Source of the DNA: Pseudomonadota bacterium
GTDB taxonomy: Bacteria; Pseudomonadota; Alphaproteobacteria; Acetobacterales; Acetobacteraceae
Assembly (NCBI GenBank): GCA_018240405.1
Contig: JAFEFW010000633.1
Span: forward strand, 1 to 47,471
DNA length: 47,471 nt
Direction of reading: 5' to 3'
A program made the translations under genes and the position numbers. Positions 1 to 47,471 of the stretch are shown in pieces. The number at the start of each line of letters is the position of its first letter. Position 1 is the stretch's first letter. The notes below the pieces were generated by a model. That model ran no database searches, was not told the origin of the DNA, and saw only the letters and a list, made by a program, of their open reading frames with translations.

Positions 1-177
1 TGGAACGAGAACGACCTGCTGATCTGGGACCACCTCGGCACGATCCATCGCGCCATTGCTGATTACGGTCCCGACGAGATCCGCCTGATGCGCCGCTGCC
101 AGGTCATGGCAACGAAGGTGTTCAATCCTGACTTCCTGCGACCCGCCCGCGTGGCCGCCGCGGAGCTCGCCGCCTAG
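1..177 (+). CDS. TauD/TfdA-family Fe(II)/2-oxoglutarate dioxygenase, C-terminal fragment
   Basis: Frame 1 is open from the window edge to TAG at 175-177 and gives the last 58 residues of a protein whose start lies outside the window. The fragment contains the DLLIWDHLGTIHRA segment followed by RLMRR. In TauD-type enzymes this region supplies the third iron-ligand His and, 15 residues later, the Arg that binds the 2-oxoglutarate carboxylate. Here these are His16 and Arg31 of the fragment, with the same spacing. Family members oxidatively cleave sulfonates, aryloxyacids or related substrates in the cytoplasm; the substrate cannot be told from this piece. The first iron-ligand pair (HxD) is off-window. 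Confidence 0.75.
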   Translation, partial: WNENDLLIWDHLGTIHRAIADYGPDEIRLMRRCQVMATKVFNPDFLRPARVAAAELAA

Positions 178-708
178 CATCCGCTGGCGGCGTCGCGCCG
201 GTTATTCCAGGTCGGCGCACCCTGCCTGGACTGGTATAAGTCCCTGATGCCGGGCGTGGTAAGAAGCCGCCGGTGACGGCACCCGTGCAAGCCTTTCGCG
301 GCGGGTGTGACGTGGACGAATGCGGACGCGGACGTTGGATGTCGGCGCGGCTCCGGACAGTGCGCACGACCGGCATGGCCGCGGACTGCCGCGCCCGCTT
401 GTCGTCAGCGACGCCGAGGCATCAGTTGTTTGCCGCATCGGCGCGCATTTAGCCGCCATTCCGATCTTTACTTGCGATGCCACGGATGGGGTGCCTCCAG
501 GCGATGGAAACCGGCTGCCCGGCGAGGATCGCCAAGCGCTGCCGGTTGGCGTCTGTGGCGCCGCCGGCCGCGCGTTGCCGGCCAGATTCCTGTTGCCTGC
601 TCGTTGCACCCCTGCCAGATAGCTGCGGCTTATTCCCGGCCTCGAATGCGGCGCTCAAGTAGCCTGCGACGGGATTTAAATAAATAGACAGGGGTTTGGA
701 GATAGACG
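178..708. other. Intergenic, about 530 nt, no gene recognised
   Basis: Open frames exist here (for example 320-622 on the plus strand), but none has a ribosome-binding site or a recognisable product. The composition gives open frames on both strands, as expected from high GC. The last 40 nt are AT-richer and lead into the aqpZ ribosome-binding site. Confidence 0.5.
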
Positions 709-1404
709 ATGCATGATATGACAAGACGCGTCACCGCCGAGTTGTTCGGTACGTTCTGGCTGACGTTTGCCGGGTGCGGCGCCGCGGTGCTGGCCGCCAC
801 CTTCCCGCAGGTCGGCATTGGCCTGTTGGGCGTGTCCTTTGCCTTCGGCCTGACTGTGCTGACCATGGCCTATGCCGTCGGCCACATTTCCGGCGGCCAC
901 TTCAATCCCGCCGTGACGCTTGGCTTGTGGGCCGGTGGCCGCTGCGCCAATCAGCACGTCATTCCCTACATCATTGCTCAGGTGGTCGGCGCGATCATCG
1001 CCGCGGCCGTGCTGTACCTGATTGCGTCCGGCAAGGCCGGCTGGGTGCCGGGCGGCTTTGCTTCAAACGGCTATGGCGACCTGAGCCCGGGCAAGTACAA
1101 CGTGCTGTCCTGCGTCGTGACCGAGTTCGTGATGACCTTCATGTTCCTTTACATCATCATGGGCACGACGTCCCGTGGCGCCGCGGTGGGATTTGCCGGC
1201 CTGCCGATTGGTCTGGCGCTGACGCTGATCCACCTGGTGTCGATTCCGGTCACCAACACCTCGGTTAACCCGGCCCGCAGCACCGGCCCGGCGCTGTTCG
1301 CCGGCATGGAGTATATCTCCCAGCTCTGGCTGTTCTGGGTCGTGCCGATTGCCGGTGGCATGCTGGCGGGCCTGGTTTCCAAGTGGCAGCACGACGAAGG
1401 CTGA
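709..1404 (+). CDS. aqpZ: Aquaporin Z, water channel
   Basis: A 231-residue inner-membrane channel of the MIP family that passes water down osmotic gradients. Both pore NPA motifs are present, at residues 66-68 (HFNPAV) and 187-189 (SVNPAR). The selectivity-filter His175 and Arg190 match the AqpZ (water-selective) pattern rather than the glycerol-facilitator pattern. Six hydrophobic spans plus two half-helices fit the family length. GGAG at 698-701 sits 7 nt before the ATG at 709; a second ATG at 718 is possible but too far from it. The gene stands alone, with gene-poor DNA on both sides. Confidence 0.95.
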
Positions 1405-1430
1405 TCGTTTCAGTTTTCTGTGCCTGATGT

Positions 1431-1458
1431 GCCGGCGGCCTGGGTATCAGCCGCCGGC
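1431..1458 (+). terminator. GC-rich hairpin 26 nt after aqpZ
   Basis: GCCGGCGGC at 1431-1439 pairs with GCCGCCGGC at 1450-1458 across a 10-nt loop. There is no T-tract behind it, so it may end or stabilise the aqpZ transcript rather than being a classical intrinsic terminator. Confidence 0.4.
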
Positions 1459-1491
1459 AGATACCGGAGAGCGAACCGTTACCACATGACG

Positions 1492-1540
1492 ACTGGCGTC
1501 GGCCGGGACTTGGCGATGTACAGGTCTCGCCGACGCCAGT
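1492..1540. repeat. Perfect 12-bp inverted repeat with 25-nt spacer
   Basis: ACTGGCGTCGGC at 1492-1503 is the exact reverse complement of GCCGACGCCAGT at 1529-1540. It lies in non-coding DNA. It could be a structured RNA, a decayed element end or a protein-binding palindrome; nothing in the sequence decides between these. Confidence 0.6.
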
Positions 1541-2300
1541 GTATTGTGGTTGTGCTGCGCTGAAACAATTTGCGTGTCGTGCCGCGAAGTAGGCGGCGAT
1601 ACAGAGCGGCATAGGAATCAACGACGTTCAGTTTGCAGGGCTTCGGCACGGCGATCGAGTGCAATACTGCAACTGCCGCCTCAACACCGAATTAGCTGCA
1701 GTTTGCAACGGAATACTGCGGGTGATCGGCACAATCTGACCCAGAATGGTGAGGTGCCTCGTAAGTAATGGCGTCCGCAGCAACCTGCCCCTGCTTCTGA
1801 GTTATGCCGAATACAAACCGCTGCCGGTATTTGACCAATCGCCGGGCCGCGACGCGCACGTGATTCATCGCCTTGACGGACGAACCGCCTGGCGGTCGTC
1901 AGAACGCGCTAAGATCGGTCGCCGGATAAGACCCCAGGCGGTTGCAGGCGTGAGAGGTGCGGTTTACGGATCAGGTAGCGCTGCCGGTGTGCCGCAGTCG
2001 GTTTGCTACGCGAGGCACCGGCGTTCCCTGATTTCTGCGGGGTGATCTCTATACGCGCTTTACGAGGCCCACCTACTGCTGGCGAGTCTCACTGTTGTGG
2101 GCGCGTGAGTCGCTGCCCGTCGTGAGTTACATCCTGCTGACCTGCAGCGCCCCGGCATGGTACGCATTGGGAGATGTCGGTGATGACCAGCGCCGTGCAG
2201 GCTTTGCTGCCGCAGAGCGGCCGGCGTCGAACCGAGGTAGCAGGTTTGCCCGGTCGCCGCGCCAATTACCTGCTGATCCCGGCTAGCCCGTTGGTCTGAA

Positions 2301-2375
2301 TGGTAGCGGCGGACGGATTTGAACCGCCGACCAAGGGATTATGATTCCCCTGCTCTACCGCTGAGCTACGCCGCC
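2301..2375 (-). tRNA. tRNA-Met (anticodon CAT), elongator type
   Basis: A full cloverleaf reads on the minus strand with an encoded CCA. The acceptor is GGCGGCG/CGCCGCT, the D-stem GCTC/GAGC, the anticodon stem GGGGA/TCCCT with loop ATCATAA, and the T-stem GGCGG/CCGTC. The anticodon CAT is at 2341-2343. The sequence resembles alphaproteobacterial elongator tRNA-Met; tRNA-Ile2, which also carries CAT, is less likely given the acceptor and arms. It lies 86 nt downstream of the DnaJ-domain gene on the same strand. Confidence 0.93.
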
Positions 2376-2461
2376 ATCCAGTCGGGAGGCGGCGACATAG
2401 ACCCGCGCCGCCCCGCCGTCAACCGCTTCGTGCGGCAACCGCCAGGGGCCAGCCCGCCACC

Positions 2462-3250
2462 CTACAGCCCGCGCTCGCGCTTGATCTGGTCCCAGGCGGC
2501 GTTGATCCGCGCCACCTTGTCGCTGGCCTTCTTGATGAAATCCGCCGGCACGCCGCGCGCCGCCAGCGAATCCGGGTGGTTCTCCCGCATCAGCTTCTTC
2601 CACGCCGTGCGCAGCTCCTCGCCGGTGGCGGAGCGGTTCACCCCAAGCTCGCGATACGGGTCGACGTCCGGCTGCCCGGCCGGCGCCCGCGATTGCCCAC
2701 CAAAGGCGCGGTCCCACGCCACCTGGTCCAGCCCGAAGCGGCGCTGGACCACCCGCAGGAACGCCTGCTCCTTGCCGTTCAGCGGCCCATCGGCACGGGC
2801 GATAACGAACAGCGCGCGCAGCACCTCCTCCAGCATGCCGCGGTTGTCGGAGAACGTTTCGCCAAGCTGCGCCGCATAGGGCTCGAACGCCTCGGCCGTG
2901 TCGCGGGCATTGTCGAAGATCCGGGCGATGCCCTGGGCCGATTGCGGGGGAATCCGGAAGCTGGCCTTGAAGGCGTCGATCTCGCTGCGCTTCACCGGTC
3001 CGTCCGCCTTGCTCAGCTTGGCGGCGAGCACCGTCACGGCGATCGCGAACACCTCATCCTTGCGGCCAAGCAGCCCGGCGACGCGCAGCGGGTTGAACAC
3101 GGCTTCGGAGTTGCCGAACGGCAGCTTGAAACCCTGCGTCGAGCCGACGTCAGCCGCATGGCCCAGGGCAGCGCCGACCACGGCGCCGACCGGCCCACCT
3201 ACAAAGAAGCCGGCCGTGCTGCCGATCACCTTGCCCCAGTATCCCATCAC
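2462..3250 (-). CDS. djlA: TerB/DnaJ-domain protein (DjlA-like co-chaperone)
   Basis: A 262-residue protein. Residues 8-31 are a glycine-rich hydrophobic stretch that could span or insert in the membrane. Residues about 60-175 form an all-helical TerB-like domain. Residues about 197-262 are a C-terminal J domain with the HPD tripeptide at 225-227, needed to stimulate DnaK ATPase. This order (N-terminal membrane segment, TerB, C-terminal J) is that of DjlA, a membrane-anchored DnaK partner. The start could be either of two successive Met codons. The gene is upstream of and co-oriented with tRNA-Met. Confidence 0.85.
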   Translation of the reverse strand: MMGYWGKVIGSTAGFFVGGPVGAVVGAALGHAADVGSTQGFKLPFGNSEAVFNPLRVAGLLGRKDEVFAIAVTVLAAKLSKADGPVKRSEIDAFKASFRIPPQSAQGIARIFDNARDTAEAFEPYAAQLGETFSDNRGMLEEVLRALFVIARADGPLNGKEQAFLRVVQRRFGLDQVAWDRAFGGQSRAPAGQPDVDPYRELGVNRSATGEELRTAWKKLMRENHPDSLAARGVPADFIKKASDKVARINAAWDQIKRERGL

Positions 3251-3310
3251 AGCAGACTATCACGCCGTCCCCCAGGCCGGCAAAGCAAGTCCCGCGTCGT
3301 GACGGAATTT

Positions 3311-3856
3311 TCAGCTGCCGGCCAGGGAGGGATCCTTCAGCCGCGTGTCCTGGCCGATCACCGGATCGGCGATGGCATCCTCCAGGCTCTTGGCGCCCTT
3401 CCACTGATCGGCCGGACGCGAAGCCTCGCCGGGTTGGATCTGGTCGATGCCCCAGTAGACCTCCAGCCGGTGATCGTCGGGGTCGCGGAACTCGACGGCG
3501 ATCTGCACCCCGGCTCGGCGGCGGCCGTCGAAGTCGATCGGCACGTTGTGCCGGCGCAGATGCGCGCGGACGCGGAACACGTCGTCCAGCGTCGGCACCT
3601 CAAACGCCAGATGATGCATGCCCGCGCCGGGCGGGCATTCGGCGGTGGCCTGGAACAGCGCGATGCCGTGGTGGTCCGGATTGCAGCGCAGGAACACCGC
3701 GCCGGCGGGCTGCATCTCCGCGCCATACTCATCCGAGACCTCGAAACCCAGCACCTCGGTATAGAAGCGCCGGGAGCGGGGGATATCCGCGACATGCAGT
3801 GCGATGTGGCCGAGTTTGCCCAACTGGAACGGTGGGCGGCGCGGGGCATCGGTCAT
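3311..3856 (-). CDS. VOC-family metalloenzyme (extradiol-dioxygenase/glyoxalase fold)
   Basis: A 181-residue protein built of two beta-alpha-beta-beta-beta units. The three metal ligands of the type I extradiol dioxygenase pattern are visible: His17 in GHIALHV, a His in GMHHLAFEV and a Glu in RLEVYW. This suggests a catechol- or diol-type 2,3-dioxygenase or a related VOC enzyme; the substrate is unknown. The reading frame is open further upstream, but the ATG at 3856 has AGGAGG about 8 nt before it and starts the conserved fold. It is divergent from the DUF1445 gene at 3933, so the short gap must hold both promoters. Confidence 0.85.
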   Translation of the reverse strand: MTDAPRRPPFQLGKLGHIALHVADIPRSRRFYTEVLGFEVSDEYGAEMQPAGAVFLRCNPDHHGIALFQATAECPPGAGMHHLAFEVPTLDDVFRVRAHLRRHNVPIDFDGRRRAGVQIAVEFRDPDDHRLEVYWGIDQIQPGEASRPADQWKGAKSLEDAIADPVIGQDTRLKDPSLAGS

Positions 3857-3932
3857 GACATGCTTCCTCCTCTGCTGTGGATTCTTTCCACCGGCCTGAT
3901 AGCCTGACCGGAAATACTGACGGAGAGCCAGG

Positions 3933-4733
3933 ATGAATGCCATCACCGATCTGCGTGCCAATGCCGGCGAGCAGGAGCGGCTGCGCATCCGCAGCGCCGG
4001 CTTCACCGGCCCGACCGCCGGACTGGCGCCGGGCAATGTGCAGGCCAACATGGTGATCCTGCCGCGGGATCTCGCCAACGACTTCCTGCGCTTTGCCCAG
4101 GCCAATCCGAAGCCGTGCCCGGTGCTGGCGGTGACGGAACCCGGCGACCCGCGCTTCCCGACGCTGGGCGCCAACCTGGACGTCCGCACCGACATTCCGC
4201 GCTACCGCGTCTGGCGGCACGGTGAACTCGTGTCCGAACCGACGGACGTGCTGGATGTGTGGCGCGACGACCTGGTCAGCTTCGCCATCGGCTGCTCCTT
4301 CAGCTTTGAGGAGGCCCTGGTCGAGGACGGGATCGAGGTCCGCCACATCGCCTGCGGCACCAACGTGCCGATGTATCGCACCAACATTCCCTGCACGCCG
4401 GCTGGCGTGTTCAATGGGCCGCTGGTGGTGTCGATGCGGCCGCTGAAGCCCCGGGACGCGATCCGGGCGGTGCAGATCACCTCGCGCTTCCCCTCGGTGC
4501 ATGGTGCGCCGGTGCATCTGGGACTGCCGCAAAGCATCGGCATCGCCGACATCGGCAAGCCGGATTACGGCGACGCCGTGCCGATCGGACCGGACGAGTT
4601 GCCGGTCTTCTGGGCGTGCGGCGTCACGCCCCAGGCGGTGATCGCGCAGGTGAAGCCGGAATTCTGCATCACCCACGCGCCCGGCTGCATGCTGATCACG
4701 GATCTGCGGAATACCAGCCTCTCGGCACTGTAA
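3933..4733 (+). CDS. DUF1445-family protein, D-glutamate cyclase N-terminal half
   Basis: A 266-residue protein of the family usually annotated as putative hydro-lyase (DUF1445). It has the conserved core of an ASFSFE-like segment ([10 protein letters not shown]), a RTNIPC segment and [14 protein letters not shown]. In animals this domain is the N-terminal half of mitochondrial D-glutamate cyclase, which converts D-glutamate to 5-oxo-D-proline. The next gene, 13 nt downstream, belongs to the family of the C-terminal half of that enzyme. GGAGAGCCAGG precedes the ATG. The family call is firm; the reaction in this organism is an inference from the pairing. Confidence 0.88.
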
Positions 4734-4746
4734 GCCGGTTTCCGGC

Positions 4747-5634
4747 GTGCGGGTCCGCATCGACGCGATCGAGGCCATCATCCACCGCGATGTCGGCCGC
4801 GGCCTGCAGCCGATTTTCGATGCCACGCAGGGCGGGCTGTTCGCCGCCGCTTCGGCGCTGGCGGCGGAGCCGGCGCCGCGCATCGGGTTGGTGACCGGGT
4901 TTTTTGTCCCCGGCGGTGACCCGCCGGCGGCCGAGACCGACGGCCCCGCCGGCGCCGCGCTGCTGGCGCGTGGCCTGGTGCAGGCGGGCCTTGCGTGCCG
5001 CGTCGTCACCGACACGATCTGCGCCGGCGCGGTGCGGGTGGCACTGGACCGGGCTGGCGCGGCTTCGGTGGCGGTGGATACGGTGGTGCCGGGCGCTACG
5101 CCGGACGCAGTGACAGAGGCCTGGCGCGACGCTGGCATCACCTGGGCGCTGGCGATCGAGCGCTGCGGTCCCGGCGCCGACGGCAAGCCGCACAACATGC
5201 GCGGTGTCGATATCAGTGCCCATACAGCGCCGCTCGATCGGCTGTTCGTTGCCGGGCCGTGGCGCACCATGGCCATCGGCGACGGCGGCAATGAGATCGG
5301 CATGGGGCTGATGCCGCGCTTTCTCATCGAGCAGCATATTGCGCATGGTGACCGCATCGGCTGCACCGTGGCGGCGGAGCACCTGATCGCCGCCGGCGTG
5401 TCGCATTGGGGCGCCTATGCGCTAGCCGCGGCGCTGTCGCTGCTGCGACCGGAGTGGGCTGTGGCGATGCGGGCCGCGCTGGATCCGGCGCTGGACCGGG
5501 CGGTGCTGGAGGCGATGGTGCGGGACGGGCCCGCCGTCGACGGGGTGACGCGGCGGCAGGAGGCAACGATCGACGCACTCTCGCTGGAGGCGCATCACGC
5601 AGTACTGGCCGCCGTTACCGCTGGGCTGGGCTGA
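4747..5634 (+). CDS. DUF4392-family protein, D-glutamate cyclase C-terminal half
   Basis: A 295-residue protein. Recognisable segments are LVTGFFVP near the N-terminus, an ERCGP...KPHNMRGVDIS core and IGDGGNEIGMG. These are the signature of the DUF4392/GLUCM-like C-terminal domain found fused behind DUF1445 in animal D-glutamate cyclase. It starts with GTG at 4747, 13 nt after the upstream stop, without a clear ribosome-binding site, so translation is probably coupled to the gene before it. Together the pair would be a two-subunit D-glutamate cyclase. Confidence 0.85.
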   Translation: MRVRIDAIEAIIHRDVGRGLQPIFDATQGGLFAAASALAAEPAPRIGLVTGFFVPGGDPPAAETDGPAGAALLARGLVQAGLACRVVTDTICAGAVRVALDRAGAASVAVDTVVPGATPDAVTEAWRDAGITWALAIERCGPGADGKPHNMRGVDISAHTAPLDRLFVAGPWRTMAIGDGGNEIGMGLMPRFLIEQHIAHGDRIGCTVAAEHLIAAGVSHWGAYALAAALSLLRPEWAVAMRAALDPALDRAVLEAMVRDGPAVDGVTRRQEATIDALSLEAHHAVLAAVTAGLG

Positions 5635-5755
5635 AGGGCCGCGCTGGCCCGGCGCCGGCAATGCGGTATGTATCGCAATAATACCACTTCCGGCACGGGT
5701 AGGCGCGGGTCATACTGCGTGGCAACCATGCCAGCAGGAAGGCCCGACGGACCCC

Positions 5756-6394
5756 ATGAGCGACTTCCCCAAGGACATCTTTACCGAACCGGCGAACGTC
5801 GACCCTGACACGCTGCGCAACCTTGGCCCGCTGCGTCGTCTGGCCGGGATCTGGGAAGGCATGAAAGGGAAGGACGTCCACCCCGGTCCGGACGCAGAGC
5901 CGGAACGGCGCCGCGACTATCTCGAACGCATCGAGCTGCAGCCGCTGGATCCGCAGACCAACGGTCCGCAATTGTTCTATGGCTTGTACTACGTGATCTG
6001 GGCGCGGAAGCCGGACGCGCCGGAAACCTATCACCATCAGATCGGCTACTTCCTGTGGGAACCGGCGACGCAGACAGTGATCCAGACGCTGGCGATTCCG
6101 CGTGCGCAGATCGCCATGGCGTCCGGCACCGCCGCGGCCGACGCCACCTCATTTACGCTGAACGCGACGCGGGGGGCCCTGACGTACGGGATCTGCTCGA
6201 CGCCGTTCCTGGAGCACGCGTTCCGGACGGACTCCTACGAGATCACGGTGACGCTGAATCCGGACGGAACCTGGAGTTACGACGAGACAACGTTGCTGAA
6301 CGTACGCGGGCGACCGGAACCGTTCCGCCACACCGACCGGAATACGCTGCACAAGGTGGCGGAGCCAACGCCGAACCCACTGATGCGGCGGTAG
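5756..6394 (+). CDS. Nitrobindin-like heme-binding beta-barrel protein
   Basis: A 212-residue soluble protein. The LGPLRRLAGIWEGMKGKD segment at residues 24-41 resembles the start of the nitrobindin/THAP4-type beta-barrel (DUF1794/FABP-like), in which a Gly-x-Trp-x-Gly motif lines the barrel. Later strands YHHQIGYFLWEP and TYGICSTPFLEHAF fit the fold. Family members bind ferric heme and can react with NO or peroxynitrite. Whether the proximal His is conserved here could not be judged. It is a stand-alone gene with a weak purine-rich stretch about 13 nt before the ATG. Confidence 0.7.
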   Translation: MSDFPKDIFTEPANVDPDTLRNLGPLRRLAGIWEGMKGKDVHPGPDAEPERRRDYLERIELQPLDPQTNGPQLFYGLYYVIWARKPDAPETYHHQIGYFLWEPATQTVIQTLAIPRAQIAMASGTAAADATSFTLNATRGALTYGICSTPFLEHAFRTDSYEITVTLNPDGTWSYDETTLLNVRGRPEPFRHTDRNTLHKVAEPTPNPLMRR

Positions 6395-6492
6395 GGGTCG
6401 TCTCTGCGTCCGGGAAGCCCTGCGGGCTCTGTGTTGCACCGCTTGTGGCGCTGACGGCGGTGTTCGTGTGCCGCGCCGGCGGCTGCTTTCAA

Positions 6493-6530
6493 CGCACAGT
6501 TCGCAGAGACCCGGAGCCGCAGAGGACAAG
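6493..6530. repeat. Degenerate 'cgca-gag' tandem-type repeat
   Basis: The stretch beginning CTTTCAACGCACAGTTCGCA and ending GGAGCCGCAGAGG resembles the family of intergenic repeats made of short units like CGCAGAG/CGCGGAG. The better-preserved pair at 30194-30356 is of the same general kind. It lies in the 277-nt gap before ppk2. Confidence 0.35.
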
Positions 6531-6671
6531 ATGACGCCGCAGGCAACCGCCGAATTCACACTGCGTAACAATGAATCCTGGACGGGCACTTTCGTGTCCG
6601 GCTTTGGGATAGACCGGCTGCATGCAAGAAATCCTGGATCAACCTCGGCAAGAAACGCATCGCCAGCGGTC

Positions 6672-7547
6672 CTATTTGTCCACCAGCCGCTTGCGTATCG
6701 CTTTTAACTCCTTCCGCCGCTCTGCGCTGACGGCCGGATACGCCATCTGCAACCGCTCCAGCGTCTCCACGATCACCTGCGAAATGATCAGCCGAGCGTC
6801 GCGCTTGTCATCGGCCGGGACGATGTACCAGGGGGCATGGTGCGTGCTGGTTGCGCCCAGGCACTGCTCATAGGCACGCATATACTCATCCCAGTGCCGC
6901 CGCTCCTCGATATCCGCCATGCTGAACTTCCAGTTCTTCTCCGGCTCATCGATTCTGGCGAGAAACCGCTTCCGCTGCTCCTCTTTCGACAGATGCAGAA
7001 AGAACTTCACCACCCGCGTGCCGTTCTCGAACAGGTGCCGCTCCAGGTGCCGGATGGAACGGTAGCGCCCCTGCCACAGCGCCTCGTCCGTCTCGGCCCG
7101 TTCCGGCAGGCACTCGGCTTCCAGCAGCTCCGGATGGACCCGGGTGATCAGCACCTCCTCATAATAGGAGCGGTTGAAGATGCCGATCCGGCCGCGCTCC
7201 GGCAGGTCCCGCGTTGTCCGCCACAGGAAATCGTGCTGCAGCTCCACTGCACTCGGGTGCTTGTAGCTGAACACCTGACAGCCCTGCGGGTTGACCCCGG
7301 ACATGACATGCGCGATCGCGCCGTCCTTGCCGGCGGCATCCATCGCCTGGAAGATCAGCAACAGCGCGTGACGGTTGGAGGCGTAGAGCAGATGTTGCAG
7401 CGCGCTGAGCCTGTCGACGTGCTCCGCCAGCAGGCGTTTGTAGTCGCTTTTCGATTTGGCAATCGGGTCGCCTCTTGTTTGCCATTTCTGCAACTCAACC
7501 GCGGCATTTTCGCCAAGGTGGTAGGGCGACGTCTGGATCTTCCGCAT
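6672..7547 (-). CDS. ppk2: Polyphosphate kinase 2 family protein
   Basis: A 291-residue member of the PPK2 family, which transfers phosphate between polyphosphate and nucleotides. Visible are the Walker A-like [10 protein letters not shown], the [17 protein letters not shown] segment, the Walker B/lid [17 protein letters not shown], and the C-terminal [11 protein letters not shown] core. The length fits a single-domain (class I or III) enzyme; the preferred substrate (ADP, GDP or AMP) cannot be read from the sequence. GGAG lies 5 nt before the ATG. It is divergent from fixL, so the 124-nt gap carries both promoters. Confidence 0.9.
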
Positions 7548-7671
7548 GCTGTCTCCATCGCCAGCGGCAAAAACGGTACACCGCTGGTGGCGGAGCGATA
7601 ATCGGGGATGTCAGGGGCTCCGTCCAAGGCTATGAGTATGTTTCAACCTCACTACTTTACCTGGAATCTGT

Positions 7672-9582
7672 ATGTCCGTCGCCACCGGCGGTTTTCCTGA
7701 CGACCTGCTGCCCCATTGTGCGTTGCGCGCGATGGAGGCGGCCGATGTTGGCATGTGGCGCTGGGATATCGGTGCCGGCTGCGTGCTGTTGTCCACCCAG
7801 GCTGCCCGCATGCTGGGCGCGCCCACGGCGGAGCCTGCAATTGCCGCCTTCCTCGACCTGTTGCACGCGGACAGCCGGCAGGCGGCGCAGGCGATCCTTC
7901 GGGACGCCGCCGCGACGGGCGGCGAGTTCGACTTCGATTTTCGCACCGCCGCCGCACCCGCCCGTTGCCTGCGCATGCGCGGTCGGGTCTCGTCCGGCGC
8001 GGACACGGAGCGGCGTGCCTACGGCATCCTGATCAACGCACCGGCAGGCCCGTCGGCCGAGGAAGCCAGCCGGCGCCTGGCCGCGATCGTCACGTCATCG
8101 GACGATGCCATCATCGGCGAAACGCTGGACGGCACCGTGACCGACTGGAACCGCGGCGCCGAGACCATCTTCGGCTATACGCCGGCGGAGATCATCGGCA
8201 AGCCGCTGTCCGTCCTGCTGCCGGAAGGCCAGTCCGATGAGGGTCAGGACATCCTGGCCCGCATCCGCCACGGTGAGCGCGTCGACCATTATGAGACGCG
8301 CCGCCGCCGCAAGGATGGCTGCATCATCGACATTTCGCTGACGGTCTCGCCGCTATGGAACGCTGCCGGTCACCTCGTCGGTGTATCCTCCGTGGCGCGC
8401 GACATCACCGCGGCCCAGCAGGCTCAGCGTGCCCTGCAGGCTCGGGAGGCACATCTGCGGTCGGTGCTCGACACCGTGCCTGATGCGATGGTGGTGATCG
8501 ACAGCGCGGGCGTCATCCAGTCGTTCAGCGCCGCCGCCGAACGCCTGTTCGGTTATGCCGAGGCGGACGTGATCGGCCAGAACGTCAAGATCCTGATGCC
8601 GGCGCCGTACCGCGACCAGCACGACGGCTACATGGACCGCTACATGCGGACCGGCGAGAAACGGATTATCGGCATCGGGCGCGTTGTGGTTGGACTGCGG
8701 CGCGATGGCTCGACATTTCCGATCGAGTTGTCGGTCGGTGAGATGCGGTCAGGCGACACGCGCTTCTTCACGGGTTTCATCCGCGACCTGACGGAGCGGC
8801 AGGAAACGCAGCGCCGCCTGCAGGATTTGCAAACCGAATTGATCCATATGGGCCGCTTCACGGCGATGGGCGAAATGGCCTCAACGCTGGCGCATGAGCT
8901 GAACCAGCCGCTGACCGCCGTCGCCAGCTACCTGAACGGCTGCCGCCGCCTGCTGGACGGCAAGACGGAACGCGACGCGGTGATGATGCGCGACGCCATC
9001 GAGCGGGCCGCGGACCAGGCGCTGCGGGCCGGCCAGATCATCCGCCGGCTGCGCCAGTTCGTCTCCCGCGGCGATAGCGAGCGGCAGGTGGAGAATCTGC
9101 CCAAGCTGATCGAGGAGGCCAGTGCGCTCGCCCTGGTCGGCATCCGCGAAACCGGCGTGCGCGTGCACTTCGACATCGACCAGAAGGCGCTGCTGGTCGT
9201 GGTCGACAAGGTGCAGTTGCAACAGGTGATCCTGAACCTCATGCGTAACGCTATCGAGGCGATGCAGGAGACGCAGCGGCGCGAACTGACGCTGGCGACA
9301 CGCCAGGTGGGCGACCAGATGGCGGAGATCAGCGTCAGCGACACGGGTCCCGGTATCGCGCCGGATGTGGCGCATCGGCTATTCCAGCCCTTCGTTACCA
9401 CCAAGCCGCATGGCATGGGGGTTGGCCTTTCCATTTCGCGTACCATTGTAGAATCGCATGGCGGACGCCTTTGGGTGGAGCCGAATCCGGAGGGTGGGAC
9501 AATCTTCCGCATGACCGTCAGAGCAATTGCGTCAGGAGACCCGGCAGGAGATGCCGGCGGGGAGCCAGGCGATGGCGCATGA
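7672..9582 (+). CDS. fixL: Oxygen sensor histidine kinase FixL with three PAS domains
   Basis: A 636-residue kinase without membrane segments. Residues about 15-115 form a weak PAS, 128-245 a second PAS, and 255-375 a PAS closely matching the heme domain of rhizobial FixL. The heme-ligand His is His317 (YRDQHDGY) and the distal Arg is Arg337 (IGIGRVV). They are 20 residues apart, as in Bradyrhizobium FixL. The HisKA domain has phospho-acceptor His408 in [10 protein letters not shown]. The HATPase domain has DTGPGIAP and a GMGVGLSIS box. Loss of oxygen from heme would activate autophosphorylation and transfer to FixJ, whose gene overlaps the end of this one. Confidence 0.93.
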
Positions 9583-10192
9583 CGCAGTCGTCCACCTGAT
9601 CGACGATGACGACGCCGTCCGGCAGTCGCTGGCCTTCATGTTGTCAGCCTCGGGCTATGCCGTGCGCGTCTACGAGTCGGCGCAGTTGTTCCTCGACGCC
9701 GTGCCGACGCTGCAGCCGGGCTGTATCGTTACCGATGTTCGGATGCCAGGCATGGACGGGCTGGAACTGCAGCAGCGGCTGAAGACTCTGGAGGTGACGA
9801 TGCCGGTGATCGTTATCACCGGCCACGGTGACGTGCCGCTGGCGGTGCAGGCGATGAAGGCCGGTGCCGTCGACTTCATCGAGAAGCCGTTCAGCGATGA
9901 GGCTCTGCTCTCGGCGATCAGCGTCGCCGTCGGCCGCCAGGCGGCCGATTCTGCCCGTGCCGCCGAAATCGCCGCCATTCGCGCCCGGATGGACGCATTG
10001 TCGGCCCGCGAAATGGAAGTGCTGGAAGGCCTGGTGCAGGGTCACCCGAACAAGACGATCGCCTACGACCTGCAGATCAGCGCCCGCACTGTCGAAGTCC
10101 ACCGGGCCAATGTCATGACCAAGATGGGTGCCTCGACCCTGTCGGATCTGTTGCGCATGGTGTTCATCACCCGTTCTCCAGGGACAGCCTGA
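9572..10192 (+). CDS. fixJ: Response regulator FixJ
   Basis: A 206-residue protein, the usual FixJ length. It has an N-terminal receiver with the acidic pocket DDDD, phospho-acceptor Asp55 ([11 protein letters not shown]) and the conserved Lys in FIEKPF. A C-terminal LuxR/GerE helix-turn-helix follows ([12 protein letters not shown] and [13 protein letters not shown]). Earlier in-frame starts exist (9527, 9551), but GGGGAG sits about 8 nt before the ATG at 9572, and that start gives the family length. It overlaps fixL by 11 nt, which suggests translational coupling. Phosphorylated FixJ should activate fixK. Confidence 0.93.
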
Positions 10193-10265
10193 GGCTCGAC
10201 GCCCGCGGCGTCCGGCAACCGGATCCGTTCTGATCACGAAGCTATGATCTGAGCGAAACCCCGGA

Positions 10266-10279
10266 TTGCGCGAGATCAA
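10266..10279 (+). promoter_or_regulatory. Candidate FixK/FNR box upstream of the receiver gene
   Basis: TTGC-GCGAGA-TCAA matches the FixK2 consensus TTG(A/C)-N6-(T/G)CAA exactly. It lies in the 165-nt gap between fixJ and the receiver gene, about 79 nt before its ATG. Such a site would let FixK control the receiver gene. Confidence 0.5.
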
Positions 10280-10357
10280 ACCGTTTTGCAACCCGTTCCA
10301 TTAGCGTGTGTCCGGTTAGCCGAGCACTCGTCGCGTCGGCGCCGGGAGTCCGTTTAC

Positions 10358-10738
10358 ATGTCGGAGCACCAGCAGCAGGTTCTGATCGTCGATGACGATC
10401 AGGCTGTGCGCGATGCGCTCGAATTCGCCCTGCGGCTGCAGGGGTTCAATGTCCACGCCTATAGCGGCGGCAATGAACTGCTGGCGGGCGGCGAACTGGC
10501 GCAGGCCGGCTGCGTGGTGGTGGACGACAACATGCCCGGTATGGACGGGTTGGAATTGATCGGCCGGCTGCGCGAGCGTGACATCCCGGTGCCGGCCATT
10601 CTGATAACGAGCCATGCCACCGACCGGCTGCATGCGAAGGCGGCCGTCGCCGGCGTCCGTGTCGTACTGGAGAAGCCCTTCCTGGAAAATGCCCTTGCGG
10701 CGAGTATCCAGACGCTTCTGGAGTCCGCCAACTACTGA
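10358..10738 (+). CDS. Single-domain response regulator (receiver only)
   Basis: A 126-residue protein that is one CheY-like receiver with no output domain. The acidic pair DDD is at 12-14, the phospho-acceptor is Asp56 in VVVDDNMPGMDG, and the conserved Lys is in VLEKPF. The receiver is close in style to that of FixJ. The frame is open back to 10286, but GGGAG about 10 nt before the ATG at 10358 sets the start. It sits between fixJ and fixK, a position where bradyrhizobia also carry a lone receiver. It could compete for FixL phosphate or act as a sink; this is inference. Confidence 0.88.
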   Translation: MSEHQQQVLIVDDDQAVRDALEFALRLQGFNVHAYSGGNELLAGGELAQAGCVVVDDNMPGMDGLELIGRLRERDIPVPAILITSHATDRLHAKAAVAGVRVVLEKPFLENALAASIQTLLESANY

Positions 10739-10762
10739 CGGCGTCACCGACGGAGGGCAGGA

Positions 10763-10810
10763 TACGTAGATTCCCGTAGGACAAAACCGAATATTCCGTA
10801 GGTACGGGAA
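10763..10810 (+). promoter_or_regulatory. Probable FixJ-binding region in the fixK promoter
   Basis: TACGTAGATTCCCGTAGG at 10763-10780 resembles the FixJ site of rhizobial fixK promoters, which have a GTAG-TTTCCC-type core. A second half, ATTCCGTAGG, follows at 10793. TTCCCGTA at 10771-10778 is also repeated in inverted form as TACGGGAA at 10803-10810. The first site lies about 75-92 nt before the fixK ATG. Confidence 0.5.
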
Positions 10811-10854
10811 CCATTACATCGGCTTCACGGACTTTCCTCTGACAGGAGCCCACG

Positions 10855-11541
10855 ATGTCGATGTCCCTCTCGCACGGTGATACCCGCTTCGCCGCTGTCC
10901 AGGCCGGTTTCGGCCAGACCCCTTGGACGTTCGACTCAGTTGCCGACCAGCCCATTTCCGGCGGCACGATGCACTTCTCCGCGGACCAGGAAATCTACGC
11001 CGAAGGTGATGAGGCAACGACCTTCTTCAAGGTGGTCAGCGGTGTCGTCCGCACCTGCAAGTTCCTCAGCGACGGCCGCCGCCAGATCGATGCGTTCTAC
11101 GGCGAGGGCGAGATTTTCGGCTTTGAGGCCGGCTCTGAGCACCGCCTGTCGGCCGAGGCTGTGTCCGACTGCACCGTCGTCCCGTATCGCCGCCGTGGGT
11201 TCGATACGCTGGCCGGGCGCGATGAGCGGGTTGCCGGTCAGATGTTCTCCTATGTGATGCGCTGCCTGGAGCGCTCCCAGGACCACTCGCTGCTGCTGGG
11301 CCGCCGCAGCGCCAGCCAGAAGCTGGCCGCGTTCCTGCTCGAAATGGCCGCGCGCCGCCCCGGCTGCACGATCATTGATCTGGCCATGACACGGCAGGAC
11401 ATCGCCGACTACCTGGGCCTGACCATCGAGACCGTTTCCCGCACCCTGTCGCAGTTTGAGCGTGAGGGCCTGATCAGCCTGTCCAGCGCCCGCCGCGTGA
11501 ACCTGACCGACATGCGGGGGTTGCGCGACCTGAATTCCTGA
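10855..11541 (+). CDS. fixK: Crp/Fnr-family regulator FixK
   Basis: A 228-residue activator. Residues about 35-150 form the cyclic-nucleotide-binding-like beta-roll and 165-220 the winged helix. The recognition helix TIETVSRTL has the Glu/Ser/Arg pattern of proteins that read TTGA-N6-TCAA-type boxes. The Cys cluster that holds the 4Fe-4S centre in FNR is absent, so it should not sense oxygen itself. That is the FixK arrangement, with sensing left to FixL. AGGAG lies 6 nt before the ATG. Likely targets are microoxic respiration genes and hemN, the next gene. Confidence 0.92.
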   Translation: MSMSLSHGDTRFAAVQAGFGQTPWTFDSVADQPISGGTMHFSADQEIYAEGDEATTFFKVVSGVVRTCKFLSDGRRQIDAFYGEGEIFGFEAGSEHRLSAEAVSDCTVVPYRRRGFDTLAGRDERVAGQMFSYVMRCLERSQDHSLLLGRRSASQKLAAFLLEMAARRPGCTIIDLAMTRQDIADYLGLTIETVSRTLSQFEREGLISLSSARRVNLTDMRGLRDLNS

Positions 11542-11698
11542 GCGCGCCTGTCGCGGTCTGGCGGCGGGCAGCGCACGCGGGGACGCACGTGTGACCCTTG
11601 CCCCCAGCACCGCGGAGGACGCGCGGACGAAATCAAGACTTCCCCGCGACTGGACCATCCAGTCGAGGGAAGCCGCTATCCGGCAAGGAGCGGGGGTA

Positions 11699-13090
11699 AT
11701 GGACAACGACACGCAGGTCACGCTCGACAAGGCGCCGCTTAGCGCAACGTCCCTGGCGTCGAAATATGACGCCAATGTGCCACGCTATACGAGCTACCCC
11801 ACCGCTCCGCATTTCCATAAGGGCATCGGCGAGGCGGACTACCGCAAATGGCTCGCCGAGACCGACAGGCAGCGTCCGGTTTCGCTGTATCTGCACATCC
11901 CGTTCTGCAGCCAATTGTGCTGGTACTGCGGCTGCAACACCCGCGTGGTGAATTCGCACCGGCCCGTGGCGTCCTACGTTGATACGCTGCTCAAGGAGAT
12001 CGACCTGACGGCCGAGGCGATCGGCGGCCCGCTGAAGGTTGAAGCGCTGCATTTCGGTGGCGGCACGCCGAACATCCTGCAGCCCGATGATGTCGATCGC
12101 ATCTTCGCCACGCTGCGCCGCCACTTCACCTTCACCGACAACGCCGAAATCGCGATGGAGATCGACCCCCGCGAACTAACCGCGGAGTTTGTCGCCGCCG
12201 CTCGCCGCAACGGCCTGAACCGCGCCAGCGTCGGTGTGCAGGACATCGATGAGCAGGTGCAGAACGCCATCAACCGCCAGCAGCCCTGGGCGGTCACGGA
12301 AGGCGCCATAAAGCTGCTACGCGACGCCAACGTGCCTTCGGTCAATGTCGACCTGCTGTACGGCCTGCCGTACCAGACCGAGGCGTCGGTGCGTGAAACC
12401 ATGCGTCGCATGATCGCGCTGCAGCCCGACCGCATCGCGCTGTTCGGCTATGCTCACGTGCCGTGGATGAAGCCGGCGCAGAAGCTGCTGCCGGAGGACG
12501 CGATGCCGGACTCGCCGTCGCGCCATGCCCAGCAAACCGCGGCCGCCTCGATGCTGGAGGACGCCGGCTATGTCCGCATCGGCCTGGACCACTACGCCCG
12601 TGCGTCAGATTCCATGGCGAAGGCGCTGGCTGCCGGCGATGTGCACCGCAACTTCCAGGGCTACACCACGGACGGCGCCGAATCGCTGATCGGCTTCGGC
12701 GCCTCGGCCATCGGCAAACTGCACGGCGGATACGTGCAGAACATGGTGGCGGTCGTGGAATGGCGCGCTGCCGTGGCGGCCGGAAAGCTGCCGGTGCACA
12801 AGGGCATCGCGCTGAGCGAGGATGACCGGCTGCGCGGCGCCATCATCGAGGAGCTGATGTGCAGCTTCCGCGTCGACCTCGGTAAATTTGCCGACCGGCC
12901 GGGCCTGCTGGGCGACCATCTGCAGACGGAACTGCAGCGGCTTCAGACGTTTGTTGACGATGATCTGCTGGTGCGGAACGGCATGAACCTCGCCGTCACC
13001 GAGGCGGGCCGGCCGTTCGTCCGCTCGATGGCGGCGGTGTTCGACACCTATTTCGGTAAGTCGAGCGCGCGGCACAGCAAGGGCGTCTGA
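11699..13090 (+). CDS. hemN: Oxygen-independent coproporphyrinogen III dehydrogenase
   Basis: A 463-residue radical-SAM enzyme that decarboxylates coproporphyrinogen III to protoporphyrinogen IX in heme synthesis when oxygen is scarce. The cluster motif is CSQLCWYCGC, with Cys70, Cys74 and Cys77 as ligands and Cys79 also conserved, as in E. coli HemN. The GGGTPN segment that contacts SAM follows, and the HemN C-terminal domain is complete. AAGGAG 8 nt before the ATG at 11699 sets the start, though the frame is open upstream. Placement directly after fixK fits control by low oxygen; no FixK box was found in the gap. Confidence 0.95.
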   Translation: MDNDTQVTLDKAPLSATSLASKYDANVPRYTSYPTAPHFHKGIGEADYRKWLAETDRQRPVSLYLHIPFCSQLCWYCGCNTRVVNSHRPVASYVDTLLKEIDLTAEAIGGPLKVEALHFGGGTPNILQPDDVDRIFATLRRHFTFTDNAEIAMEIDPRELTAEFVAAARRNGLNRASVGVQDIDEQVQNAINRQQPWAVTEGAIKLLRDANVPSVNVDLLYGLPYQTEASVRETMRRMIALQPDRIALFGYAHVPWMKPAQKLLPEDAMPDSPSRHAQQTAAASMLEDAGYVRIGLDHYARASDSMAKALAAGDVHRNFQGYTTDGAESLIGFGASAIGKLHGGYVQNMVAVVEWRAAVAAGKLPVHKGIALSEDDRLRGAIIEELMCSFRVDLGKFADRPGLLGDHLQTELQRLQTFVDDDLLVRNGMNLAVTEAGRPFVRSMAAVFDTYFGKSSARHSKGV

Positions 13091-13215
13091 CCCCTCTCAT
13101 TGTCGGCTGGCTATGACAGTGGCGCGATAATCACTCGCGCTTCCGTCCTGCCGGTGCTTGCCGCCCATCCCGGTATCGCCGTACCGTCCCCGCAGCGAAC
13201 GCAGGGGCAGGGGAC

Positions 13216-13965
13216 ATGGCAACCGACAAACGTGTGGTTCTGGTAACCGGCGCGCAGCAGGGTATCGGGCGGGCAATGGCTATCGCCTTTGCCCAGGCCG
13301 GCGCCGATGTTGTGATCAACTGGCTGGACAGCGAAACCGCCGCTCAGGAGGTCGCCGCTGCGGTCCGCGCCACCGGGCGCGACGCATTGCTGGTGCGAGC
13401 CGACATGGGGCAGGTGAGCCAGATCACGGCCCTCGTCGAGCAGGCCGCGGCGTGGAAGGGCCGCGTGGACGTCCTGATCAACAACGCCGGGGTGTTTCCG
13501 CGCGTCCAATTCCTCGACATGACCGAAGCCGAGTGGGACTTCGTCCACAATATCAACTTGAAGGGCACCGCCTTCTGCGCCCAGGCCGCGGCGCGGGTCA
13601 TGGTCGCACGTGGCATCCAGGGGGCGATCGTCAATCTGTCGTCCCGCGCCATGTCCGGCACGCCGGTCGGCGTTCATTACTCAGCCACCAAGGCCGGCGT
13701 GGTCGGACTGACCCGCTCCATGGCGCTGGCCCTGGCGGAGCACCGCATTCGCGTCAACGCCATTGCCCCTGGCCTGACCGACACCGCCCAGCCGCGTTAC
13801 GGCAACACCGAGGACGAACTGAAGCAGATGGCGCTCGCCGTTCCCCTCGGCCGCATGGCCACCCCCGAGGACATCGCGAAGCTCGGCGTGTTCCTGGCAT
13901 CCGATGATGCCAGCTACATCACCGGGCAGGTGTACCACATCAACGGTGGTGCCTATATGGGATAG
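13216..13965 (+). CDS. Short-chain dehydrogenase/reductase (FabG-like)
   Basis: A 249-residue classical SDR. The nucleotide-binding motif TGAQQGIG is at 11-18 and NNAG at 89-92. The catalytic tetrad is Asn114, Ser142/143, Tyr155 and Lys159 (HYSATKAG). PGLTDT follows the catalytic helix. The C-terminus ITGQVYHINGGAYMG is typical of 3-oxoacyl-ACP reductase and sugar or alcohol dehydrogenase members. Asn35 rather than Asp after the second strand suggests NADP(H) preference, but weakly. The substrate is unknown. GGGGACATG gives an acceptable start. Confidence 0.88.
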   Translation: MATDKRVVLVTGAQQGIGRAMAIAFAQAGADVVINWLDSETAAQEVAAAVRATGRDALLVRADMGQVSQITALVEQAAAWKGRVDVLINNAGVFPRVQFLDMTEAEWDFVHNINLKGTAFCAQAAARVMVARGIQGAIVNLSSRAMSGTPVGVHYSATKAGVVGLTRSMALALAEHRIRVNAIAPGLTDTAQPRYGNTEDELKQMALAVPLGRMATPEDIAKLGVFLASDDASYITGQVYHINGGAYMG

Positions 13966-14161
13966 AGGGCGCCGACAGAGCCAGCGAGGCCGGCGTTCAA
14001 TCCATGTGCCGGAGCCGGAGATCGAACGTCCCGGAAACGGTCCGATCGTTGATGCCGCAGGACCATTCAGGACGCGCTTGCCGTCAGGTGCGGCTGGCCT
14101 GCCGCCGAGGGCACGGGTAGCGTCGTCGCGTTATACCAGACGGACTCGAGGAGGCATCGCT

Positions 14162-15301
14162 GTGGACAATAGAGACATGTTTGCACTGCCGCTCGATGCC
14201 GCTGCCTTGCTGCAGGCCTACGATGCACAGGGTGTGCACCGTACCGGTCATCTGGCTGACGCCGAGAACGCGGATTGGCTCGTCGACCTCGCCACTCAGC
14301 TTGGCGCCGACGCCAGGCTCGAGTCCTTCAGCATGGATCGGATCGAGCCGGCAGACTGCTATGTCGAAATCGCCAGTCAGCGTATCGCCGGCACGCCAGT
14401 CTTCGACGGTGCCTTCACCAGTCCCGCCGGCGTCGAAGGCGTGCTCGGCGCCACCGTCGGGCTCGAAACGCTCGGCCCGACGGCGATCTACCAGCCGACC
14501 TATGAGGCGTACCGTCAGTCGCGGAACTGCACAGCACTGGTCACAGTCACCAAGGGCGGCAGTCCCGGTCTCGCCGTGTTCAACGCGGAGCGGTTCCTGC
14601 AGCCCTACGACCTGCCCAATCTGCTGGTGCCCAGCGAGTACGAGGCACAACTGGCCGCCGCCGCGCAGCAGGGCGCGCGGGTTCGGGTTGTCTGCGACGC
14701 GCGCCGCGTTCCGTCCCGTCCGAGCAACGTGGTTGCGACGGTGGCAGGCAGTGATCCGGACGTGCCGGCGGTCGTGGTAATGACGCCGCGCAGCGGGTGG
14801 TGGCACTGCGCGTCGGAGCGCGGGGGCGGCATCGTCTGCTGGCTATCCGCACTGGCGGCTGTGCTGCGGCATCGCGCCGCCGCGACCGTCACTTTTCTGG
14901 CTTCCACCGGCCACGAACTCGGTCATGTCGGATTGCACGACTTCATGCAGCGCCGGCCGCACCTGACGACCACGGCGACCTGGCTGCATTTCGGCGCAAA
15001 TCTGGGCGCCCGGGACAGCGTCCTGACACTGCAGTCGCCGCAGGACGACCTCCGCCGCCTGGGTTGCGATGCGCTGGAAGCGGTCGGCGGACCGCATCCC
15101 GCGCTGTCGCCCCCGGCCACGGTCCCAAACGGCGAGTCGCGCGATATTCACCGCGCGGGCGGTCGCTATCTGACCTTCGTCGGATCGAACACCCTGTTCC
15201 ACCTGCCGTCGGACCGTTACCCGGATGCCGTCGACATCCCCGCGGTGGGCCGGATTGCTGCCGCTGCTGCCCGGGTTGCCGCCGCCATGGCGGGGGCTTG
15301 A
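14162..15301 (+). CDS. M28-like peptidase-fold protein lacking the usual zinc ligands
   Basis: A 379-residue protein. The second half follows the M28 aminopeptidase layout, with FLASTGHELGHVGLHDFM in the place of the M28 F..xxGEExGLxGS segment. The usual HxD ligand site reads MTPRSGWW, and the GAxDNxSG site reads CASERGGGIV, so most zinc ligands are missing. It is probably an inactive or altered member of the fold. GAGGAGG at 14148-14154 lies 7 nt before GTG at 14162, which is preferred over the ATG at 14177. The function is not known. The next gene is an ODP-type metallo-beta-lactamase protein 118 nt downstream. Confidence 0.65.
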   Translation: MDNRDMFALPLDAAALLQAYDAQGVHRTGHLADAENADWLVDLATQLGADARLESFSMDRIEPADCYVEIASQRIAGTPVFDGAFTSPAGVEGVLGATVGLETLGPTAIYQPTYEAYRQSRNCTALVTVTKGGSPGLAVFNAERFLQPYDLPNLLVPSEYEAQLAAAAQQGARVRVVCDARRVPSRPSNVVATVAGSDPDVPAVVVMTPRSGWWHCASERGGGIVCWLSALAAVLRHRAAATVTFLASTGHELGHVGLHDFMQRRPHLTTTATWLHFGANLGARDSVLTLQSPQDDLRRLGCDALEAVGGPHPALSPPATVPNGESRDIHRAGGRYLTFVGSNTLFHLPSDRYPDAVDIPAVGRIAAAAARVAAAMAGA

Positions 15302-15419
15302 GGAGCATTGCGGCTGAACCGAACGGTCCGCTGTGCCAGTGTGGTGGCGGTTTAGCCGATATCCGACGGGGGCGGCCCGCCGCCAAGCGGCCGCACCAAC
15401 CAGCGACAGGGAGGATTTG

Positions 15420-16151
15420 ATGGAAACGCGTACTACTGAGATTGCCTCCGGCATCTACCGGCTTTCGACCTTCGTGCCGGAAATCGCCGCACCGGCCGGG
15501 TTCACGTTCAATCAGTTCCTGATCTTGGGCGATGAGCCGCTGCTGTTCCACACCGGACCGCGCCGGATGTTCCCATTGGTGCACAACGCCGTCAGCCGGA
15601 TCATCCCGCCTGCCCAACTGCGCTGGATCTGCTTCGGGCACTACGAAGCCGACGAGTGCGGCGCGATGAATGACTGGCTGGCAGTGGCGTCGAACGCCGA
15701 AGTCGCGCATGGCCAGACGGGTTGCATGGTGTCGCTCAACGACATGGCCGACCGGCCGCCACGCATTCTGGCCGATGGCGAAGTCATCGAGCTCGGCCAG
15801 GGCCGGCGCGTGCGCTACCTCGATACGCCGCACGTGCCACACGGGTGGGAGGCCGGCGTTATGGTCGAGGAGAGCACCCGGACCCTGCTGTGCGGCGACC
15901 TGTTTACCCAGGCCGGCGACGCCGGCCCGCTGACGGAGGATGACATCGTGGGACCGGCGATCGCGGCGGAAGACATGTTTCAGTTCTCCAGCCTCTCGCC
16001 CGGCACCGGGCCGGCGATCCGCCGTCTGGCGGATCTGGCGCCGCACACGCTGGCGCTGATGCACGGACCGAGCTTTCGCGGCGATGGGGCGGCGGCGCTG
16101 CGTGCCCTGGCTGACGATTATGATCGGCGAGTCCGTGCGGCCCTGGTCTGA
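15420..16151 (+). CDS. Stand-alone ODP-type metallo-beta-lactamase-fold diiron protein
   Basis: A 243-residue protein with the metal site of flavodiiron (oxygen-reducing) MBL domains. The first motif is H74-x-E76-x-D78, which has Glu where classical MBLs have His. Further ligands are a His in TPHVPHGWEAG (138 or 141), Asp160 (LCGDLF) and His215 (LMHGPS). It has no flavodoxin or rubredoxin domain. Such lone ODP proteins bind a diiron centre and can reduce or sense oxygen or NO; which applies here is unknown. GGGAGG before the ATG sets the start. Confidence 0.78.
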   Translation: METRTTEIASGIYRLSTFVPEIAAPAGFTFNQFLILGDEPLLFHTGPRRMFPLVHNAVSRIIPPAQLRWICFGHYEADECGAMNDWLAVASNAEVAHGQTGCMVSLNDMADRPPRILADGEVIELGQGRRVRYLDTPHVPHGWEAGVMVEESTRTLLCGDLFTQAGDAGPLTEDDIVGPAIAAEDMFQFSSLSPGTGPAIRRLADLAPHTLALMHGPSFRGDGAAALRALADDYDRRVRAALV

Positions 16152-16235
16152 TCGCATGCATAATCGCAACGCCCCGGCAGCCATCCCTGCGGCCGGCGTG
16201 GAAACCTCACTACGCGCCAGCCCAAGAGGCGGCCG

Positions 16236-16754
16236 GTGCCCGATATAGGACCCGCACGGCCTCCAACACTTATCGATACTGCTTGGCAGCTGGCCTACCG
16301 GATCGGCTTTCCGCTGGCCTGCCTCTGGTGGCGGCTATCGCGGCGGCGGCACGAAGGCGCACTGGTCGCCATCCGCGTTGACGGTGGGTTGCTGCTGCTG
16401 CGGTCATCCTATCGCGCGGCCTGGAACCTGCCCGGCGGCACCGTCCACCCCGGCGAAGCGCCGGATGCCGCGGTGAGGCGCGAACTGTCCGAGGAGATCG
16501 GGCTGGCAACCGATCAGCCACTGCAGCACCTTGGCACCGTCACCGGCTTATGGGAGGGGCGGCGGGACTGTGTGCATCTGTTCGAACTCCATCTGCCCGT
16601 ATTGCCGCCGCTGCGCCTGGACAACCGGGAGATCATCGCGGCGCGGCTTGTGCGGTGGACGGACCTGGCCGCCCTGGCCTTGACGGACCCGGTTCGCGCC
16701 TATGTCGACCGACGGCTGACCACAACGACCCCAGATCCGTCCGTCGAATCCTGA
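16236..16754 (+). CDS. Nudix hydrolase
   Basis: A 172-residue protein with a full Nudix box, GGTVHPGEAPDAAVRRELSE continuing EIG, that carries the REx2EE metal-binding Glu residues. A short hydrophobic segment near residues 22-32 precedes the catalytic domain. Nudix enzymes cleave nucleoside diphosphates linked to another moiety; the substrate is not readable. It starts with GTG at 16236, with AGAGG a few bases upstream. Confidence 0.85.
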   Translation: MPDIGPARPPTLIDTAWQLAYRIGFPLACLWWRLSRRRHEGALVAIRVDGGLLLLRSSYRAAWNLPGGTVHPGEAPDAAVRRELSEEIGLATDQPLQHLGTVTGLWEGRRDCVHLFELHLPVLPPLRLDNREIIAARLVRWTDLAALALTDPVRAYVDRRLTTTTPDPSVES

Positions 16755-17126
16755 GCGAGGCACGTACTCCGTGGTGCCGCGGCGTATCAGCGAACCGGCT
16801 CCTGTCTCTCCATCGGCGTGATGCGGACGGACGTTCGAAGATCATGGGCTGCGCCCGGCGCAGGACGACTACGATTCTGAACGTAACGGTCTGTCCCGGT
16901 AGGGTCGCGCACTTTGCCCATCCGATCGGTTCCGAGGCGCGAGTGGCAGCGACGCCCGCGACACGATTCTCAAAATAATCGTGTGACATCCGGCCCTGGC
17001 GAACGTCAGCCACCACGACTTGCGGCGCTTTCTGCGCGGCAAGCCGGGCGATGATTGACATCGTATTCGAAACCTGTCGTTCTACCATTAATTTCTGATG
17101 ACTCCATATGATTTGAGAGATCGAAA
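16755..17126. other. Intergenic upstream of the autotransporter
   Basis: About 370 nt, turning AT-rich over its last 90 nt. A TTGACA hexamer at 17055-17060 is a possible -35 box, with GTTCTA 18 nt further as a poor -10. A minus-strand frame starting near 17061 is open but has no ribosome-binding site and no recognisable product. Confidence 0.4.
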
Positions 17127-20100
17127 GTGGCAGATAAGGACTGTCAAATTTCAGTATGCGCGGATATGGTCCTGAGATTCCGGGTTGCCGCAGCAGGGTT
17201 CGTTGCGGCTTCGGCCCTTGTGCCGCACGCGGCGTCGGCTCAGGCGAATCTCTGGAATAGTTATCAAGGCTCGGGCGGGCAGATCGAGCTCTCCTACGCT
17301 CCGCCAACCGGCGGCCAAAACGCAACGTTGCGCTATCTCGGTGCGGCAATTTCCAATGGCAGTCTGCCGAACGCGATTGCCATCAACAAGAACAACGGCA
17401 ATTCCTGGACCGTCGACACCGGGTCGGAAGGCATGGTGATCACGGCTGACTATCTTTACACGGCTTTTGGCATCGACGCCCGGAGTTTCAACAAGCCAAG
17501 TACGCAGACGATCACCTATACAAGCTCTGGACTGACCTATACCGGGTTTTACCAGAATCTGAACGTTGGCCTTTACTCCTCCAATCAGCAGGGAACCGGA
17601 ACGCTCGCGGCGACGGCGGCGCAGATGCCCGTCTTTGTCAGCACGTCTATGTCGGTCGCGGGAGGGTCAACCACGAGCTTCCTGTGTGCGCCGAACTGTA
17701 CGCTCTCGGCCAAGTCGCTGGAGCAGATGGGCATTGGCTTCGGCCGTGGTTACCCAAACAGCTACCCGCTGCCCGCCGGCGCACCGCCGCGCGCTGATAC
17801 CAATCCGCTGTTGAATCTGACGGCAGCCACCGGGGCAAATCTGGGATCGATGGCTCCCGGCTACGTGGTAACCCGCAGCGGATTGTTGCTCGGACTGGCC
17901 CCCAGCCAGATGGCAGGAACCACGTTCGCGAAGTTGTTACCTATTAGCATCCAGCCGCAGTCGAACCCAAGTGCCTACCGGGTCGCGGCTACCCTCAATG
18001 ACTGGCAGACGCCGGCGATGACCATGGTGATCGCCGGGGCGGCCGCCAGAACCAACGGCACCTTCTACGGCTCGCTGCTGGTCGATACCGGCATCGGAAA
18101 TATCGAACTGGCGACAAGCACGTCGACCGATTACGGTTTCGTCGCCAATCCGGCGAATCCCGGCCAAAGCTCAACGATCACGGTTTATCTGCCAGGCCAG
18201 GGATCGGCCGGCCAGCCGCTCGGCTACACGCTGGTCTATCAGGGGGACTGCAGTAGCCTGACCCCAAATACCTGCCCGCCGTACTCGATGCCGGCATCCT
18301 CCCTCAGCCCGGTCTACCCGACCAATTCCGGCAACAAGCCCACCGATGGGATCGCCGGCGTAAGCCCGCAAATCCAGCCGACGCCGTTCATGAACACCGG
18401 CATTCGTTTCCTTGAGTATTTCAACGTGGTCTACGATCCGGTGCTCGGAATGATCGGCTACCAGGTCAATCCCTCGGGGTTCGGGGAACTCCTGCCGGCC
18501 GCATCGCCCGCACTTGGCCTGCAGGGAGCGGTCGACATACCGAGCGGAACGAACGTAACGCTGCCAGTATTTCTGTTCGAGCAGGTGAACAACAGCAGTG
18601 CCCAGGCCACCGTCGCGTTGTCCACCGCCGGATCCGTTTCAATATCCGCGCCGATTTCCGGTGCGATCTATTGTTCGCCGACAGGCTGTTCCACGCCGGG
18701 ACTGGAAATCGCCGCGGGCCGCTTCGTCCTGAGCGGGCTGAACACGTACAACGGCGCGACCCAGATCGATCCTGGTGCCACCATGGCGTTGAGCGGCAGC
18801 GGCTCGATCGCCGCGTCCAGTGGCGTCACCGCAAACGGAACGTTCGACATATCCGGGACGATGGCTGGCGCGACGATCCAGAGTCTGGCCGGCGGTGGCA
18901 CGGTCGCGCTGGGCAGCCAGAGCCTGACGGTCGCGGCAGCCAGCGGAACATTCACCGGCGTCATCCAGGATGGCGGCCTGGCCGGAGGGGCAGGCGGCGC
19001 ACTGACGGTCAGCGGCGGCACACAGACTCTGGGAGGCGCGAACACCTATACCGGCCCCACCACGATCACGCCTGGCGCCGCGCTGGCGTTGATCGCCGGG
19101 GGCCAGATCGCGCACTCCAGCCAGATCGTCGCCGACGGCATCTTTGACATTGCGGCCACCAGCGCCGGCGCCACGATCCGGTCCCTGGCCGGCACCGGCG
19201 CGGTGAACCTGGGCGGCCAGACCCTGACGCTGTCGAACGCAAGTGGGAGCTTCGCTGGCACGATCGGCGGCGCCGGCGGCCTGGCCGTCGCCGGTGGCAC
19301 CCAGGCGCTGACAGGCAGCAATACCTATTCAGGCGGCACATCCGTCACCGGTGGGGCGACGCTCGCCATCAACGCCGACGCCGCACTGGGTGCGGCAGCC
19401 GGGGCGCTGAGCCTGGACAACGGAACCCTGCTCGCCCTTGGCGATGTCGCCAGCGCGCGCACTCTGCGGGTCCTTGGCGGCGGCGGCACGCTGAACGCTG
19501 CGGCGGCTTCGATCAGCTTCACCGGTCCCGTCACCATCGACGGTCCGTTGAACACCTATGGCCATGTTGTCCTGGTCAAGGGCGGCGCCGTCGGCGGCAT
19601 ACTCGCGGTCAACGGCGACCTGACCGGAAGTGACCTCTACGTAGCCGGGAGCGGGACGCTGAGCGGCGTCGGGCGCGTCCACACGCCAACGCGGGTCGAC
19701 GGATCGATCGCGCCGGGCAACAGTCCTGGCACACTGACCTTCACGGCGCCTCTGGTCCTGGGCGCCGGATCGCTATCGCGCTTTGCAATCGATGGCACTG
19801 GCACGGGGAGTGGCGCCGGCAATTTCAGCCGGCTGGTCCTGGTTGGCCCGGCGGCCGGCCTGAGTGCGAACGGGACGCTGGCGCCGCAGCTGCGCGGCAT
19901 CAGCGGCAGCGCAAGCAACAGCTACGTACCGGCGATCGGCCAGGCCTTTGCCGTCATCGCGGCACAAGCCGGCATCAGCGGCGGCTATACGGCTCTGCTG
20001 CAACCTGACGGCCTGGCCGCCGGCACGCGCTTTGATGCGCTGTACTCCAACAATGAAATCGTGCTTGTGGTGACGCCCGCTGCCTATAGCGGACTGCAAG

Positions 20101-21218
20101 CCGCCGGCCTGACCGAGAGCGCCACCCAGGTGGCGGTGGGAACCGCTTTGGACGCTGCGCGGCCCATCGCGGGGCAGCGCATGACGCCCGGCCAGGCCGC
20201 CCTCTACGGACCGCTCTATACGCTACCGGCCGGCGCGATCGCCGGCACGCTGGAGCAGCTATCGCCAAACGTCTATGGCGACGCGCTGATGGGCACGCGG
20301 GACAGCTGGTACCTGATCAGCGGCGCCATCGCGGATCAACTGGCAGCCCGGCGAGGTGGGCAGTTGGCGCGCGATGCCCAGGTCTCTACCGACGGCGGCC
20401 GGACCCTGTGGCTGACCGGCCTTGGCCAGTTTGGTACTGTCGCCGGCAACGGCAATGTCGGCTACAGCAGTTCCTTGGGCGGCGCGGCCGGGGGCATCGA
20501 TCTGGCCTTCGGTTCGGATTTTCTGGCAGGCGCGGCGTTCGGGTTCGCCAGCCAGTCAACCTCAGCGAAGAATGCAGCCTCGTTTTCCGGCCAGTCGCTG
20601 CAGCTGATGCTCTATGGCTCTGCCAATCAGGGAATAACCTTCCTGGAGGCCCAGGCGGGTGTCCTGTTCAACGAAGGTACCGCGACACGGCCGCTCGCCG
20701 TCTATGGCCTGCAGGCGAAGGGTGACACCGGCGGCGCTGGTGGTGGTGGCAGCCTGCGCGCTGGCGTCCGGCTGCAGGCCGATGGCTGGCAGGTCGAGCC
20801 CGCCCTGACGCTCGCGGGGATGGCGCTGTCGCAGCGTGGCGTGACCGAGACTCAGGCGGGGGCTGTTGGACTGACCGTGTCGAGTGCGCAAATCGGCAGC
20901 CTGCAGACGCAGCTTGGCGCCAGGGCAGAGCGGCGCTTTGCGCTGGATCGCAGCCTGTCTGTTGTGCCGGGGGTGCAGCTGGGCTGGCTGCACGAATTTC
21001 TCGACAGCCGCGCCACGACCGGTGCGGCTTTCATCGGAGCGCCGGGCGCGCCATTCACGACACAGAGCGCGACCATCGGCCGCAACTGGGCGGTGCTCGG
21101 GGTTCGCGCGGCGCTGGAGACCGCCGGTCCGGTGTCCGGCTACGCCGGTTACACCGGAATGGTGAACGGCAGTGCCACCGCGCAAACAGTTACGGCGGGT
21201 CTGCGGGTCGTCTGGTGA
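17127..21218 (+). CDS. Autotransporter with pepsin-like aspartic peptidase passenger
   Basis: A 1363-residue type V secreted protein. A signal peptide ends near AASA (about 38). Residues 60-455 carry pepsin-like motifs: DTGS with Asp97, a flap-like TITYTSSGLTYTG with Tyr131, LLLGLAPS at 253-260, a second DTG with Asp320, and GIRFLEYFNVVYDPVLGMIG, which matches the C-terminal end of pepsins. The two Asp are 223 apart. Residues 530-800 hold PATR-type repeats (NTYxGxTxIxxGA). Residues about 1090-1363 are the outer-membrane beta-barrel, ending in Trp. Paired Cys (FLCAPNC, YCSPTGC) could form disulfides. GTG at 17127 has GAGAGA 6 nt upstream; ATG at 17166 is an alternative without a visible site. 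Confidence 0.85.
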   Translation: MADKDCQISVCADMVLRFRVAAAGFVAASALVPHAASAQANLWNSYQGSGGQIELSYAPPTGGQNATLRYLGAAISNGSLPNAIAINKNNGNSWTVDTGSEGMVITADYLYTAFGIDARSFNKPSTQTITYTSSGLTYTGFYQNLNVGLYSSNQQGTGTLAATAAQMPVFVSTSMSVAGGSTTSFLCAPNCTLSAKSLEQMGIGFGRGYPNSYPLPAGAPPRADTNPLLNLTAATGANLGSMAPGYVVTRSGLLLGLAPSQMAGTTFAKLLPISIQPQSNPSAYRVAATLNDWQTPAMTMVIAGAAARTNGTFYGSLLVDTGIGNIELATSTSTDYGFVANPANPGQSSTITVYLPGQGSAGQPLGYTLVYQGDCSSLTPNTCPPYSMPASSLSPVYPTNSGNKPTDGIAGVSPQIQPTPFMNTGIRFLEYFNVVYDPVLGMIGYQVNPSGFGELLPAASPALGLQGAVDIPSGTNVTLPVFLFEQVNNSSAQATVALSTAGSVSISAPISGAIYCSPTGCSTPGLEIAAGRFVLSGLNTYNGATQIDPGATMALSGSGSIAASSGVTANGTFDISGTMAGATIQSLAGGGTVALGSQSLTVAAASGTFTGVIQDGGLAGGAGGALTVSGGTQTLGGANTYTGPTTITPGAALALIAGGQIAHSSQIVADGIFDIAATSAGATIRSLAGTGAVNLGGQTLTLSNASGSFAGTIGGAGGLAVAGGTQALTGSNTYSGGTSVTGGATLAINADAALGAAAGALSLDNGTLLALGDVASARTLRVLGGGGTLNAAAASISFTGPVTIDGPLNTYGHVVLVKGGAVGGILAVNGDLTGSDLYVAGSGTLSGVGRVHTPTRVDGSIAPGNSPGTLTFTAPLVLGAGSLSRFAIDGTGTGSGAGNFSRLVLVGPAAGLSANGTLAPQLRGISGSASNSYVPAIGQAFAVIAAQAGISGGYTALLQPDGLAAGTRFDALYSNNEIVLVVTPAAYSGLQAAGLTESATQVAVGTALDAARPIAGQRMTPGQAALYGPLYTLPAGAIAGTLEQLSPNVYGDALMGTRDSWYLISGAIADQLAARRGGQLARDAQVSTDGGRTLWLTGLGQFGTVAGNGNVGYSSSLGGAAGGIDLAFGSDFLAGAAFGFASQSTSAKNAASFSGQSLQLMLYGSANQGITFLEAQAGVLFNEGTATRPLAVYGLQAKGDTGGAGGGGSLRAGVRLQADGWQVEPALTLAGMALSQRGVTETQAGAVGLTVSSAQIGSLQTQLGARAERRFALDRSLSVVPGVQLGWLHEFLDSRATTGAAFIGAPGAPFTTQSATIGRNWAVLGVRAALETAGPVSGYAGYTGMVNGSATAQTVTAGLRVVW

Positions 21219-21345
21219 CAGTGGCCGTGTGACGCTGTGCCTTGCATTCCGCACCATCGTCTCGGTGCAGCATGGTCCACCCTGCTTCGGCAGGACGCCA
21301 CGTTCGCCACCGGGCGCGCCCCAGACACGCGGTTGGGCAGACCGT

Positions 21346-21663
21346 TCAGCCGAAGCGCAGTGCCTCCGGCCGCTTGATTTCGACCTCGACGAAGGCCATC
21401 GGTGCGTCGCCGCCGTTCATGACGTCGTGCTCGATGCCGGCGGGGCGGTGGTAGGCCTGGCCTGCGGTCAGCCGCGTCTCGGTTACGCCGGCGCCGGCGT
21501 CCACGCGCATCAGCCCATCGGTCAGCATGACGATGACATAGGGCCAGCCGTGCGTGTGCTGGCCGGTGACCGCGCCGGGCGGGAAATCCCAGCGGGTGAT
21601 GCGCACATCGGCGTCCTCTTGCTGCAGGGTCGGCACGGCGGGGATGGTGCAGGCGAACGCCAC
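21346..21663 (-). CDS. Small cupin-domain protein
   Basis: A 105-residue single cupin barrel. Motif 1 has HTHGWPYVIVML, where the two His are the metal ligands but the usual Glu is not evident. Motif 2 has PAGIEHDVMNGG with the second-motif His. The frame is open to a TTG at 21720 that overlaps a terminator. The GTG at 21663 with GGAG 6 nt upstream is the better start. The role is unknown; such proteins are often isomerases or small metal-dependent enzymes. Confidence 0.75.
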   Translation of the reverse strand: MAFACTIPAVPTLQQEDADVRITRWDFPPGAVTGQHTHGWPYVIVMLTDGLMRVDAGAGVTETRLTAGQAYHRPAGIEHDVMNGGDAPMAFVEVEIKRPEALRFG

Positions 21664-21715
21664 GTCGGGCTCCAGGCGATAGGATCGGCACAGTAGACGG
21701 CATCGCCTCGCCGAC

Positions 21716-21748
21716 CACAAACAAAAAGGGCGGGGAATGACCCCGCCC
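21716..21748 (-). terminator. Intrinsic terminator of the Bax-inhibitor-1 gene
   Basis: GGGCGGGG at 21728-21735 pairs with CCCCGCCC at 21741-21748 over a 5-nt loop. Read on the minus strand the stem is followed by TTTTTGTTTGT. It lies 25 nt past the stop of the gene at 21773. Confidence 0.9.
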
Positions 21749-21772
21749 TTCCTTCGCGGCGCGTATGGCCGA

Positions 21773-22543
21773 TCAGTTGTTGTTCCGGTTGCCCAGAAGC
21801 TGCAGCAGCATCATGAACAGGTTGATGAAGTTCAGATACAGGCTCAGCGCGTCGTAAACACTCCGCTTCGCCGCACCATCGGTGCCCATGGCGTAAGCGT
21901 ATTCCGTGTAGTCCGCCTTGATCCGCTGCGTGTCATAGGCGGTCAGGCCGGTGAAGACCACGACGCCGATCACACTGATGGCGAACTGCAGCGCAGAGCT
22001 GCCGACGAACATGTTAACCAGGCCGGCAATGATGATGCCGAACAGGCCCATCATCAGGAAGCCGCCCATCTTCGTCAGGTCCGACTTGGTCGTGTACCCG
22101 TAGATGCTGGTGGCAGCGAAGGTGCCGGCGGTGATGAAGAACACCCGGACGATCGACTCACTGGTGTAGATCAGGAAGATGTTCGTCAGGCTGGCGCCCA
22201 TGGCCGCGCAGAACACCCAGAACAGCGCCTGGGCGGCGGTGGTCGATAGCTTGTTCACACCCAGCGACAGCACGAGCACAAACGCCAGCGGCGCGAACAT
22301 CGCGATCATCGCCAGCACGGTCGGCTGGTGGGCCGTTCCGAATGGCGTCTGCACAACGGGGTAGAATGCGTTGATCAGGCTGGTGTTGGCGATCGCAAAC
22401 GCGACCAGGCCGGTCAGCAGCAGACCGGATGCCATCCAGTTGTAAACGCGCAGCATGTAAGCCCGAAGACCGGCGTCAAGTACGGCGGCCGTCGTGGCGG
22501 CGGATGCCCTTGGATAGGCCCGGAAATCCGGACTATAAGCCAT
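21773..22543 (-). CDS. Bax inhibitor-1/YccA-family membrane protein
   Basis: A 256-residue protein with about seven membrane spans and the BI-1 family landmarks GLTAYDTQRIK near the end and SLYLNFINLFMMLLQLLG at the C-terminus. Relatives are pH-sensitive calcium leak channels or modulators of membrane proteolysis (YccA with FtsH). The ATG at 22543 has AAGGAA/GGGA purine runs before it. It is transcribed alone and followed by a clear terminator. Confidence 0.92.
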   Translation of the reverse strand: MAYSPDFRAYPRASAATTAAVLDAGLRAYMLRVYNWMASGLLLTGLVAFAIANTSLINAFYPVVQTPFGTAHQPTVLAMIAMFAPLAFVLVLSLGVNKLSTTAAQALFWVFCAAMGASLTNIFLIYTSESIVRVFFITAGTFAATSIYGYTTKSDLTKMGGFLMMGLFGIIIAGLVNMFVGSSALQFAISVIGVVVFTGLTAYDTQRIKADYTEYAYAMGTDGAAKRSVYDALSLYLNFINLFMMLLQLLGNRNNN

Positions 22544-22691
22544 TGTTCCCTGTTCCTTTCGAGCAGAAGCCCGTGTTGTCTATACCCAATCAACCCAGCG
22601 CCGCGAAGACACCATATCGTCGTCTCCCCGACCCGGTCTGACCAGGCGTTTAACAGCTCCGTCTGCGGGCCGGACGGATAAGTCTCTGGCG

Positions 22692-25208
22692 CTACTCATT
22701 CCTGAGTAATGGCGCTGGCCTGGCCCGCAATGCCGCTGATGTTCCAGCGTATCCGAACAGCAGCATGATTACGATGGCTCCCGCAAGCACCGAAATGAGG
22801 ATTCCCGGCAGGAATATCCAGTGCGTGAGCAAAATGTAATATGTCACGCCGAAACTTGCCGCACTGCCTACAATGGCGGCAATGATCCCGGCGATCACGC
22901 CGAGCAGCCCAAACTCGGTCAACCAGGCGACGCGAATCTGCGCCCGCGTGGCGCCGAGGGTCTTCAGGATCACCGCCTCCCGCACGCGGCGGCGTTGTCC
23001 GGCTGCGACCGCGCTGACCAGGACGAAGCTACCTGCCACAAGAGTGACGGCGCCGGTGGCGGTCAGCGCACCGGCGATCTGGCCCAGCAACGCGGATACA
23101 GCCGACAGCACATCCTCCACGCGGATGCCGGTGACGTTTGGCAGCGCGTCCGTCACCGTTCGCAGAAAGGCGCCCTGCCGGTCGGTCTCGACCCGAACCG
23201 TTGCGATATGGGTATGCGGCGCCCGCGACAGAAGCCCCGGACTGGCGACCATGAAGAAATTGATGCCGAGCGACTGCCATTGGATGTCGCGCAGATTAGC
23301 GGCTCGCAGATCAATGTCGCGGCCCAGCACGTTCACCCGGATGACATCGCCGACGCCGATGCGCCAGCCCTTGGCAATGGCGGCGTCGATCGAGACCAGC
23401 GGCGGACCGTTGTAATCAGCCGGCCACCACGTGCCGGCGGCGATGCGCGATCCCTCAGGCGGCTTGGCGGCATAGGTCAGGCCGCGGTCGCCGCGCAGCG
23501 CCCAGGCGGTCTCCGGCGTGGTCTGGAATTCCTGCGCCGGAATGCCGTTCACCGCGACAATCCGGGCGCGCAGTGACGGCACGTCCTTCAGGTCCCATGC
23601 GCCCGGCTGCGCTTTCACGAGTGACTCGAATTTCGGCAGTTGATCGCTTTGGATATCAATGAAAAAGAAGCTGGGCGCGTTGACCGGCAACTGCTCGCGG
23701 ATCTGGTGTTGCATGTTGCCCTGGATCAGCGCCACCGCCGCCAGGGTCGACAGGCCGAGTCCCGCCGACAGCAACAGCAGCGGCGTCGGCGCGCCCGGCC
23801 GATGCAGATTGGCCAGGCCGAGGCGCACCGCCGGCCACCTCACGTGCGGCGCCCGGCGGGCAAGCCACATCACCAGCGTGCCTCCGCCATGGAACAGCAC
23901 GAGCGTCAGCGCCGCGGCGCCGCAGAAATACAGGGCGAAGCGCCGGTCGGTACTGGCGGCAATCGTCAGCCCGACCAGCGCCGCGGCCAGCACCGCGTTG
24001 ACGGTGACCAGCCGCCAGGACGGGCGTGTCTTCTCGGGGACCAGCGCGTCGCGGAACAGCGCACCGCCGGGGATCCTCGCGGCTCTGCCCAGCGGCCACA
24101 GCGCAAAGCACAGCGCGATCAGCACGCCGTAGCCGGCCGCGAGCGCCAACGGTCCCGGATAAAGGCCGATTCGCGGCGGAACCGGCAGCACGCCGGCCAG
24201 CAGCCACGCGGCGATCCAGGGCAGTGCGGCGCCGATCGTCAGCCCGATCAGGATGCCGCCCAATGCCAGCGTCATTACTTGGATCAGGCAGACGGCGAAC
24301 ACCAGCCGTGCTGTCGCGCCAAGGCAGCGCAGCGTGGCAATGGTCCGCGTGCGGTGGTCCAGCCAGGCCCGCACCCCGTTGGCGACGCCAATGCCGCCGA
24401 CCAGCAATGACGTCAGCCCGACCAGCGTCAGGAACAGTGCGATCTGGCCAATGAAGCGGGAGACGCCGGGCGCCGCCTCGCCCGGGTCGCGCAGGCGCCA
24501 GGCCTGACCCGGGAACGCGGTCCTGATCGCGTCCGGCAGCCCGGCGGTGTCGGGTGCGATCAAGCGCAACTGGTGCCGCAGCATCGCGCCGGGCGCAACG
24601 AGGCCGGTGCGGGGCAGGGCAGCCTGCGCGATCAGTACGCGCGGGCCGAAGGCGATGGCGGTACCGATGCGATCCGGCTCCGCCGTCAGTGCGCCGGCAA
24701 CGCGGAAGGTTTCGGTGCCGAGGCGCGCGGTGTCACCGGCGCGCAGTCCCAGCCGGTCGAGCACCACCTGATCCGCCAGCAGGCCGAAGCGGCCATCCCG
24801 TTCCGCCAGGGCCTCGGCCAGCGGCTGTGGCGGCGCCGCGGCGGCGCTGCCCAGCAGCGGCCAGGCACTGTCGACGGCCTTCAGTTCGATCAATTGCCGC
24901 TCGCCCGACGGGGCGACCAGCAGCGAGCGCATCTGCACGACGTCGGAGGTACGCGCGCCCCTTGCGTGCAGCCAGTCGCGGAGCGTGTCGGGAAGTGGTT
25001 GGTTGCCACCATCGACCTCCAGGTCGCCGCCGAGGAGCGCCTTGCCGTCGGCGGTGAGACCGGCATCGACAGCGGCGCGCAGGCTGCCGACCGCGGCGAT
25101 GACGCCGGTGCCGAGGGCGAGGCACAGCAGCACGACCCATAACCCACGCACGCCGCCGCGCAGTTCGCGGCGGGCCAGGGTGAAAGCGAGGCGAAGGAAG
25201 GGGGGCAT
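22692..25208 (-). CDS. ybbP: ABC transporter permease, YbbP-like (FtsX/MacB-type)
   Basis: An 838-residue inner-membrane protein with two FtsX-like permease blocks separated by large periplasmic regions, close in length to E. coli YbbP. Hydrophobic runs are seen near residues 20-45, 250-400, 430-490 and 700-830. With the adjacent ATPase it would form an exporter or mechanotransmission complex rather than an importer. The frame is open to a GTG at 25262, but MPPFLRLAFTLARRELRGG from the ATG at 25208 is the usual start. It lies 127 nt downstream of the ATPase gene, on the same strand. Confidence 0.9.
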   Translation of the reverse strand: MPPFLRLAFTLARRELRGGVRGLWVVLLCLALGTGVIAAVGSLRAAVDAGLTADGKALLGGDLEVDGGNQPLPDTLRDWLHARGARTSDVVQMRSLLVAPSGERQLIELKAVDSAWPLLGSAAAAPPQPLAEALAERDGRFGLLADQVVLDRLGLRAGDTARLGTETFRVAGALTAEPDRIGTAIAFGPRVLIAQAALPRTGLVAPGAMLRHQLRLIAPDTAGLPDAIRTAFPGQAWRLRDPGEAAPGVSRFIGQIALFLTLVGLTSLLVGGIGVANGVRAWLDHRTRTIATLRCLGATARLVFAVCLIQVMTLALGGILIGLTIGAALPWIAAWLLAGVLPVPPRIGLYPGPLALAAGYGVLIALCFALWPLGRAARIPGGALFRDALVPEKTRPSWRLVTVNAVLAAALVGLTIAASTDRRFALYFCGAAALTLVLFHGGGTLVMWLARRAPHVRWPAVRLGLANLHRPGAPTPLLLLSAGLGLSTLAAVALIQGNMQHQIREQLPVNAPSFFFIDIQSDQLPKFESLVKAQPGAWDLKDVPSLRARIVAVNGIPAQEFQTTPETAWALRGDRGLTYAAKPPEGSRIAAGTWWPADYNGPPLVSIDAAIAKGWRIGVGDVIRVNVLGRDIDLRAANLRDIQWQSLGINFFMVASPGLLSRAPHTHIATVRVETDRQGAFLRTVTDALPNVTGIRVEDVLSAVSALLGQIAGALTATGAVTLVAGSFVLVSAVAAGQRRRVREAVILKTLGATRAQIRVAWLTEFGLLGVIAGIIAAIVGSAASFGVTYYILLTHWIFLPGILISVLAGAIVIMLLFGYAGTSAALRARPAPLLRNE

Positions 25209-25335
25209 CAGGGTGTGGCGCCGGCAGGGCGAAGTAGGGGCCGCGCGCTCTTGCCGCCGCACCGCCCTGCTTCACCGTCATGGCGATGGGGGCGGTGTGC
25301 CGGCCCCATTCGACCATGGTTATCGGACAGGTCGC

Positions 25336-26055
25336 TCACGCCACGACCGCCGCATCCACCTGCCCGTCCGACAGGTGCACCTGCCGGTCGCAACGCGCGG
25401 CGAGGTCGCGGTCATGGGTGATCAGCAGCAGCGTCGTGCCGGTGCGCTGGCGGAGCGCGAACAGCAGGTCAATCACCGTCTCCCCGGTGGCGTGGTCCAG
25501 GTTACCGGTCGGCTCATCCGCCAGCAGCAATGCGGGTTCGGGCGCGAAGGCCCGCGCAAGCGCAACGCGCTGCTGCTCGCCGCCCGATAATTGGCCGGGC
25601 AGGTGGGTCAGGCGGTGGCCGAGGCCGACCGCCTCAAGCGCCGCACGCGCGCGGGCATCGGCATTGGGCGCGCCGGCGAGTTCCAGCGGCACCGCCACGT
25701 TCTCCAGCGCCGTCATGGTCGGGATCAGGTGAAACGCCTGGAAGACGATGCCGATCCGCTGCCGGCGCAGCGCGGCCAGGGCGTCCTCGTTCAGCCCGGT
25801 GATCTCCCGCCCATCCAGCACGATGCTGCCGGAGGTAGCTCGTTCCAGCCCCGCCAGCACCATCAGCAGGCTGGTCTTGCCCGATCCCGACGGTCCGACC
25901 AGCCCGACGGCCTCGCCACGGCCGATGTCGAGATCGATACCGCGCAGGATGTTGACCGGCCCGGCGGCGGACGGCACGGTCAGCGTGAGGTTTCTGACCC
26001 GGACGAGTGGCGCCGCGGCGGCGCTGGCAGGCGGAGAAGGCGGAATGGCATCCAT
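25336..26055 (-). CDS. ybbA: ABC transporter ATP-binding protein, YbbA-like
   Basis: A 239-residue ATPase of the LolD/MacB type. It has Walker A GPSGSGKT, a Q-loop in FQAFHLIP, the signature LSGGEQQR, Walker B LLLADEPTGNLD and the H-loop THD. It should energise the YbbP-like permease encoded next. Divergent from it is a TesA-type esterase gene, the same arrangement as tesA/ybbA-ybbP in E. coli, which supports the assignment. Its start overlaps the esterase start by 11 nt. Confidence 0.93.
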   Translation of the reverse strand: MDAIPPSPPASAAAAPLVRVRNLTLTVPSAAGPVNILRGIDLDIGRGEAVGLVGPSGSGKTSLLMVLAGLERATSGSIVLDGREITGLNEDALAALRRQRIGIVFQAFHLIPTMTALENVAVPLELAGAPNADARARAALEAVGLGHRLTHLPGQLSGGEQQRVALARAFAPEPALLLADEPTGNLDHATGETVIDLLFALRQRTGTTLLLITHDRDLAARCDRQVHLSDGQVDAAVVA

Positions 26056-26977
26056 TGCCGCGGTATATCGGGGTCAGGGCAGCATCCGGAAGGCCATCGC
26101 GGCCCTGCTGTTCGTTATGTCTTTGTTAAGTGGTTTTGGTGACGGGGCTATAGGGGCTTCGGCGGGGGAGCGCGCGGACTCTGGTCGCGGTGAGACCTTG
26201 GGCAGAGTCTCGGTGACAGTTGGTGGTCCGGCGCAGGCCGGTTCGCCCGTCATGGCGGGCGAAGGCCCGCCATCCACGCCTTTGCTGCACCACCCGCCGT
26301 CCGTAATTGGGAGCAGCACCGCAAGCCGTGGATGGCGGGCCTCCGCCCGCCATGACGGAGGCGCGCATCCGACAGCCCGCCTTCAGCTCGTCTCGGCACC
26401 AACGCCCCGCACCCAACCGATCCGCCTTCTGATCCTTGGTGACTCCCTCTCCGCCGGCTTCGGCCTGCCGCACGCGGATGGTTTTGAGTCCCAGCTGCAG
26501 GCGGCGCTGAAGGCCAAGGGCTGGAACGTCTCCATCATCGACGGCGCCGTTTCCGGCGACACCTCCGCCGGCGGCCGCGCGCGGCTCGACTGGGTGCTGG
26601 GCGACGGCGCCGATGCGGCCATTGTCGAGCTTGGCGCCAATGACGGGCTGCGTGGCGTCGATCCCAAGGACACGGAAGCGAACCTCGCCGCGATCCTCGA
26701 CGCCCTCGCCGCCCGCGGCATCCCGGTGTTGCTCACCGGCATGTACGCCCCGCCCAATCTCGGCCCCGACTATGGCCAGGCGTTCCGCGCCGTCTACGAT
26801 CGGCTGAGCCAGCGGCCAGGCGTGCTGTTCGATCCGTTCTTCCTCGACGGCGTTGCCGCCAACCGCGACCTCAACCAGCCCGACGGCATGCACCCCAATC
26901 CCGAAGGGGTTAAGCGGATCGTTGCCAGACTCCTGCCTCTCGTGGAAAAACTGCTGGCCGAGGCGAAACCGGCATGA
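26045..26977 (+). CDS. tesA: TesA-type GDSL esterase/lysophospholipase with repeat-encoded linker
   Basis: A 310-residue protein, about 100 longer than usual for TesA. Residues 1-40 resemble a Sec signal peptide (RKAIAALLFV hydrophobic core). The catalytic domain starts near residue 126: the GDSL serine is Ser134 (ILGDSLSAG), followed by the GAND block, and Asp280/His283 in DGMHPN. Between them residues about 60-115 are encoded by a palindromic repeat pair and have no folded-domain features. GGAG 8 nt before the ATG at 26045 sets the start, since later Met codons would lose the basic part of the signal peptide. The mature enzyme should act in the periplasm. Confidence 0.85.
   Translation: MASIAAVYRGQGSIRKAIAALLFVMSLLSGFGDGAIGASAGERADSGRGETLGRVSVTVGGPAQAGSPVMAGEGPPSTPLLHHPPSVIGSSTASRGWRASARHDGGAHPTARLQLVSAPTPRTQPIRLLILGDSLSAGFGLPHADGFESQLQAALKAKGWNVSIIDGAVSGDTSAGGRARLDWVLGDGADAAIVELGANDGLRGVDPKDTEANLAAILDALAARGIPVLLTGMYAPPNLGPDYGQAFRAVYDRLSQRPGVLFDPFFLDGVAANRDLNQPDGMHPNPEGVKRIVARLLPLVEKLLAEAKPA
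26248..26357. repeat. Inverted pair of palindromic repeats inside tesA
   Basis: The arm at 26248-26278 and the arm at 26327-26357 are reverse complements over 31 nt with one mismatch. Each arm is itself palindromic around GGCGGGC/GCCCGCC. The 48-nt spacer also pairs partly near its ends. The pair keeps the tesA frame open. A related solo unit lies at 43318-43342. Confidence 0.85.
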
Positions 26978-26987
26978 GGGCCCGCGC

Positions 26988-27524
26988 ATGAGACTTTTCG
27001 TCGCCCTCGACCTGCCCTGGGCGCTGCGGCAGCAGGTCGCCGCGCTGGCGAATGGCGGAATCCCAGGCGCGCGCTGGGTGCCACCAGACAACTACCACAT
27101 CACGCTGCGCTTCATCGGCGAAACCCCCGGCTATCGCGCCGAGGAAATCGACCTGGCACTGGCCGGCCTGCGCGCCCGCGGCTTTGCGCTGACCCTGACC
27201 GGCCTCGGCACCTTCGCCAAAGGCGGTCGTTCCACTTCACTTTGGGTCGGCGTCGAGCGTAACCCGCAGCTCGACCACCTGCAGAACAAGATCGAGACCG
27301 CGCTGCAGCGCATCGGCCTGGAACCGGAGCGCCGCCGTTTCCAGCCGCATGTCACGCTGGCGCGGCTGGACAATGCGCCCGAAGGCAAGATCGCTTCGTA
27401 TATGCAGGCGCATAACCTGTTCCGCGCGGATCCGGTGCCGGTGGAGCATTTCACCTTGTTCAGTTCACAACTGGGCAAGGAGGCGTCGGTCTATACCGCG
27501 GAAGTCGAGTACGCACTGGCGTGA
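26988..27524 (+). CDS. thpR: RNA 2',3'-cyclic phosphodiesterase
   Basis: A 178-residue member of the 2H phosphoesterase family. The two catalytic HxTL motifs are HITL at 37-40 and HVTL at 121-124, with the expected spacing. The enzyme opens 2',3'-cyclic phosphates on RNA ends to 2'-phosphates and can act as a ligase in vitro. The start at 26988 lies 10 nt after the tesA stop, so the two genes are probably co-transcribed. Confidence 0.92.
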   Translation: MRLFVALDLPWALRQQVAALANGGIPGARWVPPDNYHITLRFIGETPGYRAEEIDLALAGLRARGFALTLTGLGTFAKGGRSTSLWVGVERNPQLDHLQNKIETALQRIGLEPERRRFQPHVTLARLDNAPEGKIASYMQAHNLFRADPVPVEHFTLFSSQLGKEASVYTAEVEYALA

Positions 27525-27565
27525 GTTCTTGACCTTGCCTCCGGGTCCTGTATCACGCCGCCCCC

Positions 27566-28705
27566 ATGCCTGATGCACCGGCGACCACACCTGAGCTGAA
27601 CGGCCTGCGGACTGCCGGATCACCTGTCCTTAGCGTCATCGTGCCGTGCTACAATGAGCGGCCGAACGTCGCGCCGATGATCGACAAGCTGCGGACCGCG
27701 CTGGCCGGCATCGACTGGGAAGTCATCTATGTCGACGACAACAGTCCCGACGGCACCAGCGCGGCGGTACGCGAGATCGCGCGTCAAGACAGCCGCGTGC
27801 GCTGCATCCGCCGTGTCGGCCGCCGCGGCCTGGCCTCGGCAGTCATCGAAGGTGCGCTGTCCTCCTCCGCCGACTACGTCGCAGTCATCGACGGCGACCT
27901 GCAGCACGATGAGACGCGCCTGCCGCTGATGCTGGATGCGCTGCGCAGCGGCCGCTACGACCTTGTCGTCGCCAGCCGTCACGTCGAGGGCGGCGACAAC
28001 GCCGGTCTCGCCAATGCCTGGCGGCACTACCTGTCGGATGGTGGCATCAAGCTGGCGCAATGGTTCCTGCCGGTGAAGCTGACCGACCCCATGAGCGGCT
28101 TCTTCATGCTGCCGCGCCCGCTGTTCGAGGAACTGGCGAAGGCGCTGAACGGGCAGGGCTTCAAGATCCTGCTCGACCTCGTGCTGAGCAGCCCGGAACC
28201 GCTGCGGGTGCAGGAAGTGCCTGCCGGGTTCCGCGAACGCGTGGCCGGCGAGAGCAAGCTGGACGCGCTGGTGATGATGCAATTCGGCGGCCTGCTGCTG
28301 GACAAGATTTTCGGCGGCATCCTGCCGCTGCGCTTCTTCTCCTTCGCGCTGGTCGGTGCCCTGGGCGTGATCGTGCACCTCGTGGTGCTGATCCTCCTGC
28401 GCAAGCTGACGCCGATGAGCTTCGAGACGGAGCAGACAATCGCCACCCTCATCGCCATGGTGTTCAATTTCCAGCTCAACAATCAGATCACCTACCGCGA
28501 CCAGCGGCTGAAAGGCCCGCGGCTCTGGCGCGGGTTGCTGCTGTTTATGATTGTCTGTGGCGTCGGGGCGATCGCCAATATCGGCATCGCTAACTCACTG
28601 TACCTGCAGAATACGCAGTGGACGATCGCTGGGGCGATCGGCGCGGTGATCGGCGTGGTGTGGAACTACGCCGTGTCCTCGACCCTGGTCTGGCGCGCCC
28701 GGTGA
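27566..28705 (+). CDS. Glycosyltransferase family 2 (polyprenyl-phosphate sugar synthase) with GtrA domain
   Basis: A 379-residue protein. Residues about 20-240 form a DPM1-like GT2 domain, with VIVPCYNE, VDDNSPDGT and the DGDLQHDE metal-binding motif. Residues about 255-375 form a GtrA-type four-helix membrane domain with the conserved NFQLNNQITYRD. Such fusions make a polyprenyl-phosphate-linked sugar at the cytoplasmic face and may help flip it. The next gene, overlapping by 4 nt (GTGA), is a GT39-type enzyme that would use the lipid-linked sugar. Which sugar, and which acceptor (lipid A, protein or glycan), is unknown. Confidence 0.9.
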   Translation: MPDAPATTPELNGLRTAGSPVLSVIVPCYNERPNVAPMIDKLRTALAGIDWEVIYVDDNSPDGTSAAVREIARQDSRVRCIRRVGRRGLASAVIEGALSSSADYVAVIDGDLQHDETRLPLMLDALRSGRYDLVVASRHVEGGDNAGLANAWRHYLSDGGIKLAQWFLPVKLTDPMSGFFMLPRPLFEELAKALNGQGFKILLDLVLSSPEPLRVQEVPAGFRERVAGESKLDALVMMQFGGLLLDKIFGGILPLRFFSFALVGALGVIVHLVVLILLRKLTPMSFETEQTIATLIAMVFNFQLNNQITYRDQRLKGPRLWRGLLLFMIVCGVGAIANIGIANSLYLQNTQWTIAGAIGAVIGVVWNYAVSSTLVWRAR

Positions 28706-30132
28706 TACTGGCCGCCGCGGTCGTCGCGGCGGCGACGGTGATCCGGCTATGGGTCGCGGCCAACCTGAAGCTGGCGCCGGATGAAACCTATTACTGGATC
28801 TGGTCGCAGGCGCTGGCGCCCGGCTACCTGGACCATCCCCCAATGGTGGCGCTGTGGATCGCCGCCGGCACCGACCTCACCGGTGTCACGCCGCTCGGTG
28901 TCCGCCTGCTCGGTCCGCTGTCGGCGGCGCTGGCGTCGGGCCTGCTGTTCGACGCCGGGCGGTGCCTGTTCCCCGGCACGCGCGCCGGCACAATCGCCGT
29001 GGTGATGCTGAACGCGACCCTGGTGCTGGGTGCGGGGGCGGTCATCATGACACCGGACGCGCCGTTGCTGGCGTTCTGGATTGCGGCACTGTGGGCAATG
29101 GCACGCCTGCTGGCCTCCGGCCGTGGCGTGTGGTGGCTGGTGGCGGGCGTGTTCGCCGGGCTCGCCAGCCTGAGCAAGTATACCGCCGTTTTTCTATGGA
29201 TCGGTATTGGACTATGGGCCGTCCTGGTTCCCACAGGCCGGGTTTGGCTGCGGCGCTGGCAGCCCTGGGCCGGACTGGGGGCCGGTGCGCTGCTGTTCGT
29301 GCCGGTGCTGGCCTGGAACGCCGCGCATGACTGGGTCGGGCTGCTGAAGCAGGGCGGCCGGGTCGGCACCTGGCAGCCGGCGCGGGCGGCACAGTTCCTG
29401 GGCGAGTTGATCGGCGCACAAGTCGGCTTCGCCACGCCTTGGATCTTCATCCTGTGCATGATCGGGCTGGTTGTCGCCATCCGCCGGATTCGCGACACGC
29501 GCTGGGCGCTGCTGGCGGCACTGTCCGTGCCACCGGTGCTGGTGTTCCTGCAGCACGCCATCGGCGACCGGGTGCAGGGCAACTGGCCGGCGATTATCTA
29601 CCCGGCTCTGGTGCTCGCCGCCGCCGGTTGGCTGGTGGCGCGGGGGCGGCGGGACTGGATCGGCGCCTCGGTCCTGGGCTTTGCGATTACGGCTGTCGTC
29701 TATCTGCAGGCCGTGTTCGGCCTGATCCCGCTGCCGCTGAAGGTGGATCCCATCGCTCTGCGCCTGGGTGGCTGGGACGGGATTGCGCGCGATATGGAAG
29801 CAGCGCGCGTTGCAACGAGCGCTACGTTCATCGCCGCTGACGGCTACGACACCGATAGCGAACTGGCCTGGCACCTGCCGGCTGGCGTCACGGTTGTCGG
29901 CGTCGATCCGCGTTGGGCGCTGTTCCGCCTGCCGCCGGCTTCGATCGGCGGGCAGGTCGGGGTATTGCTGCGTGATTCCGGTCGGTCGGAACCGCCTGAC
30001 CCGGCGACATGGGCGGAGGCGGTGAAGATTGGCGCCCTGGTCCGGCCGGGCGCGCCGCGCGAGTATAATGTTTATCGGGTTGTTGCCGCGGCGCGGCCGC
30101 CGGTGGCGGTCCGGTTGCCGCACCGGCATTGA
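28702..30132 (+). CDS. Glycosyltransferase family 39 (ArnT/PMT-like) integral membrane protein
   Basis: A 476-residue protein with ten or more membrane spans. Early on it has LAPDETYYWIWSQ, followed by the DHPP segment. The Asp-Glu pair in the first periplasmic loop is the catalytic site of the PMT/ArnT family. These enzymes transfer a sugar from polyprenyl phosphate to lipid A, protein or glycan in the periplasm. The GTG start at 28702 overlaps the stop of the GT2-GtrA gene as GTGA. The frame is open further upstream inside that gene, but the overlap start is the sensible one. Confidence 0.87.
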   Translation: MILAAAVVAAATVIRLWVAANLKLAPDETYYWIWSQALAPGYLDHPPMVALWIAAGTDLTGVTPLGVRLLGPLSAALASGLLFDAGRCLFPGTRAGTIAVVMLNATLVLGAGAVIMTPDAPLLAFWIAALWAMARLLASGRGVWWLVAGVFAGLASLSKYTAVFLWIGIGLWAVLVPTGRVWLRRWQPWAGLGAGALLFVPVLAWNAAHDWVGLLKQGGRVGTWQPARAAQFLGELIGAQVGFATPWIFILCMIGLVVAIRRIRDTRWALLAALSVPPVLVFLQHAIGDRVQGNWPAIIYPALVLAAAGWLVARGRRDWIGASVLGFAITAVVYLQAVFGLIPLPLKVDPIALRLGGWDGIARDMEAARVATSATFIAADGYDTDSELAWHLPAGVTVVGVDPRWALFRLPPASIGGQVGVLLRDSGRSEPPDPATWAEAVKIGALVRPGAPREYNVYRVVAAARPPVAVRLPHRH

Positions 30133-30525
30133 AGTGCTTCCGCAGTGCGCGACCGCGGCCGTGCGTACCGGCGCCGCCGGACTTTGCGGCAAGCACCGCT
30201 GGTTTCACGCGGAGATGCGCGGAGCCGCGGAGGGCCGCAGAGGATTTATTGGCGGGTGCGGCTGCACCGTCAGTGCCAAGCGGCCCGCGGCGTTGCTCGA
30301 GGATGCTCCGCGGCCCCCGCGCCTCCGCGTACCTCCGCGTGAAATAACCAGCGGTGCCACAGGCAACCGCGGCGCCTGTGAGGTCCGGGCCCACGGCCTC
30401 CTGTCCTGCATCGACTCCGCTTTTCTTGCGGCGCGTTATCTGCCCTAATGCAAATGGGCAGAGCCGAAACAACGAAGCGGCATGCCCGTGCCAGGCGATA
30501 GTCGCCGGTCCAAGGGAGGTAAGCC
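30133..30525. other. Intergenic between the glycosyltransferases and the P450 operon
   Basis: About 390 nt filled mostly by the long inverted repeat at 30194-30356. The last 40 nt carry the ribosome-binding site of the P450 gene. No gene was recognised. Confidence 0.6.
30194..30356. repeat. Long imperfect inverted repeat of 'cgcggag' units
   Basis: The left arm (30194-30233) begins CACCGCTGGTTTCACGCGGA and the right arm (30306-30356) ends with its imperfect reverse complement, TCCGCGTGAAATAACCAGCG plus GTG. Both arms are runs of CGCGGAG-like units. The spacer of about 70 nt has no recognised content. The element could fold as one long hairpin in RNA. Confidence 0.8.
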
Positions 30526-31785
30526 ATGAACGCTCCGGTCAGCGCCCTCGCGCACGTCGATCCCTACACGCTGTCGCTGGACCAGATCGACGTCAGCAAC
30601 CCGTACCTCTACCAGGACGACACCTGGCGGCCGTGGTTTGAACGCCTGCGCCGCGAGGACCCGGTGCACAAGACCGAGAACGGGATGTACGGCGCCTATT
30701 GGTCGATCACCCGCTACAAGGACATCCTGGCGGTCGACAGCAACCATGAAGCGTTCTCCTCCGACGCCTATATGGGCGGCATTGTGCTGCGCGACCTGCC
30801 GGTGGACATGCGCCGGCCCAGCTTCATCTCCATGGACCCGCCGAAGCACGATGAGCAGCGGAAGACCGTCTCGCCGATCGTGGCGCCGGGCAATCTGGCG
30901 AAGATGCAGGAGACGATCCGGGAACGCACGATCCGCATCCTGGACTCACTGCCGCGCGGCGAGGTGTTCGACTGGGTCGATCTGGTCTCCGTCGAACTGA
31001 CCACGATGATGCTGGCGACGCTGTTCGACTTCCCGTTCGAGGAGCGGCGCAAGCTGACCTACTGGTCCAACGTCGCCACCGCCAACACCCGCGCCGGCAC
31101 CGAGGTCGATTCAGAAGCGACCCGGAACCGCATTCTCGACGTCGCAATGGAGGAGTTCAAGGCACTGTGGGAGGAGCGGGCGAAGCAGGACCCGCGCCCC
31201 GACTTGATTTCAATGCTCGCGCACGGCGAGGCGACGCGTGACCTGCCGTCACGGCCGCATGAGTTCATGGGCAACATCATGCTGCTGGTCGTCGGCGGCA
31301 ACGACACAACGCGCAATTCGATGTCCGGCAGCCTGCTGGCGCTGAACCAGTTCCCGGACGAGTACCGCAAGCTGAAGGAAAATCCGGGCCTGGTGCCGAG
31401 CATGATCCCGGAGGTGATCCGCTGGCAGACGCCGGTGATCCACATGCGCCGCACGGCTATGCGCGACGTCGAGTTCGGCGGCAAGACGATCCGCAAGGGC
31501 GACAAGGTGGCGATGTGGTACATCTCCGGCAACCGGGATGAGGAGGCGATCGAGCGGCCGGACGACTTCATCATAGACCGGGCGCGGCCGCGGCAGCATC
31601 TGTCATTCGGCTTCGGCATCCATCGCTGCGTCGGCAACCGCCTGGCAGAGATGCAGTTGATGGTGCTGTGGGAGGAAATCCTGAAGCGCGACTGGCCGAT
31701 GATCGAGGTGATGGGACCGCCGGTGCGGACCTACTCTAATCTGTTGCGGTCGATCAGCAGCCTGCCTGTCCGTATCCCTGCCTGA
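30526..31785 (+). CDS. Cytochrome P450, CYP153-like
   Basis: A 419-residue soluble P450. The I-helix is VGGNDTTRNS, the K-helix ExxR is EVIR, and the heme-binding segment FGFGIHRCVGNRLAE has the thiolate Cys368. The I-helix wording, IRWQTPVIHMRRTA and SGNRDEEAIERP are close to bacterial CYP153 terminal alkane/fatty-acid hydroxylases. A terpene or steroid P450 of a neighbouring family is possible. GGGAGGT sits 5 nt before the ATG. No ferredoxin or ferredoxin reductase gene is adjacent, so redox partners must come from elsewhere. It heads an operon with a CoA ligase and an epoxide-hydrolase-like protein. Confidence 0.88.
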   Translation: MNAPVSALAHVDPYTLSLDQIDVSNPYLYQDDTWRPWFERLRREDPVHKTENGMYGAYWSITRYKDILAVDSNHEAFSSDAYMGGIVLRDLPVDMRRPSFISMDPPKHDEQRKTVSPIVAPGNLAKMQETIRERTIRILDSLPRGEVFDWVDLVSVELTTMMLATLFDFPFEERRKLTYWSNVATANTRAGTEVDSEATRNRILDVAMEEFKALWEERAKQDPRPDLISMLAHGEATRDLPSRPHEFMGNIMLLVVGGNDTTRNSMSGSLLALNQFPDEYRKLKENPGLVPSMIPEVIRWQTPVIHMRRTAMRDVEFGGKTIRKGDKVAMWYISGNRDEEAIERPDDFIIDRARPRQHLSFGFGIHRCVGNRLAEMQLMVLWEEILKRDWPMIEVMGPPVRTYSNLLRSISSLPVRIPA

Positions 31786-31801
31786 CGCCGGGGGAACTGC
31801 C

Positions 31802-33316
31802 ATGTCGATTCCGTACTACGATGCCGTTTCGCATCATGCGGCGCGGCATCCGGACCGGCTTGCGACCTATGACCTGCACACTGGGCGAAAGCACACGTAC
31901 CGTGTCTTTAACGAACGCATCGACCGCCTGGCTGGCACGTTCCGCACCCGGTACGGCGTAGCGCGCGGCGACCGTATCGCGGTGCTGGCGCCGAATGGGA
32001 CCGATACCTTCGATGTGCAATTCGCCTGCGCCCGCCTGGGTGCGATCCTTGTGCCGCTGAACTGGCGGCTGGCGCAGGCGGAACTGCAAGGCATCCTCGC
32101 CGACTGCGCACCGAAACTTCTGGTCTACGATGTCGACTTCGCCGAACGGGGCGAGGCGCTGGCGCAGGCATGCAGTATTCCGCACAGCCTGAGCGAGGGG
32201 GCGCCGTTCGAAGCGGCTGCCTTCGACGGGCCGTGGCTTGGCGAACCGGTGGCGGCGACGCACGACGACATCGCGGTGATCCTGTACACCTCCGGCACGA
32301 CCGGGCGGCCGAAAGGGGTGATGATCTCGCACGGAATGAACTTCTGGAACACCGTGCACAGCATGCAATACGCTGGCGTTGGCCCGGACACGGTGTTTCT
32401 GTGCCAGTTGCCTCTGTTCCACACCGGTGGCCTGAACGTCTTCTCCTATCCGGCGTTCCAGTGCGGCGGCAGTGTCGTTGTGCAGCGGTCCTTCGACGCC
32501 GGCGAGTCGCTGCGCCTGATTGGCGACCCGGCCGAGGGGATCACGCATATCCTGTGTGTGCCGGCGAATTTCCAGTTCATGGCGGCGCATCCGGACTTCG
32601 CCCTGACCAATGTCGGCCGGCTGACCTATGCCGGCGTCGGCGGGGCCCCGACGCCGGTTGCCATTCTGCAAACGTGGGAGGCACGGGGCCTTGTGCTGCA
32701 GCAAGTTTATGGCATGACCGAAACGAGCCCGCTGATGCTGATGCTGGACAAGCAGGACGCCATCCGCAAGGTCGGTTCCGCCGGCAAGCCAGTGCTGCAC
32801 ACCGGTATCCGCCTCGTCAGCGAGGACGGCAAGGACGTGTCGCCCGGCACCATCGGCGAGATCTGGGTGAAGGGCCCGGCGATCACCAAGGGCTACTGGC
32901 AGCAGCCGGAAACGACTGCCGCGGCCTTCACCGACGGCTGGCTGCATACCGGCGACGCGGCGACCATGGATGAGGAAGGATTCTACTACATCGTCGATCG
33001 CTGGAAAGACATGTATATCTCCGGTGGCGAAAACGTCTATCCGGCAGAAGTCGAGAACGTGCTGTATCAGCACGAGGCCATCGCCGAAGCCGCGATCATC
33101 GGCGTGGCCAATCCGCGATGGGGGGAGGTCGGCCGCGCCGTGGTGGTGGTGAAGCCGGGCAAGCTGCTGACCGAGGACGACGTCGTGGCGCATTGCGCCC
33201 GCAACCTTGCTCGTTACAAGCTGCCTCACTCCGTCGTCTTCACCGACGCCCTGCCACGCAACGCGACAGGCAAGGTGCACAAGCCGACGCTGCGGCAGCA
33301 ATTCGGCGAGGCCTGA
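31802..33316 (+). CDS. Acyl-CoA synthetase (class I adenylate-forming ligase)
   Basis: A 504-residue ANL enzyme. The phosphate-binding loop is YTSGTTGRPKGV. Further core motifs are YGMTETSP, GWLHTGD and DRWKDMYISGGENVYP, followed by the C-terminal catalytic Lys region ATGKVHK. It would activate a carboxylic acid as acyl-AMP and then acyl-CoA. The acid may be the product of the P450 step (16 nt upstream) after further oxidation. The chain-length range is not readable. Confidence 0.92.
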   Translation: MSIPYYDAVSHHAARHPDRLATYDLHTGRKHTYRVFNERIDRLAGTFRTRYGVARGDRIAVLAPNGTDTFDVQFACARLGAILVPLNWRLAQAELQGILADCAPKLLVYDVDFAERGEALAQACSIPHSLSEGAPFEAAAFDGPWLGEPVAATHDDIAVILYTSGTTGRPKGVMISHGMNFWNTVHSMQYAGVGPDTVFLCQLPLFHTGGLNVFSYPAFQCGGSVVVQRSFDAGESLRLIGDPAEGITHILCVPANFQFMAAHPDFALTNVGRLTYAGVGGAPTPVAILQTWEARGLVLQQVYGMTETSPLMLMLDKQDAIRKVGSAGKPVLHTGIRLVSEDGKDVSPGTIGEIWVKGPAITKGYWQQPETTAAAFTDGWLHTGDAATMDEEGFYYIVDRWKDMYISGGENVYPAEVENVLYQHEAIAEAAIIGVANPRWGEVGRAVVVVKPGKLLTEDDVVAHCARNLARYKLPHSVVFTDALPRNATGKVHKPTLRQQFGEA

Positions 33317-33319
33317 GTC

Positions 33320-34351
33320 ATGCACTTCCCGATCACCGAACATGTAGTGAAGACCAGCCGCCACACCACGTTCTACCTGGCCTGCGGTCGGCCGGACGCG
33401 ACGCCGCTGATCTTCGTGCATGGCTGGCCCGAACTCTCCATCTCCTGGCGCCACCAGCTTCCCGTCTTCGCCGCGCTCGGCTTCCGCTGCCTGGCGCCCG
33501 ACATGCGTGGCTACGGCCGCTCCAGCGTCTATGCGACCCACCAGGACTACGCGCTGGAGAACAGCGTGCGCGACATGCTGGAATTGCTGGAGGAGGGGAC
33601 CAAGCACAGCAAGGCCGTGTGGGTCGGGCATGACTGGGGCGCGCCTGTGGTGTGGTCGATCGGCAGCCATCATCCGGAGCACTGCCACGGCATCGCCAAT
33701 CTGTGCGTGCCGTATATCCCGGATGGCTTTGCGGTCGAAACGATCGCGCCGCTGGTCGATCGGCGAATCTACCCGGAGGATCAGTTCCCCGTAGGCCAGT
33801 GGGAATACCAGTTGTTCTACCGTGAGAATTTTCCCGCCGCCTGCGCCGGGTTCGAGGCCAATGTGCCAGCGACGGTAAAGGCGCTGTTCCGTAAGGGCAA
33901 CGCCTCGGCCAAAGGGCAACCGTCGCGCACGGCACTGGTGCGGCGCGACGGCGGCTGGTTCGGCGGTGCGGGCGTGGCGCCGGACGTGCCGGCGGACCCG
34001 GATGTTGTCAGCGAGGCAGACCTGGCGGCCTATATTGCCGCGCTGACGCGCAACGGGTTCTTCGGACCGGATTCCTGGTACATGAATGCCGATTGGAACA
34101 TGGCCTATGCGCGGCAGGCAAAGGACGGCGGACGACTGTCGCTGCCGGTGCTGTTCCTGCACGGCGCCTTTGACTACACCTGTGAAACGATCGATTCGCG
34201 CCTGGCGGAACCGATGCGCGCGGCCTGCAGCGACCTGACCGAGGTCGTGGTGAAGTCCGGCCATTGGATGGCGCAGGAGAAGCCGGTTGAGGTGAACGCG
34301 GCGCTGGCGAAGTGGCTGGCGGCGAAGGTACCGGCGGTTTGGGTGGGGTAG
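33320..34351 (+). CDS. Alpha/beta hydrolase, epoxide-hydrolase-like
   Basis: A 343-residue protein. The HGWP oxyanion motif lies near residue 35 and the nucleophile is Asp105 in GHDWGAP. The catalytic His is His315 in KSGHWMAQEKP. An Asp nucleophile with HGWP is the epoxide hydrolase/haloalkane dehalogenase pattern rather than an esterase pattern. It follows the CoA ligase by 3 nt and would open an epoxide formed by the P450. A broken second copy of its 3' end lies at 36879-36985. Confidence 0.85.
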   Translation: MHFPITEHVVKTSRHTTFYLACGRPDATPLIFVHGWPELSISWRHQLPVFAALGFRCLAPDMRGYGRSSVYATHQDYALENSVRDMLELLEEGTKHSKAVWVGHDWGAPVVWSIGSHHPEHCHGIANLCVPYIPDGFAVETIAPLVDRRIYPEDQFPVGQWEYQLFYRENFPAACAGFEANVPATVKALFRKGNASAKGQPSRTALVRRDGGWFGGAGVAPDVPADPDVVSEADLAAYIAALTRNGFFGPDSWYMNADWNMAYARQAKDGGRLSLPVLFLHGAFDYTCETIDSRLAEPMRAACSDLTEVVVKSGHWMAQEKPVEVNAALAKWLAAKVPAVWVG

Positions 34352-34364
34352 CGACCAGCCAAAT

Positions 34365-34490
34365 GCGACCGCGCTCCCGATCCGCTGTCGGCGGCTTGTC
34401 ACCGTGGCGACAGCCGTCGGCGAAGATCTGCGTGTCATCAGCCTTCGCAAAGCCAATGCGAAAGCGATGAAGCGTGATGAAGGGAGCTAA
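34365..34490 (+). pseudogene. brnT: brnT toxin remnant (C-terminal part)
   Basis: The frame RRLVTVATAVGEDLRVISLR continuing KANAKAMKRDEGS to TAA at 34488 matches the C-terminus of BrnT ribonuclease toxins, where RxISxRKAN is the family hallmark. The N-terminal part is missing, because the preceding bases belong to the end of the hydrolase gene. The partner antitoxin frame begins inside its last codons, as in intact brnTA loci. Confidence 0.65.
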
Positions 34491-34775
34491 GGACAGTACC
34501 GGGTCTCGCCCGGATGGCGGCAATCCGGAACTGTAGGCGACTGATTTTGCACGCAGTCGACTAGCGGTTGAGGTCCTTCCGCGGTTCATCGGCGAGCGGG
34601 CGACGCAGGAACTTGTGCGACGTGGGCGCGGCCGGCCAGTAAGGTCTGACAGGAAGTCAGCCAGAACCTCCGGCTCGATGCGGAGGTTCTGGAGGCCTAC
34701 CAGCGCGCTGGGTCGGGCTGGCAGGCGCGGATCAATCGGGTGCCGCGCGAGCATATGCCAACCGAACGCAAGTAG
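34477..34775 (+). pseudogene. brnA: brnA antitoxin pseudogene (internal stop plus frameshift)
   Basis: From the ATG at 34477 the frame reads MKGAKDSTGSRPDGGNPEL, then TAG at 34534 where BrnA relatives usually have Trp. It continues ATDFARSRLAVEVLPRFIGE up to RRGRGRPVRSDRK near 34655. The homology then moves to another frame: LRLDAEVLEAYQRAGSGWQA, RINR and on to TAG at 34773. The last part is the BrnA DNA-binding tail (LDxDVLEAxxAxGxGWQxRIN). Two independent lesions mark it as dead. It overlaps the brnT remnant, the native gene order. Confidence 0.7.
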
Positions 34776-34787
34776 CACATCCGGTCC

Positions 34788-36563
34788 TCAGGCTGCCTGG
34801 ATTCCCGCCAGGAACCGGCTCACCTCATCGGACAGCGTACGCGACTGTCCAGACAGATGTGAGGCGGCGGCCAGCAGCCGTTCCGCAGTGGAGCCGGTTT
34901 CCTGCGCGGTGGCGCTAATGCCGCCGATGCTGTCGGTGACCGACCGTGTGGCATCGTCAGTCTGGCGGACATTGCGAGCGATTTCCGCCGTTGCCGCACC
35001 CTGCTCCTCGACCGAAGCGGCGATGGCAGTGGCAATCTCGCTGACCCCGTGGATGGTCACGGAAATCCCGTCGATTGCCGTCACCGCTTCCTTGGTTGCT
35101 GCCTGAATCTGGTTGACCTGCTGCGCGATCTCCTCGGTTGCCCTGGCGGTCTGGTTGGCCAGGCTCTTGACCTCGGACGCCACCACGGCAAAGCCCTTGC
35201 CGGCATCGCCGGCGCGCGCGGCCTCGATCGTGGCGTTCAACGCCAGCAGGTTGGTCTGGTTGGCAATGCTGGAGATCAGCCCGACCACGGTGCCGATCCT
35301 ATCGGCGCCCTCGGCCAATGCCCGCACGATGGCATCTGTGCGCTTGGCGTCCTCAACGGCACGGCCGGCGACCTGGGAGGATTGCGCGACCTGGCGGGTG
35401 ATTTCCGCGATCGAGGCGGTCAGTTCCTCGGTTGCGGCGGCGACGGCGTGCAGCGTAGCGCCAGCCTCGGAGGCGGCCGTGGCCACGGCCGAAGCCTTGT
35501 CCTGGCTGATGCCGGCGGCGGTCGTCAGCGTTGCCGCGGTGTCTTTAAGCTCCGTCGACTCCTCGGCGAATTTTGTGACCAAGGTGCCGACCTTGCTCTC
35601 GAAGCTATCGGCCAGGCTGGTCAGTACCCGGCGTTGCTCTGCCGCCGCCTGGCGCTTGGTTTCCTCCTGCGCGGTGCGCAGCCGCTCCGCTTCCAGCATG
35701 CTGTCTTTGAAGACAACTAGCGCGCCCGCCATGTCGCCGATCTCATCGCTCCGCGCGGTGCCCTCAATTGGGACCGCGAAGTCTCCACGCGCCAGGGCCG
35801 CCATGCTGTGCCGCAGGCGCGCCATCGGGCGGGTGATGCTGCGGGAGACGATCCATGCGACGCCGGAGCACACCAAGATCAACATAGCGGTCAGCTCGGT
35901 AAAGGTAACGATCCCGTGAAGCGCCGTTGCCCGCAGATCATCGACATACAGGCCCGTGGCGATCAGCATGTTCCAGCCAGGAACCGGTAGCACGTAAGTC
36001 AGCTTGGGCGATGGCTCCGTGGCTCCGGGTTTGGGATAACGATAGGCGAGTTCTCCGCCGCCGCGGCGGGCGATCTCGATCATTTCCTGGGCGTAGAACT
36101 TGCCGTCTGAATCCTTGTTGCCCAGGCCGCTGATGTTTTCCAGTTTTCTGGCCGGCCCTAGAATAAGCGTCGTGCCGTCGTAAGCTACGCCGAAAAAGTA
36201 TCCCGTTCCGTTATCGAACCGGATGGGGCGAATGGTTTCGCGGAAGCGCTCAAGGGCCTGTTCCTGCGTCAGTATGCCTGCCTGCACCTGGCGCTGGAAA
36301 TCCGAAGCAACCGATACGGCCTGCTCTGTGAGCGCGCGTAACTTGTCCACGCGCGCATCCCATAGCATCTGGTAATTCTGTTCGACTGCGAGCCCGCAGA
36401 GCACAAGCAGGCACAGCAGCGCGGTTGCGACGATCGCCTGCAGGCGGATGACAAGGCGGGGGTAGCGGATTCGAGTCAGTAGCGCGGTCAACCGGTGGTC
36501 TCCTAAAGGCCTTGCCGCGAGCATTACCGCCAAAAGATTTACGAAGTGTTTACTCCGGTCCAT
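34788..36563 (-). CDS. Methyl-accepting chemotaxis protein with periplasmic sCache domain
   Basis: A 591-residue receptor. The first membrane span is about residues 40-62 and the periplasmic single-Cache domain about 65-215 ([29 protein letters not shown]). The second span is about 217-240. A HAMP domain with [12 protein letters not shown] follows, then the signalling helices, with the hairpin tip [20 protein letters not shown] that contacts CheA/CheW. sCache domains of this type bind small organic acids or similar solutes. The ligand is unknown. It is not clustered with other che genes here. Confidence 0.93.
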
Positions 36564-37120
36564 GCCGCCCCGTCTGTCCGGTTGTCGACACCCTTATCCC
36601 GTACTTATTGATCGCCGATGGTGCCTTCAGCCCGTGGCTCCCGACCCCGAACGGGTCGATCAGCGGCATGGCGCTATTCGGCCGGGCCTGCATGGCCCGG
36701 CTGCGCGCCCGATCCTTATCATCCGGGCAGTGCTAACGTGAGGCATCACAGGCGCTGTCGAAGCGGTCTTGATCGACGGAATCGTCAACTGCGGCGCTCG
36801 CTTCGCGATCGGACCTGAACCATGCCGCCGGCCCAGGTCGATCGCCGCAGAATCGATATGATATCATTTCTATCGGCGGCGCCGATGCGGGCGACCTGCA
36901 GCACGTGGGACGGAGGTCGTGGTACATGTCGGGTATCGAGTTGCGCAGAAGCCGGTGGAGGTGAACGTGGCACTGGAAGTGGCCGGCGCCGACGTGCAGC
37001 GGACGCGGCTGGTCAAGTTCGATTATAGCAAAAGATTCCAAATAATGACAGAAATGTGGATGCCGTTGTGGTAAAGTCTGCATCTATATTGCGCCGCACT
37101 GCAATAATGAGAGGCGGCGG
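36564..37120. other. Intergenic with hydrolase gene relic
   Basis: About 560 nt without an intact gene. The first 300 nt show nothing recognisable. The segment 36879-36985 is a degraded copy of the epoxide-hydrolase 3' end, and the final 100 nt are AT-richer and lead into the RTX-like gene. Confidence 0.5.
36879..36985 (+). pseudogene. Degraded fragment homologous to the epoxide-hydrolase 3' end
   Basis: APMRATCSTWD, then after a frameshift EVVVHVGYRVAQKPVEVNVA, parallels EPMRAACSDLTEVVVKSGHW and MAQEKPVEVNAALAKW of the intact gene at 33320-34351. At DNA level GAGGTCGTGGT (36913-36923) is identical, and GAAGCCGGTGGAGGTGAACG (36948-36967) differs at one base from 34279-34298. The catalytic His is replaced by Tyr, and there is no start or stop context. 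Confidence 0.65.
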
Positions 37121-37900
37121 ATGACTACCATCAATGTCGAAACATCCAACCTGCAGGCATTGGCGACGGGACTTCCGCAGCCGGTCGTCGGCATCCTGCC
37201 GGCAGGAACGACGGCCGATGTTACGGTATTTACATCGGCCGTACAGACAATCAACGCGGTCCTGATCGCTGACGCGGCGGCCAACACCCCGGGTAACACG
37301 GCGCTGCCCCCGCCAAACAATTTCAGGTTTTTCGACGAGACGGTGAGCGTCGGTGGTTCGGTACCGGGCGACGCGTTCAAGGGCGCCGCGAGCGTTCCGG
37401 GCATCACCGGCCAGTTCATCGACCTGACGCCGGACGTTCTGGGGATTGCCGCGTTGACGCCCAATCAGTTCCTGAAATCCGACACCGGCAACGACACGCT
37501 TTCCGTTGTTGGTGGGCGGAACATCCTGAGCGGAGGGTCAGGAGGCAATCTGTTCATTGGCGGCGTCGCCACCGTGACCAGCGTCAACGGAACACCGACC
37601 GTGCAGCCAAGCGTCGACACATTTGTATCGAGCGCAACCGGCGCCGCAGCGGCTTCGGCGATCATCAACTTCCACAGCGGCGACGATGCCGCGATGCTGG
37701 GCGTGAACGCGGCCTACACGTTCAAGTTTCTTGATACCGCTTTCGGGCTGGAACTCGACGCCATCCCTCCCGCCACCGGCGGCAACGCAGCCGCCATCGT
37801 CCTGCAGGGCTATTCCACCGCCGACATCGGCACCCGGCTGTCGTTTGGGATCTCGGTCGCGGGCGACGGCACGAACTATTTGTTTGTGCATGGGAACTGA
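37121..37900 (+). CDS. RTX-like putative secreted protein
   Basis: A 259-residue protein rich in Gly, Ala, Thr and Asn, without a Sec signal peptide. Residues about 128-150 (TGNDTL, GGRNILSGGSGGNLFIGG) read like two degenerate calcium-binding RTX nonapeptides. The C-terminal half (FLDTAFGLELDAI, FGISVAGDGTNYLFVHG) has the DGxxY/F-rich strand pattern seen after RTX blocks. It may leave the cell by a type I system, but no such genes are in the window. The N-terminal half is not recognised. GAGAGG precedes the ATG. Confidence 0.6.
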   Translation: MTTINVETSNLQALATGLPQPVVGILPAGTTADVTVFTSAVQTINAVLIADAAANTPGNTALPPPNNFRFFDETVSVGGSVPGDAFKGAASVPGITGQFIDLTPDVLGIAALTPNQFLKSDTGNDTLSVVGGRNILSGGSGGNLFIGGVATVTSVNGTPTVQPSVDTFVSSATGAAAASAIINFHSGDDAAMLGVNAAYTFKFLDTAFGLELDAIPPATGGNAAAIVLQGYSTADIGTRLSFGISVAGDGTNYLFVHGN

Positions 37901-37958
37901 CGGAAGGGGCGCGCTGCCGCGGCGTAACGTCAGCGGCGACGTGCCAGGAACGCCACGG

Positions 37959-39065
37959 TTACCCCGTCTGCGATACTTCAACCACATGGTCAGCAATTGC
38001 CAATGACGCGGTCAGGCCCGGGCTCTCGATCCCGAACAGATTGATGAGCCCGGGCACGCCGTGCGTCTGTGGCCCTTGCACGACAAAATCCTGGCCCGGC
38101 GCGCCCTTCGGCACGATCTTCGGCCGGATACCGGCGTAGCCTGGCTGCAGCGCGCCGTCCTTCAGCGCCGGCCAGTATTTCCGCACGGCGTCATAGAAGC
38201 TGTCGGAACGGTGCGGATCGACCGTGTAGTCGATGGCGTCGATCCATTCCACATCCGGCCCGAACCGGGCCTGGCCGCCGAGGTCGATGGTCAGGTGGAC
38301 GCCCAGGCCGCCGGGCACCGGGACCGGATAGATCAGCCGCGAGAACGGCGACCGGCCGGACAGGGTGAAATAGTTGCCCTTGGCATAGTACGCCGTCGGA
38401 ATCCGCTCCTTCGGCATGCCCTGGATGTGCTCCGCCAGGCCCGGCGCGTGCAGCCCGGCGGCGTTCACCACCAGCCGCGCGCGCAGGTTCATCGGATCGC
38501 TGCCGCCGACATAGATCTCGATCTCGCGATCCGCGACCCGCCCGCCCATCATCGGGCTGAAGATCGCCAGTACCGCGCCGGCATGCTCCGCATCGCCCTG
38601 CAGTGCCACCATGTAGCTGTGGCTGTCGATGATCCCGGTGGTCGGCGACAGCAGCGCGCTGGTGCAGTGCAGGTTCGGCTCCATCTCGATCGCCTCGGCC
38701 GCCGTCAGCACGCGCATGCCCTCGACGCCATTGGCTTCGGCGCGCTGCTTGATGCCCGCCAGCATCGCGTCTTCCTGCGCATTGGTGGCCACGATCAGCT
38801 TGCCGCAATTGCGGTACGGCACGCCCTTCTCATCGCAATAGCGGTACAGCGCGCGCCGGCCGGCGACGCAGAACCGGGCCATCAGGCTGTTGGCGGGGTA
38901 GTAGATACCGGCGTGGATGACCTCGCTGTTGCGTGACGAGGTTTCGGTTCCGATGCCTTCCGCTGCCTCCAGGATGATGACGTCCCGCCCGGCTTGCGCC
39001 AGGGCCCGGGCCACCGCCAGGCCGACGACGCCGGCGCCGACGACTACGCAATCAACTTGCTCCAA
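37959..39065 (-). CDS. lhgO: FAD-dependent oxidoreductase, L-2-hydroxyglutarate oxidase-like
   Basis: A 368-residue flavoprotein of the DAO fold. The FAD-binding [14 protein letters not shown] follows the first strand. [23 protein letters not shown] and [12 protein letters not shown] are typical of L-2-hydroxyglutarate dehydrogenase/oxidase (LhgO/L2HGDH), which reoxidises L-2-hydroxyglutarate to 2-oxoglutarate. Other DAO-family substrates cannot be excluded. The start codon is TTG at 39065, backed by AGGAGG 7 nt upstream. It is divergent from the aldose epimerase gene. Confidence 0.83.
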
Positions 39066-39161
39066 CCCCGATCCTCCTGCGGCGCGGCCCGTTTCGGTCG
39101 CCGACCATCTTCCGTCGTCCCGCGATGGGCCTTAGTCTCCGGGGAAACAGGAGTCAAAACC

Positions 39162-40034
39162 ATGCTGACGCTGCGCGCCGGAGCGAACGCCATTGTCGTG
39201 GCGCCCGAGACCGGGGCAGGGGTGGTCGGCTGGATGGCCGGCGGCACGGCCATGCTGCGCCGCGCGGTGCCGGGCGCGGTGGTCGCCGGCGACCCGCATG
39301 TGATGGGCTGGTTCCCGCTGGTGCCGTACTGCAATCGCATCGCGCAGGGACGCTTCACCTGGCGGGGCCGTCAGTATCGGCTGGCGCCGAATTTCGGCGA
39401 CCGGCCCCACACGATCCACGGCATTGGCTGGCAGCGCCCCTGGACGGTGGAGTCGGTCGCCGCCGACCGCGCGACGCTGACGCTGGCGCATGCTGCGGAC
39501 GACTCCTGGCCGTTCGCCTTCGACGCCGCGATCGGCTACGTCGTAACGGCAGACGCGGTTGTGGCGACTCTCTCGCTCACCAACCGGGCACCTGACGCCG
39601 CGCCGGCCGGCATCGGGCTGCATCCTTACATTCCGAAGGACAACAACGCCGCGCTCCGCTTCAACGCCGATGGGGTCTGGATCAACACGCCGGACGTCCT
39701 GCCGCTTCGGCACACACCGGTGCCGCCGGAATGGCGCTTCGCCACGCCGCTCGAAGCCGCGCCGATGCGGCTGGACAATTGCTTTACCGGCTGGGATCGG
39801 TCCGCCGATGTGCGCGCCGGCGCCGCCAGCATGCGAATCGAGGCCAGCGAGACATTCACCAATCTGCAGGTATTCACCCCGGACTGGGGCGATTTCTTCT
39901 GCGCCGAACCGGTCAGCCATGTGCCGGACGCGCTGAACCGTCCCGATCTACCGCCGGGGCAGGCGATGCACGTCCTGGCGCCGGGGGAGTCCCTGGCGGG
40001 CACGATCCGCTTTATCGTCACAGTTCAGGGGTGA
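39162..40034 (+). CDS. Aldose 1-epimerase family protein
   Basis: A 290-residue galactose-mutarotase-fold enzyme. NRIAQGRFTWRG and HTIHGIGWQRPW (early His/Arg), GIGLHPYIP (catalytic His) and TPDWGDFFCAEPVSH (catalytic Glu) follow the family order. It should interconvert alpha and beta anomers of a hexose, possibly a modified one. AGGAG lies 8 nt before the ATG at 39162. Its 3' end overlaps the convergent gene at 40018 by 17 nt. Confidence 0.88.
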   Translation: MLTLRAGANAIVVAPETGAGVVGWMAGGTAMLRRAVPGAVVAGDPHVMGWFPLVPYCNRIAQGRFTWRGRQYRLAPNFGDRPHTIHGIGWQRPWTVESVAADRATLTLAHAADDSWPFAFDAAIGYVVTADAVVATLSLTNRAPDAAPAGIGLHPYIPKDNNAALRFNADGVWINTPDVLPLRHTPVPPEWRFATPLEAAPMRLDNCFTGWDRSADVRAGAASMRIEASETFTNLQVFTPDWGDFFCAEPVSHVPDALNRPDLPPGQAMHVLAPGESLAGTIRFIVTVQG

Positions 40035-41262
40035 GCGGGTCGCCCTCGCGTTCCAGCAGTGCCAGCGCCCGTTCCGGGCCGGCCAGGAGTTCCAGCAGGC
40101 GGACGCGATCGTGCAAGGCAAGACCACCGTGTGGCGGAGGTGTTTCCAGGGCTGCCACGGCTTCGGTGAGTTGGTCCTGATAAACAGCGGCATTACCCAG
40201 CGTCCTGGCTTCCGCCTCCAGCACGCGCAGGCTGCGGGCCACTTCCTCCAGTCGCTCCACCGGTGCTGCCGGCGCCTGCAAGGGCGGCAGGAAGTCGCGG
40301 GTCAGGCCGCTTGTGAATACCGTCTGACAGTCTTGATCCAGTCGCTGGCGCAACTCCCGGACCTGCTCGCGGCGGCTGCGTGAGGTTGCCGCGTGGTCGA
40401 TTTCCGCGAGGAATGCCGCCATCTGCCGCACCGCCGCGCTGAAGACCGGCAGGTCCTGGTGCGCCACCACGCTCCGGCTGGCCTCCAGCCGGTGCAGAAG
40501 CAGGTCGGCCGCGCCCTCGGCCGCGGCTTTCAACCCGATCATCGAGCGGTTGGATGCCAGTTTGTACAACAAGCCGGCGCTCTGCGGCAGGCGGCGGAGC
40601 AGCATGATCGTCAGCATCGGCAGCGCGTCGGGGCAGGTCATGGTGACGGTACGCGCCATCGCCTCGATGGCAAACCGGTCCGGCGGCAGCAGGCCGTTCG
40701 CGGTTTCGAACACCATCCTGTCAATTGCCGGCGCCTGCGCCAGCAACGTGGCGATCTGGTGCATCAGCGGAGCGAAATGGCGAGCGGCCAGGCCGGTGTC
40801 GGCCCAGCGCGGCGGCAGCGTCGCCTTGGCCAGAGTGTCAGAGGCCGCCTGCCAGAGGCCAGCGCCGGCCGAGGATATGGCTTCGGTATCTGCCGTCGTG
40901 TGCCCCCGGATCGTCTGCCGAACCGCCGCGCCGCCGTCGGGCAGGCCGGCCTCGACCAGGCGCGTGACGGGTGGGATCAGGGCGCGTGGCAGCGTCGGAT
41001 CATCCCGCCGCCAGCGCGACGGTGCAACGATCAACGGGTCGAGCGGCAGGAACAGCAGGCGCGCGAAGTGCAGGCGCCGCGGCGGCCGCAAATCCTCCAG
41101 ACGGGGACGCAGCGGGCCGAGCAGGCGATCGATGGAGCCGCGCGAAGCCAGGGCGTCCACCGTTGCCACCACGCGGCGAACCTGCTCATCGTCAGCCTCG
41201 ATGATCTGCCGCCGCAGCGTGCGCAGTACGTCCTCGGATCCAGGTGGGGCCGGGGCGGCCAT
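40018..41262 (-). CDS. Unrecognised 414-residue helical protein
   Basis: No family was recognised. The protein is rich in Leu, Ala and Arg, with no signal peptide or clear membrane span, and reads as a mostly helical soluble protein (long runs such as SRRREQVRELRQRLDQDC and PVERLEEVARSLRVLEAEAR). Codon use matches its neighbours. It begins 5 nt after the stop of the gene upstream (41268-42383), so the two form an operon. Its end overlaps the epimerase gene tail to tail. No function is proposed. Confidence 0.75.
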   Translation of the reverse strand: MAAPAPPGSEDVLRTLRRQIIEADDEQVRRVVATVDALASRGSIDRLLGPLRPRLEDLRPPRRLHFARLLFLPLDPLIVAPSRWRRDDPTLPRALIPPVTRLVEAGLPDGGAAVRQTIRGHTTADTEAISSAGAGLWQAASDTLAKATLPPRWADTGLAARHFAPLMHQIATLLAQAPAIDRMVFETANGLLPPDRFAIEAMARTVTMTCPDALPMLTIMLLRRLPQSAGLLYKLASNRSMIGLKAAAEGAADLLLHRLEASRSVVAHQDLPVFSAAVRQMAAFLAEIDHAATSRSRREQVRELRQRLDQDCQTVFTSGLTRDFLPPLQAPAAPVERLEEVARSLRVLEAEARTLGNAAVYQDQLTEAVAALETPPPHGGLALHDRVRLLELLAGPERALALLEREGDPLTPEL

Positions 41263-41267
41263 GGCGG

Positions 41268-42383
41268 CTACAGGCTCATGGCGCGCATGCGCTCATTGCG
41301 GTCGATCAGCAGCAGGGCGCTGCTGCCGGTGCGCCAGTCATCCTTGTGCGAGGCGACATGGATGTTCGGTGTCAGCGATGCGGGGGCCAGCGGCATCGGG
41401 CTCCACTGCATCGCCTCGCGCGGCAGGAGCGGAATGATCTGGGCCATCTCAAATAGTGCGGCCAGGCGGGCGTGACGATCGGCGCCGGCCCGCCACAGCA
41501 GACTGATCTGCTCCCATCCGTCGAGGAACCATTCCGGCCGCCCCACCGTTGCCAGCACCTCGGGCCGGTTGGCGAACCAGCGGACCAGCAGCGTGATCGG
41601 GTCGGCGGCGAGGGCCCGCGCGGTCGCCAGCGTGGTGGACGCACAGGACAGCATGGTGTCGGCTGATGCGACAATGGCTTTGCCAAGCGTACCGCCGGCG
41701 TTGCTGTCGATGCGCGTGAAGGTGTCGAGTATGTCGTCGCGGGTCTGCCGGACACGCTCGAGCAGCAGGGCAAGGCGGGCACGGGACGCGGTCGGGCCGG
41801 CGCCCACCGGCGCCAGCAGCACCGCAAGGTCCGACAGCGCCTTGCCCAGGTCGTAGCCGCTGCGGCCGAAGGAGCGGCTGAACCGGGTCAGCGCGCCGCG
41901 GCCGCGCCGGCGCAGGTCCACGACCTGCACCCCGGCATCGGTCATGGGCTCGCCAGAGGGTTCCACCTGCTCGACCAGAGCGGCCAGCAGGTGGAACTCG
42001 GTCATCATGGCCTGCGAATGGTCAGCCTCCGCCACTGCCTCGGCGGCGGCCCTGGCGGCGGGACCGGCGAAGCCGTCCAGCGCGATGGACCACACTGCCT
42101 GGCGGACGGTCGCGGGTGAGAGTGTGACCAGGGTCTCGAGCCGGCGCAGCAGGAGCGTGTCATGTACCGTGGGCCGGAAGTGGTCGCCTACGCCGCGAAG
42201 AGGAATGACGTAGACCCCGCGGCCGCCGGACGGGTTGTGCATGACCAGTTCCTTGCCGCGGCGGCCGTTGTCCCGGACGCGCGCGCCGGCGAGCATGGGG
42301 GTCGTGAAGGCAACGGCAATGCCGCGTTCCTGGAACGTCGCCGGATGGTAGAGGTCGCGCGTCGTGGAGCCGGTCGTATGCAC
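41268..42383 (-). CDS. Unrecognised 371-residue protein, operon partner of the next gene
   Basis: No family was recognised. The N-terminus has PATFQERGIAVAFTTPMLAG, RVRD, HNPSGGRGVYVIPL and GVGDHFRPTVHDTLL, then a largely helical body. There is no signal peptide. Its first codon is GTG at 42383 without a convincing ribosome-binding site, so the exact start is uncertain. It is followed 5 nt later by the gene at 40018-41262. The motif-rich N-terminus suggests an enzyme or scaffold, but nothing more can be read. Confidence 0.75.
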   Translation of the reverse strand: MHTTGSTTRDLYHPATFQERGIAVAFTTPMLAGARVRDNGRRGKELVMHNPSGGRGVYVIPLRGVGDHFRPTVHDTLLLRRLETLVTLSPATVRQAVWSIALDGFAGPAARAAAEAVAEADHSQAMMTEFHLLAALVEQVEPSGEPMTDAGVQVVDLRRRGRGALTRFSRSFGRSGYDLGKALSDLAVLLAPVGAGPTASRARLALLLERVRQTRDDILDTFTRIDSNAGGTLGKAIVASADTMLSCASTTLATARALAADPITLLVRWFANRPEVLATVGRPEWFLDGWEQISLLWRAGADRHARLAALFEMAQIIPLLPREAMQWSPMPLAPASLTPNIHVASHKDDWRTGSSALLLIDRNERMRAMSL

Positions 42384-42475
42384 GCCGGTCAGTCTGGGCC
42401 GGCCCGCGTTAACAACCGGTTAGCGCGCTGCGTCCTGGCCGTGCGATCGCAGCGCGGCGCGTCGTGGCGTCCGCC

Positions 42476-43300
42476 TCAGCCGCCTTTATTGTCGGAGAAG
42501 CGCGAGTCCCGCCAGGCAAGTGCCGCCTTCAACCCTTGTTCCTTACGGATGCGCCCGAACTCGGTCTTTTCCGCGCTCGGTGTCGCGTTCAGGATCACGT
42601 CGATGTCGAGTGAGGCGCGCAGGGCGTCGCGCATTCCCATGATCTCATAGGTCCGGTTCATCGCGCGCTTGGTGAAGAAGACGGACGGTCCCGCCGCCGC
42701 GGCGATGTCCAGCGCCATGCGGCGGCCGAATGGGATCAGCTCGTCGGGCGGCATGACGTGGTTGACGATGCCGATGGCGTGCGCCCGGGCGGCGTCCATC
42801 TTGTCGTTGCCGGTCAGCAGCATCTCCTTGGCGTGCTTCGGCAGCACCGCCCAGGGCAGTAACATGGCGACGATGCCGGTGCCGAAGCGCACCTCGGGCT
42901 CGCCGAAGCGGGTGCCTTCGGCGGCGATGGTGATGTCGCAGGCGAGTGCCACCTCGAACGCGCCCGCCATGCAGAAGCCGTGCACCAGGGCGATGGTCGG
43001 CTTCGGGCAGTCCCAGAACGCCATGATGAAGTCGAACTGAAACTCCATCTGGCGGCGAACGTGGTCCACCGTCGACATGTCGCGTTCGGCGGCGGCTTTC
43101 ATATCGAAGCCGGCGGAGAACGCGCGGCCCTCGCCGCGGACGAGGACGGCGCGGATGGCGTCGTCATCGGCGAAGGACCGGAGTGCGGCGCGGCATTCGT
43201 TCATCGTTTCGTTATTGAAGGCATTCAGGACGTTCGGGCGATTGAAGATGAGCGAGGCAACAGGGCCGTCGATTTGGACTGTGATGTTGGTGTAGGGCAT
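42476..43300 (-). CDS. Enoyl-CoA hydratase/isomerase family protein
   Basis: A 274-residue crotonase-fold enzyme. The first oxyanion segment is AFSAGFDMKA and the second HGFCMAGAFEVALACD. Glu116 and Glu136 (FGEPEVRFG) line up with the two catalytic Glu residues of rat enoyl-CoA hydratase. It would hydrate or isomerise an enoyl-CoA. It lies downstream of, and on the same strand as, the acyl-CoA dehydrogenase-like gene, with an 86-nt gap that includes a palindromic repeat. Confidence 0.88.
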   Translation of the reverse strand: MPYTNITVQIDGPVASLIFNRPNVLNAFNNETMNECRAALRSFADDDAIRAVLVRGEGRAFSAGFDMKAAAERDMSTVDHVRRQMEFQFDFIMAFWDCPKPTIALVHGFCMAGAFEVALACDITIAAEGTRFGEPEVRFGTGIVAMLLPWAVLPKHAKEMLLTGNDKMDAARAHAIGIVNHVMPPDELIPFGRRMALDIAAAAGPSVFFTKRAMNRTYEIMGMRDALRASLDIDVILNATPSAEKTEFGRIRKEQGLKAALAWRDSRFSDNKGG

Positions 43301-43317
43301 GGGAGTTCCGATTCATC

Positions 43318-43342
43318 CGTCATGGCCGGCGCAGGCCGGTTA
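43318..43342. repeat. Solo palindromic repeat related to the tesA pair
   Basis: CGTCATGGCCGGCGCAGGCC plus GG shares the CGTCATGGC start with the tesA arms. Its CCGGCGCAGGCCGGTT core also occurs just before the left arm, at 26229-26244. It sits between two same-strand genes. Confidence 0.6.
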
Positions 43343-43386
43343 AGGCGCGCCGGAACGCGCCACCGAGGACGATAAAGAAGGGCGTA

Positions 43387-44592
43387 TCACCGGATAGTCA
43401 GCGGCGCGTTGACGTAACCGTCGCGCGTCTGCGGCAGCTTCATCCCCAGCAGCTTGCTGGCGACCAGCGTCCGCAGCACCTGGGCGGTGCCGCCGCCGAT
43501 GGTGAACATCCGCACATCGCGCGCCATGCGCTCCAGCGGGAAGTCCCGCGAGTAGCCGCGGGCGCCGAACACCTGCAGGGCGTCGTTGACGATCTTGATC
43601 GCCGCCTCCGAGGCGAAGATCTTGGCCTGTGCCGCCAGATCCGGATCGGGGAAGGCGCTGCCGTTGGGGCCGGTCGACGCGGCGGCGGTGTACAGCATCA
43701 GGCGCGACGCCGTCAGTTGTGTCTGCATGTCGGCGAGCATCCATTGCAGCCCCTGGAACTCGGCAATCGGGCGGCCGAACTGCTCGCGCATCTTTGCCCA
43801 GACAGTGGCGTGCTGCAGCGCACCGGCGGCGATGCCCATCGCCACCGTGCCGGCGCCGACACGCTGGCTGTTATAGGCATTCATCAGGTCGGCAAACCCG
43901 CGTTTGAAGCCGGATGGCGGCAGCAGCACCATGTCCGGCGTGATCTCCAGGTCGGTGAAGGTCAACTCGCCCTCGGGCATGCCGCACAGGCCCATGGTGG
44001 TTTCGCGCTTGGTTACCGCCAACCCCTCGGCGCCGCGGATGGCGAGGAAGCCGCCGACGCCCAGATCCTCGCCGGCTTCGTCATAAACGCGGGCGAAGAT
44101 CAGGTGCAGGCGCGAGACACCGGCGCCGGTGATCCAGTGCTTGCGGCCGTTGAGCACGTAGCGGTTCCCGCGCTTGTCCGCGCGCGTTGTCATGCCGGAG
44201 GCGTCGCTGCCGGCATCCGGTTCGGTGATGCAGATGGCCGGCTTGTCGCCATTCAGCACGAGGTCGGCTGCCAGTTTGCGCTGCGCGTCGGTGCCGTAGG
44301 CCATCACGGCGGAGATCGCGCCCATGTTGGCCTCGACGACGATGCGAGCGGTGACGGTGCAGGAGCGGGCCATCTGCTCGATGACGAGCACGGTGTCGAG
44401 AAAGCTGCGACCCTGGCCGCCGAGTTCCTGCGGGATGGTCATGCCGAGGAACCCGGCCTGCTTCAGCAGTTCCACATTGTCCCAAGGGTATTCGCGACTG
44501 CGGTCCACTTCGGCGGCGCGCGCTGAAATCAGCCCGTTGGACAGCTCTGCCGCGCGGGCCTGCAGCGTGAGTTGCTCTGGCGAGAGCTGCAT
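43387..44592 (-). CDS. Acyl-CoA dehydrogenase-fold protein, 3-sulfinopropanoyl-CoA desulfinase-like
   Basis: A 401-residue flavoprotein with the acyl-CoA dehydrogenase fold (CITEPDAGSDAS, KHWITGAG, REQFGRP, GARGYSRDFPLER). The usual catalytic Glu is missing: FTIGGGTAQ has Gly367 at the MCAD Glu376 position, and AYNSQRVGAG has Gln243 at the alternative (IVD Glu254) position. Gln there, a nearby Arg83 and the PQTRDGY tail recall the desulfinase AcdDPN7, which releases sulfite from 3-sulfinopropanoyl-CoA. The family fold is certain; the specific reaction is inferred from remembered features of that enzyme. GGAGGA precedes the ATG. Confidence 0.85.
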   Translation of the reverse strand: MQLSPEQLTLQARAAELSNGLISARAAEVDRSREYPWDNVELLKQAGFLGMTIPQELGGQGRSFLDTVLVIEQMARSCTVTARIVVEANMGAISAVMAYGTDAQRKLAADLVLNGDKPAICITEPDAGSDASGMTTRADKRGNRYVLNGRKHWITGAGVSRLHLIFARVYDEAGEDLGVGGFLAIRGAEGLAVTKRETTMGLCGMPEGELTFTDLEITPDMVLLPPSGFKRGFADLMNAYNSQRVGAGTVAMGIAAGALQHATVWAKMREQFGRPIAEFQGLQWMLADMQTQLTASRLMLYTAAASTGPNGSAFPDPDLAAQAKIFASEAAIKIVNDALQVFGARGYSRDFPLERMARDVRMFTIGGGTAQVLRTLVASKLLGMKLPQTRDGYVNAPLTIR

Positions 44593-45128
44593 CGTGTTTT
44601 GTTCCTCCGAGTCGGCTGGCGGTTCCGGTTGCTCTCCGCCGTTGTGGCGCTCCGCGTGCTTGTCCTGCGGCTTGGCGGGGCACAGTCAGTGGACACGCCG
44701 TCGCGCAGCACATGGTAGGCGGGTTCGCGCCCGGTGTCTGCACAGCGTGATCAGGTGGGTCCCGCGTGTCGGCGGCGGAGACGCGGCAGCATGATTCTCG
44801 ACACTGCAGTAAAAAGTCAAAAGTCAAGACATATGCAATATTCACACGCCCGACGAAGAGTGGTGCACTTTCAGCATAACTGCCGGGGACGTGAGCTCAT
44901 GACCAACGAGCGGGGGATGAGCGGCCCCGATGAACAACATCGAGAACATCCAGATTTCAGTTGTCATGTTGGACCGTTCGCACCTAACGTTTCAGGTCTC
45001 TGCATCCGTGGACCTTCCGGGTCCGAATGGCGCCGCGACTTGGCTGCGCCATGCTCCGGATTCTGTACTTAAGACAAGGTGCGGCGACCAGACGGCACCA
45101 ATAAACAGACGACCAGGGAGGTATAAAC
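44593..45128. other. Intergenic between divergent acd-like and ABC importer genes
   Basis: About 540 nt. It includes a short direct repeat AAAGTCAAAAGTCAA near 44814 in AT-richer DNA, which may mark promoter sequence. The small open frame from 44930 lacks a ribosome-binding site. No gene or clear promoter was recognised. Confidence 0.45.
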
Positions 45129-46742
45129 ATGTCGGAAACCGACATCCAACAGGCCAATGGCCTGAGCCGACGGGCGTTGCTTGCCGGCGCGGCTGCGGGC
45201 GTGGCGGCGGCAAGCGTGCCCGCCCATGCGCAAACCGCGCCCAAGCGCGGCGGCACGCTGCGGTTTGGCACACGCGTTGATGGTTCCGGGCTCGATGGGC
45301 ACCGCAACCTTGTCTATAACGTCTCGGATCCGATGGCGGCGACGACGCAGGGTCTGCTCGATCTGACGGAGAAAATGGACATCGTCGGCGGCGTTGCCCA
45401 GGAATGGGAAATCTCCAAGGATTTGAAGAAGTACACGTTCCGGCTGCGTCCCGGCGTCGAGTTTCATGATGGCAGCAACGTCGATGCGGCTGCGGTGAAG
45501 TGGAACTACGAGCGGATCCTTGACCCGAAAATTGCCCACGCGTTCACCCGGGCGAGCCTGGAGGATGTCGAGAAATTTGAGGTCGACGGCAAGAACATCC
45601 TGCACGTCTACCTGAAGGAGCCGAGCGCTGTCTTTGCGTCGAATTTGTTATACTACCCGTGCAATCTGATCTCGCCCGGCAGCGTCGACAAGGCGGATAC
45701 GCACCCGATCGGCTGCGGCCCGTTCAAGTTCGTGTCGTGGAAGCGCTACGCCAAGAGCGAGATGGTGCGGTTCCCGAACTACTATGAGACCGGCGCCGAT
45801 GGGAAACCGCTGCCGTATCTGGAAGGGATCGAGGGCTATCCCAAGCGCGAGGACAAGGTCCGCCTCACGGCGCTGCGCAGCGGCGAGATCGACCTGATCG
45901 ACAACATGGCGTTTAGCGATGTGGCTGACTTCAAACGCGACTACGCCAAGAAGTTCGACACGTGGAATGTGCCGCAGGTCGGCACGGGACACCTCAACAT
46001 CAATGCCAAGGCCGGCCCGTTCGCGATGAATGCGCCGAATGGCAAGCTGCTGCGGCAGGCGGTGGCGCATGCCATCGACCGCGATGCGATCCACGAAGCC
46101 GTGTTCAGTGGCCTGGGTGAAACGCAGATCTCGCTGTACTGTTCTGCCAGTCCCTGGTACATGAGCGGCGTGAAGAACCCGGTGCCGTTCGATCCGGAGA
46201 AGTCGCGCTTCATCCTGCGCAAGCTGAACATGCAGAACATGCCGATCGCCGTGGTGGCGCGCGATGCGTTCCAGTACATGCGCAATTCGGCTGAACTGGT
46301 TCACTCCATGTTGCTGGAGGCCGGGTTCAAGGCAACCAACGAAGTGTTCGACGACCCGGTGCTGCGCGAAAAATACCGCAAGAACGACTGGGGGATCGAT
46401 TCGACGGCGAGCAGCTACCGGCCTGATCCGGATGGATTCTACTCACGCTGGCTGCACTCGGATGGCGCCGAAGGAAAGCTGCGTGTCGGCTTCAAGAATG
46501 AGAAGGTCGACAAGCTGATCGAGGAAGCGCGCCTGACCGTCGACCGCAAGAAGCGTATCGAGCTTTATACCGAGGTCGATACCATCGTGAATGATGAGGC
46601 GGCGCTGATCTACACCCACACGATCGTGCTGACGTCCGCCGGCGTGAAGCGGTTGAAGGGCTATGCACCGGCGATTGCCGGCCCATTCATGTGGGCCGGA
46701 GGTGGCATCAAGACCGCCTGGTTCGATCCAACTGCGGCCTGA
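45129..46742 (+). CDS. ABC importer substrate-binding protein, peptide/nickel family (Tat-exported)
   Basis: A 537-residue periplasmic protein. The N-terminus LSRRALLAGAAAG is a twin-arginine signal, with cleavage near AHA/Q at about residue 35. The mature part is an SBP_bac_5 (DppA/OppA-type) protein: WEISKDLKKYTFRLRPGVEF, a GCGPFKF turn, VAHAIDRDAI, and a KRIELYTEVDTIVND end segment. Substrates of the family are peptides, opines, glycosides or nickel complexes; the ligand is unknown. GGGAGG is 8 nt before the ATG. The permease gene follows after 86 nt. Confidence 0.93.
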   Translation: MSETDIQQANGLSRRALLAGAAAGVAAASVPAHAQTAPKRGGTLRFGTRVDGSGLDGHRNLVYNVSDPMAATTQGLLDLTEKMDIVGGVAQEWEISKDLKKYTFRLRPGVEFHDGSNVDAAAVKWNYERILDPKIAHAFTRASLEDVEKFEVDGKNILHVYLKEPSAVFASNLLYYPCNLISPGSVDKADTHPIGCGPFKFVSWKRYAKSEMVRFPNYYETGADGKPLPYLEGIEGYPKREDKVRLTALRSGEIDLIDNMAFSDVADFKRDYAKKFDTWNVPQVGTGHLNINAKAGPFAMNAPNGKLLRQAVAHAIDRDAIHEAVFSGLGETQISLYCSASPWYMSGVKNPVPFDPEKSRFILRKLNMQNMPIAVVARDAFQYMRNSAELVHSMLLEAGFKATNEVFDDPVLREKYRKNDWGIDSTASSYRPDPDGFYSRWLHSDGAEGKLRVGFKNEKVDKLIEEARLTVDRKKRIELYTEVDTIVNDEAALIYTHTIVLTSAGVKRLKGYAPAIAGPFMWAGGGIKTAWFDPTAA

Positions 46743-46758
46743 GACCGTGGAAGCAGTT

Positions 46759-46787
46759 GGCGCTGCCCCCGGTCCGGAGGCAGCGCC
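46759..46787 (+). promoter_or_regulatory. Intercistronic stem-loop after the binding-protein gene
   Basis: GGCGCTGCC at 46759-46767 pairs with GGCAGCGCC at 46779-46787 over an 11-nt loop. It has no T-tract and lies between the binding-protein and permease genes. Such hairpins often protect the upstream message, allowing more binding protein than permease. Confidence 0.7.
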
Positions 46788-46828
46788 GCGGGAACCTCAG
46801 CCGGTCCGTCCGGAAGGCGTGATATGCC

Positions 46829-47471
46829 ATGCTGATCTACGCGATTAACCGCCTGATCCAACTCATCCCCGTCGTGCTGATATTGACGGTGGTGGTGTTC
46901 GGCTTCGTGCAGGCGCTGCCGGGCGATATCATTGATGCGCTGGCTGGCCAGGATGCGGTCGAGGACCCGCAGGTGCGCGCTGCGCTGTCGAAGGAGTACG
47001 GCCTCGACCAGCCGATCTACGTGCAATACTGGCAGTGGCTGAGCCACATCGCTGTCGGCGATTTCGGCAAGTCGCTGGTGACGCGGCGACCCGTGTCAGT
47101 CGAGCTGCTGGAGCGCATTCCCGCCACCGTCTATCTCGCGCTGGTGGGCATTGGCCTGTCGCTGGTGATCGCCATTCCGCTTGGCACCATCGCGGCCGTC
47201 CGGCGGAACACAGCGTTCGACTACACCGCGCAGGTGACATCGTTGCTGGGGATCTCAATACCTGAGTTCTGGTTCGCGATCCTGTGCGTGCTGGTGTTTT
47301 CGTTATACTTCCCGATCCTGCCGTCATCGGGCTACGTCGCGCCAACCGAGAATTTTGGCGCCAGCATCTGGTACCTGATCCTGCCGGCGGCGGCCGTGGG
47401 TTTCCGCCAGGCGGCGTTCACCACACGGCTGACGCGATCCAGCATGCTGGATGAGATCAGCAAGGAATATG
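46829..47471 (+). CDS. ABC importer permease, DppB-like (truncated by window end)
   Basis: The first 214 residues of an inner-membrane permease. MLIYAINRLIQLIPVVLILT is the typical first span of DppB/OppB proteins, followed by the family's ALPGD and LGLDQP-like segments (KEYGLDQPIYVQYWQWL) and GDFGKSLVTRRPV. Four spans are visible before the window ends in the RLTRSSMLDEISKEY coupling loop. GGAAGG is about 12 nt before the ATG at 46829. It is the second gene of the importer operon; the DppC-like and ATPase genes should follow outside the window. Confidence 0.92.
   Translation, partial: MLIYAINRLIQLIPVVLILTVVVFGFVQALPGDIIDALAGQDAVEDPQVRAALSKEYGLDQPIYVQYWQWLSHIAVGDFGKSLVTRRPVSVELLERIPATVYLALVGIGLSLVIAIPLGTIAAVRRNTAFDYTAQVTSLLGISIPEFWFAILCVLVFSLYFPILPSSGYVAPTENFGASIWYLILPAAAVGFRQAAFTTRLTRSSMLDEISKEY

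Follow-up and report, generated by a model that had tools for sequence, protein, structure and literature searches.

Does the gene at 17127..21218 encode an autotransporter whose passenger is a pepsin-type aspartic peptidase, and what would such a protein do at the cell surface? We addressed this question in the window, that is, the whole stretch of 47,471 nt analysed here. The best explanation, to which we give a probability of roughly 0.8, is that the gene product is an autotransporter of type Va (AIDA-like) and carries an aspartic endopeptidase of the pepsin type as its N-terminal passenger. This reading is based on a signal peptide read by eye, a two-lobed pepsin fold, a conserved Asp pair with a flap Tyr, stalk repeats, a PF03797 barrel and eleven further proteins of the same architecture; sequence and model together suggest catalysis by the passenger. 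An earlier note had placed a pepsin-type autotransporter at 17127..18490. The reading is supported; the span takes in just the first third of the gene, at the N-terminal end of the protein.

Layout of the gene and its protein

The following features were located, all on the forward strand:

17127..21218, forward: entire gene (1363 codons from GTG), an autotransporter with a passenger of the pepsin type
17166..17240, forward: signal peptide, residues 14-38, by eye from the sequence
17250..18467, forward: pepsin-type two-lobed aspartic peptidase domain, residues 42-447 (80-row alignment, AF2 model, fold matches)
17415..17423, forward: first catalytic motif DTG, residues 97-99, with Asp97 (Asp in 80/80 rows)
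17508..17546, forward: flap segment TITYTSSGLTYTG, residues 128-140, with Tyr131 (Tyr in 80/80)
17724..17741, forward: QMGIGF, residues 200-205, likely the N-lobe hydrophobic-hydrophobic-Gly element (both Gly in 80/80)
18084..18092, forward: second catalytic motif DTG, residues 320-322, with Asp320 and then Ile323 (Asp in 80/80)
18393..18467, forward: C-terminal NTGIRFLEYFNVVYDPVLGMIGYQV, residues 423-447, parallels the end of pepsin (family profile aligned to pepsin 1am5)
18489..20405, forward: passenger stalk with PATR-type repeats and pre-barrel region (Pfam, NCBIfam; length varies among homologues)
20406..21155, forward: PF03797 autotransporter beta-barrel, residues 1094-1343 (Pfam; the chain ends in ...RVVW)

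The in-frame ATG at 17166 (codon 14) is a likelier start than the GTG at 17127, because a signal peptide, clear by eye, opens there (MVLRFRVAAAGFVAASALVPHAASA followed by QA). Cleavage is likely between ASA and QA, and Ala-Gln stands at the cleavage position in all eight aligned autotransporter members. At the other end of the chain the barrel matched PF03797 completely (E 1.5e-44, full 255 positions, Pfam), as expected of a type Va autotransporter. The barrel and the PATR repeats had both been read in the earlier note; the barrel holds, and so does the NCBIfam autotransporter repeat TIGR02601 (21.7 bits against a cut-off of 19.85), whereas the Pfam PATR model stays under its cut-off (25.4 bits against 27). 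PF03797 and PATR were the sole Pfam listings at E<=10, with neither an S6 nor an S8 protease domain in the passenger, and the first ~400 mature residues alone matched nothing in Pfam, NCBIfam or the PDB sequences.

Active-site residues and predicted fold of the passenger

As a single query, the window domain retrieved no relatives: a single-sequence scan of genome contigs returned 34 pattern matches, none of them a relative, and viral contigs gave no match. The link to other proteins came through same-genus genomes, one of which carries an autotransporter 56% identical (L007; more distant forms are ~30% identical), and through one plasmid record, a stand-alone form in Methylobacterium bullatum found by plasmid protein search. 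A six-row alignment, used as query on a named genome collection, returned 79 loci with the family domain; in view of this one scan, besides mycobacterial PecA, the earlier statement that bacterial pepsin homologues are few underrates the family. By title or tree label these loci are mostly Alphaproteobacteria, together with Enterobacteriaceae, Yersiniaceae, Burkholderiaceae and Methylococcaceae and single records titled Nakamurella, Mycolicibacterium, Chlamydiae, Kuenenia and Isosphaeraceae.

We aligned 79 stretches from L011-L086 with the window protein, taking the best stretch that covered at least 280 of the 343 profile positions; the partial L044 and L084 were excluded, as were L087-L089. 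Identity to the window protein ranges from 23 to 56% in the resulting 80 rows. Asp97, Gly99, Ser100, Tyr131, Gly140, Gly202, Gly204, Trp293, Asp320, Gly322 and Asn423 are invariant in all 80 distinct rows and Asp437 is found in 79, counts to be read with the caveat that tblastn with HMM confirmation favours sequences keeping the DTG motifs; the two patterns that fetched the loci, the C-terminal end and the GIGF element, lie away from these motifs. Thr fills position 98 in 76 rows and Ser in 4; at position 321 there are 75 Thr, one Ser, two Leu, one Met and one Val. The first motif thus reads D-T/S-G in 80/80 rows and the second in 76/80, the four departures being two stretches of L028 plus L052 and L065. 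Because these residues are invariant in 80/80 rows, the alignment argues that the DTG and flap motifs are not there by chance, and the two DTG motifs in one chain and the flap-like segment with its Tyr proposed in the earlier note are both borne out. The hydrophobic-hydrophobic-Gly element had been assigned to LLLGLAPS (253-260), which aligns with a later LGL segment of the family; its place is occupied by QMGIGF, whose position we take to be that of the N-lobe element of pepsin.

Departures from the pattern were seen outside the alignment. Seven divergent unfused members have Asp at both sites and differ in other respects, with a D-V-G motif in L121 and no conserved Trp in L164. Of the two copies in the Mycolicibacterium locus among them (L089), one shows DTGG and DTGA, whereas the other is split into two pieces and shows D-I-G and a Leu in the flap. 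One fused protein, the first gene of L168, has Phe in place of Trp293.

The AF2 model of the domain is two-lobed and pepsin-type, with fold matches spanning model residues 10-406. Neither outcome that the earlier note had named as refuting, another fold or homologues in which the two DTG motifs are not conserved, thus came up. Confidence in the model is moderate (139 of 406 residues with pLDDT <70) and the Foldseek values are low among the matches listed (TMq 0.37-0.47, rmsd 6.9-13.6 A). VIA-align gives 3.6-5.1 A for the fold matches, against the higher Foldseek rmsd, and the relative placement of the lobes may be off in the model. Among the structural matches listed, family A1 enzymes are 10-17% identical, and the alignment with most mature enzymes begins at model residue 6-13.

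Non-catalytic pepsin-fold proteins exist, and the passenger could keep the fold as a module that binds or adheres and does no useful catalysis, like plant xylanase inhibitors or Bla g 2. The latter, which we take to be an allergen with the pepsin fold and no activity, accounts for 3 of the 50 structural matches listed. For PE_PGRS16, too, PMC6819658 reports that no activity was observed when the structure was solved. A module of this kind is nevertheless improbable here, since Asp97, Asp320 and Tyr131 are kept in 80/80 rows and in 12/12 fused forms, though identity is 23-56%.

A second alternative, that the domain is a retropepsin-like single lobe in which the second DTG arose by chance, draws on relatives that score against the Asp_protease_2, gag-asp_proteas or RVP models and on one relative whose first lobe scores against HIV protease chains. 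We give it almost no weight: the second Asp is present in 80/80 rows, the two-lobed fold match extends over the whole domain, L045 matches both lobes of PF20729, and the C-lobe of the family profile aligns to pepsin 1am5 187-320, a stretch that alone reaches only 12.3 bits (independent E 0.76). This alignment, with Asn423 and Asp437, also agrees with the earlier proposal that the segment after the second Asp parallels the end of pepsin.

The preferred reading, a pepsin-type endopeptidase, lies outside the existing sequence models. PF00026 gave no match at E<=10 in the protein, and none in the genome, where the controls were equally silent. PF20729 and NF038019 did not match the window protein; PF20729 matched nothing in the window's genome, and its control matched in Deinobacterium chartae. 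The domain is pepsin-type by fold and active-site residues and is left out of both PF00026 and PF20729, as neither model matched; the proposed placement with family A1 stands for fold and active site and not for PF00026. The best PDB sequence-profile match of the family profile is 4ehc (E 2.8e-6), which is not among the 50 structural matches listed. PF20729 is matched at E<=0.01 by 57 of 80 relatives; its cut-off of 33 is passed by 2 of 9 relatives scanned (37.5 and 35.1) and narrowly missed by L006 (32.2), and the 150-bit cut-off of NF038019 was reached by none of seven relatives scanned (best 24.8). By sequence, the window protein is a relative of PecA and not a member of its family, linked through intermediates, some of which pass PF20729.

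Recurrence of the fusion and spread of the family

Pfam finds PF03797 in 12/12 proteins filed as fused, namely the window protein, L011, L013, L014, L007, L118, L119, L153, both tandem genes of L168, L169 and L170. They come from 9 genomes, a count in which L013 and L014 were identified through coordinates and frame length. By computed kinship of the genomes, eight of the proteins (7 genomes) belong to the window's own family and four (2 genomes) to another family of the class (f66), and NCBI places the named fused-form genomes of the own family in Acetobacteraceae and Roseomonadaceae. In the named-genome scan the fusion was found at 4 of 79 loci (L011-L014). D-T-G is kept as the first motif and D-T/S-G as the second in all 12 proteins, together with the flap Tyr; a search for such homologues fused to PF03797 had been proposed in the earlier note as a check. 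The length of the stalk differs among members, whereas that of the protease domain does not. In the protease part of L014 and L119, dN is 0.086 and dS 0.26, indicating purifying selection. The autotransporter fusion is real and recurrent.

In the tree, on which several long branches and skewed compositions were flagged and whose fused group was named after the tree had been seen, the 12 fused forms fall within one supported 34-row group, with unfused forms interspersed. A single clade of fused forms was rejected (p-AU 3.6e-55) and the fusion label needs 5 changes on the tree, which may reflect one gain with losses or several gains. In Roseococcus sp. SYP-B2431 (L013), a 485-aa family frame (5692-7146:+) lies directly before the autotransporter form (6938-10822:+); the stop-to-stop frames overlap and the two proteins are sisters in the tree (100/95). 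In L168:4043-10990:+ (G848), two autotransporter-borne pepsin-type genes lie in tandem, with 285 of the last 290 residues identical and widely different protease domains.

The gene is rare among relatives. The domain was found in 3 of 146 related genomes, the window's own included, and in 14 of 396 genomes of the order sample (six-row model, E<=1e-3). The 80-row model (E<=1e-8) found it in 17 of 398 genomes of the family sample, a patchy distribution, in 10 of 385 of the class sample and in 6 of 398 of the phylum sample; the sampled-genome counts each include the window's genome, and five candidates were scored where a first look gave more.

Most relatives are stand-alone, 71 of 81 frames from L011-L086 finishing <=34 residues past the domain, and several genomes hold more than one copy (four matches in G031). 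These forms are consistent with digestion of peptides outside the cell for nutrition, which the stand-alone relatives would perform in soluble form. We hold a nutritional role to be doubtful, given the patchy spread and the lack of a Pfam match to any peptide-uptake family in the 20 window frames that were scanned. Neighbouring genes name no substrate, and no neighbour frame is common to all three of the window, L007 and L011. For five window frames a 29-35% hit was found in a single locus each; by Pfam these frames belong to generic families (short-chain dehydrogenase, AMP-binding, PPK2, sensor kinase and response regulator). L007 and L011 have one frame in common (57% identical over 253 residues), which Pfam assigns to the PHO4 phosphate transporters, and the Roseococcus loci have neighbours in common, as expected within one genus.

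Several further arrangements were observed. In L028:1532-6248:+ (a Methylococcus MAG) three family members lie in tandem. The frames L008:7130-10642:- (1171 aa, G019) and L009:9284-12619:+ (1112 aa, G031), from same-genus genomes, carry one family domain with D-L-G as second motif, then DSG and DTG ~210 residues apart, then Hint_2 (PF13403, E 8.4e-47 in L008); each seems to be a double aspartic-protease-like protein that ends in a Hint tail, its second pepsin-type unit being putative. The MAG proteins L087:172-7617:+ (2482 aa, titled Kuenenia) and L088:3538-8379:+ (1614 aa, Isosphaeraceae) join the family domain to beta-helix repeats (PF13229), and L087 also carries fibronectin type III. Stand-alone forms of Reyranella-type loci, including L018, L023 and L026, end in a conserved ~19-residue tail such as NGRVSHEYGGVTPG, which resembles the start of the linker in the fused L118 and L153 and is possibly a relic of a lost fusion. 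In the window itself, the frames 13904-15301:+ (465 aa) and 2576-3907:+ (443 aa) have no Pfam match at E<=0.001. The only other PF03797 match in the window's genome (681 contigs) is G000:C664:3-2477:+ (L171), a frame cut by the contig start whose passenger is glycine-rich and adhesin-like.

Proposed mechanism, role and relation to known proteases

Type Va secretion takes the chain across the outer membrane in an unfolded state; folding of the stalk starts at its C-terminal end, and modules at the N-terminus are the last to come out. The window protein would be exported by Sec and its barrel inserted in the outer membrane; the stalk would fold outside and the N-terminal domain emerge last, so that the two lobes would form no earlier than at the surface. 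Once outside, Asp97 and Asp320 would activate water for the cleavage of extended peptides, and Tyr131 would close the flap. No more than about 11 residues separate the predicted signal cut from the first pepsin-aligned residue, leaving no space for a pepsinogen-like propeptide. Unfolded passage through the membrane may serve as the activity lock in its stead and, if the lobes pair only outside, secretion itself would be the activity switch.

The passenger had been called an acid protease. Directly behind the second motif, where pepsin has Thr218, 76/80 rows carry Val, Ile or Leu (Ile323 in the window protein), and PMC2761423 ties a change at this position to neutral-pH activity in renin. The label is thus unsupported, and the pH optimum is probably mildly acidic to neutral, not strongly acid.

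As for its role, the leading candidate is the cutting or shedding of proteins on its own cell's surface. We put surface processing first by analogy with PecA, which cleaves itself and other surface proteins according to PMC6819658; self-release and feeding on external proteins rank next. Were self-processing the main role, the domain would cut its own stalk or linker and be freed as a soluble protease, in keeping with the self-cleavage of PecA and with the subtilisin-like autotransporters, which according to PMC9289746 may be anchored or released. This role appears possible at best: no cleavage motif was identified in the autotransporter protein, and stalk length is variable among homologues, therefore no fixed self-cleavage site is evident.

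The closest known systems include PecA/PE_PGRS35 and PE_PGRS16 (PF20729 PE-PGRS_C, NF038019; PDB 4ehc), surface-associated bacterial aspartic proteases with two DTG/DSG motifs. PecA uses type VII secretion and its protease domain is C-terminal, whereas the window protein is type Va with an N-terminal domain; Pfam finds no PE family in it, and a signal peptide and barrel instead. From pepsin family A1 (pepsin, cathepsin D, plasmepsin II, renin) the domain differs in the lack of a PF00026 match, Ile for Thr218, no propeptide and 10-17% identity. The cytoplasmic bacterial pepsins (Rawlings and Bateman 2009; shewasins) are also bacterial two-lobed aspartic peptidases, without a signal peptide and predicted to be intracellular (PMC2761423), unlike the window protein with its signal peptide and barrel. 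SPATE/S6 and subtilisin-like S8 autotransporters have the same plan of N-terminal protease, beta-helical stalk and barrel, surface-bound or released, with another catalytic class and fold, and in PMC9289746 the enzymes carried by autotransporters fall into chymotrypsin-like, subtilisin-like and GDSL lipase groups. Two Rickettsia proteases, RapL and APRc, are also tied to alphaproteobacterial surface proteins: the former a putative serine protease and predicted lipoprotein that acts on other autotransporters (PMC10414592), the latter retropepsin-like (PMC4140852).

In agreement with the earlier note, no description of an aspartic protease passenger in an autotransporter was found in the literature searched (subscription papers mostly outside its scope), and the words aspartic, aspartyl and pepsin had 0 occurrences in the main text of the autotransporter papers word-searched. 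The parts are known, as PecA-like surface proteases, cytoplasmic pepsins and serine-protease autotransporters; their combination is new to the literature searched. We consider it probable that these proteins make up a further, aspartic, catalytic class of autotransporters: propeptide-free pepsin-type endopeptidases, inactive until they fold last and outside, drawn from a large and mostly unnamed bacterial pepsin-fold family displayed by several routes, namely the autotransporter barrel, Hint_2, beta-helix, mycobacterial PE/PGRS and stand-alone forms that are apparently exported. We claim no link to a host or a disease. If this is true, the type Va route would carry more than the serine proteases and lipases described for it (PMC9289746), among its cargo a fold of two lobes with long-range contacts, and nature would offer a pepsin-like enzyme displayed at the surface. 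A connection would also be drawn between the cytoplasmic pepsins of bacteria, PecA of mycobacteria and a broad Gram-negative family, and the origin of the two-lobed pepsin fold would become testable on many new sequences.
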